Assembly: GCA_937934115.1 (NCBI GenBank)
Contig: CALHAH010000015.1
Location: forward strand, 62,001 to 126,000
DNA length: 64,000 nucleotides
Source: an uncultured Thermoanaerobaculum sp.
Lineage (GTDB): Bacteria; Acidobacteriota; Thermoanaerobaculia; Thermoanaerobaculales; Thermoanaerobaculaceae
Direction of reading: 5' to 3'
Both the position numbers and the translations under genes were made by a program. The notes under the pieces were generated by a model that was given only the letters and a program-made list of their open reading frames with translations, did no database searches and was not told where the DNA came from. The stretch's first letter is position 1. Each line of letters begins with the position of its first letter. Below, piece by piece: positions 1 to 64,000 of this stretch.

Positions 1-606
1 GCGCTGCTTTACGGGCTTTTCCCTGAACCTCCCAAGGACCTTACGCTGCGAGCCAGGCTGGAAGCGGCGTGGGAGCAAGACCCTGAGCCTTTGCGCCAAG
101 AACTGGCCAAGAGAGACCCTGAGCTTTTCGCCAAGCTCTCGCCCAACGACCGCCAGCGCATCTTACGGGCCTTGGAGGTGAGCATCGTGGCCGGCCGCCC
201 CATGTCTGAGCTGTGGGCGCAAAGCCCGCCCCGTGGCCCGCGCTACCGTTTTTGTTTATTGGCTTTGTGCCCACCGCGACAGGCCCTCCATGCTAGGATT
301 GCCGCCAGGGTGGGGACAATGTTCGCACGGGGTTTGGTGGATGAGACCCGGGGTCTTCTGGAGTCCGGTGTGGCTCCCACGGCCCACGCCCTTAAGGCCA
401 TTGGCTACCGCGAGGCGGTGAAGGTTGTATACGGCCAGTGGTCGCAAACCGAGGCCAGGGAGGCCACGGTGGCAGCCACCCGCCAATTGGCGAAAAGGCA
501 GCTGACCTGGTTGCGGGGCGAGGCTGGGGTGCAGTGGCTTTTGGGGTTTGGCGAAGAGGTGTTGGAACGAGCAAGTGCTCTGTGGGAGGCGTGTCGTGGA
601 GAATAA
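1..606 (+). CDS. miaA: tRNA dimethylallyltransferase, 5'-truncated by window edge
   Basis: The frame is open from base 1, so only the C-terminal about 201 residues of MiaA are present. MiaA transfers a dimethylallyl group to N6 of A37 in tRNAs reading UNN codons. Visible family signatures are SPNDRQRILRALEV, where the ancestral motif precedes the catalytic insertion, followed by GLVDETRGLL and ALKAIGYREAV near the C-terminus. The N-terminal P-loop lies outside the window. The stop overlaps the start of hfq, the same miaA-hfq order known from Proteobacteria, which supports both calls. Confidence 0.95.
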   Translation, partial: ALLYGLFPEPPKDLTLRARLEAAWEQDPEPLRQELAKRDPELFAKLSPNDRQRILRALEVSIVAGRPMSELWAQSPPRGPRYRFCLLALCPPRQALHARIAARVGTMFARGLVDETRGLLESGVAPTAHALKAIGYREAVKVVYGQWSQTEAREATVAATRQLAKRQLTWLRGEAGVQWLLGFGEEVLERASALWEACRGE

Positions 607-835
607 CCAGCAGAAGACGGCAAGGGACGTGCAGGATAGCTTCTTAGCCAGCTTGCGACGAGAAGGCAAGCCGGTTTTCGTGTACCTCCTCACCGGCAAG
701 CGGTTGACCGGCTTCATCAAGCGCTTCGACCGCTATTGCCTGGTGGTGGAAAGCCACGGCCAAGAGCATTTGGTGTTCAAGCACGCCGTGGCTTCCCTGT
801 GCTTGGCGCGGGGGGAGGGGGAGGGTGGCTCGTAA
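596..835 (+). CDS. hfq: RNA chaperone Hfq
   Basis: A 79-residue Sm-fold protein that would form a hexameric ring binding sRNAs and mRNAs. The Sm1 motif is seen in PVFVYLLTGKRLTGFIKRFD, and the Sm2 region has VFKHAVASL with the conserved Lys-His pair. I chose the GTG at 596 because GGAGG lies 6 nt upstream and the protein then begins MENNQQKTARDVQDSFL, matching typical Hfq N-termini; the open frame extends further upstream inside miaA. It overlaps the miaA stop by 11 nt and the next gene by 11 nt, so the three are probably translationally coupled. Confidence 0.93.
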   Translation: MENNQQKTARDVQDSFLASLRREGKPVFVYLLTGKRLTGFIKRFDRYCLVVESHGQEHLVFKHAVASLCLARGEGEGGS

Positions 836-2039
836 GGGTGTGGCCCTGGCTGCATGCCTGGTGGCTGCTTCCTGCGTCACCACCCCTCGGGGGCGGGGGG
901 TTCTCCCGGAGTTGGATTTAGAAAAAGCGCCTTGGGCCCTTTCTGCCGCCCAGAGGAAACTAGCCCAACAAGTGTGGGCGTGGGCCGATGCTGGGGACCT
1001 CAAAACGGCGCAGGCGAAGCTTTCCCGATTGCCAGGGGAGCATCCGGTTCGCCTTTTTTTGCAGTTAGAAATTGCCTTTGCCGCCGGTGAGCTGGGACTT
1101 TGGCCCAAGGTGTGGGCATTTGCTGCAAGCTTCCCTTCCTACCGCCCGGCTTGGGAACTGGCGGTTTTGGTGGGGGAAAGGGAGGGAGAGCTCCTGGGGG
1201 CTTCCGAGGCGGCGCGAAGGGTGGCGCAGCTGGGTGGTCCGGCTCGTTTTCTTTCGCAGAGCGAGGAGCTGCTTTCCCAGTTCTTGGTGGCACGCGAAGA
1301 GCAGGTAGCGCGCCTTTTGGCCGGAGGCCAAGCCACGGAAGCCTTGGAGCAAGGGCGTGAGCTTGTGGCGCGCTTCCCCCAGCACCGGCGGCTGCGGGAG
1401 CTTACGGTTAGGGCAGCGCTGGCGGCTGCCAAGACCGAGGAGGCCAAGCTTTTGGTGTTGCCTCTGCCGGAGGACGGGCCGGGCCTTGAGCTGAAAGCCG
1501 AGGTGGCCGCTGCGCAGGGTAAGTGGGACGTAGCTATGGAGCTTTACCGGCGGTTGCCGCTGGACTTTGCGGGGCGTTGTGCCAAGCTCCGGCACGCTGA
1601 AGAGCAGGCACGTTGGCAAAAGGCCCCCGCCAAGGTAAGCAAGGCTTTGGGTTCTCCGCGGCTTTCCCGCGGGGAGCTGGCCACGTTGATTGTTTTTTAT
1701 TTTCCGCAAGTGAAGGAAAAGGCCAGTGCCCCAGCTCCGCTTTTCGAAGACGTAGTAGGCCACCCAGCGCAAGAAGAAATCCTGGTTTTGGTACGGGCGG
1801 GCATCATGAGCGGCGACGCGCTCACCCGCCGGTTTGGGCCGTCCCGGGCTGTGGGGGGGCGGGAACTAGAAGCAGTGCTGCAGCGATTGGCGAAGGTGCT
1901 GGGCCTGCCTGGCCTTTCGGTGTGTCCCAACGGCACCGCCGGTAACGGGTGCGTGCCCATACCCTCCGGCGAAAGGGGCATGAGCGGGGAGGATGTGGTT
2001 TCCCTGCTGAAAAAAATTTGGGAGAAAGTGCCATGTTAA
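825..2039 (+). CDS. Lipoprotein with helical repeats and a C-terminal SLH-like domain
   Basis: 404 residues, GTG start. The N-terminus has a lipobox with Cys at residue 17 (LVAASC), so it is probably a lipid-anchored envelope protein. The middle (residues about 40-260) is Ala/Leu-rich and helical, resembling degenerate TPR units. The C-terminal part has an SLH-like pattern: LSRGELATLI, then FEDVVGHPAQEEILVLVRAG, then RELEAVLQRL. SLH-like domains commonly attach proteins to cell-wall polymers or the outer envelope. No enzymatic motif is seen. It sits between hfq and a Crp-family regulator with overlaps on both sides. Confidence 0.7.
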   Translation: MARKGVALAACLVAASCVTTPRGRGVLPELDLEKAPWALSAAQRKLAQQVWAWADAGDLKTAQAKLSRLPGEHPVRLFLQLEIAFAAGELGLWPKVWAFAASFPSYRPAWELAVLVGEREGELLGASEAARRVAQLGGPARFLSQSEELLSQFLVAREEQVARLLAGGQATEALEQGRELVARFPQHRRLRELTVRAALAAAKTEEAKLLVLPLPEDGPGLELKAEVAAAQGKWDVAMELYRRLPLDFAGRCAKLRHAEEQARWQKAPAKVSKALGSPRLSRGELATLIVFYFPQVKEKASAPAPLFEDVVGHPAQEEILVLVRAGIMSGDALTRRFGPSRAVGGRELEAVLQRLAKVLGLPGLSVCPNGTAGNGCVPIPSGERGMSGEDVVSLLKKIWEKVPC

Positions 2040-2713
2040 CCGTGGAAGAGCTCTTGGCTTCCTCGCCCCTGTTTTCGGGGCTAGGACAAGGTGAGTTAGC
2101 CGCTTTGGCACACACCGCCCAGCGCTTGGAGTACGAACCCGATGAGGTCATCTTCCCCATGAACTCGTTGGGCGATGGCCTTTACCTTTTGGCTTCTGGG
2201 CGGGTGAAGGTGGTGGTGCCCTCTCCGCAAGGCAAAGAGGTCATCCTGGCCACTTTGGGCCCTGGGGCTTTCTTCGGCGAAATGTCGCTCATTGACGACG
2301 AACCCCGTTCAGCTTCCGTGATCGCGCAGCTGCCTTCGGTGGTCTACCGTGTCCATCGGCAGGATTTTGCGCGTTTCTTGGATAACTCACCTTCCGTCGC
2401 CCGTGCGTTACTCCGGGAGCTTTCCCGTCGGTTGCGGCGGGCCAACGCCCACATGGAAAACCTGGTGAGCATGGATGTTTTGGGACGTTTGGCGCGCTAC
2501 CTTATGGAGCTGGCGCGAGAGCATGGAGAAGCGCTGGGGAACGGCTGGGTGGCGGTCCGCAGACCCACCCACCACGACATTGCCGCAGCTATCGGTACCA
2601 CTCGCGAAACCGTTACGCGCCTCATGAGCGAGTTGGAATCCCGAGGGCTCATCATGGTGGAGGGAAAAATGGCGTACATTCGCGAGGAAACCTTGAGCCG
2701 GGAGGGGGTGTGA
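2033..2713 (+). CDS. Crp/Fnr-family transcriptional regulator
   Basis: 226 residues. The N-terminal cyclic-nucleotide-binding barrel is recognised by GAFFGEMSLIDDEPRSASV, close to the phosphate-binding cassette consensus of CRP proteins, and the C-terminal winged helix by HHDIAAAIGTTRETVTRLMS. The cassette suggests that a cyclic nucleotide could bind; no Fnr-type N-terminal cysteine cluster is present. ATG 2033 was preferred because it places the start right after the lipoprotein's last sense codons (7-nt overlap); the frame is open farther upstream inside that gene. Its targets cannot be read from the window. Confidence 0.9.
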   Translation: MLTVEELLASSPLFSGLGQGELAALAHTAQRLEYEPDEVIFPMNSLGDGLYLLASGRVKVVVPSPQGKEVILATLGPGAFFGEMSLIDDEPRSASVIAQLPSVVYRVHRQDFARFLDNSPSVARALLRELSRRLRRANAHMENLVSMDVLGRLARYLMELAREHGEALGNGWVAVRRPTHHDIAAAIGTTRETVTRLMSELESRGLIMVEGKMAYIREETLSREGV

Positions 2714-3351
2714 GAGAGGGAAGTGGCGCCCGCAAAGCAGTTGGGGGTGTGGCGCAACGGGCCGCGCAAGAGGTGCGCTTGGCTTTGCGCCCATACACGA
2801 TCCCCAACGGCATCACGTTGCTGCGTTTGGTATTGGTGCCCCTGTTTGCGCTGGCCACGGTGGAGCGGAACTACACCTGGGCGTTGGTGATCTTTTGCCT
2901 GGCCGGGCTTTCCGATGCCCTGGACGGGGCTTTAGCCCGCTGGCTTTCGGCGCGCTCGCTTTTGGGCACGTATTTGGACCCCATTGCCGACAAGGCCCTT
3001 TTGGTCACCGCGTACATCGTGCTCACCTGGCCGGCTCCAGGGGTGGTGAGCATCCCGCTATGGTTGACGGTGATTGCGCTTTCCCGGGACGTGCTCATCG
3101 TGCTCGTAGCGCTGTTGCTGTACCTGGGGGCCGGGATCCGCGAGTTTTCCCCATCGCTTTTGGGGAAGGCCACCACCGTGGCACACATTGTCACCGTAGG
3201 TTTGGTGGTGGTGGCTAACCTTTACCCGATTGAGGAGTTTTGGCTTTCGCTTTTGTTTTACACGGCTTTTGCCCTCACGCTCCTTTCCGGCTTGCACTAC
3301 CTAGCGAGGGCGGCAGCGCACGTGGAGAAACTTCACGATGCCGGTGGATAA
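2710..3351 (+). CDS. pgsA: CDP-diacylglycerol--glycerol-3-phosphate 3-phosphatidyltransferase
   Basis: 213 residues, GTG start overlapping the preceding TGA. It would condense CDP-diacylglycerol with glycerol-3-phosphate in the inner membrane, the committed step to phosphatidylglycerol. The CDP-alcohol phosphotransferase signature is complete: the DALDGALAR segment followed by GTYLDPIADK supplies the D-x2-DG-x2-AR-x8-G-x3-D-x3-D pattern. Several hydrophobic spans follow, as in the family. Other CDP-alcohol transferases share this motif, so the choice of PgsA over a relative rests on size and overall resemblance. Confidence 0.85.
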   Translation: MREGSGARKAVGGVAQRAAQEVRLALRPYTIPNGITLLRLVLVPLFALATVERNYTWALVIFCLAGLSDALDGALARWLSARSLLGTYLDPIADKALLVTAYIVLTWPAPGVVSIPLWLTVIALSRDVLIVLVALLLYLGAGIREFSPSLLGKATTVAHIVTVGLVVVANLYPIEEFWLSLLFYTAFALTLLSGLHYLARAAAHVEKLHDAGG

Positions 3352-4669
3352 TAGTCAAAAGCTGCGCTTGTTTTTGGTGGTGGGCGCGACAGCCCTGCTT
3401 GCCGGCGTGGTCTTTGCTTGGTCAAAGCCCCTTTTCCCCTTGTTGATAGGTTTTTTTCTGGCTTACCTCGCCCATCCACTGGCTTCGTGGTTTGCCCGCC
3501 ACCGCTTGCCGCGGATTTTAGGCTTTGCGGTGGTGCTTTTGGGCGTGCTGGGGGTGATGGCCGTGGTGTTTCTGGTTTTTTTACCAGCGGTGGTGCATGA
3601 GCTTTCCGCTGCAGCTGCAAAGCTTCCCACGTGGCAAGAGGTGCTCCACGAGCGCCTGGAGCCACTGTTCGCCGATGCGCAAAAGCGTTACCCCGAAGCC
3701 TTTGCGGTGGTTTCCGAAAAAGTTACGGCCTATTTCCAGGAAAAGCTTCCGCAGGTAGCGCCGCGCTTGGCGGCCTGGCTGGGGCAAGTCGTCCTTTCCT
3801 CGCTGTCGTTGGTTTCTACCCTCTTGGGGTTGGTGGTGGCCTTGGTGATTGGCGCATACCTCACCGCCGATTTCCCCAAATTTTTGACCACTTTGCGCTT
3901 GCTCATCCCACGGCCGGTGCTGGCCACAGTGGAGGCGGTGGTGTTGGAGGTGCACCAGGTGCTGGGGGCTTTTTTCCGGGGTCAGCTGTTGGTGGCCTTG
4001 GCTTTGGCCCTCATGTACACGGGAGGATTGGCCCTGGTGGGCGCGCCCCTGGCGTTGGTGGTGGGCCCCCTGGCCGGTCTTTTTTCCTTGGTGCCGTACT
4101 TGGGCTTGGTGGTGGGTGCCGGCTTGGCTTTGCTTTTGACGCTTGTGGAACACCAGGACCTGCTGCACCCCGGGCTTGCGCTTTTGGTTTTCGTGGTGGC
4201 GCAAAACGTGGAGGGGTGGATTCTGACCCCCAAGCTGGTGGGTAGAGGAGTGGGTCTGCATCCGGTTTGGGTACTGGTGGCTTTGCTCGTGGGTGGTGAA
4301 CTCTTTGGTATTGCCGGTGTGGTGGTGGCGGTGCCGGTGGCAGCTGCCCTGCGAGTGGTGTTGGCGAAAGCCCTAGCGGCGTACCGTGCCAGCAAGCTTT
4401 ACCGTGGTGAACCGGTGGAAGCGGTGCTTTACGTTCGGCCCCACTGCCGCCTATGCGACGAGCTCAAGGCTTTCTTGCCATCGGTGGCGGACTTTTACGG
4501 TCTGGCAGTGCGCGAGGTCAACGTGGAGGAAGACCCGGATTTCCTTTCGCGCTATGGGGAAAAGGTGCCAGTGCTGGTGGTGGCAGGGCGGGAGGTGGTG
4601 TGGGGTAAGGTCACCGCCGGCGAGCTGGCCAGCAAGCTGCGGGAAGTGCTCGGAGGGGCCAGTGATTGA
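3338..4669 (+). CDS. AI-2E-type membrane permease fused to a C-terminal glutaredoxin-like domain
   Basis: 443 residues. Residues about 1-350 form an AI-2E/PerM-type permease: repeated hydrophobic spans and the family-typical segment with LVPYLGLVVG and a long central soluble region. From residue about 361 the protein continues without a stop into a thioredoxin-fold module of about 83 residues (EAVLYVRPHCRLCDELK), with a C-x-x-C pair at 370/373 and VPVLVV supplying the cis-Pro strand, as in DUF836/glutaredoxin-like proteins. Its start overlaps pgsA by 14 nt and its stop overlaps the next start. The substrate is unknown; AI-2 export is not implied by the family name. Confidence 0.85.
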   Translation: MPVDNSQKLRLFLVVGATALLAGVVFAWSKPLFPLLIGFFLAYLAHPLASWFARHRLPRILGFAVVLLGVLGVMAVVFLVFLPAVVHELSAAAAKLPTWQEVLHERLEPLFADAQKRYPEAFAVVSEKVTAYFQEKLPQVAPRLAAWLGQVVLSSLSLVSTLLGLVVALVIGAYLTADFPKFLTTLRLLIPRPVLATVEAVVLEVHQVLGAFFRGQLLVALALALMYTGGLALVGAPLALVVGPLAGLFSLVPYLGLVVGAGLALLLTLVEHQDLLHPGLALLVFVVAQNVEGWILTPKLVGRGVGLHPVWVLVALLVGGELFGIAGVVVAVPVAAALRVVLAKALAAYRASKLYRGEPVEAVLYVRPHCRLCDELKAFLPSVADFYGLAVREVNVEEDPDFLSRYGEKVPVLVVAGREVVWGKVTAGELASKLREVLGGASD

Positions 4670-5981
4670 GCGGCGAATGCTTTTTGGGGGGCACTACGCT
4701 GCCGAGTTGGAAGCCCCCGAGGTGTATAAAGCCAGGCGGCAACGGGTAGTGGAGGCTTTAGGCGAGCGTGGGGTGGCGGTGCTTTTGGGGGCCAGCGACA
4801 CCCGTTCTTACGGCGATGTGGGCACCTTCCGGCAAAACCCCAGCTTCTTTTACCTCACCGGTGTAGAAATCCCCAACGCGGCGCTCCTTTTTTCCCGCGA
4901 GCGCGATGAACTTTACCTTCCCGCCCGCCGTCCCGCATTGGAAGCGTGGTTGGGGCCGAAGTTTGGCCCCGGGGAAGAGGCAGCTGCGGCTTTGGGTTTT
5001 GGCGCGGTGAAAGACGTGCAAGCCACCGAGGTGGTGGTGGAGGCGCGAAGGCGACCGGTGCCGGGGTTCGAGGACACTTTGGCTGATCTCGTAGTGGCCG
5101 GTTGCGAGCTTTGGCTACCGTTTCCGCCGCCTTTACTTTCCGCGCCGGTGACACCCGAGCAGGATCTTGTCCTGCGCTTGCGGCAGAAACTTCCAAACGT
5201 GGTGGTGCACGACCTCACCCCGATCTTGACGCACCTGCGCCTGCGCAAGGAACCCGGGGAGGTGGCGCTTCTGCAAAAGGCGGTGACCGTCACGGCGGAG
5301 GCTGTGAAGGCCGCGGCGGGAGTTTTGCGACCTGGGGTGAGTGAGGCGGCACTGGAGGGTGCAGCGTACGCCACCTTGCGACGATTGGGCGCGGAGGGGT
5401 GGTCCTTTCCCCCCATCGTGGGCTCAGGGTTCGCGGGGTGTGTGCTGCACTACGACCAAAACATTGGGTTTTGCCAGGCAGGCGAGCTGGTGGTGGTGGA
5501 CATCGGTGCGAGATACGGGTACTACTGCGGGGACCTCACCAGGACGTTCCCAGTTTCCGGCCGCTTCACGCCTCGTCAAGCACAGCTTTACGACGCGGTA
5601 CTGGCGGCGTACAACGCAGCGGTCGCCGTGCTGCGGCCGGGAGTAAAAATTGGGGATTTGCGGCACGCTGCCTACGAAAGCCTCAAAGCTTCACGCCTTA
5701 CGGGGCCCTCAGGGGTTCCCGTTAGCGAGTACTTCATCCACGGTTTGGGGCACTTTTTGGGGCTGGAGGCGCACGATGTGGGCGGGGAGGGCCCGGTTCT
5801 GGAACCTGGCATGGTGCTTACGGTGGAGCCTGGGATTTACCTCGCAGAAGAAGGGATTGGCATCCGCATTGAGGATGACTACCTGATAACCGAAGGGGGA
5901 GCCCAATGCCTTACGCCCGCCTGGCTTCCCCGGGAACGGGAGGCGGTGGAAGCCCTGGTGGGAAGGGAAAGCGGGCGCTAA
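4662..5981 (+). CDS. pepP: Xaa-Pro aminopeptidase (M24B, pita-bread fold)
   Basis: 439 residues. It removes an N-terminal residue preceding proline and probably uses two metal ions. The metal ligands are visible: Asp in VVVDIGARYGYY, Asp in CGDLTRTF, His in HGLGHFLGLEAHDVG, Glu in VLTVEPGIYL and Glu in GIRIEDDYL. The N-terminal creatinase-like domain is present (NPSFFYLTGVE). GTG 4662 fits GGAGG at 4652-4656 and overlaps the previous stop; ATG 4677 is an alternative but lies too far from that site. It may be translated by coupling to the transporter-glutaredoxin gene. Confidence 0.9.
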   Translation: MIERRMLFGGHYAAELEAPEVYKARRQRVVEALGERGVAVLLGASDTRSYGDVGTFRQNPSFFYLTGVEIPNAALLFSRERDELYLPARRPALEAWLGPKFGPGEEAAAALGFGAVKDVQATEVVVEARRRPVPGFEDTLADLVVAGCELWLPFPPPLLSAPVTPEQDLVLRLRQKLPNVVVHDLTPILTHLRLRKEPGEVALLQKAVTVTAEAVKAAAGVLRPGVSEAALEGAAYATLRRLGAEGWSFPPIVGSGFAGCVLHYDQNIGFCQAGELVVVDIGARYGYYCGDLTRTFPVSGRFTPRQAQLYDAVLAAYNAAVAVLRPGVKIGDLRHAAYESLKASRLTGPSGVPVSEYFIHGLGHFLGLEAHDVGGEGPVLEPGMVLTVEPGIYLAEEGIGIRIEDDYLITEGGAQCLTPAWLPREREAVEALVGRESGR

Positions 5982-6001
5982 ACTCTACCAGCGGGGGGAG
6001 A

Positions 6002-6979
6002 ATGACCACCTCTTTGGTGCTTGCTGCGCCGCAGGAGCTCGCGGCGGAAATTCGCCGGCTCGCCAAGGAGCGAGGCGCCTTGCTTTTGGCGCATTACTAC
6101 CAACAGCCGGAAATCCAAGATTTGGCTGATTTCGTGGGGGACTCGCTGGAACTGGCGCGTTTTGCCCAAAAAGCCCAGGCACGCACCATTGTCTTTTGTG
6201 GGGTGCGGTTCATGGCGGAAACCGCCAAGATTTTGAACCCTGACGCCGAGGTGCTCATCCCTGACTTGGAGGCCGGTTGCTCCCTGGAAGAGTCCTGCCC
6301 ACCGCAGCAGTTTGCCGCCTGGCGCGCCCAGCACCCGGATGCCCTGGCGGTCACCTATATCAACTGTTCGGCGGCGGTAAAGGCACTTTCCGATGTGATC
6401 GTCACGTCCTCCTCGGCGGAGGTTATCCTCAAGAAGTTGCCCGCGGATCGCCCCATCCTTTTTGCTCCCGACCGACATTTGGGCCGCTACCTCATGCAAA
6501 AAACCGGCCGGGAGTTGATCCTGTGGCCGGGCACCTGCATCGTGCACGAGCAGTTTTCTTTGGAAGCCTTGGTGCGCCTCAAGGTGCAGCACCCCAAGGC
6601 CTTGGTTGCGGCTCACCCCGAGTGCCCGGAAAATATCCTGGCCCTTGCCGATCATGTGGGCTCCACGTCTTCCATTTTGCGTTTCGTGCAGCAGACCGAT
6701 GCCGAAGAGTTCATCATTGCCACGGAACCCGGCATCATGCACCAAATGGAAAAGTTGGCGCCGGGCAAGCGTTTTATTTCCCTTCCCGGCCAGGACGGGG
6801 AATGCGGTTGCAACACCTGCCCGTACATGAAGCGCAACACCCTGGAAAACCTCTACGCATGCTTGCGTAACGGTTTCCCCCGTATCCAGCTGGATCCCAA
6901 CCTCATGGTGGCCGCGCGCAAACCTTTAGAGCGAATGCTGGAGCTAGCGGCCCCTTCCCCACCCCCTTCAGGGGACTAA
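6002..6979 (+). CDS. nadA: Quinolinate synthase
   Basis: 325 residues. NadA condenses iminoaspartate with dihydroxyacetone phosphate to quinolinate for NAD synthesis, using a [4Fe-4S] cluster. Seen: LLLAHYYQQPEIQDLAD near the N-terminus, HPECPENI in the middle and GECGCNTCPYMKRNTLE near the C-terminus, supplying the cluster cysteines. ATG 6002 follows a purine-rich GGGGGGAGA site. nadB and nadC are not in the window, so the gene is separated from its pathway. It is the last gene of the + run; it ends 8 nt before the convergent carrier gene, with no room for a separate terminator. Confidence 0.95.
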   Translation: MTTSLVLAAPQELAAEIRRLAKERGALLLAHYYQQPEIQDLADFVGDSLELARFAQKAQARTIVFCGVRFMAETAKILNPDAEVLIPDLEAGCSLEESCPPQQFAAWRAQHPDALAVTYINCSAAVKALSDVIVTSSSAEVILKKLPADRPILFAPDRHLGRYLMQKTGRELILWPGTCIVHEQFSLEALVRLKVQHPKALVAAHPECPENILALADHVGSTSSILRFVQQTDAEEFIIATEPGIMHQMEKLAPGKRFISLPGQDGECGCNTCPYMKRNTLENLYACLRNGFPRIQLDPNLMVAARKPLERMLELAAPSPPPSGD

Positions 6980-6987
6980 CTGCGGCC

Positions 6988-8646
6988 TCACTTGGCCAGC
7001 TGCAGGCTGGTTTGTGGGGCTTGCCGCAATGCCAAAAGCCTCCGACCCACCTCCCAGGCCATGAGGAGTCCCAGGAGGATGAGCACCAGGGCGGTAGTGC
7101 CCAGAATCCAGTTCTCCTGCGGCAGGTACTGAAACAGCAATTGATACACCAGGGCCCCTTCCGTGGTGAGCCACATAAAGGCTGCACCCCACAGCGTGTA
7201 ACGCTTGGGTTTGCCCAGGCTTGCCAAAAACGCGGTGGTGACGAGGAGGGCTAAAGCTCCCACCAGCTGATTTGCCGCCCCAAAGGCGGGCCAAATCTTT
7301 TGCCACGCGTTGCCGGAGGCCACCCACGCTCCTAAAACCAGTCCCGCACCTGCCGATATAAAGCGGTTTCGAGCCAAGGCAAAGTGCTGCCCAAGGTTTT
7401 CGGTGATGATGTAACGGGCAATGCGGGTGGAGGTGTCCAGCGTGGTCAAGATAAATGCATTCAACATCAGGATGCCAAAGGCAACGCCGTAAGGGAGGGG
7501 AATTCCCAGGGTGGCTACCGCCCGCCCAAAGCCCGTACCAAAGGCAATGTTCGCTGAACCTTTGAGCAAGTCTTGAAACACAAATCGGGAAAGCCCCGCT
7601 TCGGGGGCCTTCCCCCAAAACAAGGCGCCTGCCATTAACGTCACAACCAGCAAGGCCAGGGCGCCCTCCGCCAACATGCCGCCAAAGGCAATGAGCCGGC
7701 CCTCGCTTTCCTTGCGCAGCTGCTTGGCGGTGGTACCGGAAGCCACCAGCGAGTGAAAGCCTGAAAAGGCGCCGCAGGCCACGGTAATGAAAAGCACCGG
7801 CCAGAGGGGCCCTTGCGTGGAAACCACCGTGGTCAAAGCGGGGCCGTTGACGGTGGGGTGCAGGAAAAACAAGCCGAGGTACCCAAAAACCATGCCCAAC
7901 ACCAGGATGTACATGGAGAGGTAATCTCGCGGCTGGAGCAGCACCCAAACCGGCAAGGTGGCGGCCACAAAGGAGTAAACGAAGGCGGCGGCCAGCCAAA
8001 ACCCGTAAGGTGCCTGCACCGGCAGCACGTCACCCACCACCACCAGGCCGGCTAGCACCAAAAGCCCCAACCCCGTGGCCACCCACACGTTGAGGTGCAG
8101 GCGGTAAACCAAAAAGCCGAAACCCATGGCCAAAAGCAGCAAGCCCACGGTGGGAATCACGATTTTTGGCTCTTCGGCTAAGGTGCGCGCCGTGAGCACG
8201 GCAAAAACCGCTTGCACCAAAACCAGCGCTACCCAACTAAAGGCGGCAAAAAGCCCCTTGGCCAAGGGTGAAACCGCCTTTTCGGCTATTTCCGTAACCG
8301 AGACCCCCTTGTTGCGCAACGACGTCATGAGCGCGCCGTAATCGTGGACACCCCCCAAAAACACCGCCCCCAGAAGCACCCATAGCAGAGCCGGAAGCCA
8401 CCCAAAAAGCGAGTACGCCAGGATGGGCCCAACGATGGGTCCTGCTCCCGCAATGGAGGAAAAGTGATGTCCAAAAAGCATCGCCGGGTGCGTGGGTACG
8501 TAGTCCCGGTCATCGCGCAGGGCTACCGCCGGCGTTGGGTTTTGGTCGTTGGGCAAAAATAACTTGCGGTCTAAAAGCCTCCCGTACCAGCGGTACAAGA
8601 GTGCAAACCACAGCAAACCGCCCACGGCAATGAGGGCCACGTTCAT
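6988..8646 (-). CDS. cstA: CstA-family peptide/pyruvate carrier
   Basis: 552 residues, many hydrophobic spans. The CstA signature HPAMLFGHHFSSIAGAGPIV is present near the N-terminus, followed by GHDYGAL-like text (GGVHDYGALMTSLRNKG). CstA proteins are carbon-starvation carriers linked to peptide or pyruvate uptake; this one is shorter than the roughly 700-residue E. coli protein. I start at ATG 8646 because the family alignment begins there. TACAAT lies exactly 6 nt upstream of that ATG and no ribosome site is visible, which suggests a leaderless message. The gene is divergent from hutH, whose substrate could be amino acids delivered by such a carrier (inference). Confidence 0.88.
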   Translation of the reverse strand: MNVALIAVGGLLWFALLYRWYGRLLDRKLFLPNDQNPTPAVALRDDRDYVPTHPAMLFGHHFSSIAGAGPIVGPILAYSLFGWLPALLWVLLGAVFLGGVHDYGALMTSLRNKGVSVTEIAEKAVSPLAKGLFAAFSWVALVLVQAVFAVLTARTLAEEPKIVIPTVGLLLLAMGFGFLVYRLHLNVWVATGLGLLVLAGLVVVGDVLPVQAPYGFWLAAAFVYSFVAATLPVWVLLQPRDYLSMYILVLGMVFGYLGLFFLHPTVNGPALTTVVSTQGPLWPVLFITVACGAFSGFHSLVASGTTAKQLRKESEGRLIAFGGMLAEGALALLVVTLMAGALFWGKAPEAGLSRFVFQDLLKGSANIAFGTGFGRAVATLGIPLPYGVAFGILMLNAFILTTLDTSTRIARYIITENLGQHFALARNRFISAGAGLVLGAWVASGNAWQKIWPAFGAANQLVGALALLVTTAFLASLGKPKRYTLWGAAFMWLTTEGALVYQLLFQYLPQENWILGTTALVLILLGLLMAWEVGRRLLALRQAPQTSLQLAK

Positions 8647-8652
8647 GGGGCT

Positions 8653-8658
8653 ATTGTA
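8653..8658 (-). promoter_or_regulatory. Putative -10 box for the CstA-type gene
   Basis: Read on the minus strand this is TACAAT, followed by 6 nt and then ATG at 8646. A transcript started the usual 6-7 nt after the -10 box would begin at or next to the start codon. No convincing -35 hexamer is seen at 17 nt. Confidence 0.4.
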
Positions 8659-8702
8659 GAACTGTTTTCCCCTAAGGTGGCCCACGGAAATGCGGGCAAT
8701 GC

Positions 8703-8708
8703 TATGCT
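8703..8708 (+). promoter_or_regulatory. Putative -10 box for hutH
   Basis: TATGCT lies 17 nt before the hutH ATG, leaving space for a short leader with a GGGTGGG site. The same hexamer forms the -10 of groES in this window. No clear -35 box is present. Confidence 0.35.
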
Positions 8709-8725
8709 CGCGGGCGGGTGGGATT

Positions 8726-10234
8726 ATGGTGGTCATTGACGGTACGAACCTCACACTGGAGCACGTCCAAGAGGTGGCGCGAGGAGGCGCTCAGGTGCGC
8801 TTGGCGGCCGAGGCCCGGGCACGCATGCTGGCCCGCCGGCAGGGGATTGAGGCGAGGCTCGCGGCGGGCGAGGTCATTTACGGCGTCAACACGGGCTTTG
8901 GCCGCATGGCCGACGTGGTCATCCCCCCTGAAAGCCTGACCCAGCTGCAGCTGAATCTCCTGCGCTCCCATGCCTGCGGGGTGGGCGCCCCTTTCCCCAG
9001 GGAAGTGGTGCGGGCCATGTTGCTTTTACGGGCCAACGTGTTGGCTTCGGGGTATGCGGGTGTGCGGCCGGAGGTGGTGGAAAAGCTCCTGGAGCTTTTG
9101 AACGCCGGCGTGCACCCGCTGGTACCGTGCCAGGGCTCGGTGGGGGCTTCCGGCGATTTGGCGCCCCTGGCGCATTTGGCCCTGGTGCTGGTGGGGGAGG
9201 GTTTTGCCGAGTTCCGAGGTGAGGTTTTACCCGGCGACGAAGCGCTGCGGAAGGCGGGGATTGAGCCGCTTGTTTTGGCTCCCAAGGAAGGCCTCGCCCT
9301 CATCAACGGCACCCAAGCCATGGCGGCGGTGGGAACGTTGGCGCTTTTGGAAGCGGAAAAGTTGTGTGCGGCAGCCGACGTGGTGGCGGCCATGACGGTG
9401 GATGCCCTGGAAGGCACGGATGTGGCTTTTATCGAGGAAATCCACAAGGCCCGCCCACACCCCGGGCAAATGGCTTCAGCTGGAAACCTCTTCGCCCTGC
9501 TGGCCGGGTCGCAAATTAGGGAATCCCACCGTTCCTGCTCCCGTGTGCAGGATGCGTATAGCTTGCGCTGTACCCCCCAAGTGCACGGGGCCTGTCGCGA
9601 CGCGTTACGTCATTTGCGGGAAAAATTGGCGGTAGAGATCAACAGCGCCACCGACAACCCCATGGTGTTGGCCGACGGTCGGGTGGTTTCCGGCGGCAAC
9701 TTCCACGGGGCAGCTTTGGCCGCGGCCTTCGATTACGCTGCCATTGCCCTCACCGACGTGGCGTCCATATCGGAACGGCGGGCGGCGCGCCTTTTGACCC
9801 CTGAACAATCGGGTTTACCAGCGTTTCTGGTGGCAAAACCCGGCCTCAACTCTGGTTTCATGATGGCCCAAGTCACGGCAGCGGCTTTGGTTTCCGAGTG
9901 TAAGACCTTAGCTCACCCGGCAGCGGTGGACTCCATCCCCACCTCGGCGGGGCGCGAAGACCACGTGTCCATGGGGACCTGGGCGGCACGCAAGCTGGCC
10001 ATGATCGTAGAAAACCTGCGTTTTGTGTTAGCAGTGGAGTTTTTGGAAGCGGCGCAGGGCATCGAGCTGCGTAGGCCTTTGCGCTCCTCCAAAGCTCTGG
10101 AAAAGGCCTTGGCCACGCTGCGAGAGCAGGTGCCCTTTCTAGCAGAGGATCGTTTTTTGCACGCGGATATACTAAAGGCTGCTGCGGTCCTGGGGGAGCT
10201 GCATCCCGAAAGGCTTTTGACCGCGTCCGTTTAA
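8726..10234 (+). CDS. hutH: Histidine ammonia-lyase
   Basis: 502 residues. It would deaminate histidine to urocanate with the autocatalytic MIO cofactor, formed from the Ala-Ser-Gly in GSVGASGDLAPLAHL. Other signatures: YGVNTGFGRMADV at the N-terminus, SHRSCSRVQDAYSLRCTPQV and NSATDNPMV. The Ser-His-Arg and Arg-Cys-x-Pro-Gln context fits HutH better than phenylalanine or tyrosine lyases, though substrate cannot be proved from this. No hutU, hutI or hutG is found beside it, so the rest of the pathway lies elsewhere or the product has another use. Confidence 0.9.
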   Translation: MVVIDGTNLTLEHVQEVARGGAQVRLAAEARARMLARRQGIEARLAAGEVIYGVNTGFGRMADVVIPPESLTQLQLNLLRSHACGVGAPFPREVVRAMLLLRANVLASGYAGVRPEVVEKLLELLNAGVHPLVPCQGSVGASGDLAPLAHLALVLVGEGFAEFRGEVLPGDEALRKAGIEPLVLAPKEGLALINGTQAMAAVGTLALLEAEKLCAAADVVAAMTVDALEGTDVAFIEEIHKARPHPGQMASAGNLFALLAGSQIRESHRSCSRVQDAYSLRCTPQVHGACRDALRHLREKLAVEINSATDNPMVLADGRVVSGGNFHGAALAAAFDYAAIALTDVASISERRAARLLTPEQSGLPAFLVAKPGLNSGFMMAQVTAAALVSECKTLAHPAAVDSIPTSAGREDHVSMGTWAARKLAMIVENLRFVLAVEFLEAAQGIELRRPLRSSKALEKALATLREQVPFLAEDRFLHADILKAAAVLGELHPERLLTASV

Positions 10235-10245
10235 GGAGGTTTCGC

Positions 10246-12342
10246 GTGTCGTGGCTTAAAGAATTTGAGGCCCTCATTGCCGAGGGTAAGGGGCAGCACA
10301 TCGAGGAATTTTGGCTTTCCAAGCTGGAAGCGGGGCTAGACGACCCCGATCCCTTTTTGGCTGCCAATTTGGCCTTACGGCGGGCGGGCAAGAAGAAGGA
10401 CGCGCTCTTGCTTTTGGAACTGGCTTGGGAGCAGGCGCGGGAACAAAAGGCGTGGCGAGCGGTTCGTGCTTTTGCCGAAGAGTGCTTGCGCTTGGGGGTG
10501 GGGGACGCAACTAAGCTGCGGGCGGATTTGGAAGAGTCCATGCGGAAGCTTTGGGCAGGAAGACCCTCGTTGGAAAGCCTGTTGCGCTTTTTTGACCTTC
10601 GCCAGCACAAGAACCCCGTGGATGCTTGCGAGGAACTGGAAACCTGGCTCCGGCATGACGTGGGTGAGGTTTTTGCCATGGCAGGGCGTGGCCCCGGGCG
10701 AGTGGTGGAGGCCAACCCCAAGGTGGGGGTGCTGCGTTTGGACTTCGAAAAGGAGAAGAAAGTGCCGGTGCCCATTGGTGCGGCTTCCCGCTATTTGCTC
10801 CCTCTTCCGCCAGGTCACTTTTTGCGCCGCCGCTTGGAGGAGCCGCAAAAGCTGCGGCAGGAGCTTTTGGCTGACCCGCCAGCGGGATTGGTGGCGCTTT
10901 TGCGCTGCTACCCGCAACCCCTTACGGTGAGCGAAATTCGTGAGGCCGTTGGCCCACTCTTAGCCGACGCCGAGTGGGCTTCCTGGTGGAACAAGGCCAA
11001 GCAAGCCAAAGAGGTATTGGCGGAAGGCAAAGGGTCCAGCACCCGCTACCGAGCCGTCAGCCTGGGGAAGGCCGAGGAGGAGCTGGCGCAACGGTTTGCC
11101 CAAGCCCCCCTGGCGGAAAAGGTGGATTTAGCCCGGAGAGCCAAGCGGGGTACGCCCCAGGCCCAAGAAATGGTGCGGCTGCTTCTCGCGGAGGTGGCCC
11201 AGGCTGCCCCCGCTGATGCCTATGCCGCCATTGCTGCGGCCAAACGGTTGGGAGCTTCCGAAGAGGACCTGCAACAAGCTTGGGCTTCACTGCGCGCCCG
11301 GGTAGAACCACTGCAGCTTTTAGCGGCGCTTTCCGACGCCACCGACCGGGAGGCCGTACTGGCGGATTTGGTTAGCGAGGGTGCCTGGGAGAGCCTGGTG
11401 GCCTGGTTGGAGCGGGAAACCAACCCCAGGCTTTTGCGCTTTATGGCGGAAAATTTACTGGCGGCAGGACAGGAAGCGGCGCTCCAGAAGTTTCTAGCGC
11501 ACGTATTCTTGCACCCGGCGCGCTTTGCGGCGGCCTGGGTGTGGGCGCTGGAGCTGGAAGATGGCCCGGTGGCGCCCTTGGTGGCCGGAAAGAGGAGCGC
11601 TGCTGCCTTGCTGCGGCTTGTGGATGCCGGCGAGCGCAAGGAGTTTTCCCCTTACCGTGGGCGCATCCGCGCGCTCATAAGCCCTACCAGCTGGGTAGGG
11701 CAGGTACTGCGGGAGGAGCTCACCGAGGAGCTGGCCAAGAGGCTGTACCACATTCTTCAAAGCCCAGGTGTCTTGCGGGAGGAGCGAGCGTGGCTCAAGC
11801 GGGTTGTTCTCGCCCGTTTCCCGCAGCTGGCGGGCCAGCCAGCAGCTTCGGAAACCGTTCCCGCCTTATCCAAGACTGTTAGCTGGCTGCAGGAGCAGCT
11901 GGCCAATCTCTTGTACAAGGAAATCCCCGCCACTTTGAAGGCTATCCAAACGGCTCGGGAGGAAGGGGACTTGCGGGAAAACTTTGAGTACCACGCGCAA
12001 AGGGAAAGGCAAGAGCAGCTTTCATCTCGCGCTGCCAAGATCCAAGCCGACCTGGCCAAGGTGCAAATCATTAACCCGGCGCAAATAGATACAAGCCAAG
12101 TGCGAGTTGGCTGCCAAGTGGACTTAGAGAGCGAAGCTTCGTCGAAGCGGCGGCGGGTGGTGATCCTGGGGCCCTATGAGGCGAACCCCGAAGCCGGCAT
12201 CTTTTCGCACGCTTCGGAAGTGGGGCAAAGTCTTTTGGGCAAAAAAGAGGGAGAGCACGTGCAGTTGGACGGTGAAACCTACCGCATCGTGGGTATCGCG
12301 CCGGTGGATGAGGCGGCCGTTCCCACCCGGGAGGCGCTATGA
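10246..12342 (+). CDS. Very long GreA/GreB-type transcription elongation factor
   Basis: 698 residues, about four times normal GreA. Residues about 1-540 form an Ala/Leu-rich, mostly helical extension with no motif I recognise beyond a short beta-rich patch near 140-190. The C-terminal about 150 residues are Gre-like: a coiled coil with EEGDLRENFEYHAQRERQEQ (the acidic Asp/Glu pair at the coil tip that stimulates transcript cleavage is kept) and then an FKBP-like end with VILGPYEANPEAGIFSH and SLLGKKEGEHV. Chlamydial GreA is similarly about 700 residues, a known precedent. GTG 10246 has a perfect AAGGAGGT 5 nt upstream. It overlaps the next gene. Confidence 0.85.
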   Translation: MSWLKEFEALIAEGKGQHIEEFWLSKLEAGLDDPDPFLAANLALRRAGKKKDALLLLELAWEQAREQKAWRAVRAFAEECLRLGVGDATKLRADLEESMRKLWAGRPSLESLLRFFDLRQHKNPVDACEELETWLRHDVGEVFAMAGRGPGRVVEANPKVGVLRLDFEKEKKVPVPIGAASRYLLPLPPGHFLRRRLEEPQKLRQELLADPPAGLVALLRCYPQPLTVSEIREAVGPLLADAEWASWWNKAKQAKEVLAEGKGSSTRYRAVSLGKAEEELAQRFAQAPLAEKVDLARRAKRGTPQAQEMVRLLLAEVAQAAPADAYAAIAAAKRLGASEEDLQQAWASLRARVEPLQLLAALSDATDREAVLADLVSEGAWESLVAWLERETNPRLLRFMAENLLAAGQEAALQKFLAHVFLHPARFAAAWVWALELEDGPVAPLVAGKRSAAALLRLVDAGERKEFSPYRGRIRALISPTSWVGQVLREELTEELAKRLYHILQSPGVLREERAWLKRVVLARFPQLAGQPAASETVPALSKTVSWLQEQLANLLYKEIPATLKAIQTAREEGDLRENFEYHAQRERQEQLSSRAAKIQADLAKVQIINPAQIDTSQVRVGCQVDLESEASSKRRRVVILGPYEANPEAGIFSHASEVGQSLLGKKEGEHVQLDGETYRIVGIAPVDEAAVPTREAL

Positions 12343-13061
12343 GTGCCCCGCTTTTGGCACCCCACCGCTCGGTTCGGCGCTTCAAACCGGATCCGGTGCC
12401 CCAGGAGGTTTTGCTGGCGATTTTGGCTGAAGCGCAGCGGGCACCCACGGATGCAACGGCGCAAATGTACTCGCTGGTGCGCATCACGGATCGGGATTTG
12501 CGGTTGGCGATTTCCCAAGCCTGTGGCGGCGTGCCCCCCATGGAGTCCGCCCCCGAGTTCTTCTTGGTATGCGCCGATCTTTACCGTCTACGAGCGCTTT
12601 TGCACTTGGAGGGCTTGCCTTTTGGCAATTTCCCCCATATTGGCCTGCACTTTGCTACCGTGGATGCTAGCCTGGTGGCGCAGCGTTTGATGGACGCCGC
12701 GGAAGCGGCGGGCTTGGGTGTTTGCCCCATCGGGGCCATCGTCAACGGCATTGCTGCAATTCCGGGGTTGTGCCACCTACCGCCGCTGGTCATGCCGCTT
12801 TTTGGTGTGTGCGTGGGCTACCCGGACGAGGATCCACCGTTGAGGCCGCGACTGCCCTTGTCGTTGGTGCTTCACGAAAACACGTACCGCATCCCTGATG
12901 CGGAAGAGCTGCGGCCCGCGGCTACCTTTATGAATCCGATTACCAGAAGCGGCTCGTGGCTTTCGGTTTTGGCCCGTTACTTTGCCGCCGGCGGGGTCAT
13001 GGAAGAGCGGGAGGCGGGCCTTTACGCCACGTTGCAGCAACAGGGGTTTTCTACCCGGTAG
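12339..13061 (+). CDS. Nitroreductase-family NAD(P)H:flavin oxidoreductase
   Basis: 240 residues, ATG overlapping the Gre stop (ATGA). The N-terminal HRSVRRFKPDPVPQEVL and AQRAPTDATAQMYSLV are the FMN-binding signatures of the NfsA/NfsB superfamily, and GLGVCPIGAIVNG is the usual middle glycine-rich segment. Length and the lower-similarity C-terminus fit the NfsA-like (NADPH) branch. The enzyme would be soluble, dimeric and FMN-dependent; physiological substrate unknown. It belongs to the same transcription unit as the Gre-like gene by overlap. Confidence 0.85.
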   Translation: MSAPLLAPHRSVRRFKPDPVPQEVLLAILAEAQRAPTDATAQMYSLVRITDRDLRLAISQACGGVPPMESAPEFFLVCADLYRLRALLHLEGLPFGNFPHIGLHFATVDASLVAQRLMDAAEAAGLGVCPIGAIVNGIAAIPGLCHLPPLVMPLFGVCVGYPDEDPPLRPRLPLSLVLHENTYRIPDAEELRPAATFMNPITRSGSWLSVLARYFAAGGVMEEREAGLYATLQQQGFSTR

Positions 13062-13066
13062 GCGGC

Positions 13067-13072
13067 TATACT
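13067..13072 (+). promoter_or_regulatory. Putative -10 box for surE, spacing fits a leaderless mRNA
   Basis: TATACT is followed by six bases (TCCCCC) and then the GTG start of surE. No ribosome-binding sequence lies between. No good -35 is seen at the expected distance. Confidence 0.4.
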
Positions 13073-13078
13073 TCCCCC

Positions 13079-13834
13079 GTGGTGCGCATTTTGGTAAGCA
13101 ACGACGACGGTTACCACTCCGAAGGCATTCACGTGCTTGCCGATGCCCTGGAGGTTTTGGGTGAGGTGTGGGTGGTCGCCCCCGATCGCGAAAACTCTGC
13201 CGTGTCCCACGCCCTCACGTTGCAGAGGCCTTTGCGCCTCACCCGCTTGGCCGAACGCCGCTACGCCGTGGACGGCACCCCCACCGATTGCGTGACGTTG
13301 GGGATTTGCACGGTGATGAAAGACCGCCCGCCTGACCTGGTGGTTTCGGGGATCAACTTCGGTGCCAACATGGGTGACGACGTGCACTATTCGGGTACGG
13401 TTTCCGCTGCCTTTGAGGCCGCGATCATGGGGATCCCGGCCATTGCCGTATCGCAAGTTTTGGGGGAGCACTTTTCCTTTGTGCCCGCCGCCCATATGGC
13501 TCGCCATTTGGCTTTGCGGGTGCTCGCACGCGGTTTGCCACCGGGTACCTTGCTCAACGTCAACGTCCCACCGCAACCGCCCAAGGGCCTGCGCTTTACC
13601 CGTTTGGGTAAGCGTCGGTACACCGAAGGGGTGGTGGAGGATACCGACCCCCGGGGGCGGGTATGCTACTGGATCGGTGGGGGCGACCCGGTTTGGGAGC
13701 GAATTCCCGGTACCGATTTCATGGCCGTGGCGGAAGGCTTTGCCTCCGTTACCCCCCTGCAATTGGATATGACCCACGAGGGCTTGTTACGGGATTTGGA
13801 AGCGGAAGCGGCCAGTTGGGATTTGCCGTCGTGA
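13079..13834 (+). CDS. surE: 5'/3'-nucleotidase SurE (survival protein)
   Basis: 251 residues. SurE hydrolyses nucleoside monophosphates and is tied to stress survival. The N-terminus ILVSNDDGYHSEGIHVLADA contains the metal-binding Asp-Asp, and VSGINFGANMGDDVHYSGTV gives the conserved Ser/Asn metal ligands and phosphate loop. GTG 13079 (or the adjacent GTG 13082) starts the conserved strand directly; earlier in-frame starts fall inside the nitroreductase gene. It is followed by pcm with a 4-nt overlap, the classical surE-pcm pairing. Confidence 0.93.
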   Translation: MVRILVSNDDGYHSEGIHVLADALEVLGEVWVVAPDRENSAVSHALTLQRPLRLTRLAERRYAVDGTPTDCVTLGICTVMKDRPPDLVVSGINFGANMGDDVHYSGTVSAAFEAAIMGIPAIAVSQVLGEHFSFVPAAHMARHLALRVLARGLPPGTLLNVNVPPQPPKGLRFTRLGKRRYTEGVVEDTDPRGRVCYWIGGGDPVWERIPGTDFMAVAEGFASVTPLQLDMTHEGLLRDLEAEAASWDLPS

Positions 13835-14481
13835 GCCAAGCTCCCTTGCCCGTGCCGCTTTTGCAACTGTTGGCCAAGCTCCGGGCGCAAGGCATAAGCG
13901 ATGAGCGGGTGCTCCAGGCTTTAGCTTCCACGCCGCGTGAGCTTTTTCTCCCTGAGCCCCTGCGTCCCCGGGCCTGGGAAGATTTTGCCTTTGAAATCGG
14001 ATACGGGCAAACCATTTCTCAGCCTTCGGTGGTGGCGCGAATGACGGCGTTGGCGCACGTGAGGCCTCAGGACCGGGTTTTGGAAGTGGGGACTGGCTCT
14101 GGGTTTCAAGCCGCGGTTTTGGCTCGGCTCGCCCGTTTTGTGTTCACGGTGGAGCGCATCCCGCAACTGGCAGTTCAGGCGCGCCGTCGGTTGGCGGCGC
14201 TGGGGTTGGCCAACGTCACGGTACAGGTGATGGATGGCAGCTTGGGCTGGCGGGCCCACGCTCCCTACGACGTGATCTTGCTTACCGCCGCGTGCCCTTC
14301 TGTGCCTCGGCCGCTGGTGGAACAGCTGGCCCCCCATGGTCGTTTGGTGGCGCCGGTGGGAGATTTGCGGCGGCAGGAGCTGGTGCGGGTGGTGCGCAAC
14401 GAACAGGGGTTTATAAGCGAATCCTTTGGCCCTGCGACCTTTGTGCCGTTGGTGGGGAAGGAAGGTTTTGCCCTGCGGTAA
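13831..14481 (+). CDS. pcm: Protein-L-isoaspartate O-methyltransferase
   Basis: 216 residues, GTG overlapping the surE stop. It methylates isoaspartyl residues in aged proteins using S-adenosylmethionine, starting their repair. Family marks: FEIGYGQTISQPSVVARMT near the N-terminus, VLEVGTGSGFQAAVLA for the SAM-binding motif I, and a C-terminal LVAPVGDLRRQELVRV. The surE-pcm coupling is conserved in many bacteria and points to a shared damage/stationary-phase role. Confidence 0.93.
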   Translation: MSQAPLPVPLLQLLAKLRAQGISDERVLQALASTPRELFLPEPLRPRAWEDFAFEIGYGQTISQPSVVARMTALAHVRPQDRVLEVGTGSGFQAAVLARLARFVFTVERIPQLAVQARRRLAALGLANVTVQVMDGSLGWRAHAPYDVILLTAACPSVPRPLVEQLAPHGRLVAPVGDLRRQELVRVVRNEQGFISESFGPATFVPLVGKEGFALR

Positions 14482-14528
14482 GGCGTTTTTTCTGCCGAAG
14501 GCTTGCCTTTTGACGTGCTCAATCGCCC

Positions 14529-15503
14529 CTAAAACAACCCCACGCCCCACAAGTCGTGGAGGTGGAGCACGCCGAGCACCCTTTTTTTGTCGTCGGTCAC
14601 AATCACCGAGGTAATGCGCCGGGTTTCCAAAAGCCGTAAGGCTTCAGTGGCCAGGTGGCTTGGCGGGATGGTAACCCCACCGGGGTGCATGGCCTCCCCG
14701 GCGGTGAGCTGCAACGGGTTGGGGTGGCGTTCCATGAGGCGGCGGAGATCCCCGTCCGTGATGACTCCCAAGAGTTGGCCTTCGCTGTCCTGCACGGTGG
14801 TAACGCCCAAGCCCTTGCGGGACATCTCGTAAATCACGTCCTTCATGGGTGTGTCTGGCAAGACCTTGGGAACTTGCTCGCCCTTGTGCATGAGCTCGCC
14901 CACCGTGAGCAAGCGCTTACCCAGGCGTCCCCCAGGGTGCAGGCGGGCGAAATCCTCGGGAGAAAAGCCCTTGCGCACCGAAACCGCCATGGCCAAGGCA
15001 TCGCCCAAGGCCAAAGCAGCGGTGGTGGAGGCGGTGGGCGCTAAGTTGTGGGGACAAGCTTCCCGGTCTACCCACAGGCAAAGGTGCACATCGGCATGAC
15101 TGGCAAGGGAAGACGCAGGGTTTGAGGAAACGCCAATGAGCTTGATGCCTAAACGCTTTAAAAGCTCCACCAGGCGGATGATTTCTTCAGTTTCCCCGGA
15201 GTTTGACACCGCCACCACCACATCCTCGGGCGTGACCATGCCTAAATCCCCGTGAATGGCCTCGGCGGGGTGGAGGAACAGGGCAGGAGTGCCGGTGGAA
15301 GCCATGGTGGCCGCCAGCTTGCGGCAGATAATCCCGGACTTCCCCATGCCGGTCCAAACCACGCGCCCAGGACAGGCGCAAATCAGCTCCACTGCTTCCA
15401 GAAAAGATGCGTCAAGCTTGTCCCGCAAACGCAGGATGGCTTCTGCTTCGGTGGTAAGCACCTCCTTCGCCAGCTCCAGCGACACCTTGCCTCCCGGTGG
15501 CAT
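14529..15503 (-). CDS. kdsD: D-arabinose-5-phosphate isomerase (SIS + two CBS domains)
   Basis: 324 residues. It interconverts ribulose-5-phosphate and arabinose-5-phosphate, the first step to Kdo of LPS. The SIS domain shows VVWTGMGKSGIICRKLAATM, GDLGMVTPEDVVVAVSNSGE and ASTTAALALGDALA; the two C-terminal CBS repeats start near residues 205 and 270 (PMKDVIYEMSRKGLGVTTV and ATEALRLLETRRITSVIV). The architecture is that of KdsD/KpsF/GutQ. Its presence implies a Gram-negative envelope with Kdo. It faces the pcm gene end to end and is divergent from the ABC transporter ruin. Confidence 0.92.
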   Translation of the reverse strand: MPPGGKVSLELAKEVLTTEAEAILRLRDKLDASFLEAVELICACPGRVVWTGMGKSGIICRKLAATMASTGTPALFLHPAEAIHGDLGMVTPEDVVVAVSNSGETEEIIRLVELLKRLGIKLIGVSSNPASSLASHADVHLCLWVDREACPHNLAPTASTTAALALGDALAMAVSVRKGFSPEDFARLHPGGRLGKRLLTVGELMHKGEQVPKVLPDTPMKDVIYEMSRKGLGVTTVQDSEGQLLGVITDGDLRRLMERHPNPLQLTAGEAMHPGGVTIPPSHLATEALRLLETRRITSVIVTDDKKRVLGVLHLHDLWGVGLF

Positions 15504-15574
15504 TGTACTGGAACTTCCCTTGCGAAGGCCTTGACTCTTTGCGGATATGAAGAAAGCCCCGCACGAGGCACCGA

Positions 15575-15787
15575 CCGCTTGTGCAAGCCCTGCGTATGCC
15601 GGAGAACGCCCACCCCACCGGCCATTGGGATCGCAAAAGCGCCGAAGAAATCCTGGATTTGCGGCAGGCTTTGCCCCGGCGGTTTGGCAAAACCATGCTC
15701 CCGGTCACCCACGACCCCAAAACCGCAGCACCTGCCGCGGTGGTTTTGCCCTTGGGAAAGGGCGTTTTGGTGGAAGCGTACCCATGA
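15575..15787 (+). pseudogene. Remnant of a LolD/MacB-type ABC ATPase (3' end only)
   Basis: The frame encodes PTGHWDRKSAEEILDL, then RRFGKTMLPVTHDPKTAA and a terminal LPLGKGVLVEAYP. This is the Walker B-distal to H-loop end of a MacB/LolD-type ATPase, where intact proteins read PTGNLD and VTHDP. The Walker A, Q-loop and signature motif are missing upstream: only about 70 nt separate it from kdsD. Several substitutions break conserved positions. Its stop overlaps an ATG (15784) of the permease ruin, so the ancestral ATPase-permease overlap is still visible. Confidence 0.8.
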
Positions 15788-16695
15788 GCTGGCGGCGGCT
15801 GGTTTGCGCCCACGGGCGTGGCAACAAGCTTTGCACGCTCTTGATGCTGGGGTCCTACGCCGTGGCCTTTTTTCTCTTTTGCGTTCCCGTGGCAGTGCGG
15901 CATGCTTTTTACCAAGGGGTGGAGGTGGCGGGGCGGATCCCTTGGAGCCAGCGCCTCCCCAGTCGCCTCACCGTCTTCCCTGGGGTTGGGGAGTTTAACG
16001 TGCGCGCCCTGTACCGTGGCGGCGGTGAACGTGAACGGGATGACACCACCGAGTTTTGGTTTCATCAAAAGCACTTGGGAGCGCGGGCAAGGAGCTCCTT
16101 TCGGGGCTTGGTGGGTTTTTACCCGGTCAAGGTCAGGAAACCTGAGGACGCTGCGAGGTTGCGCAAGCCATGGATGCTCGCTTGGCCAACTCCCCGTGGA
16201 AAAGCCGCACCGAGCCAGAACGGGCCTTTGCCGCTTCGTTCGTGAAACAGCCGGCTAACAGTGAGCTACTCCTTTTGGTCGTTGGCAGCGTGGTGTTTGC
16301 GACGTTGCTTTTGGTAGCAACGCCCAGGCCTTGGCGGCTGGGGAACGCATCACCGGGCTTGGGGTGAAAAATTTTTTGCTTTTCGGACGTTAGCTTGGCT
16401 TTTTTGATCCTCCTGGAAAGCGTCAGTCCCTTCCCGTGTGGTGGCGGCGCTTGCGCTAGCGGGTTCGGTGGCGGTGTTTGTGGCCATGCTGGGCGTGACC
16501 TACGGTTTCCGTGGCGTGCCCACCTCCACCGTGAACTGGCAAACATCTTCCCCAGTAAGCTTTACCTTCCAGGTAACGCCCAAGTTGGCGGCCTTGGGGG
16601 TGCTGTTGGCCCAGGCTTTTGGTTTTGCTGGCGGTCTGCCGTCGGTCATCCGCGCTGCCCGCTGGCCCGTGGCCCAAGTCTTGCGGCAGCGTTAA
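15784..16695 (+). pseudogene. Decayed FtsX/MacB-type ABC permease
   Basis: Pieces of one permease appear in successive frames. Frame 1 from 15784 gives NKLCTLLMLGSYAVAFFLF and VRHAFYQGVEVAG, the first membrane helix and start of the periplasmic domain, followed by a shortened region. From about 16170 the third frame gives DARLANSPWKSRTEPERAFA and LLLLVVGSVVFATLLLVA, the second helix. From 16438 frame 1 returns with the last helices and AGGLPSVIRAARWPVAQVL, the typical C-terminus. At least two frame changes and internal deletions separate them. It ends overlapping the stop of the convergent small gene. Confidence 0.8.
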
Positions 16696-17003
16696 GGCTG
16701 GTTCTCGTGCCTTTCCTTTTCTGGTGCTCCGGCTTCCACTTTTTGGGCTACGTCTTCACCATCCATGGTTTCATAAGTGACCGTAACGGCTTCCCCTACC
16801 TTCAAATCAGACAGCCGGATGCGCTTGCCTGACTTGGTGATTTCCGCGTTTTCTCCGAGGATGAAAGTTTTCTCGATGGAGCCCCGTTTGACCGTGAAGG
16901 TGCGCGTGGCGACCTTGGTAATGGTTCCGGAAAAATGTGCGGCCATGGCGGTGGTGGCCAGCAAAAGCCCCAAAAGCCATGCCCCCACAACCCGTGCGTT
17001 CAT
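16692..17003 (-). CDS. Small exported protein with a DUF5666-like beta domain
   Basis: 103 residues. A cleavable signal peptide is likely (hydrophobic core WLLGLLLATTAMA ending near residue 20). The mature part alternates hydrophobic residues (HFSGTITKVATRTFTVK, KVGEAVTVTYE) as in small OB-like or DUF5666-type periplasmic domains, with a charged tail. ATG 17003 has AAGGAGGT at the correct distance; a GTG two codons upstream is less well placed. No function can be assigned. It lies 33 nt downstream of the kinase gene and is probably cotranscribed or follows it. Confidence 0.7.
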   Translation of the reverse strand: MNARVVGAWLLGLLLATTAMAAHFSGTITKVATRTFTVKRGSIEKTFILGENAEITKSGKRIRLSDLKVGEAVTVTYETMDGEDVAQKVEAGAPEKERHENQP

Positions 17004-17036
17004 AGGCACCTCCTTTAGTGGGAAGCATACTGCGAC

Positions 17037-20000
17037 CTACCGGCATTGGACAAGTTCTCGGTAAAGGCCGGGTGGTAGAAAGGCCAGGGAAAGGTCGCCG
17101 CCTTGCAGTGCGTGGGCCAAGACCTGGTGCACGGGAAAATCCCTTAAGTTTTGCAAGCGTCGGGAAAGCTCGGCAAGGGAAAGGCCAGAGGGCAGAAAAC
17201 GGCCGTGACTGCAGATGGCCAGTTCGCTGGCAAGCAACAGGAGCTCCGGCTCCTGGGGGGCAAGGCGCAAGGCGTGTCCTAGGGCTTGGGAAGCCTTGCG
17301 CCAAAAATGGGCACGCGTTCGCGAGGTGCCGCTCACAGCAGCTGCCAGCTGAATCCCAGCCCACATCCCGAGGGCTTCACTGTCGCTGGCCAGTTCCTCG
17401 GTGCTTTTTACGAGCCCTTGGGCTTGATGCAAAAGGGAGGCTAGGTCTTCTTTGTGCTGAAGCCCGCGTCGAAGTCGTAACCAATACCATCGCAGCGAGT
17501 TAGGAAGCAACGTCGGCTCTTCAGGGTTCACGGTCCTCACGGCTTCTAGCAAACTTTGGGCAGCCTTGAGTTCTGGGAGCGAATCCTGGTCTTGCCAAAG
17601 TTTGTGAGTGGCGCGGAGCATGGCGCAAAGGGCGAGGTTGGTGAGTGCCACCGCATCCTGGGGGTTGCGGGTACGGGCCTTCAGTAGGGTTTCCTCGGCA
17701 CGGGCCACCTGCGGGAAAAAGTCTTCCCCCCGCAGGAGCTGCACCCAAGCTAGGACCCAATGGGTAGCGCCGAGGTTATCCAGCACTGCTTGTTGCTCGG
17801 GAGCGTGCTGCAGCACCGCTTCAAAGGCTTGAACAGCAGCTTCCAGGTTAGGTTGGGGATTTTTTCCCTCGCCGAGAGCCTCCAGGCCTGTTTCCAAGTG
17901 GATCAACCCTAGGTTGTTGGCAACCAGGGTGTTGGTGGGATCGCCCTCAAGGGACTGCGTGAGGTACGAAAGCGCTTCGCTGTTGAAAGCTTTTGCCTGT
18001 TCGCGAGTCTTGGCGGCAAAAGCCAGCAACCGCAGGCCAATCCCCTTTAACCCCAGGGCGTACGCGTCCTGGGGTTTGCGAGCCAAAAGCGGCGCAACGG
18101 CGCGATTCAGCTTGGCAAAGCCATCTTCCGGGTTTTCCCCCCGACGGGCAGCAAAGTCCATTTGCCGTAAGGCGAGCATGGCCAAAGTTTCGGTAGCGTG
18201 TCGGTTTTCCGCGTCGATGGCGGCAGCTTTCCCCGCGGCTTCTTCAGCCTTGGCCCACCACGGCTGGGGTTTTTCCCCTGTTTCTGCGGCAACGTTGGCT
18301 TTTTCCAGCCAGGCATTGGCTTGCCCCAAAATGGCCGCGGCCAAAGAGGGAGCCAGACGAGCGGCACGTTGGTAAAACTCCAAGGCCTTGTCCAGTTTTT
18401 CCCAGGCCTGGGCGTAATTCCCTTGGTCAGTGAGGCTTCGAGCCTGCGCCAAGTAAGAGTCCGCCAGCAGCTGCTCCACCTCGTAGGGCCACGCAGCCAC
18501 GGAGCGGGCCGCTTCCCCGTGTTTTATGACCTCGTCGTGGTTTCCTTCCAAAAAGGCAAGCTTGGCGGCTAAAAGATGCGCTGAGGGATCCAGGGACAAG
18601 CTGCGCAACAAATCGCGAGCTGGTTCTCGCAGGGTGCGGCGCAGTTCCGCTTCCCTGGCCTGCCGCAGCTCGCGGTTGGGGATGCGCCGGGCAAGCTCGT
18701 GCTCCTCTTGCCACTGTTGTAGGAGCGCCAGGCCCAAAGCTTGCCGCAGCTCCGGGGATTCAAGGCCCATGCCGCGGGCTTGCTCCAGCGCTTGGCGGGC
18801 TTGTAGGTACTCTCCCAACGCGAGAAAGGCGCGCCCTTGGAGCAGCAGGAGGGAGCTTTCCGAAAGCCCCTTGTGGCGGGCGAGCCGCACGCTGGCCTCC
18901 AGCTCCTTAAGCAGCTGGCGGCGCTTTTGGGAGATATCCTCGCCTTCGCGAGTGAGAGCAGCTCGCCATTGGCTTTCAATGCTCATAACCGACGTGAGCA
19001 AAGTGCTGCGCAGGGTTTTTTGCACCTTGCCCAGATTCCAATACCAAAAAAGGCTGCCCAGTGACCCCAAAACCGCTACCAAACCCAGGCCCGCCACCAG
19101 GTAGGTAGCGCGATGGCGGGTGAGGTGCTTTTTTACTACGTACCAGCGGCTGGGGGGATGGGCTGCCACCGGTTGGCCGGCGAGAAAACGCTCCAAGTCT
19201 TCTCCCAACGCTTGGGCGCTGAGGTACCGCTCTTGGGGGTCCCCCTTGAGGGCTTTGGCGATGATTAAGGCCAGGTCTTCCGGCACCGAAGCTGGTAAAG
19301 GCGGGGGTTTCCAGTTTGGTTTTTGAAAGGCAGCTAAAACCTCGCTCCAGCTTCCCGTAAGTGGCGGGTGGCCGGCAAGGGCGGCGTAAAGGGTTGCGCC
19401 CAAACTAAAAACGTCGGAAGCGGCACTGGGTGGAGAGCCTTTAAGCAGCTCTGGGGCCATATACGCCGGTGTTCCGGCAACCACTTCCGGGGATTCCTGG
19501 GAAAGACCAAAGTCTACCAGCGAGGCGCGCACCTCGTCCCCCTTTATCTCTACCAGAACGTTGCCGGGCTTGATGTCTCGGTGCAAAAGCTGGCGCTGGT
19601 GGGCAGCGTGGAGAGCCTGGGCTAACTGCACCCCAATTTTTGCAACCTGAGAGGGGGGCAGCTGGCCGCAGAGTTGCACCAAGCTTTTTCCCGGCACGTA
19701 GCGCATCACAATGAACGGAGCCTCGCCCGCTTCGCTCACTTCGTAAATGGGGCACACGTGAGGATGGTCCACGTGCGCTTGCGCCCGGGCCTCCTCCAAA
19801 ACTGCTTGCAGGTTAGCTACCGGCTTGCGAAGCACCTTAATGGCTACCCACCTTTGCAACACGGTGTCAAAGGCCCGAAACACCGTGCCCATGCCCCCGC
19901 TCCCCAGCGTTTCCACTTGCGTAAAGCGCTCAGGCAGGGAAAAGCTGGGTTTTTCCACCTCAGCATCGCGCGTGACCCTGACGGTAGCAGCAGCGGTTAC

Positions 20001-20186
20001 GGTCTCCCACTCCGCCACCAGTTCGCGGGGAAGTTTGCCGGAGCTTTGAAGTTCCTCCAGAAGCTGTGGGGGCGATTGGTCGGCACCTCGCGCCCGCAGG
20101 CTTGCGCGTGCCTCCTCCACATCCTCAGGGCTTACGATCCCTTGGGATACAAGCGTCGCAAGCAAACGCTCAAGGTCCCGGCTCAC
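17037..20186 (-). CDS. Membrane Ser/Thr protein kinase with a long TPR-like sensor tail
   Basis: About 1049 residues from GTG 20186, which has GGAG 5 nt upstream; a TTG at 20216 would add 10 residues. Residues about 88-340 form a Hanks-type kinase: GSGGMG glycine loop, VAIKV with Lys117, HRDIKPGN at 202-209, DFG at 225-227 and APE at 244-246, so it should be active. One membrane helix follows at about 362-383. The remaining roughly 660 residues are Ala/Leu-rich helical repeats resembling TPRs. A short helical domain (1-60) precedes the kinase. Topology suggests a cytoplasmic kinase and extracytoplasmic repeats. The target is unknown. Confidence 0.9.
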   Translation of the reverse strand: MSRDLERLLATLVSQGIVSPEDVEEARASLRARGADQSPPQLLEELQSSGKLPRELVAEWETVTAAATVRVTRDAEVEKPSFSLPERFTQVETLGSGGMGTVFRAFDTVLQRWVAIKVLRKPVANLQAVLEEARAQAHVDHPHVCPIYEVSEAGEAPFIVMRYVPGKSLVQLCGQLPPSQVAKIGVQLAQALHAAHQRQLLHRDIKPGNVLVEIKGDEVRASLVDFGLSQESPEVVAGTPAYMAPELLKGSPPSAASDVFSLGATLYAALAGHPPLTGSWSEVLAAFQKPNWKPPPLPASVPEDLALIIAKALKGDPQERYLSAQALGEDLERFLAGQPVAAHPPSRWYVVKKHLTRHRATYLVAGLGLVAVLGSLGSLFWYWNLGKVQKTLRSTLLTSVMSIESQWRAALTREGEDISQKRRQLLKELEASVRLARHKGLSESSLLLLQGRAFLALGEYLQARQALEQARGMGLESPELRQALGLALLQQWQEEHELARRIPNRELRQAREAELRRTLREPARDLLRSLSLDPSAHLLAAKLAFLEGNHDEVIKHGEAARSVAAWPYEVEQLLADSYLAQARSLTDQGNYAQAWEKLDKALEFYQRAARLAPSLAAAILGQANAWLEKANVAAETGEKPQPWWAKAEEAAGKAAAIDAENRHATETLAMLALRQMDFAARRGENPEDGFAKLNRAVAPLLARKPQDAYALGLKGIGLRLLAFAAKTREQAKAFNSEALSYLTQSLEGDPTNTLVANNLGLIHLETGLEALGEGKNPQPNLEAAVQAFEAVLQHAPEQQAVLDNLGATHWVLAWVQLLRGEDFFPQVARAEETLLKARTRNPQDAVALTNLALCAMLRATHKLWQDQDSLPELKAAQSLLEAVRTVNPEEPTLLPNSLRWYWLRLRRGLQHKEDLASLLHQAQGLVKSTEELASDSEALGMWAGIQLAAAVSGTSRTRAHFWRKASQALGHALRLAPQEPELLLLASELAICSHGRFLPSGLSLAELSRRLQNLRDFPVHQVLAHALQGGDLSLAFLPPGLYRELVQCR

Positions 20187-20291
20187 GCCAACTCCAATGT
20201 ACACCAGTGGGGACAAGCGGGCCGCGCACGCTCCTGCCCATTGCTGGCCGCATGGACCGTGAAAACCAGGTGCGCGCGCCCCACGAAATCT

Positions 20292-20358
20292 GTGGGGCCG
20301 CCGCTCCGCGGCGGCTATTCCCCATTTCCTTAAAATCCGCGCGGAGCGCGGGTCCCAC
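20292..20358 (+). repeat. Palindromic terminal-inverted-repeat element, copy 1
   Basis: The ends are GTGGGGCC and GGTCCCAC, which pair with one mismatch. Inside are two hairpins: 20297-20304 with 20308-20315 (8 bp perfect, loop TCC) and 20337-20342 with 20346-20351 (6 bp). The 67-bp unit recurs at 20391-20458 and 37598-37665. Confidence 0.8.
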
Positions 20359-20370
20359 AGTTTGCTTTTC

Positions 20371-20390
20371 GTGGGGCCGCCGGGAAAGAT
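20371..20390 (+). repeat. Partial copy of the palindromic element
   Basis: GTGGGGCCGCCGGGAAAGAT matches only the left end of the element between copies 1 and 2, as a truncated unit. Confidence 0.5.
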
Positions 20391-20458
20391 GTGGGGCCGG
20401 CGCTGCGCGGCGGCTATTTTCGCTTTGCCTCGAAACCCGCGCGGAGCGCGGGTCCCAC
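20391..20458 (+). repeat. Palindromic terminal-inverted-repeat element, copy 2
   Basis: Same organisation as copy 1: GTGGGGCC left end, a GC hairpin, a variable AT-richer centre, the CCGCGCGGAGCGCGG hairpin and the GGTCCCAC right end. Copies 1 and 2 share the right-flank text AGTTTG followed by a T-rich stretch, so the repeated unit may extend about 12 nt further. Confidence 0.8.
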
Positions 20459-20608
20459 AGTTTGTTTTTCACCTGCGACGCAGCGCGGCGTTTCTGCTTT
20501 CCTGCACCGCTCCGCTGTGAGCGTAAGCTTTGCCGGTGAACTGCGGGCTTGGGTTTTTTCCGGCAGGGAAGCGGTGTTACCATAACGTGCCCCCGGTGCG
20601 GGGCGGTT

Positions 20609-22144
20609 ATGACGGCCCATGAAACGGTCCTAATTCTCGATTTTGGTTCGCAGTACACCCAGCTCATTGCGCGGCGGGTGCGGGAACTGAAAGTTAAAAG
20701 CGAGATCGTGCCACCGCAAACGCCGGCCGAGGAAATCAAAAACCGCAACCCCATTGGTCTTGTGCTTTCGGGGGGGCCGGCCTCCGTTTACCAGCATGGG
20801 GCGGCGTTGCCCGATGCGGCGATCTTTTCCCTGGGTGTGCCGGTGCTGGGCCTCTGCTACGGGCAACAGGTAATGGCCAAGCTTTTAGGTGGGGAGGTGG
20901 CGGCGGCGGAACGGCGAGAGTTTGGCGCGGCGGAGCTGGAGGTGGACACGAACTGTCCATTGTTTGCGGGCTTGCCGCCGGTGCAGCGGGTGTGGATGTC
21001 CCATGGGGACAAGGTAACCGCTCTCCCTGCCGGTTTTCGTGTGGTTGCCCACACCGCCAACGCGCCCCACGCCGCCATGGCGTGGGAAGAGCGCAAGCTC
21101 TTCGGTCTCCAGTTCCACCCGGAGGTCAAACACACGGATTACGGAATGCAAATTCTGGACAACTTCCTCACGCTTTGCGGTGCCCGTCGAGATTGGACGC
21201 CGGCAAGCTTGCGGCAGGAGGCAGTGGCGGCCATACGCCAACAGGTGCAAGGCGGGCAAGTGATCGTGGCACTTTCCGGGGGGGTGGACTCCACGGTCAC
21301 AGCGCTTTTGTGTCGTGAGGCGGTAGGCGATGCCACGGTGCCAATTTTTGTGGACACGGGGCTTTTGCGCCTGGGCGAGGGCGACAAGGTTATGGAGCGC
21401 TTCGCCAACTACGGTCTGCACGTGCACCGGGTCAACGCGGCGGAGCGCTTTTTTGCGGCGCTGAAAGGGGTGGAAGATCCGGAGGAAAAGCGGCGGCGCG
21501 TAGGTCACGAGTTTATCGAGGTTTTTCGCCAGGAAGCACGGAAGTTTCTCAACGCTCGTTACTTAGCTCAAGGTACCCTGTACCCGGATGTGATTGAATC
21601 CACGTCGGTACGGGGACCATCCGCCACCATTAAAACCCACCACAACGTGGGGGGATTGCCGGCGGAGCTGGGTTTTGAACTGGTGGAACCTTTGCGTTTT
21701 CTCTTTAAGGACGAGGTTCGCAAGCTTGGGTTAGAGCTGGGTCTGCCCGAAGAGTTCGTCTACCGCCAGCCTTTCCCCGGGCCGGGACTGGCGGTGCGCA
21801 TTTTGGGGGAAGTAACACCGGAACGGGTGGCCCTGTTGCAAAAGGCAGACGCCATCTTTATGGAGGAGATCCGGCAAGCTGGGCTTTACCGGGACATTGC
21901 CCAAGCCCTGGCGGTGCTTTTGCCGGTGCGGTCGGTGGGGGTTATGGGCGATGCGCGCACCTATGAAAACGTGGTGGCGCTGCGGGCTGTGACCACGGAG
22001 GACTTCATGACCGCCGATTGGTACCGCTTCGAGGGCGACTTTTTAGACCGGGTGGCGCGGCGCATCGTGAACGAAGTGCGGGGCATCAACCGGGTGGTGT
22101 ACGACGTGACCTCGAAGCCGCCCGGGACCATCGAGTGGGAATAA
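20609..22144 (+). CDS. guaA: GMP synthase (glutamine-hydrolysing)
   Basis: 511 residues. It aminates XMP to GMP with glutamine as the nitrogen donor. The class I glutamine amidotransferase half has ILDFGSQYTQLIARRVREL and the nucleophile context LGLCYGQQV, followed by the His-Pro-Glu triad text QFHPEVKHT. The ATP-pyrophosphatase half begins with VALSGGVDSTVTALL, and the C-terminus has QPFPGPGLAVRILGE and the dimer end TSKPPGTIEWE. ATG 20609 was chosen at the start of the conserved domain; the frame is open about 60 nt upstream in the repeat-rich spacer. The ribosome site is weak. Confidence 0.96.
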   Translation: MTAHETVLILDFGSQYTQLIARRVRELKVKSEIVPPQTPAEEIKNRNPIGLVLSGGPASVYQHGAALPDAAIFSLGVPVLGLCYGQQVMAKLLGGEVAAAERREFGAAELEVDTNCPLFAGLPPVQRVWMSHGDKVTALPAGFRVVAHTANAPHAAMAWEERKLFGLQFHPEVKHTDYGMQILDNFLTLCGARRDWTPASLRQEAVAAIRQQVQGGQVIVALSGGVDSTVTALLCREAVGDATVPIFVDTGLLRLGEGDKVMERFANYGLHVHRVNAAERFFAALKGVEDPEEKRRRVGHEFIEVFRQEARKFLNARYLAQGTLYPDVIESTSVRGPSATIKTHHNVGGLPAELGFELVEPLRFLFKDEVRKLGLELGLPEEFVYRQPFPGPGLAVRILGEVTPERVALLQKADAIFMEEIRQAGLYRDIAQALAVLLPVRSVGVMGDARTYENVVALRAVTTEDFMTADWYRFEGDFLDRVARRIVNEVRGINRVVYDVTSKPPGTIEWE

Positions 22145-22150
22145 CGCAAA

Positions 22151-22175
22151 ACGCGGGAAGGCGAAGAACCCGCGT
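22151..22175 (+). promoter_or_regulatory. Short hairpin between guaA and the cPGPS-like gene
   Basis: ACGCGGG at 22151-22157 pairs perfectly with CCCGCGT at 22169-22175 across an 11-nt loop, just upstream of the GGAGGGAGGT ribosome site. There is no T-run, so it is not a standard terminator; it may protect or process the transcript end. Confidence 0.45.
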
Positions 22176-22190
22176 GGTCAGGAGGGAGGT

Positions 22191-23507
22191 ATGCCGAAAC
22201 GGAAAGTTATCATCATGGGTGCCGCTGGTCGGGACTTTCACAACTTTAACTGCCTTTTTCGCAACAACCCCGACGTGGAGGTGGTGGCTTTTACCGCCAC
22301 TCAAATCCCCAACATAGAGGGGCGGCTCTACCCGCCGGTTTTGGCGGGGCCGTTATACCCACAAGGCATTCCCATTTTCCCGGAAGCAGAGCTGGAACGC
22401 CTCATCAAACAGCACGATGTGGATGAGGTGTGGTTTTCCTACTCTGACGTGTCCCACCAGTACGTGATGGATAAGGGTTCCCACGTGGTGGCCTGGGGTG
22501 CCCACTTCGGTATTTGCTCGGCCCGGGACACCATGCTCCGCTCCCCAAAGCCGGTTATTGCCGTTACCGCGGTGCGCACGGGGGTGGGGAAGTCTCAAAC
22601 TACGCGGTACGTGTCGCGAATTTTGAAGAAGCTGGGCAAACGTGTGGTGGCGGTGCGTCACCCTATGCCCTACGGCGACTTGGCAAAACAAGTGTGCCAG
22701 CGCTTTGAAACTTACGAGGACCTGGATAGGCACGATTGCACCATTGAAGAACGGGAGGAGTACGAACCGCATATTGACAATGGTTTCGTGGTGTACGCCG
22801 GTGTGGACTACGAGGTCATCCTGCGGGAGGCGGAAAAAGAAGCGGACGTGATCCTCTGGGATGGAGGCAACAACGACACGCCGTTCTTCAAGCCTGACCT
22901 GCATATTACCCTGGTGGACCCCCACCGCCCCGGGCATGAACTCACCTACTACCCGGGCGAGACGAACTTCCTCATGGCAGATTTGCTCATCGTGAACAAA
23001 GTGCAAACCGCGGATCCGGTGAAGGTGGAGGAGGTGCTGGAAAACTGCCGCAAGTACAACCCTAAGGCCAAGGTGATCAAATGCGCTTCGGTGATTTCCG
23101 TGGACAAGCCCGAGCTCATTGCCGGCAAGCGGGCACTGGTGGTGGAGGATGGGCCGACCCTCACCCACGGAGGCATGAGCTACGGGGCCGGTTGGTTTGC
23201 AGCCAAAAACCACGGCGCGGCAGAAATTGTGGATCCCAGGCCTTACGCCGTGGGTACCATTGCCGAGACGTACCGCAAGTACCCCAACGCCGGCGCCATT
23301 CTCCCCGCCATGGGTTATTCGGATGAACAAATCGCTGACCTCGAGGCGACCATCAACGCTACGCCGTGCGACGTGGTGGTGGAAGGCACGCCCATTGACC
23401 TCACGCGCATCCTCAAGGTCAACAAGCCCATTGCCGAGGTGACCTACGAGTTGGAGGAGTTGGACGGCAACGTCATCGAGGAGATGGTGCGGCGAGTCGT
23501 GGGATAG
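22191..23507 (+). CDS. Cyclic 2,3-diphosphoglycerate synthetase-like P-loop protein
   Basis: 438 residues, ATG with an excellent GGAGGGAGGT site. The N-terminal part (RKVIIMGAAGRDFHNFN) looks like a Rossmann-type domain, followed by a P-loop-like AVTAVRTGVGKSQTTRYVS at residue about 122 and WDGGNNDTPFFKPD as a Walker B-type region. This full-length pattern is the one usually annotated as cPGPS, the enzyme making the thermoprotectant cyclic 2,3-diphosphoglycerate in some methanogens. The bacterial members have not, to my knowledge, all been tested, so the reaction here is uncertain. It follows guaA by 46 nt. Confidence 0.8.
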   Translation: MPKRKVIIMGAAGRDFHNFNCLFRNNPDVEVVAFTATQIPNIEGRLYPPVLAGPLYPQGIPIFPEAELERLIKQHDVDEVWFSYSDVSHQYVMDKGSHVVAWGAHFGICSARDTMLRSPKPVIAVTAVRTGVGKSQTTRYVSRILKKLGKRVVAVRHPMPYGDLAKQVCQRFETYEDLDRHDCTIEEREEYEPHIDNGFVVYAGVDYEVILREAEKEADVILWDGGNNDTPFFKPDLHITLVDPHRPGHELTYYPGETNFLMADLLIVNKVQTADPVKVEEVLENCRKYNPKAKVIKCASVISVDKPELIAGKRALVVEDGPTLTHGGMSYGAGWFAAKNHGAAEIVDPRPYAVGTIAETYRKYPNAGAILPAMGYSDEQIADLEATINATPCDVVVEGTPIDLTRILKVNKPIAEVTYELEELDGNVIEEMVRRVVG

Positions 23508-23562
23508 CTTTGAGACTGGCAAAAACTGGGGCGCTGCACCCAAGGGACAAACGGTAGGACAG

Positions 23563-23589
23563 CGAAACCCCGGTTCGTCCGGGGTTTCG
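23563..23589 (+). terminator. Strong hairpin after the cPGPS-like gene
   Basis: An 11-bp perfect stem (CGAAACCCCGG / CCGGGGTTTCG) with a TTCGT loop. No U-tract follows (GCTTGG), so it could also be a Rho-dependent or mRNA-end-protecting hairpin. Confidence 0.6.
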
Positions 23590-23699
23590 GCTTGGCGGAA
23601 GACCGCCCGGGTCTTAGCAGGCTGTGACGCGGTTGCAAGACCCGTTAAACGCCCGCGGCCACTTGGCAGTAATTAATTTGGTGCCGGCACCACCCAATG

Positions 23700-24635
23700 T
23701 CAAGGGGTGCCGATGGCGTCCACGATGGCCCGCGCGGCGGTCAAGGCCGCAAGGCCATCCTCGCCGGTAACCAAAGCCCCCTTTGTACCCTGGATGCGGG
23801 CGGCAAAGGCCTGGTGTTCCTGCGCCAAAGGCTCGGCTTTGCTGACCTCCACCGGCAACGGTACGATTTGCGGCTCTGGCCCGCTGCGATCGAGCCGGTA
23901 CGCGCTTACGGTTTGTTCGGCGTAATCCACGGAGTAATACGTATCCGGTGCAAACAACCTGAGCTTACGAACCCGTTCGGAAGAAACCCTACTGGCGGTG
24001 AGAGTCGCTACGCAACCGTTGGCAAAGGCCAGGCGCACGTTGGCCAAGTCCACCTGCGAAGAAAGCACCGGCACCCCCACCGCGCGAATCTCGGCAATGC
24101 CGTTGCCTTGGTTCAGGGCTTGGGCAATGTGGAGGTCGTGGATCATGAGGTCCAAAACCACGTCTACGTCCAGGCAGCGTCGGGTAAAAGGCGAAAGGCG
24201 TTGGGTTTCCAGGTAACGTGGCCGCGGGCGGCGGGCCAGGAGCGCTTGCACGGCCGGGTTGTAGTACTCCACGTGGCCCACACCCAGCACCACCCGGCGC
24301 TTTTGGGCTAAGCGTACCAGCTCTTCGCCCTCGCTGATGGTGGCAGCCAGGGGTTTTTCCACCAAAACGTGTTTGCCTTCTTCAAGGAAAATCCCAGCCA
24401 CCTCCCGGTGCGTGACCGTGGGCGTGGCGATGATAGCAGCTTCACAAACCGCTGCGGTTTCGGCCAAGGAACGCAGAGGTGTCACACCAAACTCAGCGCA
24501 GAGTTTTTCCAGCTTGGCTGTGTCCGTATCAAAAGCGCCCACGCAGCGCCAGAAGGGCAGGGTGGCCGCCAGTCGCAGATGGTGCTTGCCCAAGTGTCCA
24601 ATTCCCACCACCACCACAGCAATCGGGTCGCGCAT
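23700..24635 (-). CDS. Gfo/Idh/MocA-family NAD(P)-dependent oxidoreductase
   Basis: 311 residues. The N-terminal Rossmann fold has VVVGIGHLGKHHLRLAA, and HVLVEKPLAATISEGEEL carries the Glu-Lys-Pro signature of the family. The C-terminal alpha/beta domain includes DVVLDLMIHDLHIA. Such enzymes oxidise or reduce sugars and related alcohols. The text is reminiscent of UDP-GlcNAc 3-dehydrogenases (GnnA) that feed amide-linked lipid A synthesis, but no GnnB-like partner is adjacent and the substrate is a guess. It is divergent from tatD. Confidence 0.8.
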   Translation of the reverse strand: MRDPIAVVVVGIGHLGKHHLRLAATLPFWRCVGAFDTDTAKLEKLCAEFGVTPLRSLAETAAVCEAAIIATPTVTHREVAGIFLEEGKHVLVEKPLAATISEGEELVRLAQKRRVVLGVGHVEYYNPAVQALLARRPRPRYLETQRLSPFTRRCLDVDVVLDLMIHDLHIAQALNQGNGIAEIRAVGVPVLSSQVDLANVRLAFANGCVATLTASRVSSERVRKLRLFAPDTYYSVDYAEQTVSAYRLDRSGPEPQIVPLPVEVSKAEPLAQEHQAFAARIQGTKGALVTGEDGLAALTAARAIVDAIGTP

Positions 24636-24697
24636 GCGCCTATGGTGGCAAAGGTGGGGGCGGTGGGCAAGCGCTATGCTTTTGGCGGAGGCAGGGC

Positions 24698-25471
24698 ATG
24701 ACCGATTCCCACGTGCACTTGGCCATGTTTTCCCAAGGAGAAAGGCGCACGCTTTTTACGGAAGCCCAAGAAAACGGGGTGCAGCGGGTGCTGGTTCCAG
24801 CCACCGGTAAGGACGACCTCGAAACCGTGGCCCATCTTGTGGAAGAGCTGGGGGATGGTGTATTTATTGCCTTAGGCTTTCACCCTCATGCCGCTTCTGA
24901 GCTGGATTCCGGGTGGAAGGCGAAACTGGAAAAGCTTTTGGCCTCGCCGGGAGTGGTGGCGGTGGGGGAAATTGGTCTTGATTACCACTACATGAACTCG
25001 CCCAAGGAAGACCAGCTCAAGGCCTTCCGCTGGCAGCTTCGCTTGGCCCAGGAGGCGAGCTTGCCCGTGGTGCTGCATCACCGCGAGGCGTGGGAGGATT
25101 TTGTGACTTTGCTTAAGGAACAGTCTTCTACCCGCGGGGTGGCCCACTCCTTTACCGAAGGCGCGGAAGGCGTGGAGGTCATGGTTGGGCTTGGGCTTTA
25201 CGTGGGTATTTCCGGAATGGTGACCTTTCCCAGGGCAGACAACGTGCGGGCGGCGGCGCGAGTCTGCCCGCCCGATCGGCTCCTCTTGGAAACCGACGCG
25301 CCTTTCTTAGCCCCGGTACCCCATCGCGGAAAGCCCAACCGGCCCGCCTGGGTTCGTTTGGTGGGCGAGCGTGTGGCGAAGGAGAGGCAGGTCACCCAGG
25401 AACAACTGGAAAGACAAACGGATCGCAATTTCTTGCAACTGTTTGCCCCCGCCTTACTTTCCGAAGCTTAA
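24698..25471 (+). CDS. tatD: TatD-family metal-dependent deoxyribonuclease
   Basis: 257 residues. TatD enzymes are divalent-metal TIM-barrel hydrolases acting on DNA ends. The metal ligands appear in MTDSHVHLAMF (His-x-His), AVGEIGLDYHY (Glu), PVVLHHREAWEDF (His), GVAHSFTE (His) and LLLETDAPFL (Asp). The ATG at 24698 has a purine-rich site upstream; a TATGCT box at 24675-24680 may be its -10. The gene converges with the subtilisin gene and overlaps its stop region by 4 nt. Confidence 0.9.
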   Translation: MTDSHVHLAMFSQGERRTLFTEAQENGVQRVLVPATGKDDLETVAHLVEELGDGVFIALGFHPHAASELDSGWKAKLEKLLASPGVVAVGEIGLDYHYMNSPKEDQLKAFRWQLRLAQEASLPVVLHHREAWEDFVTLLKEQSSTRGVAHSFTEGAEGVEVMVGLGLYVGISGMVTFPRADNVRAAARVCPPDRLLLETDAPFLAPVPHRGKPNRPAWVRLVGERVAKERQVTQEQLERQTDRNFLQLFAPALLSEA

Positions 25472-27543
25472 GGCACCCATAGGGGGATGGTGGTGGGGTC
25501 GGTGGAGTTGCCATCCACCACCGAAGCAATCCCAACGACCTTGCCGCCAGAGGTGAGTACTCGCACCTCGGCGTAGGCTGCCTGGTGGCCGTGCGGCAGT
25601 GCCTTGCTTTGTTGCACCCGTCTTTGCGAAGGTATGTCCATGGTGAGCGTGGTGATAGGCGTGCCGTTGTTGCTAAAAAACCGTACCTCCACTTGCGCCA
25701 GCTCTTGGCCCACGTTCACGAACTCCACGTTGGTGCGGAACGGCGGATCCGATCGCAAGTTCACCAGGTACCCCACTTGGTTGGCGGTGAGGGCCTTGCT
25801 TACCTCGATCCCTTCAATGAATTGGCCCATGGTACCCAGGGCCAAAGAGCCGTTTTGCTGCTGCACGTTCACCTGCGAGTACGTGCGGGCCAGCACCCGG
25901 ACCGGCTGCGAGCTCTCCACTAAAATGGCACCTGCCGCTTGGCCGGAGTACCCAAAGGCTTGAACCAGCACATCCCGCCACGCGGCCTGGGCTTTTCCGG
26001 CCAAGCTGAACTCCACCGGTTGCAAGGTGGTTGTGGAGGAAAGGAAGGTTAGCCTCACAGTGGCGGAAGAGTTTCCGGGGTTAAAGATGGCCACATCCGA
26101 GTACCAGTACGCTGGGGGAAACCCTGGCCAACGGGCAATGCCGGTAAGGTAATACGTGAAGGGAAAACCGCTGCCTCCGCTTTGCAGGGCCTGCAAAGCT
26201 TGCAGGGCATCGACACGGTTGCGGGTGATGTTGTTCCGCGTATCCTTGATGGGTTTTCCGGTGTTGCGGATGGCGGCAAAAAGCGCATCGGAGGTGCGGT
26301 GGGGCACGGCTTGGGAGAGCAACGCCGCCACCCCCGCCACGTAGGGTGCTGCTGCGGAGGTGCCGTGAAAAGCCGACGTGCCGCCGCTCATCCGTGCGGC
26401 CAAGGTTTCGCTGCCTGGAGCCCAGACATCCAGTTTTGCACCGGAATCGGAGTAACAGGCCACATCGTCGGCGGAAACGAGCAGGTCCGTGCAACCCAGA
26501 GGCCCAGTGCACTGCCCTTTTCCAAAACTCATGGCGAGGAAAGTATCGTCGTACACGGCCCCCACGGCCAAAGCGTTGGAAAGACAGGCGGGCCAGGCGA
26601 CCCCGTTGGTGCAGCCACCGTTACCAGCGGCTACGGTGACCAACACGCCGGCGTTGCGCAAATCTTGGAAAGCCGTAAAGGTGGTGGTATCCAAGGAATC
26701 GCAAGTGCCGGAACCTGGGGGCCACAGGTCATCGTTGTAACCCCCCAAAGACATGTTTACGACCTTTATGTTGAAAGGGTTGCCGTTGGCAATACTGGCC
26801 AAAACCTTGTTAAGCCCGGATAAAATTTGCGTTCCCGAACCCTCCCCTTTGTTGTTGAGCACTTTCACCGCTACCACTCGCCCCGCTCGCGCCACTCCCA
26901 GGGTTTTGCCGGCGGCGATGCTGGCGACGGCGGTGCCGTGCCCTTGGTCATCCATGGGATCGTCATCGTTGTTCACCGCGTCCCAAAGCTTCACGGTTTT
27001 GGCAGAAGCATCGTTGCCACCGGGGCTAAGCTCGCTGTGGTTGTAGTTAACACCAGTATCCAAGACGGCAATGCCTATGTTGGCACCGGTATACCCCAGC
27101 TGTCGCACCTGTGGTACACGCATGAGGGCTTCACCTTCAGCATCAAAAGCTTTCACTTTCCAGTTGTGACCCAAATGGCGCACCTGCGGGTGGGCGGCCA
27201 AGTGGGGCACCACTGCCGCCGGAATCACGGCGGCCAAAGCCGGAATGTGGGTGTAACGCTCCAGCACGCGCCCGCCCAGGTGGCTCACCTCCAGTGCCAC
27301 TTTTTCCCCAACGCTGTCAATGGCCTGCAAACGTTCCCGCGTGAAAGGTTTGGGATCCATTTCCCATTGGCGAGGCAACTGCAACCCCACGATAACCTCC
27401 ACCTCACCTTGGGGGTTGGCGCTGGCCTCCGCCCAAAGGGCGGGGCTTACCCTGTCGAAGAAAGCCGTGTCTTGGGGCGACGCCGCCAGCGCTAGGTTGG
27501 CAACCAGCAGAAAAAGGAAACCGAAGCATCTTTTCTTCAACAT
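25468..27543 (-). CDS. Secreted S8 (subtilisin-type) serine peptidase with a beta-rich C-terminal module
   Basis: 691 residues. A signal peptide (residues 1-21) precedes an I9-like prodomain and the catalytic domain. The triad is Asp162 (AVLDTGVNYNH), His202 (DQGHGTAVAS) and Ser396 (HGTSAAAPYVAG), with the oxyanion Asn308 in AAGNGG. From residue about 470 a beta-rich region of about 220 residues follows (YSDVAIFNPGNSSATVRL ... GIASVVDGNSTDPTTIPL), which closely resembles the C-terminal part of the CHRD protein at 43.6 kb. Cysteines in the catalytic domain may form disulphides. ATG 27543 was preferred over GTG 27558. Confidence 0.92.
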   Translation of the reverse strand: MLKKRCFGFLFLLVANLALAASPQDTAFFDRVSPALWAEASANPQGEVEVIVGLQLPRQWEMDPKPFTRERLQAIDSVGEKVALEVSHLGGRVLERYTHIPALAAVIPAAVVPHLAAHPQVRHLGHNWKVKAFDAEGEALMRVPQVRQLGYTGANIGIAVLDTGVNYNHSELSPGGNDASAKTVKLWDAVNNDDDPMDDQGHGTAVASIAAGKTLGVARAGRVVAVKVLNNKGEGSGTQILSGLNKVLASIANGNPFNIKVVNMSLGGYNDDLWPPGSGTCDSLDTTTFTAFQDLRNAGVLVTVAAGNGGCTNGVAWPACLSNALAVGAVYDDTFLAMSFGKGQCTGPLGCTDLLVSADDVACYSDSGAKLDVWAPGSETLAARMSGGTSAFHGTSAAAPYVAGVAALLSQAVPHRTSDALFAAIRNTGKPIKDTRNNITRNRVDALQALQALQSGGSGFPFTYYLTGIARWPGFPPAYWYSDVAIFNPGNSSATVRLTFLSSTTTLQPVEFSLAGKAQAAWRDVLVQAFGYSGQAAGAILVESSQPVRVLARTYSQVNVQQQNGSLALGTMGQFIEGIEVSKALTANQVGYLVNLRSDPPFRTNVEFVNVGQELAQVEVRFFSNNGTPITTLTMDIPSQRRVQQSKALPHGHQAAYAEVRVLTSGGKVVGIASVVDGNSTDPTTIPLWVP

Positions 27544-27658
27544 AGGCGCTCCCCTCACAATGATACGGCAACTGCTGTGGGTGTGTTCGTGGCCGCTGTC
27601 ACCCTACTGCCACCGCCTGCGGCTTTTTTTGTTTAAAGTGTCTTGAACGGAGGAAGGC

Positions 27659-28450
27659 ATGGAGTTGGGACTTTCAGGGGTTCCGGTTTTCGTGGGAGGG
27701 TCGTCCAGCGGTTTGGGCTTTGCCTGCGCTCGTGGGTTTCTCGCGGAGGGAGCCTACGTCACTTTGGTTTCCCGCGGGGGTGAGAGGCTGGCCTCCGCTT
27801 TGGCGGAATTGCAGCGCCACGCACCTGGCAGGGTGCACGCGGTGGCCTGCGACGTAAGCAAGCCCGGGGGTGCTACCCGCGCCTATCAGGAAGCCAGTGA
27901 CAGGTTTGGTCCCCCATTGGTGGTGGTGGCCAACGGTGGCGGTCCCCCGGCCTTGCCGGCTGCCAACGCTGCGCCCGCGGATTTTGCCCACGCCCATGAG
28001 CTGCTTCTGCGACCGGTGGTGGAGCTGGTGCAGGCAGCTCTGCCGGCTATGAGGGCTGCCCGTTGGGGCAGGGTGATCGCCATCACCTCGGTTTCCCTGC
28101 GGCAGCCGGAGCGGGGGTTGGTGTTGTCTTCGTCCTTGCGCGCAGCGGTTTGGGGTTACTTGAAGACGTTGGCCCGGGAGGAGGCAAGCTCGGGAGTTAC
28201 CTTCAACTCGGTGTGTCCGGGGTACACCGCCACCGAACGCTTACAGGCTTTGGCCACCAGTCTGGCCGAACGGGACGGGGTCTCCGTCGATGAAGTTTTC
28301 CAGCAGTGGCGGGCGAAGACCCCGGTTGGTCGTTTAGGAAAACCCGAGGAAATCGCTGCGGCGGTGGTTTTCTTGGCCTCAAAGCCAGCTGCCTTCATTA
28401 ACGGCGTAGCGCTGGCGGTGGATGGCGGAGCTTTTTTGGGTTTGCTTTAG
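27659..28450 (+). CDS. Short-chain dehydrogenase/reductase without the usual YxxxK
   Basis: 263 residues. The Rossmann glycine motif is altered (FVGGSSSGLGFACARGF) and the ANGGG segment stands where classical SDRs read NNAG. The catalytic Tyr-x3-Lys is absent: after ITSVSLRQPERG the protein reads LVLSSSLRAAVWGYLKTLA. A group of FabG-like proteins with imperfect cofactor and catalytic motifs exists, and this fits it. PVGRLGKPEEIAAAVVFLAS and the C-terminal NGVALAVDGG are normal. It may use another mechanism or bind ligands without turnover. ATG has GGAGG upstream. Confidence 0.8.
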   Translation: MELGLSGVPVFVGGSSSGLGFACARGFLAEGAYVTLVSRGGERLASALAELQRHAPGRVHAVACDVSKPGGATRAYQEASDRFGPPLVVVANGGGPPALPAANAAPADFAHAHELLLRPVVELVQAALPAMRAARWGRVIAITSVSLRQPERGLVLSSSLRAAVWGYLKTLAREEASSGVTFNSVCPGYTATERLQALATSLAERDGVSVDEVFQQWRAKTPVGRLGKPEEIAAAVVFLASKPAAFINGVALAVDGGAFLGLL

Positions 28451-28471
28451 AATCCTTTCCTGGAGGAACTC

Positions 28472-28960
28472 ATGGCCAGGAAGGGGAGCAGCCGGCTGTT
28501 TTTAGGTTTGATTCTGCTGGCCGTTGGCGCGGCCCTGCTTTTGGCACGATTGCATGTGGTTTCCCAAGGCCCTGCGCTGTTGCTAGCCATGGGCGGCGCG
28601 CTGGCGCTTTACGGTGTTTTTGCCAGAGCTTTTGCTCCACTGGTGCCGGGGTGCATCCTGCTGGGTTTAGCTGCCGGCATGCTTTTGGGCGACCGCGGGG
28701 TGGCGGCCCTGGGCATGGCCCGTTGGCAGCTTGTGGGTTTGGGTGGCGGGTTTGTGCTGCTCTTCCTTTTGGCGTTGCTTTTGGAGCTGGGCACGCGGTG
28801 GTGGGCGCTGGTGGTGGGGGGCGTTCTTTCGCTGCTGGCGGTTCTTCCTCACCTCAAGGAGGTCTTTGATCCCTCGCTGGTGGTGGCGTTCCGCACGTAC
28901 TGGCCTGTGCTCTTAATCGTGGCTGGGATGTACCTCGTGGTGCGCGACTTTACACGTTAA
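28472..28960 (+). CDS. Small polytopic membrane protein
   Basis: 162 residues with about six hydrophobic spans (for example LFLGLILLAVGAALLLA and VLLFLLALLLELG). Its arrangement resembles LiaF/DUF5668-like membrane domains seen in envelope-stress genes, but no specific motif allows a firm assignment. It follows the SDR by 22 nt with a GGAGG site and precedes the thioredoxin-like gene. Confidence 0.65.
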   Translation: MARKGSSRLFLGLILLAVGAALLLARLHVVSQGPALLLAMGGALALYGVFARAFAPLVPGCILLGLAAGMLLGDRGVAALGMARWQLVGLGGGFVLLFLLALLLELGTRWWALVVGGVLSLLAVLPHLKEVFDPSLVVAFRTYWPVLLIVAGMYLVVRDFTR

Positions 28961-28973
28961 GGAAGCGGTGTGT

Positions 28974-28979
28974 TAGCAT
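28974..28979 (+). promoter_or_regulatory. Putative -10 box for the TlpA-like gene
   Basis: TAGCAT is followed by 6 nt (AGCGTG) and ATG 28986. The spacing repeats that of surE, the CstA-type gene and the glycosyltransferase at 59303. The flank GGAAGCGGTGTG resembles that before guaA. Confidence 0.4.
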
Positions 28980-28985
28980 AGCGTG

Positions 28986-29507
28986 ATGCGAAAAGTGCTG
29001 GTTTTTTGGTTGGTGATGGCGGCGCTGGCGGCTGCCGTAGAAACTCGCGCTGCCGATGCTGCACCACGGGTGGATTTCCCGGACATTGAGCTTTACGACC
29101 TGCAAGGCAACCCCTATAAGCTTTCAGATTTCCGCGGCACGGTGGTGGTGCTCAACTTCTGGGCCACGTGGTGCGGTCCTTGTCGCATGGAGCTTCCGGA
29201 GCTGCAGAAGCTTTACAACGAGCTAGGGGGGAAAGGTCTCATGGTGCTGGCGGTGAGCGTAGACGAGTACCGGCAGCTGGTGCCGTCTTTTATCCAGAGG
29301 ATGAAGCTGACAGTCCCCGTTTACTTTGTAGATCCGGCCACCGAAAGGTCCTTGGGGATTGGCACCATTCCTTTCACGCTGGTCCTAGATAAGGAAGGCA
29401 AAGCCGTTCGTGCGTATCCGGGGTATTCCCAGGCGGGGATGCGGGATTTGAAGAAGCTCGCCGTTGAGCTTCTTGCGGAAAAGCGTGGCCGAGGAGGGAA
29501 ATCATGA
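28986..29507 (+). CDS. Exported TlpA/ResA-type thioredoxin-like protein
   Basis: 173 residues from ATG 28986 (GTG 28983 is in frame too). A signal sequence (LVFWLVMAALAAAVETRA) targets it to the periplasm. The thioredoxin fold has NFWATWCGPCRMELPEL with the redox Cys pair and a cis-Pro in GIGTIPFTLVLD. Family roles are reduction of apocytochrome c or other envelope thiols. Its stop overlaps the start of the beta-barrel gene (ATGA), and a VWA protein follows, making an envelope gene set. Confidence 0.88.
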   Translation: MRKVLVFWLVMAALAAAVETRAADAAPRVDFPDIELYDLQGNPYKLSDFRGTVVVLNFWATWCGPCRMELPELQKLYNELGGKGLMVLAVSVDEYRQLVPSFIQRMKLTVPVYFVDPATERSLGIGTIPFTLVLDKEGKAVRAYPGYSQAGMRDLKKLAVELLAEKRGRGGKS

Positions 29508-30127
29508 AAAGGCGAGGCGTTTATTTTGGACTTTTGCTTCTTCCGGCTATTGTGAGCGCCCAGGCAACGGGGAGTGTGGAGCTTACTCCCACCGTGGGTT
29601 TCTGGCTTGGAGACACCATTGCCCGCGGGGTGACGCCAACTTTTAACTTCGACGTGACGGTGGATGATGCGCCCGCGTACGGTGTGCGGCTGGGGTACCG
29701 CTTTGCCCCCAACTGGGCCCTGGACTTTGCGCTTTTCCGGGAAAAGGCGGATTTGGTCACCGGTCGCGGTGATCTGTTTGGTGGGAGGTCCACCATTGGT
29801 GACATCAACCTCACCACCTTCGAGGTGGGGGTGGAGGGGAGCTTGGGCCACCGGCGGGTGGTGCCGTTTCTCGCCGGAGGCATCGGGGCCATGCACATGG
29901 ACCCCAACTTCCGGGATGCCTCCGCCGACACGCGCTTTGTAGCGAACTTCGGTGGTGGTTTTAAGGTATTTTTTACCCCTGAGTTTGCGTTGCGCTTTGA
30001 CTGGCGGGGGCACTCGGTGCACGTGGGCGGTGACCGCAACCGCTGTGACTGGTGGGATACATGCGACCGAAGCGACAACTGGATTACCTTCACCGAGGTG
30101 GCGTTGGGTCTCTCCTTCGTTTTTTGA
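29504..30127 (+). CDS. Outer-membrane beta-barrel protein (OmpA/OprF-like porin fold)
   Basis: 207 residues with a signal peptide ending at VSAQA. Alternating amphipathic strands (FNFDVTVDDAPAYGVRLGYR, FEVGVEGSLGHRRVVPFLAG) and a terminal Phe after ALGLSFVF are typical of BAM-folded 8-strand barrels. The only cysteines sit in NRCDWWDTCDRS near the C-terminus and could form a loop disulphide, notable next to a thioredoxin-like gene. No ligand is known. Confidence 0.75.
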   Translation: MKRRGVYFGLLLLPAIVSAQATGSVELTPTVGFWLGDTIARGVTPTFNFDVTVDDAPAYGVRLGYRFAPNWALDFALFREKADLVTGRGDLFGGRSTIGDINLTTFEVGVEGSLGHRRVVPFLAGGIGAMHMDPNFRDASADTRFVANFGGGFKVFFTPEFALRFDWRGHSVHVGGDRNRCDWWDTCDRSDNWITFTEVALGLSFVF

Positions 30128-31026
30128 TGCACTTAGGACTTTGCTTTTCCCTGGGGGCTTTTGCCTCCTGGGGCGAAGCATGGGCGCAAGAAGCGCGGGT
30201 TTTTCGCGATCAAGCCGAGGTCACCACCATCCTGGTTCCGGTCACGGTGCGGGACAGCAGGGGACGCTTGGTGGCCCACTTGGAAAAAGAAGCGTTTCGC
30301 TTTTTCGTGGATGGCATGGAGTTCCCCATCACCTCCTTTTGGCGAGAGGGAGGGCTTCCCATTGCCTACGTCTTTGTGGTGGACACTTCCGGTTCCATGA
30401 ACGGGCGGCGTCTGGCGCAGGTGCGAGCGGCCATCGGCGAGTTTTTGGCTGGGCTTAAGCCCGGCGATGAGGTAAGCCTCATCACATTTGGTGCCGGTGA
30501 GGTACACCGACGGCTCCGTTTAGGGGCGGATCCGAAAGCCTTGCCCCCGCTTTTGGAGAGACTTTCAGGGTACGGCACCACCGCTCTTTACGATGTGCTT
30601 TCGGTAGCGCCTCGATTTTTTGAGGGAGCGAAAGCGCAGCGGCGCGCGGCCTTGCTTTTCACCGATGGGGTGGATACCGCTTCGCAGCTGACGGCGGAGG
30701 GGGCCTTGATGGTATTGGAAAACCTCCAAGACCCGCTGTACGTCTTTGGCATCGAGCCACCCCCCGGAGAAACCGAAGGGGGTTTGACGTATGAGCAGGT
30801 GCTTGCGCGTTTCGCGCAAGCCACCGGGGGCCGTTACCTGCGGGTGGAAAAGCTGGAGAGTTTACGCGCGCAGGCTGTCGAGCTTCGCCGGGAGCTTTCC
30901 CAGCGCTACATCATCGCCTTTACGCCTTCTGGGGTAGGCGAGGTGAAATGGCGAAAGGTTACCGTGCGGGTCAAAGGCCCTTTCACCGTGGTTACCCGCG
31001 AGGGGTACCGTGGGACCTTGCCTTGA
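30127..31026 (+). CDS. Secreted von Willebrand A protein, acidobacterial type
   Basis: 299 residues. A signal peptide (CFSLGAFASWGEAWAQ) is followed by a short domain (TTILVPVTVRDSRGRLV) and a VWA domain beginning VFVVDTSGSMNGRR, an intact MIDAS metal site, then LFTDGVDTAS. The arrangement matches the VWFA-related acidobacterial family, which is greatly expanded in that phylum. The ATG overlaps the barrel stop (TGATG). Function of this family is unknown; metal-dependent protein binding is inferred from MIDAS. Confidence 0.85.
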   Translation: MHLGLCFSLGAFASWGEAWAQEARVFRDQAEVTTILVPVTVRDSRGRLVAHLEKEAFRFFVDGMEFPITSFWREGGLPIAYVFVVDTSGSMNGRRLAQVRAAIGEFLAGLKPGDEVSLITFGAGEVHRRLRLGADPKALPPLLERLSGYGTTALYDVLSVAPRFFEGAKAQRRAALLFTDGVDTASQLTAEGALMVLENLQDPLYVFGIEPPPGETEGGLTYEQVLARFAQATGGRYLRVEKLESLRAQAVELRRELSQRYIIAFTPSGVGEVKWRKVTVRVKGPFTVVTREGYRGTLP

Positions 31027-31030
31027 GGGG

Positions 31031-31062
31031 TTGACACTCGAGGAAGAGCTTTGTGCTATACT
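31031..31062 (+). promoter_or_regulatory. Sigma-70-type promoter of the OmpA lipoprotein gene
   Basis: TTGACA at 31031-31036 and, after 17 nt, TGCTAT at 31054-31059; TATACT at 31057-31062 is an alternative -10 at 20 nt. The start codon is 65 nt downstream with AAGGAGG before it. Confidence 0.7.
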
Positions 31063-31126
31063 CCACAAGACTGTGGGAGCAGGCTTGGAGAGGGAACCAC
31101 AACGTACCTGAAAAGGAGGGGCGAAG

Positions 31127-31765
31127 ATGAAGAAAGCATTGGCGGGTTTGGTTGTGATTACCGGCGTGGCTTTGTTTGCCACCGGCTGCGCCACCAAAGA
31201 GTACGTGCAAGAGCAAGTGGCGCAAGCGCAAAAAGTTACCGAGGCCAAGATCGCCGAGGTGCAAAAGCAGGTGGAAGCCACGCAGATGGATGTGGCTAAC
31301 CTGAAGAAGTCGGACGCTGAGCAGAACGCCAAGATTGCCCAGCTGTCCGATACCGCCAAGGAAGCCTTGGCTCGTGCGGAGGAGGCAGGCAAGTTGGCGA
31401 AGGGCAAGTTCTTGTTTGAGGTGACGTTGTCCGACGACGTGGTGCGCTTTGGCTTCAACAAGAGCGAGCTTTCCGCGGAGGCGAAGGCTGCCTTGGACGC
31501 TTTTGCCCAGAAGGTGAAGGCCGAGAACAAGAACGTGTACATCGAGGTGCAAGGGCATACCGACTCCATCGGCTCCGAGAAGTACAATCTGGAGTTGGGT
31601 CAAGCCCGCGCCGAGGCAGTGGTTCGCTACCTCAACATGCAGCACGGTTTGCCGTTGCACCGCATGAACGCCGTTTCTTACGGCGAGTACAAGCCGGTGG
31701 CCGACAATAGAACCGCCGAGGGCCGCGCCAAGAACCGCCGCGTGACGCTGGTGGTGCTGGAGTGA
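31127..31765 (+). CDS. OmpA-family peptidoglycan-associated lipoprotein
   Basis: 212 residues. The lipobox ATGC puts the lipidated Cys at 21. Residues about 25-95 are a coiled coil (EQVAQAQKVTEAKIAEVQKQ) like murein lipoprotein. The C-terminal OmpA domain shows FGFNKSELSAEAKAALDAFA, IEVQGHTDSIGSEKYNLELG (peptidoglycan-binding Asp) and GRAKNRRVTLVVLE (Arg). It should tether the outer membrane to the wall. It has its own strong promoter and terminator, so it is probably abundant. Confidence 0.92.
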   Translation: MKKALAGLVVITGVALFATGCATKEYVQEQVAQAQKVTEAKIAEVQKQVEATQMDVANLKKSDAEQNAKIAQLSDTAKEALARAEEAGKLAKGKFLFEVTLSDDVVRFGFNKSELSAEAKAALDAFAQKVKAENKNVYIEVQGHTDSIGSEKYNLELGQARAEAVVRYLNMQHGLPLHRMNAVSYGEYKPVADNRTAEGRAKNRRVTLVVLE

Positions 31766-31792
31766 TACAAGCTTGAAGGTGACATGACGCCG

Positions 31793-31825
31793 AAAGCCCC
31801 GGGGCCACCCGGGGCTTTTGCTTTT
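31793..31825 (+). terminator. Rho-independent terminator after the OmpA lipoprotein gene
   Basis: Stem AAAGCCCCGG / CCGGGGCTTT (31793-31802 with 31809-31818), 6-nt loop, then TTTT-G-CTTTTT. Confidence 0.85.
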
Positions 31826-31877
31826 TGGTACCGTTGGCCGCGGGGTTACAATGAATTTGATGTCTCGGAGGTGGATG

Positions 31878-32609
31878 ATGAAGCGATGGCTTTTGGCACT
31901 GGTTACCGTAAGCTTTGCGGGGAGCTCTTGGGCGGCCGTGGTGGTGCTTAAAGGCGGAAAAAAACTGGAGGTGGCCTCCTACGAGCAAAAGGGCAATTAC
32001 GTGCTGGTCACTTTTCCTGACGGGAAACGAGCCAGTTACCCCCTGACGGCGGTGGATCTGCAAGCCACCGCTACGGCCAACGCGCAACCCGTGGCCCCCA
32101 CCGCGCCACCAAAACCAGAAGCCCCGCGCAGCCCCTTTGCGCCAGCGGTAGCCAAGCCTGGAACCCCGGCAGCTCTGCTCACCGACGCTGATGTGCACAA
32201 GGTAGCCCCTGTGGGCGAGGAAGGTGCTTTTCCTGAAGAAAAAACAGCGGCGACACCAACCCGGGAAGAGGGGGTGGTCGTTTTAGGTTGGTCGGGGCGC
32301 GAGGCCGGTGAAGGCACGTGGGAAATTACCGCCAATCTTCTTAATCAAGGCAAGGTACCGGTGCAAAACGTGGTGGTGGCGGTTCGGGCTTTGGCCGAGG
32401 GGAAGGTGTTGGGCACGGGCTCCGCTAGCTATCCCGGAATCGTGCAACCGGGCCAACAGTTCACGGTGCCGGTGACGATCACCGCCCCGGAGGCGCCAAA
32501 GCAAGTCATCTTCTCACTGAACTGGCAACAAGTTTCACCCGCAGCGGTGGAAACGCCAGCGTACGCACCCACACCGGTTGCCCAGGGCACTGAGGGCCCT
32601 GGTCGCTAG
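31878..32609 (+). CDS. Exported protein with a Pro/Ala linker and an FxLYD-like domain
   Basis: 243 residues. A signal peptide (LLALVTVSFAGSSWA) is followed by a short beta domain (VVVLKGGKKLEVASYEQKGN), a Pro/Ala-rich linker (about residues 65-125) and a C-terminal domain with TWEITANLLNQGKVPVQNVV and FTVPVTI, similar to FxLYD beta-sandwich proteins. No function is known. ATG 31878 is 6 nt after GGAGG; ATG 31875 is too close. It converges with the OPT transporter and is separated from it by only 2 nt. Confidence 0.65.
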   Translation: MKRWLLALVTVSFAGSSWAAVVVLKGGKKLEVASYEQKGNYVLVTFPDGKRASYPLTAVDLQATATANAQPVAPTAPPKPEAPRSPFAPAVAKPGTPAALLTDADVHKVAPVGEEGAFPEEKTAATPTREEGVVVLGWSGREAGEGTWEITANLLNQGKVPVQNVVVAVRALAEGKVLGTGSASYPGIVQPGQQFTVPVTITAPEAPKQVIFSLNWQQVSPAAVETPAYAPTPVAQGTEGPGR

Positions 32610-32611
32610 CT

Positions 32612-34654
32612 TTACGCTCGCTTGGCGTCCCAGTACATGTAAGCACAAAGGCCAAGGTACGCCAGGATACCCAGCACCTCGGCGCTGTGTTCAGCGGAAG
32701 CGCCAAAGAGGGACGCCAGGGCCTGAGGTACAACTGCCAGGGCGCCGATTCCGATGTTTGCCCCGGTCCAAACGTTCATCACCTTGAGAAGGGCGGCTAC
32801 GACCCCAATAACCGCACCCCCGGCAATGAAACCGGAGGCAATGAGGGTTCCGCGGGTACTCCGGGCGTGGGCCAGGGCCTCGTTTTCTTTGGCTGAAGCC
32901 TTTACCCAATGGGCGATAAGCCCGCCCACCACCAGTGGTACGTTCACCTCCAAGGGGATGTACATGCCCAAGGCGAAGGCTAAAGAGGGCACGCCAATCA
33001 TTTGCACGGTCAGCGCGACCAGCATGCCGATCCCGTACAAAAGCCACGGTACCTCTTCCCGGGACATAAGGGTTTTAATTACCGCCGCCATGGCGTTGGC
33101 CTGAGGTGCGGCAAAAACTTTGTCGGCAGGGTGCTCCGGCGAAGGCACGAAACCGTAAGCCTGGTTCAGGAGGAAAATCACTGCTCCCACGGTAGCTGCG
33201 GCAAAAATCGTCCCCAAGAACTTGGCTTTTTGCTGCACGGCGGGCGTGGCACCGATCCAGTAGCCAATCTTCAAGTCGGTGATGAGGCCACCGGCCATGG
33301 AGAGGGCCGTGCACACCACCCCGCCAATGAGCAATGCGGCTACCATTCCGGCGGGACCCGCAAGCCCCGCTTCCACTAAAAGCACGGAGGAGAGGATGAG
33401 GGTCATGAGCGTCATCCCGGAGACTGGGTTAGTGCCCACGGTAGCAATGGCCCGGGCGGCCACCGTCGTAAACAAGAACGAAATCACTACCACGATGCCC
33501 AGGGCAATGAGGGAAAGGGTCGTTGGGCGTGGCTCGCCGCTCACCACAAAGAAGCGGAAAAACACCCATAACACCAGCGCCACCACCAACAAACCTGCCA
33601 ACACGAAACCCATGGGCAAATCCCGGTCGGTGCGCTCCTTGGTCCCGCCGTGTTTTTTGCCGGTAAGCTCGGCAAACCCCATAGAAAAAGCTTTGACCAC
33701 CACGCGCCAGGAGCGAAGGATGCCCAAAAGGCCGGCCGCGGCAATGGCCCCAATGCCGATGTGACGCACGTAGTTGCGGAAGACCTCTTCCGCTGGCATA
33801 AAACCAATGAGCGTGCCATCGGTTACCGGCGGTAGCGTAACCGGGAGGTGTGCACCCACGTACGCCACCAGCGGCACCAACAAAAACCACGAAACAAAGG
33901 ATCCCGCACAAATGATGAGCGCGTACTTCAGACCGATGATGTACCCCAACCCTAAGATTAAAGCGAGGACATTAAACCGGAACACCAGCTTTGCCTTTTC
34001 TGCCAGGCCTGCAAAAAAGGGCAAGGCACGGGAGGTAAAAACCTCCGCCCAGCCTTCCAGGTGGATGATGACGAAGTCAAAAAGCCCACCTACGGCGGCA
34101 GCCACCGCGAGGACCTTGGCCTGTTTGCCCCCGGCTTCCCCCGCCACCAGCACTTCGGTGGTGGCTGTAGCCTCGGGAAACGGAAACTCGCCGTGCATTT
34201 CCCGCACGAAGTAGCGGCGGAAAGGGATGAGGAAGAGGATGCCCAGAGCGCCACCTAAAAGCGAAACCACAAAGAGCTTCGCCAGGTTTACCGGCAAATC
34301 CAAGATGAACAGCGCGGGGAGGGTAAAAATGGCCCCGGCCACCACCAACCCGGAGGCCGCGCCGATGGACTGCACGATGACGTTTTCCAGAATCGTGGAC
34401 TTGCGGGGAAACAAGAAGCCCAAACCCACCCCAATGATGGCAATGGGAATGGCGGCTTCGAACACCTGTCCGGCTTTCAACCCCACGAATGCGGCTGCCG
34501 CGGAGAACACCACCGCCATCAAAATGCCCAGAGTCACCGAACGCGGCGTGAACTCGGGCAGCTGGGCCGCAGCTGGCACCAGCGGCTCGTAGGTTTCTCC
34601 TGGTTTGAGAGGACGGTAGGCATTTTCCGGCAAGCTCTTTTTGCTAGGTTCCAC
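32612..34654 (-). CDS. OPT-family oligopeptide transporter
   Basis: 680 residues with about 15 hydrophobic spans. OPT-family text includes LPEFTPRSVTLGILMAVVFS and GLKAGQVFEAAIPIAII near the N-terminus and YWIGATPAVQQKAKFLGTIF later. OPT carriers import small peptides or metal chelates. GTG 34654 has GGAGG 7 nt upstream; the frame is open to 34735 but those residues are not family-like. The gene is divergent from glnA, so peptide uptake and ammonia assimilation share a control region (inference). Confidence 0.88.
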   Translation of the reverse strand: MEPSKKSLPENAYRPLKPGETYEPLVPAAAQLPEFTPRSVTLGILMAVVFSAAAAFVGLKAGQVFEAAIPIAIIGVGLGFLFPRKSTILENVIVQSIGAASGLVVAGAIFTLPALFILDLPVNLAKLFVVSLLGGALGILFLIPFRRYFVREMHGEFPFPEATATTEVLVAGEAGGKQAKVLAVAAAVGGLFDFVIIHLEGWAEVFTSRALPFFAGLAEKAKLVFRFNVLALILGLGYIIGLKYALIICAGSFVSWFLLVPLVAYVGAHLPVTLPPVTDGTLIGFMPAEEVFRNYVRHIGIGAIAAAGLLGILRSWRVVVKAFSMGFAELTGKKHGGTKERTDRDLPMGFVLAGLLVVALVLWVFFRFFVVSGEPRPTTLSLIALGIVVVISFLFTTVAARAIATVGTNPVSGMTLMTLILSSVLLVEAGLAGPAGMVAALLIGGVVCTALSMAGGLITDLKIGYWIGATPAVQQKAKFLGTIFAAATVGAVIFLLNQAYGFVPSPEHPADKVFAAPQANAMAAVIKTLMSREEVPWLLYGIGMLVALTVQMIGVPSLAFALGMYIPLEVNVPLVVGGLIAHWVKASAKENEALAHARSTRGTLIASGFIAGGAVIGVVAALLKVMNVWTGANIGIGALAVVPQALASLFGASAEHSAEVLGILAYLGLCAYMYWDAKRA

Positions 34655-34787
34655 GGTTTTTCCTCCTTCCCCGGGAAAAAGCTTAACGGCCGGGAACGGC
34701 CAGCACAAGCTCACCCCTGCTGTTGTGGTGTTCACGCAAAGTTTGCATTTTGTGCAGGCGGCTCATTTCACTTTGCCAAAAGCTCCC

Positions 34788-34815
34788 TTGACTTTGGCTT
34801 TCCAAGCCGTACAAT
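34788..34815 (+). promoter_or_regulatory. Sigma-70-type promoter of glnA
   Basis: TTGACT at 34788-34793 and TACAAT at 34810-34815 with a 16-nt spacer. The start codon is 31 nt after the -10, preceded by AAAGGAGGT. Confidence 0.65.
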
Positions 34816-34845
34816 CTTGCAGACTGTACACGAAAGGAGGTACGA

Positions 34846-36171
34846 GTGGACAAAAAAGAAATTTTGGAGCGTTGCCGGGCGGAGGATGTGCATTTCTTGC
34901 GCCTGGTGTTCACCGACATTGACGGCATCATCAAAAACGTGGAGGTGCCGGAAAGTCAATTTGCAAAGGCCCTCGACGGGGAGATCATGTTTGATGGCTC
35001 GTCCATTGAGGGCTTTACCCGCATTGAAGAGTCAGACATGCTGCTCAAGCCTGATTTGGACACCTTTTGCGTTTATCCGTGGGATGGCCCTCATGGCAAG
35101 GTGGCTCGCCTCATGTGTGACATTTACAACCCCGACGAGACCCCTTTTGCGGGCTGCCCCCGCCAGGCTTTGAAGCGCATGACCGCCAAGGCTGCCCAGC
35201 GCGGCTTTCGCATGATGGCGGGGGTAGAAGCCGAGTTTTTCCTTTTCCACCGCGATCCCGATGGCCGGCCTAACCACCAGACTCACGATGTGGGCGCCTA
35301 TTTTGACCTTACCCCCATGGACCTGGGCGAGGAAGCGCGGCGTGACATGGTCACGGTTTTGGAACAAATGGGCTTTGAAATTGAAGCGGCGCACCACGAA
35401 GTGGCTCCCGGCCAGCACGAAATTGATTTCCGTTATGCCGAAGCCGTGAAAACCGCTGATAATGTGGTGGACTTTAAGTTCGTGGTGAAGAAGGTCGCCA
35501 AAGACCATGGCCTTCACGCTACGTTCATGCCCAAGCCCCTCTTTGGCGTGAACGGCTCGGGAATGCACACGCACCAGAGTTTGTTTGATTTTGACGCCAA
35601 CAACGTGTTTTACGATCCACAAGCACCTTACCAACTTTCCCCCATTGCCCGAGGCTATATTGCAGGAATCTTGGACCACGTGCGGGCCTTTTGTGCCGTG
35701 ACCAATCCGCTGGTGAACTCCTACAAGCGCTTGGTTCCTGGTTACGAAGCGCCGGTGAACGTGGCGTGGTCGGAAAAGAACCGCTCGCCTTTGGTGCGGG
35801 TGCCAGCACGCCGGGGCTTGGGCACGCGTTGCGAGGTGCGGGTACCGGATCCCTGCTGCAACCCTTACCTGGCGTTGGCGGTCATGTTGGCAGCGGGGCT
35901 TGACGGCATCAACAGGGGCTTGGATTGCGGGGAGCCCGTGAACCGTAACATCTTTGAAATGTCCGAAAGGGAAAAGCGCCGGCTTAAAATTAAGCAGCTG
36001 CCTGCAAACTTGGCTGAGGCGTTGGATAACCTGGAACGGGACGGCGTCATCCGCGAAGCCTTGGGTGAGCACATCTTTGAGAATTTCCTACGTAACAAGC
36101 GGGAGGAGTGGAAGCAGTACATTTCGGTGGTGCACCAGTGGGAACGCGACCAATACCTGGAGCAGTTCTAG
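34846..36171 (+). CDS. glnA: Glutamine synthetase, type I
   Basis: 441 residues, GTG with an ideal AAAGGAGGT. It makes glutamine from glutamate, ammonia and ATP. Signatures: MFDGSSIEGFTRIEESDM, AGVEAEFFLF (metal Glu), AAHHEVAPGQHEIDFRYAEA, NGSGMHTHQS and the adenylate/glutamate loop region with RSPLVRVPA. The position where adenylylated enzymes carry a Tyr in NLYDLPP reads NIFEMSEREK, so GlnE-type control is unlikely; the size also fits the feedback-regulated GSI-alpha group. No GlnR or PII gene is adjacent. Confidence 0.96.
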   Translation: MDKKEILERCRAEDVHFLRLVFTDIDGIIKNVEVPESQFAKALDGEIMFDGSSIEGFTRIEESDMLLKPDLDTFCVYPWDGPHGKVARLMCDIYNPDETPFAGCPRQALKRMTAKAAQRGFRMMAGVEAEFFLFHRDPDGRPNHQTHDVGAYFDLTPMDLGEEARRDMVTVLEQMGFEIEAAHHEVAPGQHEIDFRYAEAVKTADNVVDFKFVVKKVAKDHGLHATFMPKPLFGVNGSGMHTHQSLFDFDANNVFYDPQAPYQLSPIARGYIAGILDHVRAFCAVTNPLVNSYKRLVPGYEAPVNVAWSEKNRSPLVRVPARRGLGTRCEVRVPDPCCNPYLALAVMLAAGLDGINRGLDCGEPVNRNIFEMSEREKRRLKIKQLPANLAEALDNLERDGVIREALGEHIFENFLRNKREEWKQYISVVHQWERDQYLEQF

Positions 36172-36193
36172 TGGTTGCATGCGCAAAGCCTTG

Positions 36194-36217
36194 GGGCGGG
36201 CTCGGCCCGCCCTTTTT
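36194..36217 (+). terminator. Rho-independent terminator of glnA
   Basis: GGGCGGGC (36194-36201) pairs with GCCCGCCC (36205-36212) over a TCG loop, followed by TTTTT. It sits between convergent genes and may serve glnA only, because the minus-strand side lacks a good U-tract. Confidence 0.85.
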
Positions 36218-36241
36218 GTTGCTTGGCAGTGGTGGCACACT

Positions 36242-37408
36242 TTAAGCAAGAAAAAGAAGGCTCAAAACCGCTCCCCCAGCCACCACCGCCAGTACAGGTA
36301 CGCGCACCCGTAAAAGGAGAAGGGCCAGAAGGCTTGCCGGTGCAGCCCAAAGGGGCACTAAGGCGGTTTCTGCCACTCGCGCCAACACGTGAAAAAGCAA
36401 GGCCACAAAAGCCGCCAGGGCACCACGCACCGCCCGGTGAAACGCCTGGGATTGGCGTAGTCTCGCAAAGTGCGGTGCCAGCGTTACCACCAGGCAAGCC
36501 GGCGGGAAAAAGGTATACGCGGTTGCCATGGTAGCCCCTACAACCCCTGCCACCTTGTAGCCAATGAAGGTGCTGGTAATCACCACCGGTCCCGGCGTGA
36601 GCTGCCCCAGGGCCAAGCCGTCCATGAACTCTTGCGGCGAAACCAGCGGTGGATGGGAAACCACAAAGGCGTGGTAGAGAAGGGCCACGGCAGTGTACCC
36701 ACCGCCAAAGGCCAGAACGCTCACCTTGGTCACCTCCGCTCCCAAACGGGCCAGGTGCGGGTGCCAGGCGGCCAAACTCAAAAGCACAAGCCCCAGGGCC
36801 ACGGCTGCCCCCAGCCCCCAAGCTAACCCCCGCCGTCGGCTGCCCTTGGGGGGAAGGGAGCTGAAAGGTGCGTGCTGGGGTTTGGGCATCACGAAAATCC
36901 CCATGAGGGCCCCTGCCAGGACCAAGAGCACGGGGTTCACCTCGAAGAAAAACAGCGGCGCCAGGGCACTCGCCAAGGCGAGGCCGCGGGTATCTTGGAG
37001 GGCAGGCTGGCTTAGGGACAGGAGGGACGAGCCCACGATGGCCACGATTACCGGCCCCAGGCCGCGGAATACCGCGTGCACCGCCGGGATGCCCCCAAAG
37101 CGAAAATACGCTGCTGAAAGCGCCAGCATAAGAAGAAAGGCCGGGAGCGCGTACGCAAGGGCAGCCATGAAAACCAGGTGTGGGCCGTAAAGCCTTTGCG
37201 CCACATGGGCAGCGGTGGCCGGCACCACAGGGCCGGGAACCAGCTGGGCAAAGGCCAGGGACTCAGCGAACTCTTCTTCCCTCACCCAGCGCTGGCGCAC
37301 CACCAGCTCCTCCCGCAGCTGGGCCACGATAGCGGGACCACCGTACGAGGTCATCCCCACTTTGAAAAGCGCCCACAAAAACCGCGCCGCTGAAGGCGTT
37401 ACCCCCAT
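36242..37408 (-). CDS. chrA: CHR-family chromate/anion transporter
   Basis: 388 residues made of two homologous halves of about 190, each starting with a F-x-x-G/S-G-G motif (VGMTSYGGPAIVAQLREEL and LAFGGGYTAVALLYHAF) and containing the LxPGP signature (AQLVPGPVVPA and GQLTPGPVVI). This is the long (duplicated) ChrA type, often linked with chromate efflux but also present in organisms with no chromate exposure. ATG 37408 lies at the start of the conserved region; a TTG at 37444 is in frame. Ribosome site weak. Confidence 0.88.
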   Translation of the reverse strand: MGVTPSAARFLWALFKVGMTSYGGPAIVAQLREELVVRQRWVREEEFAESLAFAQLVPGPVVPATAAHVAQRLYGPHLVFMAALAYALPAFLLMLALSAAYFRFGGIPAVHAVFRGLGPVIVAIVGSSLLSLSQPALQDTRGLALASALAPLFFFEVNPVLLVLAGALMGIFVMPKPQHAPFSSLPPKGSRRRGLAWGLGAAVALGLVLLSLAAWHPHLARLGAEVTKVSVLAFGGGYTAVALLYHAFVVSHPPLVSPQEFMDGLALGQLTPGPVVITSTFIGYKVAGVVGATMATAYTFFPPACLVVTLAPHFARLRQSQAFHRAVRGALAAFVALLFHVLARVAETALVPLWAAPASLLALLLLRVRVPVLAVVAGGAVLSLLFLA

Positions 37409-37480
37409 GCTTGCGAGATTGCCTAACGTAACCCTGAATTGCAAGCGCCGCGCAAGACCGAGATTCTAATTTCTTCTTTT

Positions 37481-37496
37481 GTGGGGCCGCCGGCTA
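37481..37496 (+). repeat. Partial left end of the palindromic element
   Basis: GTGGGGCCGCCGGCTA matches the start of the 67-bp element but skips the hairpin loop and right half; probably a deletion derivative. Confidence 0.5.
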
Positions 37497-37597
37497 TCTG
37501 ACGCGGGGGGCACGGCCACGCGCCTCCCACCCGCCCGTGGCCGGCTTGGCCCCCCGCACCCCCACCGCTCGGCCCAGCAAAGCCGGGCCTCGCTCCT

Positions 37598-37665
37598 GTG
37601 GGGCCGCCGCTGCGCGGCGGCTATGAACGCTTTTCCTCACAACCCGCGCGGAGCGCGGGTCGCGC
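37598..37665 (+). repeat. Palindromic terminal-inverted-repeat element, copy 3
   Basis: Left end GTGGGGCC, an 8-bp GC hairpin (GCCGCCGC/GCGGCGGC), a variable centre and CCCGCGCGGAGCGCGGGT as in copies 1 and 2. The right arm has decayed from GGTCCCAC to GGTCGCGC. It sits 65 nt upstream of the YgfZ-like gene, in an intergenic spacer, as the other copies do. Confidence 0.75.
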
Positions 37666-37729
37666 ATCCTTGGTTCAAAACTGGCTTTGTGGGAACGACC
37701 GGCGGAGTTTTGCTGTTTTCACTTCTCGG

Positions 37730-38632
37730 ATGGAAGGAGAGCTTATTATTTCCGCTGCGGTTTCTTGGCAAAGGGCGCCCTGGACCCTGGATGTGGCGCA
37801 AGCCCAAGGACCTGACCCCTTGGGGGCGCTGCAGAAGGTTGTGGCAGCGGATCTGCGGGGCCTAGCCCACGGTGAGACGAAGGGAACCTTGCTCTTGCAT
37901 CCCAAGGGGCAATTCCGGGCGCTGTTGGCGGTGGGTGTTTGGCAGGGTGAGGTTTGGCTTTTGGCACCGCAGGGCCATGGCGGGCTGGCTTGGGACCAGC
38001 TCCAGCGCTACCTGCAATTTTCCCGCTGCCATCTTTCCTTCTGGAACGGTCCCTGCACCGTGCTTGTGGGCAGCGGCTGGCGCAGTGCCCTGCAGGCGCG
38101 CGACACACTTGCTTCGGAAAAACCCTTGCAGGCACCGGTTTTTTCCGAAACGTTCACAGGCTTACCTGGAGGTGTGGTGCTGGCGGATGTGGGGCGCGAG
38201 GGGGGAGAGGCGGATCCGCAGGAGTTGGAGCTGGCGCGGATCCAGGCGGGGTTTCCAGCTTGGGGCAAGGAGCTCACTGCGGACGTGTTGCCGCAAGAAG
38301 TTGGTTTACGCGAGCCCTGGGTTTCCCTTAGTAAGGGGTGCTACGTAGGTCAGGAAACCATGGCGCGCCTGGCGACCTACGGCCATGTGAATCGCCTCTT
38401 GGTGCGGCTTAAAGCGCAGAAAGTGGGGCAGCCACTGGAGGCTACAGGTCCGTTGACGCTTTTTTTCGCTGGCGAAAACTCGGCAAAACCCGTGGGACGC
38501 CTCACGTCCTGGGCTTGCTCGCCGCGCGGAGAGCTTTGGGCCTTGGGCCTGGTGCACCGGACTTTTGCCCAGGAGGGGCAGGAGCTTCACGTGGATACCG
38601 TAACTTTTACCGTCCAAGCTGTGCTGGCCTAA
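37730..38632 (+). CDS. YgfZ/GcvT-fold folate-binding protein
   Basis: 300 residues. YgfZ-type proteins support repair or assembly of iron-sulphur clusters using a bound folate. The defining LSKGCYVGQETMARLATYGH carries the K-G-C-Y-x-G-Q-E signature with the essential Cys. The first 130 residues resemble the GcvT fold but are weakly conserved. The start is uncertain: ATG 37730 lacks a ribosome site, while GGAAGGAG lies just inside the gene before rare-start codons. The upstream frame runs into the palindromic element and is not family-like. Confidence 0.8.
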   Translation: MEGELIISAAVSWQRAPWTLDVAQAQGPDPLGALQKVVAADLRGLAHGETKGTLLLHPKGQFRALLAVGVWQGEVWLLAPQGHGGLAWDQLQRYLQFSRCHLSFWNGPCTVLVGSGWRSALQARDTLASEKPLQAPVFSETFTGLPGGVVLADVGREGGEADPQELELARIQAGFPAWGKELTADVLPQEVGLREPWVSLSKGCYVGQETMARLATYGHVNRLLVRLKAQKVGQPLEATGPLTLFFAGENSAKPVGRLTSWACSPRGELWALGLVHRTFAQEGQELHVDTVTFTVQAVLA

Positions 38633-39474
38633 GGCCACTCCACGTTTAAAAGATGCACCTGGGGGCCATGTTCCGTGGCCAGGGCTTGGCGGATAGTTTT
38701 GCTGGCTGGGCCCAAGCGGTGCCGTCGGGAAAGGTGCGTCAAAACCCAGTGGCGGTTGTGGACGAAGGGAAGCCACGAGCGCAGGTCATCCAGGTGTATG
38801 TGCCCAAAACGGCGGGCACGCTCCCGATCCTGCGGCCGCAAAAAGGTACATTCCACCACCAGGACTTCTACCCCCGCAAGCCAGCTTTCTTTTTCCAAGA
38901 TTTCTGGGCCGGTGTCAGCCAGGTAAGCAAAAAGAGGCACCTCTACGGTTTCGGAAACCTCTATACCCTTTTGTCGCAAATCGCGAATGGCTTCGGGGGC
39001 GAGCCCCCAAAACTCTCCCTTGAGCTGCCGCTTGTGCCAGGAAAGCACAACGCCCAGGGTGGGCGTCCAGTGACTGGTGAGAAAAAAACGCAGCACGCAG
39101 TCCGGCCGCAGGTGCACGGTTTGCCCGGCGGTAACGCGTACCACATCCACCAGGTACGGCTTGCCGCTTTCCATGGCAGCACCCAGCTGGAGAAGCTGTC
39201 GCAGTTGCTGGGACAGAGGCTCGAGGGCGTACACCCGGGCTGGCCCCAAGTTCTGAAGCTGGCGCTGGGCAGCCCAGGCCAAAAGGCCAGCCAGGTGGTC
39301 GGTATGACCATGGGAAACCACCACCTGCTCCATGGGCACTAAAGCCCGCAAGGGGAAGCCCGCATCCAGTGCCAAACGGAACTGGGGGAGCAGCAGCAAG
39401 GACCCCTCGCCGGCGCGGGAACCACCCACCAGTAACAGGTTGCCCCAAGAGGTTTGCAGTTCCAGTTTTCGCAT
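38629..39474 (-). CDS. Metallo-beta-lactamase-fold hydrolase, RNase Z-like
   Basis: 281 residues. The zinc motif VVSHGHTDHLAGLLAWA (His-x-His-x-Asp-His) is intact, TSHWTPTLGVVLSWH and AYLADTG resemble the second and third ligand regions of RNase Z-type proteins, and the final ligand is LTHLSRRH. Unlike tRNA-maturing RNase Z, the exosite arm is absent. A small-molecule or nucleic acid phosphodiesterase role is plausible. Its stop overlaps the YgfZ-like gene end by 4 nt. Confidence 0.72.
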   Translation of the reverse strand: MRKLELQTSWGNLLLVGGSRAGEGSLLLLPQFRLALDAGFPLRALVPMEQVVVSHGHTDHLAGLLAWAAQRQLQNLGPARVYALEPLSQQLRQLLQLGAAMESGKPYLVDVVRVTAGQTVHLRPDCVLRFFLTSHWTPTLGVVLSWHKRQLKGEFWGLAPEAIRDLRQKGIEVSETVEVPLFAYLADTGPEILEKESWLAGVEVLVVECTFLRPQDRERARRFGHIHLDDLRSWLPFVHNRHWVLTHLSRRHRLGPASKTIRQALATEHGPQVHLLNVEWP

Positions 39475-39888
39475 CGTGCTCCCTTACCACGGGGGAGGGG
39501 GGCCTTGTCAACTCTGGGGCCGCTTTGTTCGCTAAAATTGATTGTAGATAGCGGGTTGGCGCCCTATGAGCCACCCACCGTTAGCTATGAGAGCGCGGCG
39601 GATCGGAATTTGCCAGTGCCTCCACCGCGCAGGCTTTTCGTGGCAAGCTTTTGAGGCCGGTTTCGCGGCGTGAAAGGAAGTTGCGCCATGAAACAGGACA
39701 TGGGCATAGGGTTTGGGTACGTGGCAGGAGCTTTCATCCGTGTGAGTTGCCTAGGGGTAGGTGGCGCCGTCTCGCAAGAGCGGCCCTTCCCAGCCTTACC
39801 GTACGAGCAGGCCTTTGCGTTGGCGTTGCAAAGCTCTTGCAAAATGCACTAAGAGTGCCGTGACGTCAATCCGTTTAATTACCCTGCC
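39475..39888. other. Spacer with no recognisable gene
   Basis: About 400 nt. A 61-codon frame from 39670 (MKGSCAMKQDMGIGFGYVA...) ends at 39852 in the same frame as the small ORF at 39889, so it could be one gene broken by a stop, but I do not recognise it. Otherwise I see nothing. Confidence 0.4.
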
Positions 39889-40194
39889 GTGGTGAGTTTG
39901 GGAACGAGTCAAAAGCGGGGAGTCATCACTGTACATTACCGCTTTGACCCTGAGGCGGGGAGCGTGTGCTCCGAGCCCCCAGGGGGTGTGTCCTCTTTTT
40001 TGAAGCGGGCTTTTGTACCGCACTTTGGCGCTGAGTTTTACATGCACGTGCGGTTTGTGCGCGAGGGGAATCAGGCCCTAGGTGTGCGTGTGGAGGTTAC
40101 GCAAAGCAAAGGCGTGAAAAAGCAAATCTTCGACGAGGAAAAGGAACGCCTGCGAGAACTTTACGTGCGCTACCTGCGGCGTCACTGGCAATAG
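39889..40194 (+). CDS. Hypothetical protein, possibly the 3' part of a broken gene
   Basis: 101 residues, GTG start with no ribosome site. The C-terminal half (FYMHVRFVREGNQALGVRV and a basic helix KKQIFDEEKERLRELYVRYL) looks like real protein, with a strand-strand-helix pattern. The same frame is open upstream beyond a single TAA at 39850-39852, so a longer ancestor ending here is possible. A GC hairpin (GGGCCGC/GCGGCCC) follows the stop. No function is suggested. Confidence 0.4.
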   Translation: MVSLGTSQKRGVITVHYRFDPEAGSVCSEPPGGVSSFLKRAFVPHFGAEFYMHVRFVREGNQALGVRVEVTQSKGVKKQIFDEEKERLRELYVRYLRRHWQ

Positions 40195-40359
40195 GCGCCC
40201 TGGGGCCGCCCCTGCGGCCCAAGCCTTGACGTTTCACGGCCCAAGCACGCGTAGCTTTCGCCAGCGAGAAATGGGCGGGGTAGTTACCGTGCGTTTTTTC
40301 CGCTTCTCGCACCAAGGGGGTATTGTCAACCTTGGAAGCTTCGACCCGTCTTAAAGGGC

Positions 40360-40965
40360 ATGGCGGAGGTGGCTCGGTGGGAGCAGCCGGTGTCTGAAAA
40401 CGAACGGGAGCTCATAATCCAGGTGCGGCGCGGGGAACGAGAAGCTGCGGAAAGGCTTCTGCTTCTCCACGAGGCGCTAATGTGGCGCGTTTGCCGGGCG
40501 TTGCTCCCCGCGGGGGAAGACGTGGAGGCCGCTGTGCAAGAGGTTATGGTGAAGGTGCTCCAGGGCGTACGGTCCTTTCGCGGCGAGGGCTCACTGGCCC
40601 CGTGGGTGGCGCGCATTGCGGTCAACCACTGCCGGGACCTGTTACGGCGGCGCAAGCTTCTGTCGTTCGTTCCCCTCAGCGGGTCTGTGGACCACGACGA
40701 AGAAGAACGTGTGCTGCGGTTTCCAGCTTCCGATCCCGATCCCGAGCGGGCGTTGCGAGCCAAGCAAGGGGTGGCTCGCCTGGTGGCGGCGCTTCAGCAG
40801 CTGCCCCATCGCCAACGGGAGGTGTTTGTCTTGCGTTTTTTTGCCCACTTGGACCTGCAAGGTGTGGCGGAAGCCTTGGGGGGCGTTGATGTGGGTACGG
40901 TCAAAACCCACCTGCACCGGGCTTTGGCGAGGCTGAGGCCTTACGTTTTGGAGGCATGGCCATGA
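40360..40965 (+). CDS. ECF-type RNA polymerase sigma factor
   Basis: 201 residues. Region 2 includes ERELIIQVRRGEREAAERLL and QEVMVKVLQGVRSFRGEGSL, with WVARIAVNHCRDLLRRRK (2.4); region 4 is LVAALQQLPHRQREVFVLRF ... GTVKTHLHRALARLRPYV, a complete HTH. Start ATG 40360. The next gene is a zinc-finger anti-sigma candidate, overlapping or separated by a few bases, followed by two exported helical proteins; the set looks like one stress regulon operon. Confidence 0.92.
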   Translation: MAEVARWEQPVSENERELIIQVRRGEREAAERLLLLHEALMWRVCRALLPAGEDVEAAVQEVMVKVLQGVRSFRGEGSLAPWVARIAVNHCRDLLRRRKLLSFVPLSGSVDHDEEERVLRFPASDPDPERALRAKQGVARLVAALQQLPHRQREVFVLRFFAHLDLQGVAEALGGVDVGTVKTHLHRALARLRPYVLEAWP

Positions 40966-41396
40966 GGGTCAACCACGTCACCGAAGATGAACTGGAAGCC
41001 ATTTTGGCCGGCGAGGTGAACGCGGCAGTCCGGGACCACGTCCACGCCTGCACGGTTTGCCAAGAGGAGCTTAAGAAATGGGAGGCGTTTTTAGCGGCGG
41101 GCAGCCGCTGGTTGCCGGATCCCCAAACCCAGGGTCGGGTTCGGCAGCAGGCGGTCATGCAAGCTTTGCGAAGAAGGCCCCTTCGCTGGTGGGTTCCCTT
41201 GGCTGCGGCCGCGGCAGTGGTGCTGGCTGTTGGTCTTGCCACGCGATGGGGCGAAAGGCCCAAAACCAACGTGGACGTGGTGCTGGAACAGGTGGACATG
41301 ACTTTGGCTAGCGACCCGCTTTTCGCTGTCGCCGACAGCCAGGTGGTGCGAGTGGTGGTTCCGGAGACCCCCTCCGGGGAAAGGAGCGAATCATGA
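40962..41396 (+). CDS. Anti-sigma factor with zinc-binding motif and one TM helix
   Basis: 144 residues from ATG 40962, chosen because GGAGG lies about 7 nt upstream; ATG 40956 is nearer. The N-terminal DHVHACTVCQEEL gives the His-x3-Cys-x2-Cys of ZAS/zf-HC2 anti-sigma domains. A membrane helix follows (VPLAAAAAVVLAVGLATRW, about residues 75-93), with a roughly 45-residue outer part. It would hold the sigma factor inactive until an envelope signal arrives. Confidence 0.85.
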   Translation: MRVNHVTEDELEAILAGEVNAAVRDHVHACTVCQEELKKWEAFLAAGSRWLPDPQTQGRVRQQAVMQALRRRPLRWWVPLAAAAAVVLAVGLATRWGERPKTNVDVVLEQVDMTLASDPLFAVADSQVVRVVVPETPSGERSES

Positions 41397-41866
41397 GAAA
41401 GATGTGGTTCACCGTTTTAGGCGTTTTGATTACTGGGAGTTTATGGGCCCAGGGGCTTGGGGGGCCACCCTTTGATGTGCCCCCGGGACGCTGGTGGGAG
41501 CGGCCGGCGGTGGCGCAGGAGCTGGGCTTGACGCCGGAGCAAAAAGCCAAGCTGGGGCAGCTCACGGCTGAGCGCTTAAAAGTCATGATTGATGCCCGGG
41601 CGGCGGTGGAAAAGGCGGAAGTGGAGCTGCGCCTTTTAGCGGAGAAAGAGCCCCTCGATGCCCGCAAAGTTCGAGAAGCGTTTGCGGCCCTCCAGCAAGC
41701 CCGGCAAAAGCTGGAGCTGGAGCGCTTTGAGATGCTTTTGGCGGTGCGGCAGACGCTGTCCGCGGAGCAGTGGCAAAGGCTGCGCGCGTTGGCTCGCGAG
41801 CGCCTGGAAGAACGTCGGGAGAGGCGAGAAGGACGGCGGCCGGAACCTGGGCCGCGTCATCCTTGA
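41393..41866 (+). CDS. Periplasmic Spy/CpxP-like protein with LTxxQ-type motifs (1)
   Basis: 157 residues, ATGA overlap with the anti-sigma gene and a GGAG site. After a signal peptide (TVLGVLITGSLWAQ) the protein is nearly all helix: ELGLTPEQKAKLGQLTAERL and RQTLSAEQWQRLRALARERL contain two LT/LS-x-E-Q motifs, as in Spy, CpxP and zinc-resistance proteins. Its very basic Arg/Glu-rich tail is unusual. Likely a periplasmic chaperone or ligand sensor acting with the sigma/anti-sigma pair. Confidence 0.8.
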   Translation: MRKMWFTVLGVLITGSLWAQGLGGPPFDVPPGRWWERPAVAQELGLTPEQKAKLGQLTAERLKVMIDARAAVEKAEVELRLLAEKEPLDARKVREAFAALQQARQKLELERFEMLLAVRQTLSAEQWQRLRALARERLEERRERREGRRPEPGPRHP

Positions 41867-41896
41867 GCGTGCTCACACGAGAAAGGAGGAACAACG

Positions 41897-42343
41897 ATGA
41901 AACGGACCCTTGGTTTTACCCTGGCTTTGGTTTTGGTGGCGTTGCCCCTTTGGGCCCAGGAAAGCGAGGAGCTTCCCTTCCCCCATGCCCGCGAAGCGGT
42001 AGCGCGCTTTCTGGAACTTACGCCTGAAGAGCTTACCCAGTGGGAAGGCCTACTCACCACGTTGCGGGACACGGTGGCCCCTTTGCGGGAACAGTTGCGG
42101 GGTTTGGAAGGGCAGTTGGCGGAGCTTTTGCAGCAAGAAAACCGCGATGCTGCCGCGGTGGGAGCTTTGGTTATTCAAATCCACGGGGTGAGGGAAGCGA
42201 TAGAGCAAGCCCACCGGGAGTACGTGAACGGCTTTGAGGCCATGCTCAACCGCGAGCAAACGGCCAAGCTACGCTTCATTCGCCAAGCTGAGCGGGTGCA
42301 GCCGTTGATTCCAGCGTTTAGGGCTGTGCGGTTGGTGCGCTAA
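41897..42343 (+). CDS. Periplasmic Spy/CpxP-like helical protein (2)
   Basis: 148 residues, AAAGGAGG site, 30 nt after the first Spy-like gene. It has a signal peptide (TLALVLVALPLWAQ, approximate) and helices with LELTPEELTQWEGLLTTL and MLNREQTAKLRFIRQAERV, degenerate LTxxQ motifs. It ends ahead of a strong terminator, so it is the last gene of the ECF operon. Confidence 0.75.
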   Translation: MKRTLGFTLALVLVALPLWAQESEELPFPHAREAVARFLELTPEELTQWEGLLTTLRDTVAPLREQLRGLEGQLAELLQQENRDAAAVGALVIQIHGVREAIEQAHREYVNGFEAMLNREQTAKLRFIRQAERVQPLIPAFRAVRLVR

Positions 42344-42360
42344 GCGTACCTTAGGGAGAA

Positions 42361-42390
42361 AAAGGCGGGCGTGAGGCGCCCGCCTTTTTT
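42361..42390 (+). terminator. Rho-independent terminator of the ECF operon
   Basis: Perfect 11-bp stem AAAGGCGGGCG / CGCCCGCCTTT (42361-42371 with 42377-42387), TGAGG loop, then T-run to 42390. The U-tract on this strand serves the plus-strand operon. Confidence 0.9.
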
Positions 42391-42406
42391 GTTCTCTGGT
42401 CTGCGG

Positions 42407-43501
42407 TTAAAAGATCAGCTGGTACTGAAGGCGCAGTTCCCAAGCCTTAGTGTGGAGCCTTTCGTCGTGCAGGCGGCGCACATCGGCTTGCAGCTTGTGG
42501 GCATGATGATTGAAGAAGTAGTTCACGGCGAGGCCCCGTTCGTAGGCACGGTCGCCGCGGGCAGCATCGGAGGGGTCGAGGACCGCGTAGCGAAGGGCAA
42601 CTTCCAACGTGGAGGGGACAAAGAAATAACCTCCTTGCACGGTGAGGCCTTCTGCCCATTGCGGCGTCCAGTGCGGCCGCAGCTGCTTTCGCCGAAAGTA
42701 CTCGGCAAAACCGAAGAAACCACGCGCTGCCAAGGTAACGTCACCCCCCCAAGTTTCGTGGAGGAAGTTATGCGTGGGGGAGCCTCCACGGCGGTCATTG
42801 CGCTCGTACTGCCCCGCCAAGGCAAAAAGCGGTTTGTGACTGGCGGCCACATCGCTCTCGCTATACTTGACCTCGCCCCACGGTTGCCACGTGAGCCTGG
42901 CGTCGTACTGGAGCTTGGAGTTGTCGTTGACCGTGGCGTTGCGCCCGGCGCCGTTAAAAGCACCCACGCGCCACTCCAGCTTGCCACCCATGGCTAAGCC
43001 GGAAAGTTGCACGCCGATGTCCCGGCCTTTGGCAAACTCTGTGGAGACCAGGGAACGGTCCACAAACTGCTGGTTCCCAGAGGAGGTGAGCTCTTGCCGC
43101 CCGAAGGGCACTTTGAACTGACCACCTTTGAGCACGAAAAGCCTCTGACCGTGGGAAAAATCGTAACTCACGTTGGCATCTTCCAAGGGTTTGTCGTCCG
43201 CCCAGTTGCGCTGCATTTCGAAGGTAAGGTCCTTGCTGTAAACCCACCCTTCCAGTTTGGTTTTAAAACGGCGGATGCGAAAGCTTCCGGTGGTGGGCTT
43301 GCCCTCTTGGTCGAGGAGGGAAAACCGGGTTTGCAACCGGTGGGAAAGCTCAAGGTGAGCGTTGCTTAAGTCAAAGGTTGTTTTCCCGTTCTTCCAAGAA
43401 ACCGAGTTCCCCTCTTGTCTTTGCGGCTGTGGCGTTGTGCTTTGCTGCCCGAAACTGGTTGCTGCCAGGCAAATAAAAATGACGAGGTACCTTACTTTCA
43501 T
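42407..43501 (-). CDS. OprO/OprP-type outer-membrane porin
   Basis: 364 residues with a signal peptide (FICLAATSFGQQS) and a C-terminal Phe (LQYQLIF). The barrel has the FRIRRFKTKLEGWVYSKDL text and KVPFGRQELTSSGNQQFVDRS that mark the phosphate/polyphosphate-selective porin family. Whether it prefers phosphate cannot be told. It lies downstream of the CHRD gene on the same strand but is separated by a terminator, so it probably has its own promoter. Confidence 0.85.
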   Translation of the reverse strand: MKVRYLVIFICLAATSFGQQSTTPQPQRQEGNSVSWKNGKTTFDLSNAHLELSHRLQTRFSLLDQEGKPTTGSFRIRRFKTKLEGWVYSKDLTFEMQRNWADDKPLEDANVSYDFSHGQRLFVLKGGQFKVPFGRQELTSSGNQQFVDRSLVSTEFAKGRDIGVQLSGLAMGGKLEWRVGAFNGAGRNATVNDNSKLQYDARLTWQPWGEVKYSESDVAASHKPLFALAGQYERNDRRGGSPTHNFLHETWGGDVTLAARGFFGFAEYFRRKQLRPHWTPQWAEGLTVQGGYFFVPSTLEVALRYAVLDPSDAARGDRAYERGLAVNYFFNHHAHKLQADVRRLHDERLHTKAWELRLQYQLIF

Positions 43502-43541
43502 CCCATCCCCTCCGCCCCGCAGGGCAAACGGTCGAGATTAT

Positions 43542-43567
43542 AAAAAAACCCGGCCTTGCGGCCGGGT
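43542..43567 (-). terminator. Terminator after the CHRD gene
   Basis: On the minus strand ACCCGGCC (43548-43555 complement) and GGCCGGGT pair over a 4-nt loop, followed by seven U residues. It separates the CHRD gene from the porin. Confidence 0.85.
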
Positions 43568-43589
43568 GCGAAGCGGGGAGGATAACGGC

Positions 43590-44714
43590 TTAACTTTGGG
43601 GCAGAATGGTTACGGCGTCGCCGGTGATGTTGTCCACCATGGATGCAAAAACCACAGCCGTGCCGCCGCTCAGACTAAAGCGCACGAAAAAGTCTGTTTG
43701 ATTTGCGAGGGCCGAGCCAAAGAGGGCCCCGTCCGCAACCCCTTTGATGTCATTGGCCTTGGGAGCTAAGGTCAGGCTTTTGGCGGCCAACAGCTGATTG
43801 TCGCTGGAGTACGCGGCCAAATGCAAGGTTACTGCGGTATCGTGAGGGTTGAAGTAGCCCAGGTTGGAGCGGAACCCCTGCCCCGTGGCGGCGGGTTGGT
43901 TGGAAAGCCCCACCAGCATGCCAGCGGTGGGCAAATTTTCCAGTGCTACCAGGGTGAAGAACTGGTTGAAGGTACCGGGAAGGGGGAAGGAAGTGTTGCC
44001 CCTTTGATCGTTGAAAACCCTCACCTGCCCCACAAAAGCAGCGGGGGCTTCCAGCACCGCGGCACCGCGACCTGAGGTCGAAAATAAGGCGGCCAGGGCA
44101 TCCGGCACCACCTTTTGCCCCCGTGCGGGAACACGAAGCGTGGCTTGCTGGCTTGCTGCTCCCGTGGAGGGGAAGTAACGGACGGTCACGGCCAGCTCCT
44201 CATCGCTGAGGTTGGCCACGGCCAAATCGGATAGGAAGTTGGTACCGGCTTGCCCCGTTACCTTGGCTAAAACCGGAGCAATAAGCAGGGTCTTTCCTGA
44301 GAGGGATTCGCCCTGAAGCTGACCCCTGACGGCCCCGGCAGGCTTGCTGGCGGAGGCCACCTGCAGGTAAAAGCCCGCAGGGTTGGCCAGCATGGCCGCT
44401 ACTTTGGCTTCCGGAAGGCTGGGGAGACTCCCCGTGGCCAGGTTACCCACGAAGCTGGGATTCAGCTCCACCTCTTTTGTTCCCGCCTGACCGGGGTAAC
44501 CGCTGTAGAGAGCGGCCCCACTGGGTTGGCTTACGCCGTTGAGGAGGATGGTGTAGTTGAGGGTTGTGCCTTGAAACTCGAGGGTGGCGAAGCCGGAGGC
44601 GTTAGCTTCACCCCCGCCCACCACCTTTTGCCCCGAAAGGGTGACGGTGAGGGTTTGCGCCTGCAGCGTCGCCGCTAAAAGCCAGGTAAAAGCGAGCACC
44701 ATCTGTTTTTTCAT
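43590..44714 (-). CDS. Secreted CHRD-domain protein with a C-terminal beta module
   Basis: 374 residues, signal peptide ending ATLQAQ. Residues about 20-135 form a CHRD domain (GEANASGFATLEFQGTTLNY, then ANPAGFYLQVASASKPAGAV). From about 140 the protein has two half-modules: NFLSDLAVANLSDEELAVTV ... and RSNLGYFNPHDTAVTLHLAA, ending VVFASMVDNITGDAVTILP. The same layout and end-motif occurs in the C-terminal 220 residues of the S8 peptidase at 25.5 kb. Probably an exported structural or binding protein. Confidence 0.78.
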   Translation of the reverse strand: MKKQMVLAFTWLLAATLQAQTLTVTLSGQKVVGGGEANASGFATLEFQGTTLNYTILLNGVSQPSGAALYSGYPGQAGTKEVELNPSFVGNLATGSLPSLPEAKVAAMLANPAGFYLQVASASKPAGAVRGQLQGESLSGKTLLIAPVLAKVTGQAGTNFLSDLAVANLSDEELAVTVRYFPSTGAASQQATLRVPARGQKVVPDALAALFSTSGRGAAVLEAPAAFVGQVRVFNDQRGNTSFPLPGTFNQFFTLVALENLPTAGMLVGLSNQPAATGQGFRSNLGYFNPHDTAVTLHLAAYSSDNQLLAAKSLTLAPKANDIKGVADGALFGSALANQTDFFVRFSLSGGTAVVFASMVDNITGDAVTILPQS

Positions 44715-44729
44715 GTCCTTACCTCCTTG

Positions 44730-46577
44730 TTAGTTATCGGAAAACGTGGCCCAACCGGTGAGTACCCAGTTGTCGCCAGGGCAAACGCCGCCAATGCAGG
44801 TAACGTTGGTATCGAAGAAACCATCGTCCGGTGGGGTTTTTATGAAGTTGCTGTCCAGGGCTGGAGAGTCTGGAAGGGGCTCCACGTTGGGGTAGAGGAG
44901 TTTCTTGGCGTTCCAGCTGCCCAGGGCAAGCTTGGGATCCACGTTGCGGTTGAACTTCATGTCCTCAAAGAGGAACTTGCGGGTAAACGCGGGATTGGCA
45001 CCCGATTTGAAAGCGGCATCGGCGAAGTTCCCGTGAAGGATGGAGTTGTCAAAAATAAGCTCGGTTCCCGCCAAATTTTGGCTTTGGGTGCTTTCTATGG
45101 TCACCGGAGCAAATTGGGTGCCGGTGATGATGATGTTGTGGTAGGAACCTGCGGCCCCGCGGCGGATGCGAGCGCCGTAAAGGCCCTTACCTCCAGCACT
45201 CACGGGGGGTGCCACCGCGGTGACGTTGTAAACCTGGTACCGGGTCCTGGGTGTGAGGTCAAAGTTCTGGGGGTGTCCGTCCGATTCAAAAGCAACGTTG
45301 GAGTCAGGCTCATCGTTGGTCGCGGCGTCCAAAATGACCACCCATTGAATCTTGCCTTGGTACCCCAGGTCGGTATCGATGCCGTCGTCGGCAGCAGCCG
45401 TAAGCAGCAAGTGCTTGGCGTTGACGGTGCCACCGAAAAACTCCACGCCGTCATCCTTGTTGTAGTGCACTTGCAGGTAGTCAATGATGGTGCGGTCCCC
45501 GCACCCCCCGCAGGTGAGACCGTTAATTTCTTGGTTGGTCTCAATTTCGAAGCCACCAAACTCCAAGCGCACGTAGCGCAGGATTCCGGAGCTGTCGTGA
45601 GGATCGTTGCCGCCGAACGCGTAGTCGGGTTGGGAGGGCAGACCCTCCAGGTAGGCTTGACCACCGGGTTCATTCACGGGGGCGTTGCCAAGGAGCACCA
45701 AGCTGCCCCAGTCCCGTTGCGCCCTTTTGCCCACGCGGTTGGGGGAGGTGAAGATAATGGGCCGCATGGCCGTGCCATCGGCAATGATTTTGGCACCGCG
45801 CGTGATAAAGAGCGTGGCGCGCTGATCACCGCCGTAAATCACCGTACCCGGCTCAATGGTGAGCGTAGCGTTGCGGACGGCTACGAAATCCCGCAAGCGG
45901 TACGCCTTCGTGGCTTGCCAGGTGGTGTTGCTGGTTATGGCCCCTGAAACCTCCACCGTTTGGGTGACAAAGCTGTACATGGCGTTGGAGCGAGCAAGGA
46001 CCCGGCGACCCTCAGCATCGCGCACCTCCAGGACAAACTGAAAAAGTCCCGGCTGGGAGGGTGCGGTAAAGGATGGCCCCAGGGCCCCATCCACGCCAAA
46101 ACCATCATCTGCGCCATCGGCGGCCGACCCAAAGAGCACGAAGTCCTCCAGTTGCGGCAGGTACACGGCTTGCGGCGCAGTAGCTGTCCCCAAAAGGTCC
46201 TGCGGTTGGCTGTGGAAGCTACCCGTGCGTACTGAATAGTACTCTTTGTTGCCGGTTACCCGGTCCTGCCGATAAAGGTACAAAGTCACGGGCCATACCC
46301 AACCGTTGGGGTAGATACTCACCCGCAGCTGGAGTTTTTGCCCGGGCTCAAAGGTGTAGTAGTTTGTCTCCAAGAGCACGATGGGGTAAGCGCCTGTTTC
46401 TGAGGGGGGCAAGCTGCTGGCGGTTTCGGCGGAAATTTCGGCGGTTTGTACCCAGCTCAGGTCCGGGAACCTCCGGCCCTTTTCCCGCTCTTGGAAAACG
46501 TTGTCGGGAGGTAAGGACCAAGAGGTGGTAGTGAAAAGCCCAAGGGTTATGAGGAAAAGACCAAAACGCCTCTTCAT
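44730..46577 (-). CDS. Secreted right-handed beta-helix-type protein, TonB-receptor partner
   Basis: 615 residues from ATG 46577 with AAAGGAGAA upstream; the longer open frame to 46874 lies inside the receptor gene. Signal peptide to about residue 21 (LPPDN begins mature part). Text such as YLRDFV-like/AVRNATLTIEPGTVIYGGDQ, AKIIADGTAMRPIIFTSPNR, WGSLVLLGNAPVNEPGG, GILRYVRLEFGG and YNKDDGVEFFGGTVNAKHLL is typical of large surface proteins that follow TonB receptors in several phyla. No enzymatic motif is seen. It follows the receptor by 20 nt. Confidence 0.8.
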   Translation of the reverse strand: MKRRFGLFLITLGLFTTTSWSLPPDNVFQEREKGRRFPDLSWVQTAEISAETASSLPPSETGAYPIVLLETNYYTFEPGQKLQLRVSIYPNGWVWPVTLYLYRQDRVTGNKEYYSVRTGSFHSQPQDLLGTATAPQAVYLPQLEDFVLFGSAADGADDGFGVDGALGPSFTAPSQPGLFQFVLEVRDAEGRRVLARSNAMYSFVTQTVEVSGAITSNTTWQATKAYRLRDFVAVRNATLTIEPGTVIYGGDQRATLFITRGAKIIADGTAMRPIIFTSPNRVGKRAQRDWGSLVLLGNAPVNEPGGQAYLEGLPSQPDYAFGGNDPHDSSGILRYVRLEFGGFEIETNQEINGLTCGGCGDRTIIDYLQVHYNKDDGVEFFGGTVNAKHLLLTAAADDGIDTDLGYQGKIQWVVILDAATNDEPDSNVAFESDGHPQNFDLTPRTRYQVYNVTAVAPPVSAGGKGLYGARIRRGAAGSYHNIIITGTQFAPVTIESTQSQNLAGTELIFDNSILHGNFADAAFKSGANPAFTRKFLFEDMKFNRNVDPKLALGSWNAKKLLYPNVEPLPDSPALDSNFIKTPPDDGFFDTNVTCIGGVCPGDNWVLTGWATFSDN

Positions 46578-46597
46578 ACTGTTTCTCCTTTCCGTAT

Positions 46598-49351
46598 TTA
46601 TTGCAGGGCGTACCCGAAGCTTACGCTGACGGTGCGCCCCATTTTGGTTTGCCTTTGCAAACGTGGTCCTTGCGTAAATTTTTCGCGGTTGTCGGTAAGG
46701 TTGGCCGCTGACAGGTTCACCTCCAGTCCTGGCAAAAGCCAGCGCAGCTGTTGACGTAGGAAAAGATCCCAAGTGCCGTTGTCCTCTTCGTAAATATCGG
46801 CTAGGCCGTAGGCGCCCACCTCGGAAAGGCGGCGGCCAGTGAAGTTGTAGAGAAGGCGCGCCAAGCTTCCCCAACGCGGGTAGTAGTACTCCACGGTGAA
46901 GTTCAAAACGTGCCGCGCTTGTCCTTGCAGCGGACGGTTGCTGCTGGTGACCACGGAGAGGGCCCGAGGGGGAACGGTGACCTCGGAGTCAATGAAAGCG
47001 TAGTTGGCGTTGAGCACGAGGTTCTGCAGCGAGGGGTGGAGGTGGCCCAGGGAGCGACGGTACTCCAATTCCACGCCTTGCAGGTTGGCCTCTTTGGCGT
47101 TGGTCCAGGAGCTTCGCAGCTCCGTGGTGGGCTGGATTATGCGCTCAATGGGATCCGTTATGCGCTTGGCAAATACGGAAAACGCCACCACCTCGCCGGG
47201 CTCGGGGAAGGTTTCCCAGCGTACTTCTACGGAGTCCAGAAGACTGCGGCGCAAGTGGGGGTTGCCCACCACGGAACGGCCACCGGTGATTTCCACGAAA
47301 GCGAAAGGCGACAGCTCCCGGAACTCGGGACGGTTGACCGTGCGGCTGGCGGCAAAGCGCAGGTTGGTGCGCGCTGACCACGCGTACGTCACGTTGAGGG
47401 CCGGAAGCCAATCCTTGTTCACCAAACGCGCCACATCCGCGTTTCGCGTGTCAAAGGGGTTAACGGTGACCACTTCTTGGTCTGAATCTTCCAACCGCAA
47501 GCCCAAAAGCGTGCGCACCTTTCCCCAGGTGACGTCGGCTTGCGCAAAGTAAGCGGTGAGGTTGTGGGTTCCGCTGTAGGCATCGTTGACGCCCGTCACT
47601 TCCCGCAACTCGAAACCGTCCGGGCGGATGTTTGCTGGCTGGAACAACTGGTCTGGAGGTAGAGAGAGGTCAAATTGGTTGGGGTTGGTGGTGACAAACT
47701 TAAAGCGCCGCGCCAAAAAGGTGCGCTCCCGTTGCGAGCGAGTAGTACCTACCTTGAATGCGCTGTAGACCCCACTGCCCAAATCCAAAAACTGGCTCAG
47801 GGCCAAAGAACCATCTTGAGTGTCTTCCTGCAAGCGGTAAAATTCGATGCGCCCCACTTCCGGAAACCCCACCAGCAGGCGAAACACCCCATCGGGGCCC
47901 AAACCGTAAATGTTCTCCCGCAGGTCCCCAAGATTTTGGGCTTTGCCGAGGGAAGCGCGCCACTCCAGGGAAAGGCCCTGACCGAGACCTGAAAGGAAGT
48001 GTTCCCCCGAGAGCTGGTGCGTCGTCAGGTCTTCACGCCAGTAGCGGGAGCGCAAATCACGGATGAAGTTCCCGGAGTTGGTGTTGTAACCCTCCTGCTG
48101 GCGGTCGCTGGCGCGCGCGTTACGAGAAAAGAGCGAGTTCCAACGCACACTGTGGTCCTTGGAAAGCTTCCAGCCCAAGGAACCAAAAAGGCCCCAGCGC
48201 ACCCCTTCGCCGTAGGTCACCATGCGGTAGTCGTTCACGGGGACCATTTGCCCGCTATCCAAGCCGTAAAAAGTTTGGGTTTCTTCGTTACGGGAAAAGC
48301 TTTGGGATTGCGTGCCGGAAAACACCACGCCAAGGTTGCCAAAGGATTGCCCGTAGGAAAGGGCAAAGGAGCGCTGCGGCGGAGCTGAGCTTTCGGGTTT
48401 GCCTGTCCAGGCTCCGGACAGTTTACGCCCCAAATCCTGAAGTTGTTCAGGGGTGAAGCCCTTGGGGTTAAAACGCGTGGCGCGGGTAATGAGGGTGGAG
48501 GGGAAGCCCACCGGCATCCACTGTCCACCCGAACCGTCAAAGCTCAGCCCGCCGGCGTAGCGGCGGAATTGTCCATTCACTTGCGAGTTTTCTCCTGAAC
48601 CCACGCGCACGCTGAAGGTTTTTGCTTCTGGCCAGGGGGAAGTGTTCAACTGCACAAGCCCGCCACCAAAGGAGCCGGGAAGGTCCGGAGCAAAGGATTT
48701 CACCACCGTTACTTGGTCAAGCAGTTTGGTAGGGAAAAGATCGAGAGGAATCACCCGCTTTTCCGTTTCGGTGGAGGGCAATTCGCAACCGTTGAGAAGC
48801 ACGGTGGCGTAGCGTTCCCCCAGGCCGCGCACGTACACGTAGCGGTTACCTACGGTGGAAATCCCCGTAATCCGTTGCACGGCCGCAGCAGCGTCGGCGT
48901 CGGGGGATTTGGCCATATCTTCACGCGCTAACGCTTCTGAAACCACGGCTTTGGTGCGTCTTTCCTCCAGCACTTGTGCTGCTCCGGAAACGGGTTTTTC
49001 CGCGGTAACCTCCACTTGCTCGGAAAATTGATTGGGCGCAAGAATGACTTCAATTTCCGGGTTTGCGTCTTCGCGAACCGCCACTTCTGAGATGGCCTCT
49101 CCAAATCCGTCTAAGCTGGCGCGCAGTTGATAGGACCCCGGGGCAACCGCTGAAAAGAAAAAGATGCCTTCAGGGTCCGTCCACACCGTTTGCACGTCGG
49201 CTCCCTTTTGCGTGAGGACCACGGTAACCCCAGGCAGAGGTAGCTTTTGACCATCCCGCACCCGGCCCCGGAGCTGGGCACCCCAGGTGAGAGACGCCAG
49301 GGGGATGGCGGTTAAAAATAACAGTATTGCGACCTTATGCATCCGTGTCAT
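46598..49351 (-). CDS. TonB-dependent receptor with N-terminal carboxypeptidase-like domain
   Basis: 917 residues from ATG 49351 with GAGGA upstream. Order: signal peptide; a beta-sandwich extension (QLRGRVRDGQKLPLPGVTVV); a plug with LAREDMAKSPDADAAAAVQR and YVYVRGLGERYATVLLNGCE; and a long barrel ending KMGRTVSVSFGYALQ. The plug's SPDADAAAAVQRITGIS and RGLGERYA closely fit the receptors that import large ligands or sugars together with helix proteins. The ligand is unknown. It heads a cluster with the beta-helix and CHRD genes. Confidence 0.88.
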   Translation of the reverse strand: MTRMHKVAILLFLTAIPLASLTWGAQLRGRVRDGQKLPLPGVTVVLTQKGADVQTVWTDPEGIFFFSAVAPGSYQLRASLDGFGEAISEVAVREDANPEIEVILAPNQFSEQVEVTAEKPVSGAAQVLEERRTKAVVSEALAREDMAKSPDADAAAAVQRITGISTVGNRYVYVRGLGERYATVLLNGCELPSTETEKRVIPLDLFPTKLLDQVTVVKSFAPDLPGSFGGGLVQLNTSPWPEAKTFSVRVGSGENSQVNGQFRRYAGGLSFDGSGGQWMPVGFPSTLITRATRFNPKGFTPEQLQDLGRKLSGAWTGKPESSAPPQRSFALSYGQSFGNLGVVFSGTQSQSFSRNEETQTFYGLDSGQMVPVNDYRMVTYGEGVRWGLFGSLGWKLSKDHSVRWNSLFSRNARASDRQQEGYNTNSGNFIRDLRSRYWREDLTTHQLSGEHFLSGLGQGLSLEWRASLGKAQNLGDLRENIYGLGPDGVFRLLVGFPEVGRIEFYRLQEDTQDGSLALSQFLDLGSGVYSAFKVGTTRSQRERTFLARRFKFVTTNPNQFDLSLPPDQLFQPANIRPDGFELREVTGVNDAYSGTHNLTAYFAQADVTWGKVRTLLGLRLEDSDQEVVTVNPFDTRNADVARLVNKDWLPALNVTYAWSARTNLRFAASRTVNRPEFRELSPFAFVEITGGRSVVGNPHLRRSLLDSVEVRWETFPEPGEVVAFSVFAKRITDPIERIIQPTTELRSSWTNAKEANLQGVELEYRRSLGHLHPSLQNLVLNANYAFIDSEVTVPPRALSVVTSSNRPLQGQARHVLNFTVEYYYPRWGSLARLLYNFTGRRLSEVGAYGLADIYEEDNGTWDLFLRQQLRWLLPGLEVNLSAANLTDNREKFTQGPRLQRQTKMGRTVSVSFGYALQ

Positions 49352-49429
49352 GTTTTCCTCCCCGCGGCGTATGCCGCAGGGCAATAGTGGGTAGGGAGTG
49401 TGAGGAGTTGGAAAAGACTGGGTGAAGGT

Positions 49430-49458
49430 TTGGTGAAGACGGGGGCATGGGTTATACT
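49430..49458 (+). promoter_or_regulatory. Promoter of the rhomboid gene, close to the start codon
   Basis: TTGGTG at 49430-49435 and TATACT at 49453-49458 with a 17-nt spacer. The ATG at 49468 is only 9 nt after the -10 box, and no ribosome site fits between them. Confidence 0.5.
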
Positions 49459-49467
49459 GCGCGCGTC

Positions 49468-50178
49468 ATGTTTCCGCTGCGCGACTCCATTCCTTCATCC
49501 AAACCACCGGTCATCAACGTTGTCATCATCGTGGCGTGCGTCGTGGCCTTTTTTTACGAGCTCATGCTCGGCCGCTACTTGGAGCCTTTTTTGCGAGCCT
49601 ATGCCTTTGTTCCCGCACGTTTTTTCTACCCAGAAGCCTTCGACGTGAGTTTTGCTTTTAACCTTTGGACCATCGTCTTTTCCATGTTCTTGCACGGCGG
49701 CTGGTTACACCTGATCGGCAACATGTGGTTTTTGTGGGTGTTCGGTGATAACGTGGAAGACGCCTTAGGTCACGGGCGGTTTCTGGTTTTTTACGTCCTG
49801 TGCGGGGCGGCGGCGGCTTTCGCCCAAGCACTGGTGTCCCCGCTGTCCCAGGTGCCCATGATTGGGGCTTCCGGGGCCATCGCCGGTGTTTTGGGAGCGT
49901 ATTTTGTGTGGTTTCCTTGGTCGCGGGTGAAGACGCTGGTTTTTTTGGGGTTTTTTATGACTATGGCAGAACTGCCAGCTCCGATTTTTCTCGTCCTCTG
50001 GTTTGTGATTCAGTTTTTCTCAGGTACGCTTTCGTTGGCAGCGGCCGGTGGTGCGGGCGGTGGCGTGGCTTGGTTTGCACACATAGGTGGATTCGTGGCG
50101 GGCGCCCTGCTGGCGTGGTGGCTTCGCCGCAGCGGCCGCGTGCGACCGGTTCCCCGTTACTTTACGTTTTGGGAGTGA
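49468..50178 (+). CDS. Rhomboid intramembrane serine protease
   Basis: 236 residues, about seven membrane helices. Catalytic Ser is in MIGASGAIAGVLGAYFVW and the His in WFAHIGGFVAGALLAWW; the WLHLIGNMWFLWVFGDNVED segment carries the second conserved His/Asn of the oxyanion site. Rhomboids cleave membrane proteins within or near the bilayer. No substrate can be named; the single-pass anti-sigma factor nearby is one candidate only by proximity. It precedes a sugar aminotransferase gene by 3 nt. Confidence 0.92.
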   Translation: MFPLRDSIPSSKPPVINVVIIVACVVAFFYELMLGRYLEPFLRAYAFVPARFFYPEAFDVSFAFNLWTIVFSMFLHGGWLHLIGNMWFLWVFGDNVEDALGHGRFLVFYVLCGAAAAFAQALVSPLSQVPMIGASGAIAGVLGAYFVWFPWSRVKTLVFLGFFMTMAELPAPIFLVLWFVIQFFSGTLSLAAAGGAGGGVAWFAHIGGFVAGALLAWWLRRSGRVRPVPRYFTFWE

Positions 50179-50181
50179 AGC

Positions 50182-51306
50182 ATGAGGCAAAACCCAATCC
50201 CCCTTTTCACGCTTGGCCGTCAATGGCCAGAAGTGGAAAATGAGGTTCGCCAAGCCCTGGAGAGGGTTTTTGCCACGCAACAGTTCATTCTTGGCCCCGA
50301 GGTGGCGGCGTTTGAAAGGGAGATTGCCGCGTTCCTGCAAGTTGATTTCGCAGTTGGGGTTTCCTCCGGCACCGATGCGCTGTTGGCCGCCCTCATGGCC
50401 TTGGGGGTGGGTCCGGGGGACGAGGTGATCACCACGCCGTTTACTTTTTTTGCCACCGCAGGAACTGTGGCGCGCTTGGGTGCCAAACCGGTCTTTGTGG
50501 ATATCTCGCCGGTGGACTTTAACCTGGATGCTACCCAATTGCCAAAGGCCATTACCCCTCGCACCAAGGCCATCGTGCCCGTGCACCTCTACGGGCAAGC
50601 AGCCGACATGGACGCTATCCGAGAGGCAGCCGCCGGCATTCCGGTGGTGGAGGATTGCGCGCAAGCCATTGGCACCACCTACAAGGGTCGGCCGGTGGGC
50701 GGACTGGGGACGGTGGGCTGTTTTTCTTTTTTCCCAACTAAGAACTTGGGAGCGTTTGGCGATGGGGGCTTGGTCACCACCAACGACCCAAAACTTGCCG
50801 AGCTTTTGGTGGACCTGCGGGTGCACGGCATGCGCCCGCGTTATGTCCATCACACAGTTGGGGGCAACTTCCGGTTGGATGCCATCCAGGCCGCGGTGCT
50901 GCGGGCCAAGCTGCCGCACCTTGCTCGCTGGAACCAAGCGCGGCGGGAAAATGCCCAACGTTACCTGAAGCTTTTTACCGATGCCGGCCTTACCGAGATC
51001 GTCAAGCTCCCAGAAGAGCTTCCGGATCGTGGGCACACGTACCATCAGTACGTCGTCCGCGTACCGCAACGCGACGAGTTGCGGGCTTTTTTGGCTGACC
51101 GCGGGGTGGGCACCGAGGTGTACTACCCTATTCCGCTGCACCGGCAAAAATGCTTTGCCAACTTGGGGTATGGGCAAGGAGCGTTCCCCGAAGCTGAAAA
51201 AGCGGCAGCGGAGGTACTGGCGCTGCCCATCTTCCCAGAGCTTACAGGGCAAGAGCAGGAACAGGTGGTGGCGACCATGGCCGAGTTTTTTGCGACCCGC
51301 CTCTGA
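50182..51306 (+). CDS. DegT/DnrJ/EryC1-type sugar aminotransferase
   Basis: 374 residues. PLP-dependent aminotransferase acting on nucleotide-linked keto-sugars: GVSSGTDALLAALMALGVGP, DEVITTPFTFFATAGTV, PVVEDCAQAIGTTYKGRPVG and the Schiff-base Lys in FFPTKNLGAFGDGG. The GTYHQYVVRVPQRDELRAFL region is characteristic of the VioA/DegT group. It probably supplies an aminosugar for surface polysaccharide; the polysaccharide genes at 56-59 kb are the nearest consumers, although separated by 5 kb. Confidence 0.9.
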   Translation: MRQNPIPLFTLGRQWPEVENEVRQALERVFATQQFILGPEVAAFEREIAAFLQVDFAVGVSSGTDALLAALMALGVGPGDEVITTPFTFFATAGTVARLGAKPVFVDISPVDFNLDATQLPKAITPRTKAIVPVHLYGQAADMDAIREAAAGIPVVEDCAQAIGTTYKGRPVGGLGTVGCFSFFPTKNLGAFGDGGLVTTNDPKLAELLVDLRVHGMRPRYVHHTVGGNFRLDAIQAAVLRAKLPHLARWNQARRENAQRYLKLFTDAGLTEIVKLPEELPDRGHTYHQYVVRVPQRDELRAFLADRGVGTEVYYPIPLHRQKCFANLGYGQGAFPEAEKAAAEVLALPIFPELTGQEQEQVVATMAEFFATRL

Positions 51307-51311
51307 GGACC

Positions 51312-51393
51312 GTGCTGCTGGTGCGGCCGCGGCGAGAAGCGTGTGGGGGCCGCCGCTCCTGCAGTGGGCAGCCGCGGCCAGCCGCCGCAGCAC
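51312..51393 (+). repeat. Imperfect GC-rich inverted repeat upstream of the M6 peptidase
   Basis: The 22-nt arm at 51312-51333 (GTGCTGCTGGTGCGGCCGCG) is the near reverse complement of 51371-51393. The interior holds GTGGGGGCCGCCGCT, which resembles the left end of the 67-bp element. Confidence 0.5.
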
Positions 51394-51453
51394 GTGACTT
51401 TCTCAAAGCGTGCAACCTTGCGAGAGAAGACGATTTCGGGCAAAGTAAAAGGC

Positions 51454-53871
51454 ATGAAACGCGTGTGGCTCTTTTTGCTTGTTGCCCTTTGTGGGAAAAG
51501 CGTCGGCTGGCCCGTGGTGGTGAACCCTCAGCGGGAAATCGTGGTTCAACCCGACGGGAGTACCGTCGAGCTCATACCGGTGGGGGATGAGTTTAACTTT
51601 TGGTGGGAATTGCCCACCGGCGAGACGGTTGTTCAGGACAGGGAAGGCTTTTTCTGTTTGGCGGTGCTGGATGCGGAGGGGCGCCTCCAGCCTGGTCCGC
51701 GGCTACCCCAGCCCAGTCAAGCCACGGCGCAAGCAGTTCCGCGCAAGCACCTGCGGCCTCGGGCGCGGGGCTGGGGTGCTGGGGAGTTCCTCCCGCCCTT
51801 GCCGTACTCCAGGCCGGTGGGTATGCGCACGTTGGCGGTTTCTGGCCAGCAACCGGTGTTGGTGATCCTGGTTGCCTTTACCGACCGTCAGCCTATAGGC
51901 TCGCAGGCCAGTGACTTCGCAAACCTTTTCTTTACCGGCGAAATTTCCGCCGCTGCGTACTTTTCGCAAGCTACCTTAGGAAAGATGGCCTTGACACCAG
52001 CGCCGGAAACTCACGGGACAGTGCAAGACGGTGTGGTCGGTTGGCTTTCGTTGCCCATGCCCCACCCCAACCGCGGCATTACCGGCAGCAAAGATCCGGC
52101 AATTACCGAACAGCAGAAAAAACAGGCCAGCCATAACATGCGTCTGGCGGTAAAAGCGGCCATTGAAGCCGCAGATCCTTACGTGGACTTTAGCCGTTTT
52201 GATACCGACGGCAACGGCGGTCTTTCCCGAGCGGAGCTTTCTTTGGTCATCATTACCGCCGGTTATGAGTCTTCCTACGGGGGGTACAAGCCAACCTATA
52301 GCCCCGCCAACTGGGGGCACCGCTGGTCTTTAGGCAACTTCAACGACGGGATTGGCGTCGTACCAGCCCCGGTGGTGGATGGGGTGCGGGTGGCGGATTA
52401 CGCCTTTGACGGGGGCTACAGCTCTTTTGGGGAGTGGATGCAGTCCAACGCCACCAACGGGCACCGCAGCACCATTGGGGTCATGGTTCACGAGTTGGGC
52501 CACGATATCCTTGGCTTGCCAGATCTTTACGACACCGATGGCTCTTCAGCAGGGGTAGGAGGTCTTTGCTTGATGGGTGCCGGTTCCTGGGGATGCGAGC
52601 CGCCGTGCTACGGTGGCGAGCTGCCGGTTTTGCTTTCCGCGTGGTCACGCATCGTGACGGAAACTGTCCGTCCCCGAGACGTGATGGGGAACGAGCTGCT
52701 CCCAATTTCCCCGGCAGCATCCTCCGGCGACGTTGTGCGCCTGGGCACAGGGCTGGGGAACGAGTACTTTCTTTTGGAGCAACGGCGGGCTCAGGGCTTC
52801 GATCGTGGGCTGTTGCGCTGGGATCCGGCTTTTGAGTCCTATTCCGGCCTTGCGGTTTGGCACGTAGATGAAAGTCAAACCTCCAACGCCGATGAAAACC
52901 GCCGGTTGGTGGATCTGGAGGAAGCAAGCGGCGCTGAGCCTTTAAACAGTAAGGACAAAAGCTTTTCCTTGGATATGCTCTTCCGCCCTGGTTTTTCTTT
53001 TCGCTTTGCCAATGACACCCTGCCTTCGTCCCGGCGGCAAACCGATGGGGAAAGCACAGGCGTAACGGTGGAAGCTTTGCGTTGGGAGGGGAATGCCCTC
53101 GCCACTCAGGTAGGAGCTCCCAACCCTGTGGGCGTTGGTCATGACGTGTGTGAAAACGCCATCGTAGTGCCGCTAGCTCCTGGCGAAAGCTACCATTGGC
53201 GGGGGTGGTTGGCGCAAGCCACGGGGGGCGATGTGCAAGCTTCGTGCGCACCTTTTTCTAAGACCGCTTTTTGGCGCATCACCCCCGGTCGCACCGGCAA
53301 GCTCAGCATCCGCGCTGAAGGGTTCGATACGGTGGTCCAGTTCTTTGGCGGTAGCTGTGGCAACGTATACCCCTTGGCCTGCAACGACGACGTGGATCAG
53401 ACCGGTGCTTCCCAGCTTTCGGGGGTTTTTTTGCGCCGAGGAGAGTCATACCTGCTGGCGGTTGGGCGGTACGGCAGCGGTCGCCCCGTGGGCGGCGAGC
53501 TGTCCCTGACACTGGACTTTGCTCCCGCGGATCCCCTGGTGGTGGAGATCCTGGAATCTCGCGGTTGCCCTCTTATGGGCATAAAGGTATCCGTAAGGAC
53601 AGCCACGGGAGTGCTTGGCTATAAGCTTGAGCCCGAAAACTTCAACGTTTATGTTGCCGGCGAAAAATCGCCTATTTTGCTTTTTGCCATGGACAACCCG
53701 CAAACCTACTGGTTGTGGGTTCTGGCGCCAGCTGAGGGCCATATGCGGGTGGAGGTGGACACCCAGGACCGCGCCGGACAAGCCGAAGCCACCTTTTCTT
53801 GCCGCCGCCTCCCCCGCCGCGTCTTCAAGGCTTATCCCCGTTTTTCTCCTGGCGTTGCGGGCTCCCAATGA
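51454..53871 (+). CDS. Secreted M6-type metallopeptidase with a calcium loop
   Basis: 805 residues, signal peptide to about residue 18. The catalytic motif is MVHELGHDILGLPDLYD (His346, Glu347, His350; Asp357 as a likely third ligand). An EF-hand-like loop DTDGNGGLSRAEL lies at 250-262. The N-terminal ~115 residues (FWWELPTGETVVQDREGFF) resemble M6 propeptides. The C-terminal third holds a PPC-like beta domain (QPVGVG ... FDTVVQFFGGSCGNVYPL). It may be an immune-inhibitor-A-type degradative enzyme. ATG 51454 follows a purine-rich stretch but no strong ribosome site. Confidence 0.85.
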   Translation: MKRVWLFLLVALCGKSVGWPVVVNPQREIVVQPDGSTVELIPVGDEFNFWWELPTGETVVQDREGFFCLAVLDAEGRLQPGPRLPQPSQATAQAVPRKHLRPRARGWGAGEFLPPLPYSRPVGMRTLAVSGQQPVLVILVAFTDRQPIGSQASDFANLFFTGEISAAAYFSQATLGKMALTPAPETHGTVQDGVVGWLSLPMPHPNRGITGSKDPAITEQQKKQASHNMRLAVKAAIEAADPYVDFSRFDTDGNGGLSRAELSLVIITAGYESSYGGYKPTYSPANWGHRWSLGNFNDGIGVVPAPVVDGVRVADYAFDGGYSSFGEWMQSNATNGHRSTIGVMVHELGHDILGLPDLYDTDGSSAGVGGLCLMGAGSWGCEPPCYGGELPVLLSAWSRIVTETVRPRDVMGNELLPISPAASSGDVVRLGTGLGNEYFLLEQRRAQGFDRGLLRWDPAFESYSGLAVWHVDESQTSNADENRRLVDLEEASGAEPLNSKDKSFSLDMLFRPGFSFRFANDTLPSSRRQTDGESTGVTVEALRWEGNALATQVGAPNPVGVGHDVCENAIVVPLAPGESYHWRGWLAQATGGDVQASCAPFSKTAFWRITPGRTGKLSIRAEGFDTVVQFFGGSCGNVYPLACNDDVDQTGASQLSGVFLRRGESYLLAVGRYGSGRPVGGELSLTLDFAPADPLVVEILESRGCPLMGIKVSVRTATGVLGYKLEPENFNVYVAGEKSPILLFAMDNPQTYWLWVLAPAEGHMRVEVDTQDRAGQAEATFSCRRLPRRVFKAYPRFSPGVAGSQ

Positions 53872-54045
53872 GGAACAAATTGCCGCAAGCGGTGGGCGCT
53901 GCTTTGTTGGGTGGCGGTAAACCCTTTGCCAATTTCGCGGCTAGCCTCGTGGCAAGGGCCCCTTTCGCAACTGCTGTATTGGCTTTCTGCCTGAAGGCTT
54001 TGGCACGCTGTCCGTCGTGAGCTGTTGCGGGGCTCCGTGTTTTAA

Positions 54046-54818
54046 GAGGAACGCCTGGGCCTGGTTCGAGGCCGTTGGCTTGTGGCCAAGCCGTTGCCTC
54101 GCTCGGAAAGCTTTAGGAAGGATCTTTTTGATGTGCTTCCTGAAGAGTTCACGGAGGGCCCCCCTCAAAAGGCCTTTTCGTTGCCTGCGCAAGGTTTGAC
54201 GACGTAGCGCCGCCTTGCTGCAGCCTGGTGATTTCGCACGCGCTTCGAGCTCTATGAACCGCTGCCGCCGGCGGAGGGAAAGCTAGAGCCTGGAGCGAGC
54301 AACCCTCAACCTTGCCTAGGTGTTTTGGGAAAGGGGCGGGTAGCCATGGCAGTTAGGAGCCCGGGAGGGGTTTGCGTGGATGTTCGACAGGAATTAGTTT
54401 TTCGAAGAGTTTCTCGCCGAGTTTATGGGACGCCGTTGAGGCAAGCGTTTGCGGGAGTGGGGCTGGAGCAGGCTGCCGCAACGGGGGAGCCGCTACCTGC
54501 TTTGGGACGAGCAGCAGAAAAACTGGTGCCTTAAGCAAATTCCTAGCATTTGCTTCGCAAAAGGCGGGGTAAACCGCGGTGATTGGCGACACCAAATACA
54601 AAAACCCCCACCAGGGTGAGAGAAGTTATTTCCTGCAGCCTGGGGACGCGTACCAAACGTTTGCCTACAGCAAGCGATACAATTGCCCACGGGTGATTCT
54701 CGTTTACCCACAAGACGAAAAGCCAGTACGGATGTTTTTAGCTCACGAACCCAGCTCTAAGCCATGGCTTTACGTTTATGCGGTGGATCTGCAAAGGGAT
54801 CTTTTTGCAGGCCAGTGA
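54046..54818 (+). pseudogene. Decayed mcrC (5-methylcytosine restriction subunit)
   Basis: Three pieces in different frames line up in McrC order. 54046-54207 reads EERLGLVRGRWLVAKPL and FRKDLFDVLPEEFTEGPPQK, as in the EREE-x-L-x-x-VRGR block. 54380 onward reads MFDRN-stop-FFEEFLAEFMGRR, matching the McrC MFDMNRLFEEF helix. 54579-54818 reads IGDTKYKNPH, YQTFAYSKRYNCPRVILVYP, matching the nuclease D-x-K motif. Stops and frame changes interrupt all joints. Confidence 0.75.
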
Positions 54819-55499
54819 GCGGGAGACCCGTATCAGCTAGCTTGTCACGATCTTGCCGGGGGAGGAGGGTAGTCGAAGCGTATCCGTCGCATCAGACGCC
54901 TTTTCTCAGCGTCGGATTGGCGTGGGGCGTGGCGGGAGTGGCTCAGAAATCACCGCAAGACTGCGCCCCCGCACCGCGAGAAACGGCGCGACGAGCTCGT
55001 CCGCAGGTTTCCGAAAGAAAGAATTCCTAGTCTAACGTTAAAAAAGTGGGCATTGGGGTTTGCACCACAAAACGAGAGCTTTTGTATTGGCTTGAATTTA
55101 AGAGGGAGGACCTTGGCATTGTTGTGGAGGCAGCGTAGTCAAGTTTCGGGTATGGTGGGAGGCGGAACGTCAAATCTGGAAGTGGATCCAAAAAAGGACG
55201 CTGCCAGTGCTGAGAAAACTTTACCGTAGGTCCGTAGCCAAATTGAGAGAGCTTCGAAGTCGGTTGCCATGGGGAAATGGGCACACCGTGACGCACGTGA
55301 TCTGGGTCCCACCGTGCTGCTGAAACCTTTGTTCCTGTATTTTCCGGATACGTGTGCAAGTTTCCCGCAGGGTGTATTGATGCCGCTTAAAAGCTATTCC
55401 AGCAGATAGGGAAGGCCACGACGCTGGCGGCGTGGCAGCGTCGTGGAGGTGATCCCCGAGCCAACCCGGTTTTGCGAAGGTCTTGATGGCGTGCTGTTC

Positions 55500-55806
55500 C
55501 ACGGCGTTTTTGAATAGCTCAACCGGCGGATTGCGGTGCGCAGAGAGCGCGATCACCAAAGTGGGCACAGCTACTTCATGAATATGAAAGGGCTTGAGGA
55601 TTTGCTATGTGATTTGGGAAAACAAGGTAATCCCGCTGCTTTGCGAGTACTTTTATGGAGACGGTGAAAAACTTCACGCGCTTTTTGGCGAGGATTTTGT
55701 TGCAAAGCTGCCCACTGCCCACTTCGGGGATGCGATAGCAAAAAACACCCATCCCTTTCGGTTGCGGCAAGTCGACCACGATAATGCTAGTTTTGCGCAA
55801 GCCCTG
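55500..55806 (+). pseudogene. Decayed mcrB AAA+ subunit (C-terminal part)
   Basis: Frame 3 from about 55518 reads LNRRIAVRRERDHQSGHSYFMNMKGLEDLL; frame 1 from about 55600 continues ENKVIPLLCEYFYGDGEKLHALFGEDFV. Together they match the sensor-2 end of McrB (HSYF... KIIPLLQEYFYGDWEKI). One frameshift lies near 55605. The P-loop part is missing. Confidence 0.75.
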
Positions 55807-55956
55807 CGCACGTTTGCTTGGGATTCATCGCCGGAGCCTGCGGGGTTTGCAGGAGCAAGGGACAAAGGCCGCTGATGGCCCGGGTGAGCGCCACCCACTT
55901 CTGGGCTGGCGTGAAAGGAGTGAAAGGGATCGTTGACGGCAGCGCCGCGCAGCGGC

Positions 55957-57288
55957 ATGATGACGCCGATGTTGGGCAGGCTCGCTCTTCAGCCACGGGT
56001 AGGATTTGTTTTCCCAATGCTTGATGCGTTGCTGCTATTAGGGGCAGCGCTCCTCGCCCACTACCTCCGTTTTAACCCTATCGACCGGGCGGCACACTTT
56101 GCGCGCTTGGCGGAGCACCCGGGGTTGGTGATGACGGGCGTGGTGGGGATTTGGTTGGTGGCGACGGCTGCGGAGCTCTATCAAAGGGCCCACCTCCTGC
56201 CCGGGGAGCGCCTGCTGCGCGTGTCTTTGGCGGCGTGGGCTTGGGGGGTGCTGCTGGCCCTGGCCACCTATTTGGTCCCCCCTTGGAAGTTTGGTCGTGG
56301 CTTGCTTTTGTTCACGACCCTCGCTTGGGCCTTGGGGGCGTACGCGGTGCGGGCGTTGTGGGACCGGTGGCTCCGTGGGCGGGCGAAACCGCGGGCTTTG
56401 CTGGTGGGCAAGGATGAGGATCTGGGCCCGCTTTTGGTTTTAGCTCGCCACCCGGCTTGTCCTTGGCAACTCACACCGGTAACCCCTGAGCAGCTGGAAG
56501 AGGCGTTGGCAGACGGGGAAACGGCGTTGGTGGCGGTGACCAACCCGGGGACCATGGCCAAGCAGCTGGCGATGCTCCACTTTTCTGGGGTTCCCGTGGT
56601 TCCTGCGGCAGAGCTCTGGGCGTTTGTGGAAGGCCGGTTGCCGGTGAGTTTGCTTTCGCCTGAGGCCTTTCTTCACCAGCGGGAGTTTGGTGGCATTCAT
56701 TGGGAAGTGTTTAACCGAACAACGCGGGTCGTGGATTTGGTCGTGGCGTTGGTGTTGCTGGTGCTGACGCTGCCCGTGCTGTTGGCGGCAGCTGTGGCGG
56801 TGTGGTTTGTGGATGGAAGACCGGTTTTTTATCGGCAAGTTCGTTTAGGGCAGTTCGGAAAGCCCTTTGTGCTTTGGAAGCTGCGCACCATGAGGCCGGA
56901 CGCCGAGGCCAACGGTCCAGAGTTTGCCGCGGCAGACGATCCCAGGGTTACCAGGCTGGGGCGCCTCCTGCGACGCTGGCGCTTGGACGAGCTGCCGCAG
57001 CTTTGGAACGTGCTCCTAGGCCATATCTCGCTGGTGGGGCCCCGGCCGGAACGCCCTGAGTTTGTGCTAAAGCTTGCCGCGCAAATCCCGTACTACACGT
57101 TTCGATTGGCGGTGCCACCCGGCCTTACCGGCTGGGCGCAGGTGAACATGCCTTACGCCCGCACAGTGGAGGAACACCAGCGTAAGCTGGAGTACGACCT
57201 TTACTTCATCCGTGAACGTTCTTTTTCGCTTTACCTTTTGATCCTTTTGCGAACCGTGAGTGCGGCCGTTTTCGGAGTGCGGGGGTGA
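55957..57288 (+). CDS. Polyprenyl-phosphate sugar-1-phosphate transferase (exopolysaccharide initiation)
   Basis: 443 residues from ATG 55957; a TTG at 55933 and ATGs at 55960 and 55969 are alternatives, no clear ribosome site. Several N-terminal membrane helices, a middle nucleotide-like domain (PRALLVGKDEDLG) and a C-terminal bacterial sugar transferase domain: RQVRLGQFGKPFVLWKLRTM, DDPRVTRLGRLLRRWRLDEL, HISLVGPRPERPEFV and PGLTGWAQVN. It would load the first sugar phosphate onto undecaprenyl phosphate. Confidence 0.88.
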   Translation: MMTPMLGRLALQPRVGFVFPMLDALLLLGAALLAHYLRFNPIDRAAHFARLAEHPGLVMTGVVGIWLVATAAELYQRAHLLPGERLLRVSLAAWAWGVLLALATYLVPPWKFGRGLLLFTTLAWALGAYAVRALWDRWLRGRAKPRALLVGKDEDLGPLLVLARHPACPWQLTPVTPEQLEEALADGETALVAVTNPGTMAKQLAMLHFSGVPVVPAAELWAFVEGRLPVSLLSPEAFLHQREFGGIHWEVFNRTTRVVDLVVALVLLVLTLPVLLAAAVAVWFVDGRPVFYRQVRLGQFGKPFVLWKLRTMRPDAEANGPEFAAADDPRVTRLGRLLRRWRLDELPQLWNVLLGHISLVGPRPERPEFVLKLAAQIPYYTFRLAVPPGLTGWAQVNMPYARTVEEHQRKLEYDLYFIRERSFSLYLLILLRTVSAAVFGVRG

Positions 57289-58166
57289 TGGCCCACGTCA
57301 GCGTCGTCATCGTGCATTACGGGGATGCGGCAACCACTCGTCGGTGTTTGCGCTCGCTCTTAGAGGATCCATCACCAGTGGAGCGGCGTATCGTGGTGGT
57401 GGACAACAGCCAAAATCTACCCCCGTGGGATGGGGTAGAAGTGGTGGCATCTCCCGATAACCCCGGTTTTGGCGAAGGTGTTAACCGCGGTGCCCGCTTT
57501 CTTGCGAACCACCGTGGGCAGGTGCTCGTGGTTTTAAACCACGACGTGGAGGTGCTACCCGGGTTTTTGCATGCCGCGGTGCGCAACGTGCAGCGTCCTC
57601 GCGTGGGTGCGGTGGGTGGACCTCTTTTTTTCCCCGATGGCAGAACGCTGTGGGCTGGGGGTGGAGCGGTGCTGTGGCCGTTGGGTGTGGTGCGCCAGTA
57701 CCGGTCCCTGGCGCGAGCTTGGCGTTCCCGGGCTGTGGGTTTCTTGCCGGGGGCAGCCTTGGCGTTACGATGGGAAGCCTTTCTTGAGGTGGGAGGGTTT
57801 GACCCTCGTTTTTTCATGTACCACGAAGATTTGGACTTATGTTTGCGGCTTCGGCGCGCCGGTTGGAAACTTTGGTACTCCCCGGCTTTAGCGGCACGGC
57901 ACCATTTAGGCACCGCTACTGGTTCGCACGTACTTTCGCCTTTTTACCTTGAGCACTTGACCAAAACCCGCCTGCGCCCTTTTCGCCCTCTAATTTTTCG
58001 CCTTTGGCTGGCTTGTGTCCACTCGCTGTACGTGGCTTCGCGATCGTTGGGCTTTGTTTTCCGGGGACAAAAGGAGCACGCCAAATCGTTGTGGCGGGGG
58101 CATATGGCGGCGCTGGCGCGCCTGCGCGAAGGGCCGTTACCCGTGGTTCGCCAACGAAAGCAGTAA
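57288..58166 (+). CDS. Family 2 glycosyltransferase (rhamnosyl-type)
   Basis: 292 residues. GT-A fold with VSVVIVHYGDAATTRRCLRS, VLNHDVEVLPGFL (DxD-like region), GGPLFFPDGR and MYHEDLDLCLRLRRAGWKLW. The ATG 57288 overlaps the preceding stop (TGATG); a GTG at 57285 is also in frame. It adds a sugar during repeat-unit assembly. The hydrophobic C-terminus near residues 215-240 (RLWLACVHSLYVASR) may attach it to the membrane. Confidence 0.85.
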   Translation: MAHVSVVIVHYGDAATTRRCLRSLLEDPSPVERRIVVVDNSQNLPPWDGVEVVASPDNPGFGEGVNRGARFLANHRGQVLVVLNHDVEVLPGFLHAAVRNVQRPRVGAVGGPLFFPDGRTLWAGGGAVLWPLGVVRQYRSLARAWRSRAVGFLPGAALALRWEAFLEVGGFDPRFFMYHEDLDLCLRLRRAGWKLWYSPALAARHHLGTATGSHVLSPFYLEHLTKTRLRPFRPLIFRLWLACVHSLYVASRSLGFVFRGQKEHAKSLWRGHMAALARLREGPLPVVRQRKQ

Positions 58167-59303
58167 GTGCTCAAAGGCCTCGGTTACCTGCGGGAGGTGG
58201 TGTCGGCTTTGCACCCAGTGGTACGCGAGGGTTGCTTGCTCTTGGGCGTGCTGGGGGCTATCTAGAAGCGTGGCAACAGCCTCGTACCACTCTGCCGGCT
58301 TTTGGGCTTGCAGGAGGGCACCGGGAGGAAGAGCGTCCAGTCCCTGGGCGGCGTGGGGGGTGGTAACCACCGGCAAAGCCCAAGCCATGGCTTCCAGCAC
58401 CTTAATGGGGGTACCTGAACCGGCAAACAGGGGAGCAATTGCTAGGGTAGCTTGTTGGCGCCAAGGTGTTAAGTCGTCTGGCTCGCAAATGAGCTCCACT
58501 CCCACCTTGGCGAGCCCTTGGAGACGGCGGCTGGGGCGAGCGCCAGCCACGATCCACCGCAGCTTTGGGTAGGCTTTTCGCAACCGTGGCCACACATGGT
58601 GGGCGAACCAGCGGATACCTTGCACGGTGGGGAAGTAGCCCAGATTCCCGGTGGTGAGCAAGGTGGGGGTGGGGGAGGGTGTCCGCAGGGGTTGGCTGGG
58701 AACCGAAATTCCCAAGGGGATAACCTTGAGTTTTGAACACAACTGGGCTTGCGTTCCTACGATGGCTGCGCGGTCCCTCTCGGCCACCGCCACGCCTGTG
58801 CCTGCTCTTTTCAGCACTTGCCGGTCCCAGACGGCAAGGCGAGACGCCTCCCACAGCCAAAGCGGGGCAAGCCAGGGCTCCATTCGAGCCCGCATGCGCA
58901 TGTTGAGCGCCAGCGAATCCACAAAATCCACTACTGTGGGGATGCCTTGTACGTGTGGCAGGAGCCAAGCAATCCGCGAGAGCACAAGGATCACCACATG
59001 GGGTCGAAAAGTTTTCAAGCTTTCATGGAGCGCGCGCGCCAGGCGTCTTTCGCGATGAAAACCCACTTGCAGCGGTTCCCAAGGATGGGTGACCACGCCC
59101 ATCACCGGTTCCCAGGGGCGGGAGTCCACGTACCGTTGCTGGACGGGCAGTGGTGCGGGACGAGGGTGAAAGCCTGGAGGAACCAGCGCAAGGGCCTGTA
59201 CCTGATGCCGGTGGCCCAGGTAGGAAAGGAAGCCCACGAGCCTTGTTTGTTCTCCGCGGCGGGGGGGCCAAAAGGGGCGGGGGGTTACAAACAGCAACCG
59301 CAC
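58137..59303 (-). CDS. Family 4/1 glycosyltransferase (GT-B)
   Basis: 388 residues, GTG 59303. N-terminal LFVTPRPFWPPRRGEQTRLV and C-terminal LAIAPLFAGSGTPIKVLEAMA with VVTTPHAAQGLDAL show the GT4-like donor site. It overlaps the end of the family 2 gene by 30 nt on the opposite strand. The text resembles glycosyltransferases linked with exosortase/PEP-CTERM loci, but no such locus is here. It has a good promoter immediately before the start codon. Confidence 0.85.
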   Translation of the reverse strand: MRLLFVTPRPFWPPRRGEQTRLVGFLSYLGHRHQVQALALVPPGFHPRPAPLPVQQRYVDSRPWEPVMGVVTHPWEPLQVGFHRERRLARALHESLKTFRPHVVILVLSRIAWLLPHVQGIPTVVDFVDSLALNMRMRARMEPWLAPLWLWEASRLAVWDRQVLKRAGTGVAVAERDRAAIVGTQAQLCSKLKVIPLGISVPSQPLRTPSPTPTLLTTGNLGYFPTVQGIRWFAHHVWPRLRKAYPKLRWIVAGARPSRRLQGLAKVGVELICEPDDLTPWRQQATLAIAPLFAGSGTPIKVLEAMAWALPVVTTPHAAQGLDALPPGALLQAQKPAEWYEAVATLLDSPQHAQEQATLAYHWVQSRHHLPQVTEAFEHLLLSLANHG

Positions 59304-59309
59304 CGGTAC

Positions 59310-59338
59310 ATGCTATCGTATATGCAACTTTAGTCCAA
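59310..59338 (-). promoter_or_regulatory. Promoter of the GT-B glycosyltransferase gene
   Basis: On the minus strand TTGGAC (59338-59333) and TAGCAT (59315-59310) are separated by 17 nt; GTG 59303 follows 6 nt later, so the transcript is expected to start at the codon. Confidence 0.5.
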
Positions 59339-59375
59339 CTGACTAAAATGAAGTGAACGTGACAACGTTGGGGGC

Positions 59376-59404
59376 TTGACGAGCTCAAGCGCAAGGCTTA
59401 TGCT
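59376..59404 (+). promoter_or_regulatory. Promoter of groES-groEL
   Basis: TTGACG at 59376-59381 and TATGCT at 59399-59404 with a 17-nt spacer. The CIRCE operator begins 2 nt later. Confidence 0.75.
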
Positions 59405-59405
59405 A

Positions 59406-59432
59406 TTAGCAGTGTCGGGTCCGGAGTGCTAA
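59406..59432 (+). promoter_or_regulatory. CIRCE operator (HrcA binding site)
   Basis: TTAGCAGTG, nine bases (TCGGGTCCG), then GAGTGCTAA. The canonical element is TTAGCACTC-N9-GAGTGCTAA; only two positions of the left arm differ. Located across the likely transcription start of groES. Confidence 0.88.
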
Positions 59433-59480
59433 CCGACTCCGGACACCCAAAAGAGGACAAAAGGAAAGGAGGGTTACGTG

Positions 59481-61423
<1,943 letters not shown>

Positions 61424-61446
61424 TTGCCAGAAAGGCATTCGGATCT

Positions 61447-61472
61447 GCGGGGCCTTGGGGCCCCGCTTTTTT
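61447..61472 (+). terminator. Rho-independent terminator of groES-groEL
   Basis: GCGGGGCC (61447-61454) and GGCCCCGC (61459-61466) pair over a TTGG loop, then TTTTTT. Confidence 0.9.
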
Positions 61473-61552
61473 GTTCCTTGGCCCCCTCTACGAGGCAGTG
61501 AACACCACTGGTTCCAACCTCAGGCATAATAAGACGACGAACGGAGGGAGCC

Positions 61553-62122
61553 ATGCTGGAAGCGTCGGCGCTGAAGATGGGGTCGGTGATCCGGCGGGAG
61601 GGGGAGCTTTTCCGGGTATTGGAAGTGGCGCATCACGGGGGGAGTGGGCAATTTGCTGGCTTTATCGTCCTCAAACTCAAGTCCCTTCGCACCGGTCACG
61701 TGAAAGAGATCCGTCTCGCGGGGGGCGACAAGGTGGAGGACGTGGACCTCACCCGTCGGGACTTGGAGTACCTTTACGAGGACGAGGACAGCTTTGTGTT
61801 TATGGACAGCGAAACGTACGAGCAGTTCAACCTGCCCAAGGACGTGCTCGGTAAAAAGAGCGTGTTTCTAACTCCAAACGCTCGCCTGCCGGTGGAGTTT
61901 TGGGAGGACCAGCCGGTAAACGTCATTTTCCCGGAGGTGGTGGAACTAAAGGTGGCATCTGCCCCCCCGGGGTTGCGCGACATGGAAAGTTCCACCTACA
62001 AGACCGCCACCCTGGAAAACGGCATGGAGGTGCTGGTGCCTCAGTTCATTGAGACCGGTGATACGGTGCGCATCGAAACGGAAACCGGTAAGTACGTGGA
62101 ACGCGTGCGCCAGAAAAAATAG
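61553..62122 (+). CDS. efp: Elongation factor P with an atypical tip loop
   Basis: 189 residues, ATG with GGAGGGAG upstream. EF-P relieves ribosome stalling at polyproline. KOW and two OB-like domains are seen: GSVIRREGELFRVLEV, FIVLKLKSLRTG, DSETYEQFNLPKDVLG and TGDTVRIETETGKYVERV. The domain I loop that carries the modified Lys (PGKG in E. coli) or Arg here reads HHGGSGQFAGF, one residue longer and with Gly/Gln at the tip. The usual EpmA/EarP modification is therefore unlikely. It has a -10-like CATAAT before it. Confidence 0.9.
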   Translation: MLEASALKMGSVIRREGELFRVLEVAHHGGSGQFAGFIVLKLKSLRTGHVKEIRLAGGDKVEDVDLTRRDLEYLYEDEDSFVFMDSETYEQFNLPKDVLGKKSVFLTPNARLPVEFWEDQPVNVIFPEVVELKVASAPPGLRDMESSTYKTATLENGMEVLVPQFIETGDTVRIETETGKYVERVRQKK

Positions 62123-62139
62123 CACAACAGCGGGCAAGT

Positions 62140-62157
62140 CCCCCAAGTCGTTGGGGG
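62140..62157 (+). terminator. Hairpin after efp
   Basis: CCCCCAA and TTGGGGG (62140-62146, 62151-62157) form a 7-bp stem over GTCG; no U-run follows, so terminator activity is uncertain. Confidence 0.4.
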
Positions 62158-62206
62158 TTAATGGCGAAAAAGCGGTATTCGGCTAGACTGGGGGCAGGAG
62201 GGCAGC

Positions 62207-63649
62207 ATGGAAGGAATTTTCCTGGGCAAGGGTGACAGTGCGGTATTTCTTCCATTTTCCAGGGCGAACCGTCATGGCTTGATTGCTGGCGCCACTGGGA
62301 CCGGAAAGACCGTTACCCTGCAGGTTTTGGCGGAAGGGTTCTCGCGGGCCGGTGTACCGGTAGTGGCCACGGATGTGAAGGGGGACTTGGCAGGCATTGC
62401 TTTCCCCGGCGCTGACAAGGCCCCCTTTGTGAAGCGCGCGCAAGAGCTCGGGCTTTCCTCCTACCAAGGCCAAGCTTTTCCAGTCATCTTTTGGGATGCT
62501 CTGGGCGAGCAAGGCCATCCCCTGCGCGCTACGGTTTCGGACGTGGGCCCGCTTTTGTTGTCGCGGCTGTTGCAGCTTTCCGAGGCCCAGGAAGGGGCGC
62601 TCAACGTGGCGTTTCGCTGGGCGGATGAGCAGGGCCTGTTGCTGCTGGATTTTAAGGATCTGCAAGCGCTCCTCCAGCACCTCACCACGCGTAAGGACGC
62701 CATTGCGGGGATGAGCGTGCCCAGCGCTAGCTTGGGCGCTATCCAACGGCGCTTGGTCGTTCTTCAACAGCAAGGCGCGGAGCGCTTTCTGGGTGAGCCC
62801 ATGCTCGATATTCACGATCTCATGCTTCAAGCTCCCAACGGGCGGGGGGCGGTCCATATCTTGGCGTGCGACCGCCTTTTCCAATACCCCCGCCTTTACG
62901 CTACCGTGCTTCTTTGGCTTCTTTCTGAGCTTTACGAGAATCTTCCGGAAGTGGGGGATGTACCTAAACCCAAGCTGGTGCTTTTCTTTGACGAGGCTCA
63001 CGTGATCTTCGCGGAGGCCCCAAAGGTGCTTTTGGAGAAAATTGAGCAGGTGGTGCGGTTGGTGCGCTCCAAGGGCGTTGGTGTCTTCTTTGTGACGCAA
63101 AACCCGCTGGACATCCCCGATAGCGTTAGCGCGCAACTAGGACATCGCATCCAGCACGCCCTGCGGGCGTTCACACCGCGAGAGCAGAAGGCCGTGAAAA
63201 CCGCGGCCGACACCTTCAGGCCCAACCCAAAACTGGATACGGCCGCGGTTATTACCCAGTTGGGGATAGGTGAAGCCTTGGTTTCGGTGCTACAAGAGGA
63301 CGGCACTCCCAGCCCCGTGGACCGGGTAAGCATTGCCCCACCCGTTTCTCGGGTTGGTGCGGTGACGCCGGAGGAGCGGGCCAAAGTACGGGCGGCAAGC
63401 CCTCTCGCTGGTAAATACGAGCAAAGCCTGGACCGGGAAAGCGCCTTTGAAGTGCTTTCGCGGCCCCAGGAGGCATCGGTCTGGGGTGGCTGGACGTTCG
63501 CTGGCGGCCAGCCTCGGCGGAGCCAGCCGGTTCGGCGGGGCGATTCCTTGGCGGAAGCACTGCTGAAAAGCGCCGCCCGCTCCGTGGGTTCCACCATTGG
63601 CCGGCAAATTGTGCGTGGGGTCCTCGGCTCCATCCTCCGTGGCCGCTAG
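62207..63649 (+). CDS. HerA-like P-loop ATPase (DUF853/YjgR type)
   Basis: 480 residues, AGGAGGG site. Walker A is GATGTGKTVTLQVLAE at about residue 28 and Walker B is KLVLFFDEAHVIF at about 253; VFFVTQNPLDIPDSVSAQLG is the downstream sensor-like motif. This family resembles the HerA/FtsK motors and is typically named helicase HerA-like; the bacterial members have no proven role. The C-terminal about 60 residues are basic and Gly/Ser-rich (SAARSVGSTIGRQIVRGVLG). It is unlinked to DNA repair genes here. Confidence 0.85.
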   Translation: MEGIFLGKGDSAVFLPFSRANRHGLIAGATGTGKTVTLQVLAEGFSRAGVPVVATDVKGDLAGIAFPGADKAPFVKRAQELGLSSYQGQAFPVIFWDALGEQGHPLRATVSDVGPLLLSRLLQLSEAQEGALNVAFRWADEQGLLLLDFKDLQALLQHLTTRKDAIAGMSVPSASLGAIQRRLVVLQQQGAERFLGEPMLDIHDLMLQAPNGRGAVHILACDRLFQYPRLYATVLLWLLSELYENLPEVGDVPKPKLVLFFDEAHVIFAEAPKVLLEKIEQVVRLVRSKGVGVFFVTQNPLDIPDSVSAQLGHRIQHALRAFTPREQKAVKTAADTFRPNPKLDTAAVITQLGIGEALVSVLQEDGTPSPVDRVSIAPPVSRVGAVTPEERAKVRAASPLAGKYEQSLDRESAFEVLSRPQEASVWGGWTFAGGQPRRSQPVRRGDSLAEALLKSAARSVGSTIGRQIVRGVLGSILRGR

Positions 63650-63694
63650 GTCGGGCTTTTGCGGTGGAGCTTGTAGCTCTGCTTCCCCTGGGCC

Positions 63695-64000
63695 CTAGAG
63701 GAGCCAATTGTAAGAGAGCTTGAAAAATATCGTGCGACCCATCGTCACGTACGTTTTTTGTTCGTTGCCCCGCATGTTGGTGGAGTAACCTGCGAACACA
63801 AGGCTTTGCGGGTTGAGCTTGTAAGCGAAGAGCACCTGTGCCGTTGTGCTCGTGTTACGACGGTTGGGGGGTTGTTGGTAAAGCTCTGAGTGATGGAGCA
63901 CTTGCGTCCGTTGTACGACCAAGCGGAGGTAACTGCGAACGTTGAAGTGATAGAAGCTGCGCAGGTCAGCCACCAAAGCGCGGTAAAGCTCACCCTGCGC
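63695..64000 (-). CDS. DUF5916-type outer-membrane protein, 5' part outside the window
   Basis: The frame is open through the window edge, so only the last 101 residues are seen. They contain alternating strands ending LSYNWLL, with VVQRTQVLHHSELYQQPPNR and GYSTNMRGNEQ. The pattern fits the C-terminal barrel of large DUF5916 proteins that carry a carbohydrate-binding N-terminal domain. Confidence is limited by the truncation. Confidence 0.55.
   Translation of the reverse strand, partial: AQGELYRALVADLRSFYHFNVRSYLRLVVQRTQVLHHSELYQQPPNRRNTSTTAQVLFAYKLNPQSLVFAGYSTNMRGNEQKTYVTMGRTIFFKLSYNWLL

Follow-up and report, generated by a model that had tools for sequence, protein, structure and literature searches.

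What does a thioredoxin-like domain do at the end of a membrane permease? The question is raised by a stretch of DNA of 64,000 nucleotides (the window) from an uncultured Thermoanaerobaculum sp., whose genome comprises 2.42 Mb in 52 contigs. An initial annotation described one gene of this stretch as an AI-2E-type permease joined in frame to a C-terminal glutaredoxin-like domain, and suggested that the fusion may couple redox state to transport or reduce a cytoplasmic partner. The joined frame is as described, running uninterrupted for 443 residues from its ATG, and it overlaps both of its neighbors, by 14 bases with pgsA and by 8 bases with pepP. A scan for promoters and terminators gave no signal above chance, and plasmid records included none covering 80% of the query.

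Features of the fusion locus, in window coordinates; residue numbers refer to the fusion protein.
Feature	Coordinates	Strand	Evidence
pgsA-like CDP-alcohol phosphatidyltransferase	2710..3351	+	PF01066, E 2.5e-30; gene order conserved
AI-2E permease-DUF836 fusion gene	3338..4669	+	single ORF, ATG to TGA, 443 aa plus stop
AI-2E_transport domain, residues 18-343, without cysteine	3389..4366	+	PF01594, E 1.5e-52; cysteine positions
Basic permease-derived tail, residues 344-358, KALAAYRASKLYRGE, and junction	4367..4411	+	stand-alone orthologues stop shortly past motif
Glrx-like (DUF836) domain, residues 363-434	4424..4639	+	PF05768, E 2e-12 (full protein), 9.9e-14 (domain alone)
C370-R-L-C373 motif (CxLC)	4445..4456	+	sequence
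P411, putative cis-proline	4568..4570	+	invariant across 5/5 fusions
pepP-like Xaa-Pro aminopeptidase (M24)	4662..5981	+	PF00557 and PF05195

The permease half is clear from its profile match, which scores 179.2 bits against a Pfam cut-off of 34.3 and covers positions 8-324 of 327. About 360 residues had been assigned to it; the end falls at about 343-358, a trivial difference. The C-terminal half carries the expected C-x-x-C pair, C370 and C373, together with the VPVLVV strand, in which P411 lies (KVPVLVV). A search of this part against DUF836 profiles, the check that had been proposed, returned PF05768 at 47.7 bits for the full protein and 51.9 for the domain alone, over the curated cut-off of 26. 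The classical glutaredoxin profile PF00462 (cut-off 22.9) scored 24.1 bits with the domain alone and 20 bits in the full protein. Modeled by itself with AlphaFold2, the domain is predicted to adopt a thioredoxin fold (mean pLDDT 86; beta-alpha-beta-alpha-beta-beta-alpha), and Foldseek matched the predicted structure with probability 1.00 to thioredoxins (1v98), to mouse 1wjk, a DUF836 relative, and to mycoredoxin-3 of C. glutamicum (8pr6). The full-length model, built from two sequences, is poor (mean pLDDT 53.6), so that no interface between the domains can be read from it.

Two observations had been named that would mark the fusion as spurious: a break in the frame near positions 4410-4440, or the lack of the joined form in close relatives. 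Neither was found. The frame is intact in two further Thermoanaerobaculum genomes, G001 (86% identity) and G002 (locus L033, 73%), and, elsewhere in the family Thermoanaerobaculaceae, in two genomes from a second genus (g5), G010 (53%) and G013 (55%). The two-domain order thus recurs in four other genomes and two genera, as had been anticipated for a real fusion. That an assembly error or frameshift united two genes is practically out of the question: nothing was found in favor of it, the same joined frame is present in four further assemblies, and purifying selection acts on either side of the junction. All five carriers, among 17 genomes of the family, hold the gene between pgsA, directly upstream, and pepP; the g5 pair shares with the window the order miaA, hfq, TPR gene, crp, pgsA, fusion, pepP, nadA. 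The fusion gene is also the only AI-2E match and the only DUF836 match in the window's genome. The TPR gene of this neighborhood (825-2039, + strand), between hfq and crp, encodes a TPR-like protein that evolves fast and gives a weak match to S-layer homology; it occupies this position throughout the family, where identity is about 36-41%.

The remaining 12 genomes of the family have no fusion gene after pgsA and zero DUF836 matches. In ten of them pepP lies next to pgsA, the aligned ends being 51-99 bases apart; in the other two, neither the fusion nor pepP follows pgsA within the DNA fetched. All but one of the 12 have an AI-2E gene elsewhere. Outside the family, no fusion was found among 149 genomes of the class (searched with PF05768) or in samples of about 300-400 genomes of the phylum, and a single scan of genome contigs returned only the G002 locus. 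The longest frames with a DUF836 match, when read, proved to be glutaredoxin-thioredoxin reductase, VanZ-DUF836 or DUF836-methyltransferase proteins, or to be without permease sequence; the last were mostly open frames of high-GC DNA. The genomes searched therefore provide five fusion sequences only, and no description of the architecture was found in the open-access literature. We conclude that two known families are combined here in a genuine fusion, a new domain architecture seen, among the genomes searched, solely in Thermoanaerobaculaceae.

The position of the junction, at about residue 358, provides some information on how the fusion arose. The best permease matches in other Acidobacteriota cover about residues 10-360 only, and several of these frames, where read, stop shortly past the motif YRxSxLYxG, the point at which the DUF836 domain of the window protein starts; permease orthologues of the phylum without DUF836 end at the junction. 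A pgsA homologue lies immediately upstream, so that the AI-2E permease is directly 3' of pgsA, in 13 of the 18 best matches in Acidobacteriota (a contig end truncates one of the remaining five), and in 0 of 25 lower-scoring matches from the class and order, which are probably paralogues. This conserved pair hints at a link between this branch of permeases and phospholipid synthesis. Since the permeases of the phylum usually follow pgsA and end at the junction, the pgsA-linked permease appears to have come first, and the DUF836 domain would have been added to it within the family. In a four-gene tree of the family, in which deep nodes are weak, G010 and G013 group together (support 89) and branch off before the other members of their genus. 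This placement fits inheritance with several losses; transfer of the fusion between members of the family is possible.

The strength of selection on the two halves was compared by the Nei-Gojobori method. Among the three Thermoanaerobaculum proteins the permease has dN/dS ratios of 0.07-0.14 and the C-terminal part 0.21-0.49; for the g5 pair, in which the first cysteine is gone, the values are 0.12 and 0.27-0.31, respectively. All are approximate, given the high synonymous divergence (0.6-1.9). No part of the protein is less conserved than the domain, whose evolutionary rate is about 2-4 times that of the permease, yet it is under purifying selection. That the domain is constrained in the g5 pair as well, despite the broken CxxC, suggests a function for which dithiol chemistry is not strictly needed. 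The faster evolution of the domain, the loss of the CxxC in g5 and the absence of the whole gene from most of the family would also be expected of a passenger, joined by a nearly neutral read-through event, fixed by drift and now decaying in g5. This reading is highly doubtful, however, because the closest pairs retain a domain dN/dS of 0.21-0.31, and because the frame, together with P411, G388, G407 and C373, is kept in all five fusions.

The cysteines bear directly on the proposed redox coupling. The first cysteine serves as nucleophile in enzymes of the thioredoxin fold. That residue is serine in both g5 fusions (loci L004 and L005), where HCRLC of the window protein aligns with DSAPC and DSPRC and each protein has one cysteine; the g5 domains give a DUF836-like score, under the Pfam curated cut-off. 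All five fusions keep the equivalent of C373, which makes a monothiol role possible, and the CxLC is whole in all three Thermoanaerobaculum proteins, so that redox chemistry could matter in that genus. The window protein has no cysteines besides C370 and C373, and its permease part therefore offers no internal thiol target. An intramolecular disulfide between domain and permease is rejected for this protein, there being no further cysteine with which to form it. What stands of the original proposal is the pair of domains, their fusion and its recurrence; the idea that redox state is simply coupled to transport, or that a partner is reduced, is weakened by the serine in the sister genus, by the cysteine-free permease and by the low conservation of the domain.

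One form of coupling is a switch: the C370-C373 dithiol would respond to thiol redox state with a conformational change of the domain that opens or closes the permease. The intact CxLC of the three Thermoanaerobaculum fusions, the thioredoxin fold with P411, and a genome that encodes thioredoxin reductase are all in keeping with such a switch. It would have to operate within the domain or between subunits, as there is no other cysteine; the first cysteine is replaced in g5 and the domain evolves faster than the permease that it would control. We regard a switch as unlikely, although deserving of some weight.

Another form is a thiol reductase tethered to the membrane, with the permease as anchor and a catalytic thioredoxin-like domain reducing a membrane-bound or newly transported partner. 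In its favor, the CxLC motif is typical of DUF836, and the genome has one clear thioredoxin reductase, while a search for the ATP domain of glutathione synthetase gave no match in it. The missing match argues against glutathione-dependent reduction of the classical glutaredoxin kind; the domain, if active, is more likely of thioredoxin than of glutathione type, and a thioredoxin-type role would fit the tethered enzyme. A similar caution over naming was made for Deinococcus, which lacks glutathione (PMC8945050), and the type species of the present genus is a strict anaerobe with a hot spring as its source (PMC4056298). Against a tethered reductase stand the loss of the nucleophile in the sister genus, the absence of the gene from 12 of 17 family genomes, which would make any such function dispensable, and the failure to identify a partner; its probability is small.

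Five basic residues (R339, K344, R350, K353 and R356) at or just past the end of the last hydrophobic stretch favor, by the positive-inside rule, a cytoplasmic C-terminus, and the domain is thus probably cytoplasmic. Counting against this placement is a PhoA fusion that located the C-terminus of another AI-2E member, UPF0118 of H. andaensis, in the periplasm (PMC7221264).

The account that we prefer, and to which we give an even chance of being right, is that the domain serves a pgsA-linked permease as an accessory module, probably on the cytoplasmic side, capable of dithiol chemistry in Thermoanaerobaculum and not dependent on it across the family. A stand-alone DUF836 module, with its CxLC and thioredoxin fold, would have joined the natural C-terminus of the permease in an ancestor within Thermoanaerobaculaceae. 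Transport would be the task of the permease half, and the small C-terminal domain may provide contacts with other subunits or with a partner, or regulate the permease. The potentially redox-active pair, kept in Thermoanaerobaculum, would on this account not be the conserved reason for which the domain is retained.

A bolder proposal is a dithiol-gated AI-2E permease, in which C370-C373 of Thermoanaerobaculum would govern transport directly, on the cytoplasmic side, and the sister genus would have turned the same domain into a thiol-independent regulator. This is a long shot. Were it true, the family would hold a natural series, from redox-active to redox-dead, of controls on a transporter encoded by a gene with a link to phosphatidylglycerol synthesis. 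The natural fusion and its relative without the nucleophile make, in any case, a clean pair for testing whether redox chemistry matters.

Fusion of DUF836 to other partners is also seen elsewhere in Acidobacteriota. In family f7, at seven loci of the same class, DUF836 is in frame with pterin-4a-carbinolamine dehydratase, an arrangement that recurs in many genomes; in the protein of one of these loci (L042) Pfam finds both domains, with E-values of 3e-16 and 7.3e-29. A second membrane protein that ends in a DUF836 domain, here behind a VanZ-like membrane domain, is encoded by an ORF at 908-2182 of locus L133 (genome G335; start codon tentative), and an ORF on the reverse strand of locus L137 (1675-2667; genome G159) joins a class I methyltransferase domain in frame to DUF836. 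Four Acidobacteriota genomes carry a glutaredoxin domain at the N-terminus of a thioredoxin reductase-like protein. The dehydratase, VanZ-like and methyltransferase fusions resemble the window protein in the use of DUF836 as an add-on, and differ from it in their partner domains.

Comparison with the parent families places the two halves. AI-2E proteins are widespread and poorly understood transporters of varied function. The window protein matches this family (PF01594, TC 2.A.86; TqsA/YdgG, UPF0118, YtvI, CxpE) along the Pfam domain, and differs from it in having an additional C-terminal thioredoxin-fold domain. It falls well under the NCBIfam cut-off for YtvI and, at 176.7 bits, does not reach the equivalog cut-off of 675 for the chloramphenicol efflux protein CxpE (NF045801); function is known to vary between members of the family (PMC7221264). 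Its permease is similar in sequence to the exporter TqsA, whose structure has been solved (PDB 7nb6; E 6.1e-9); assembly as a pentamer is a feature of TqsA, and the likeness of the window protein to 7nb6 is one of sequence only. DUF836 proteins are, for their part, little characterized. With the Glrx-like DUF836 family (PF05768; mouse 1WJK, mycoredoxin-3 8PR6), which DR_0057-type proteins of Deinococcus also resemble, the window domain has in common the CxLC, P411 and the predicted thioredoxin fold; it differs in being fused to a permease instead of standing alone.
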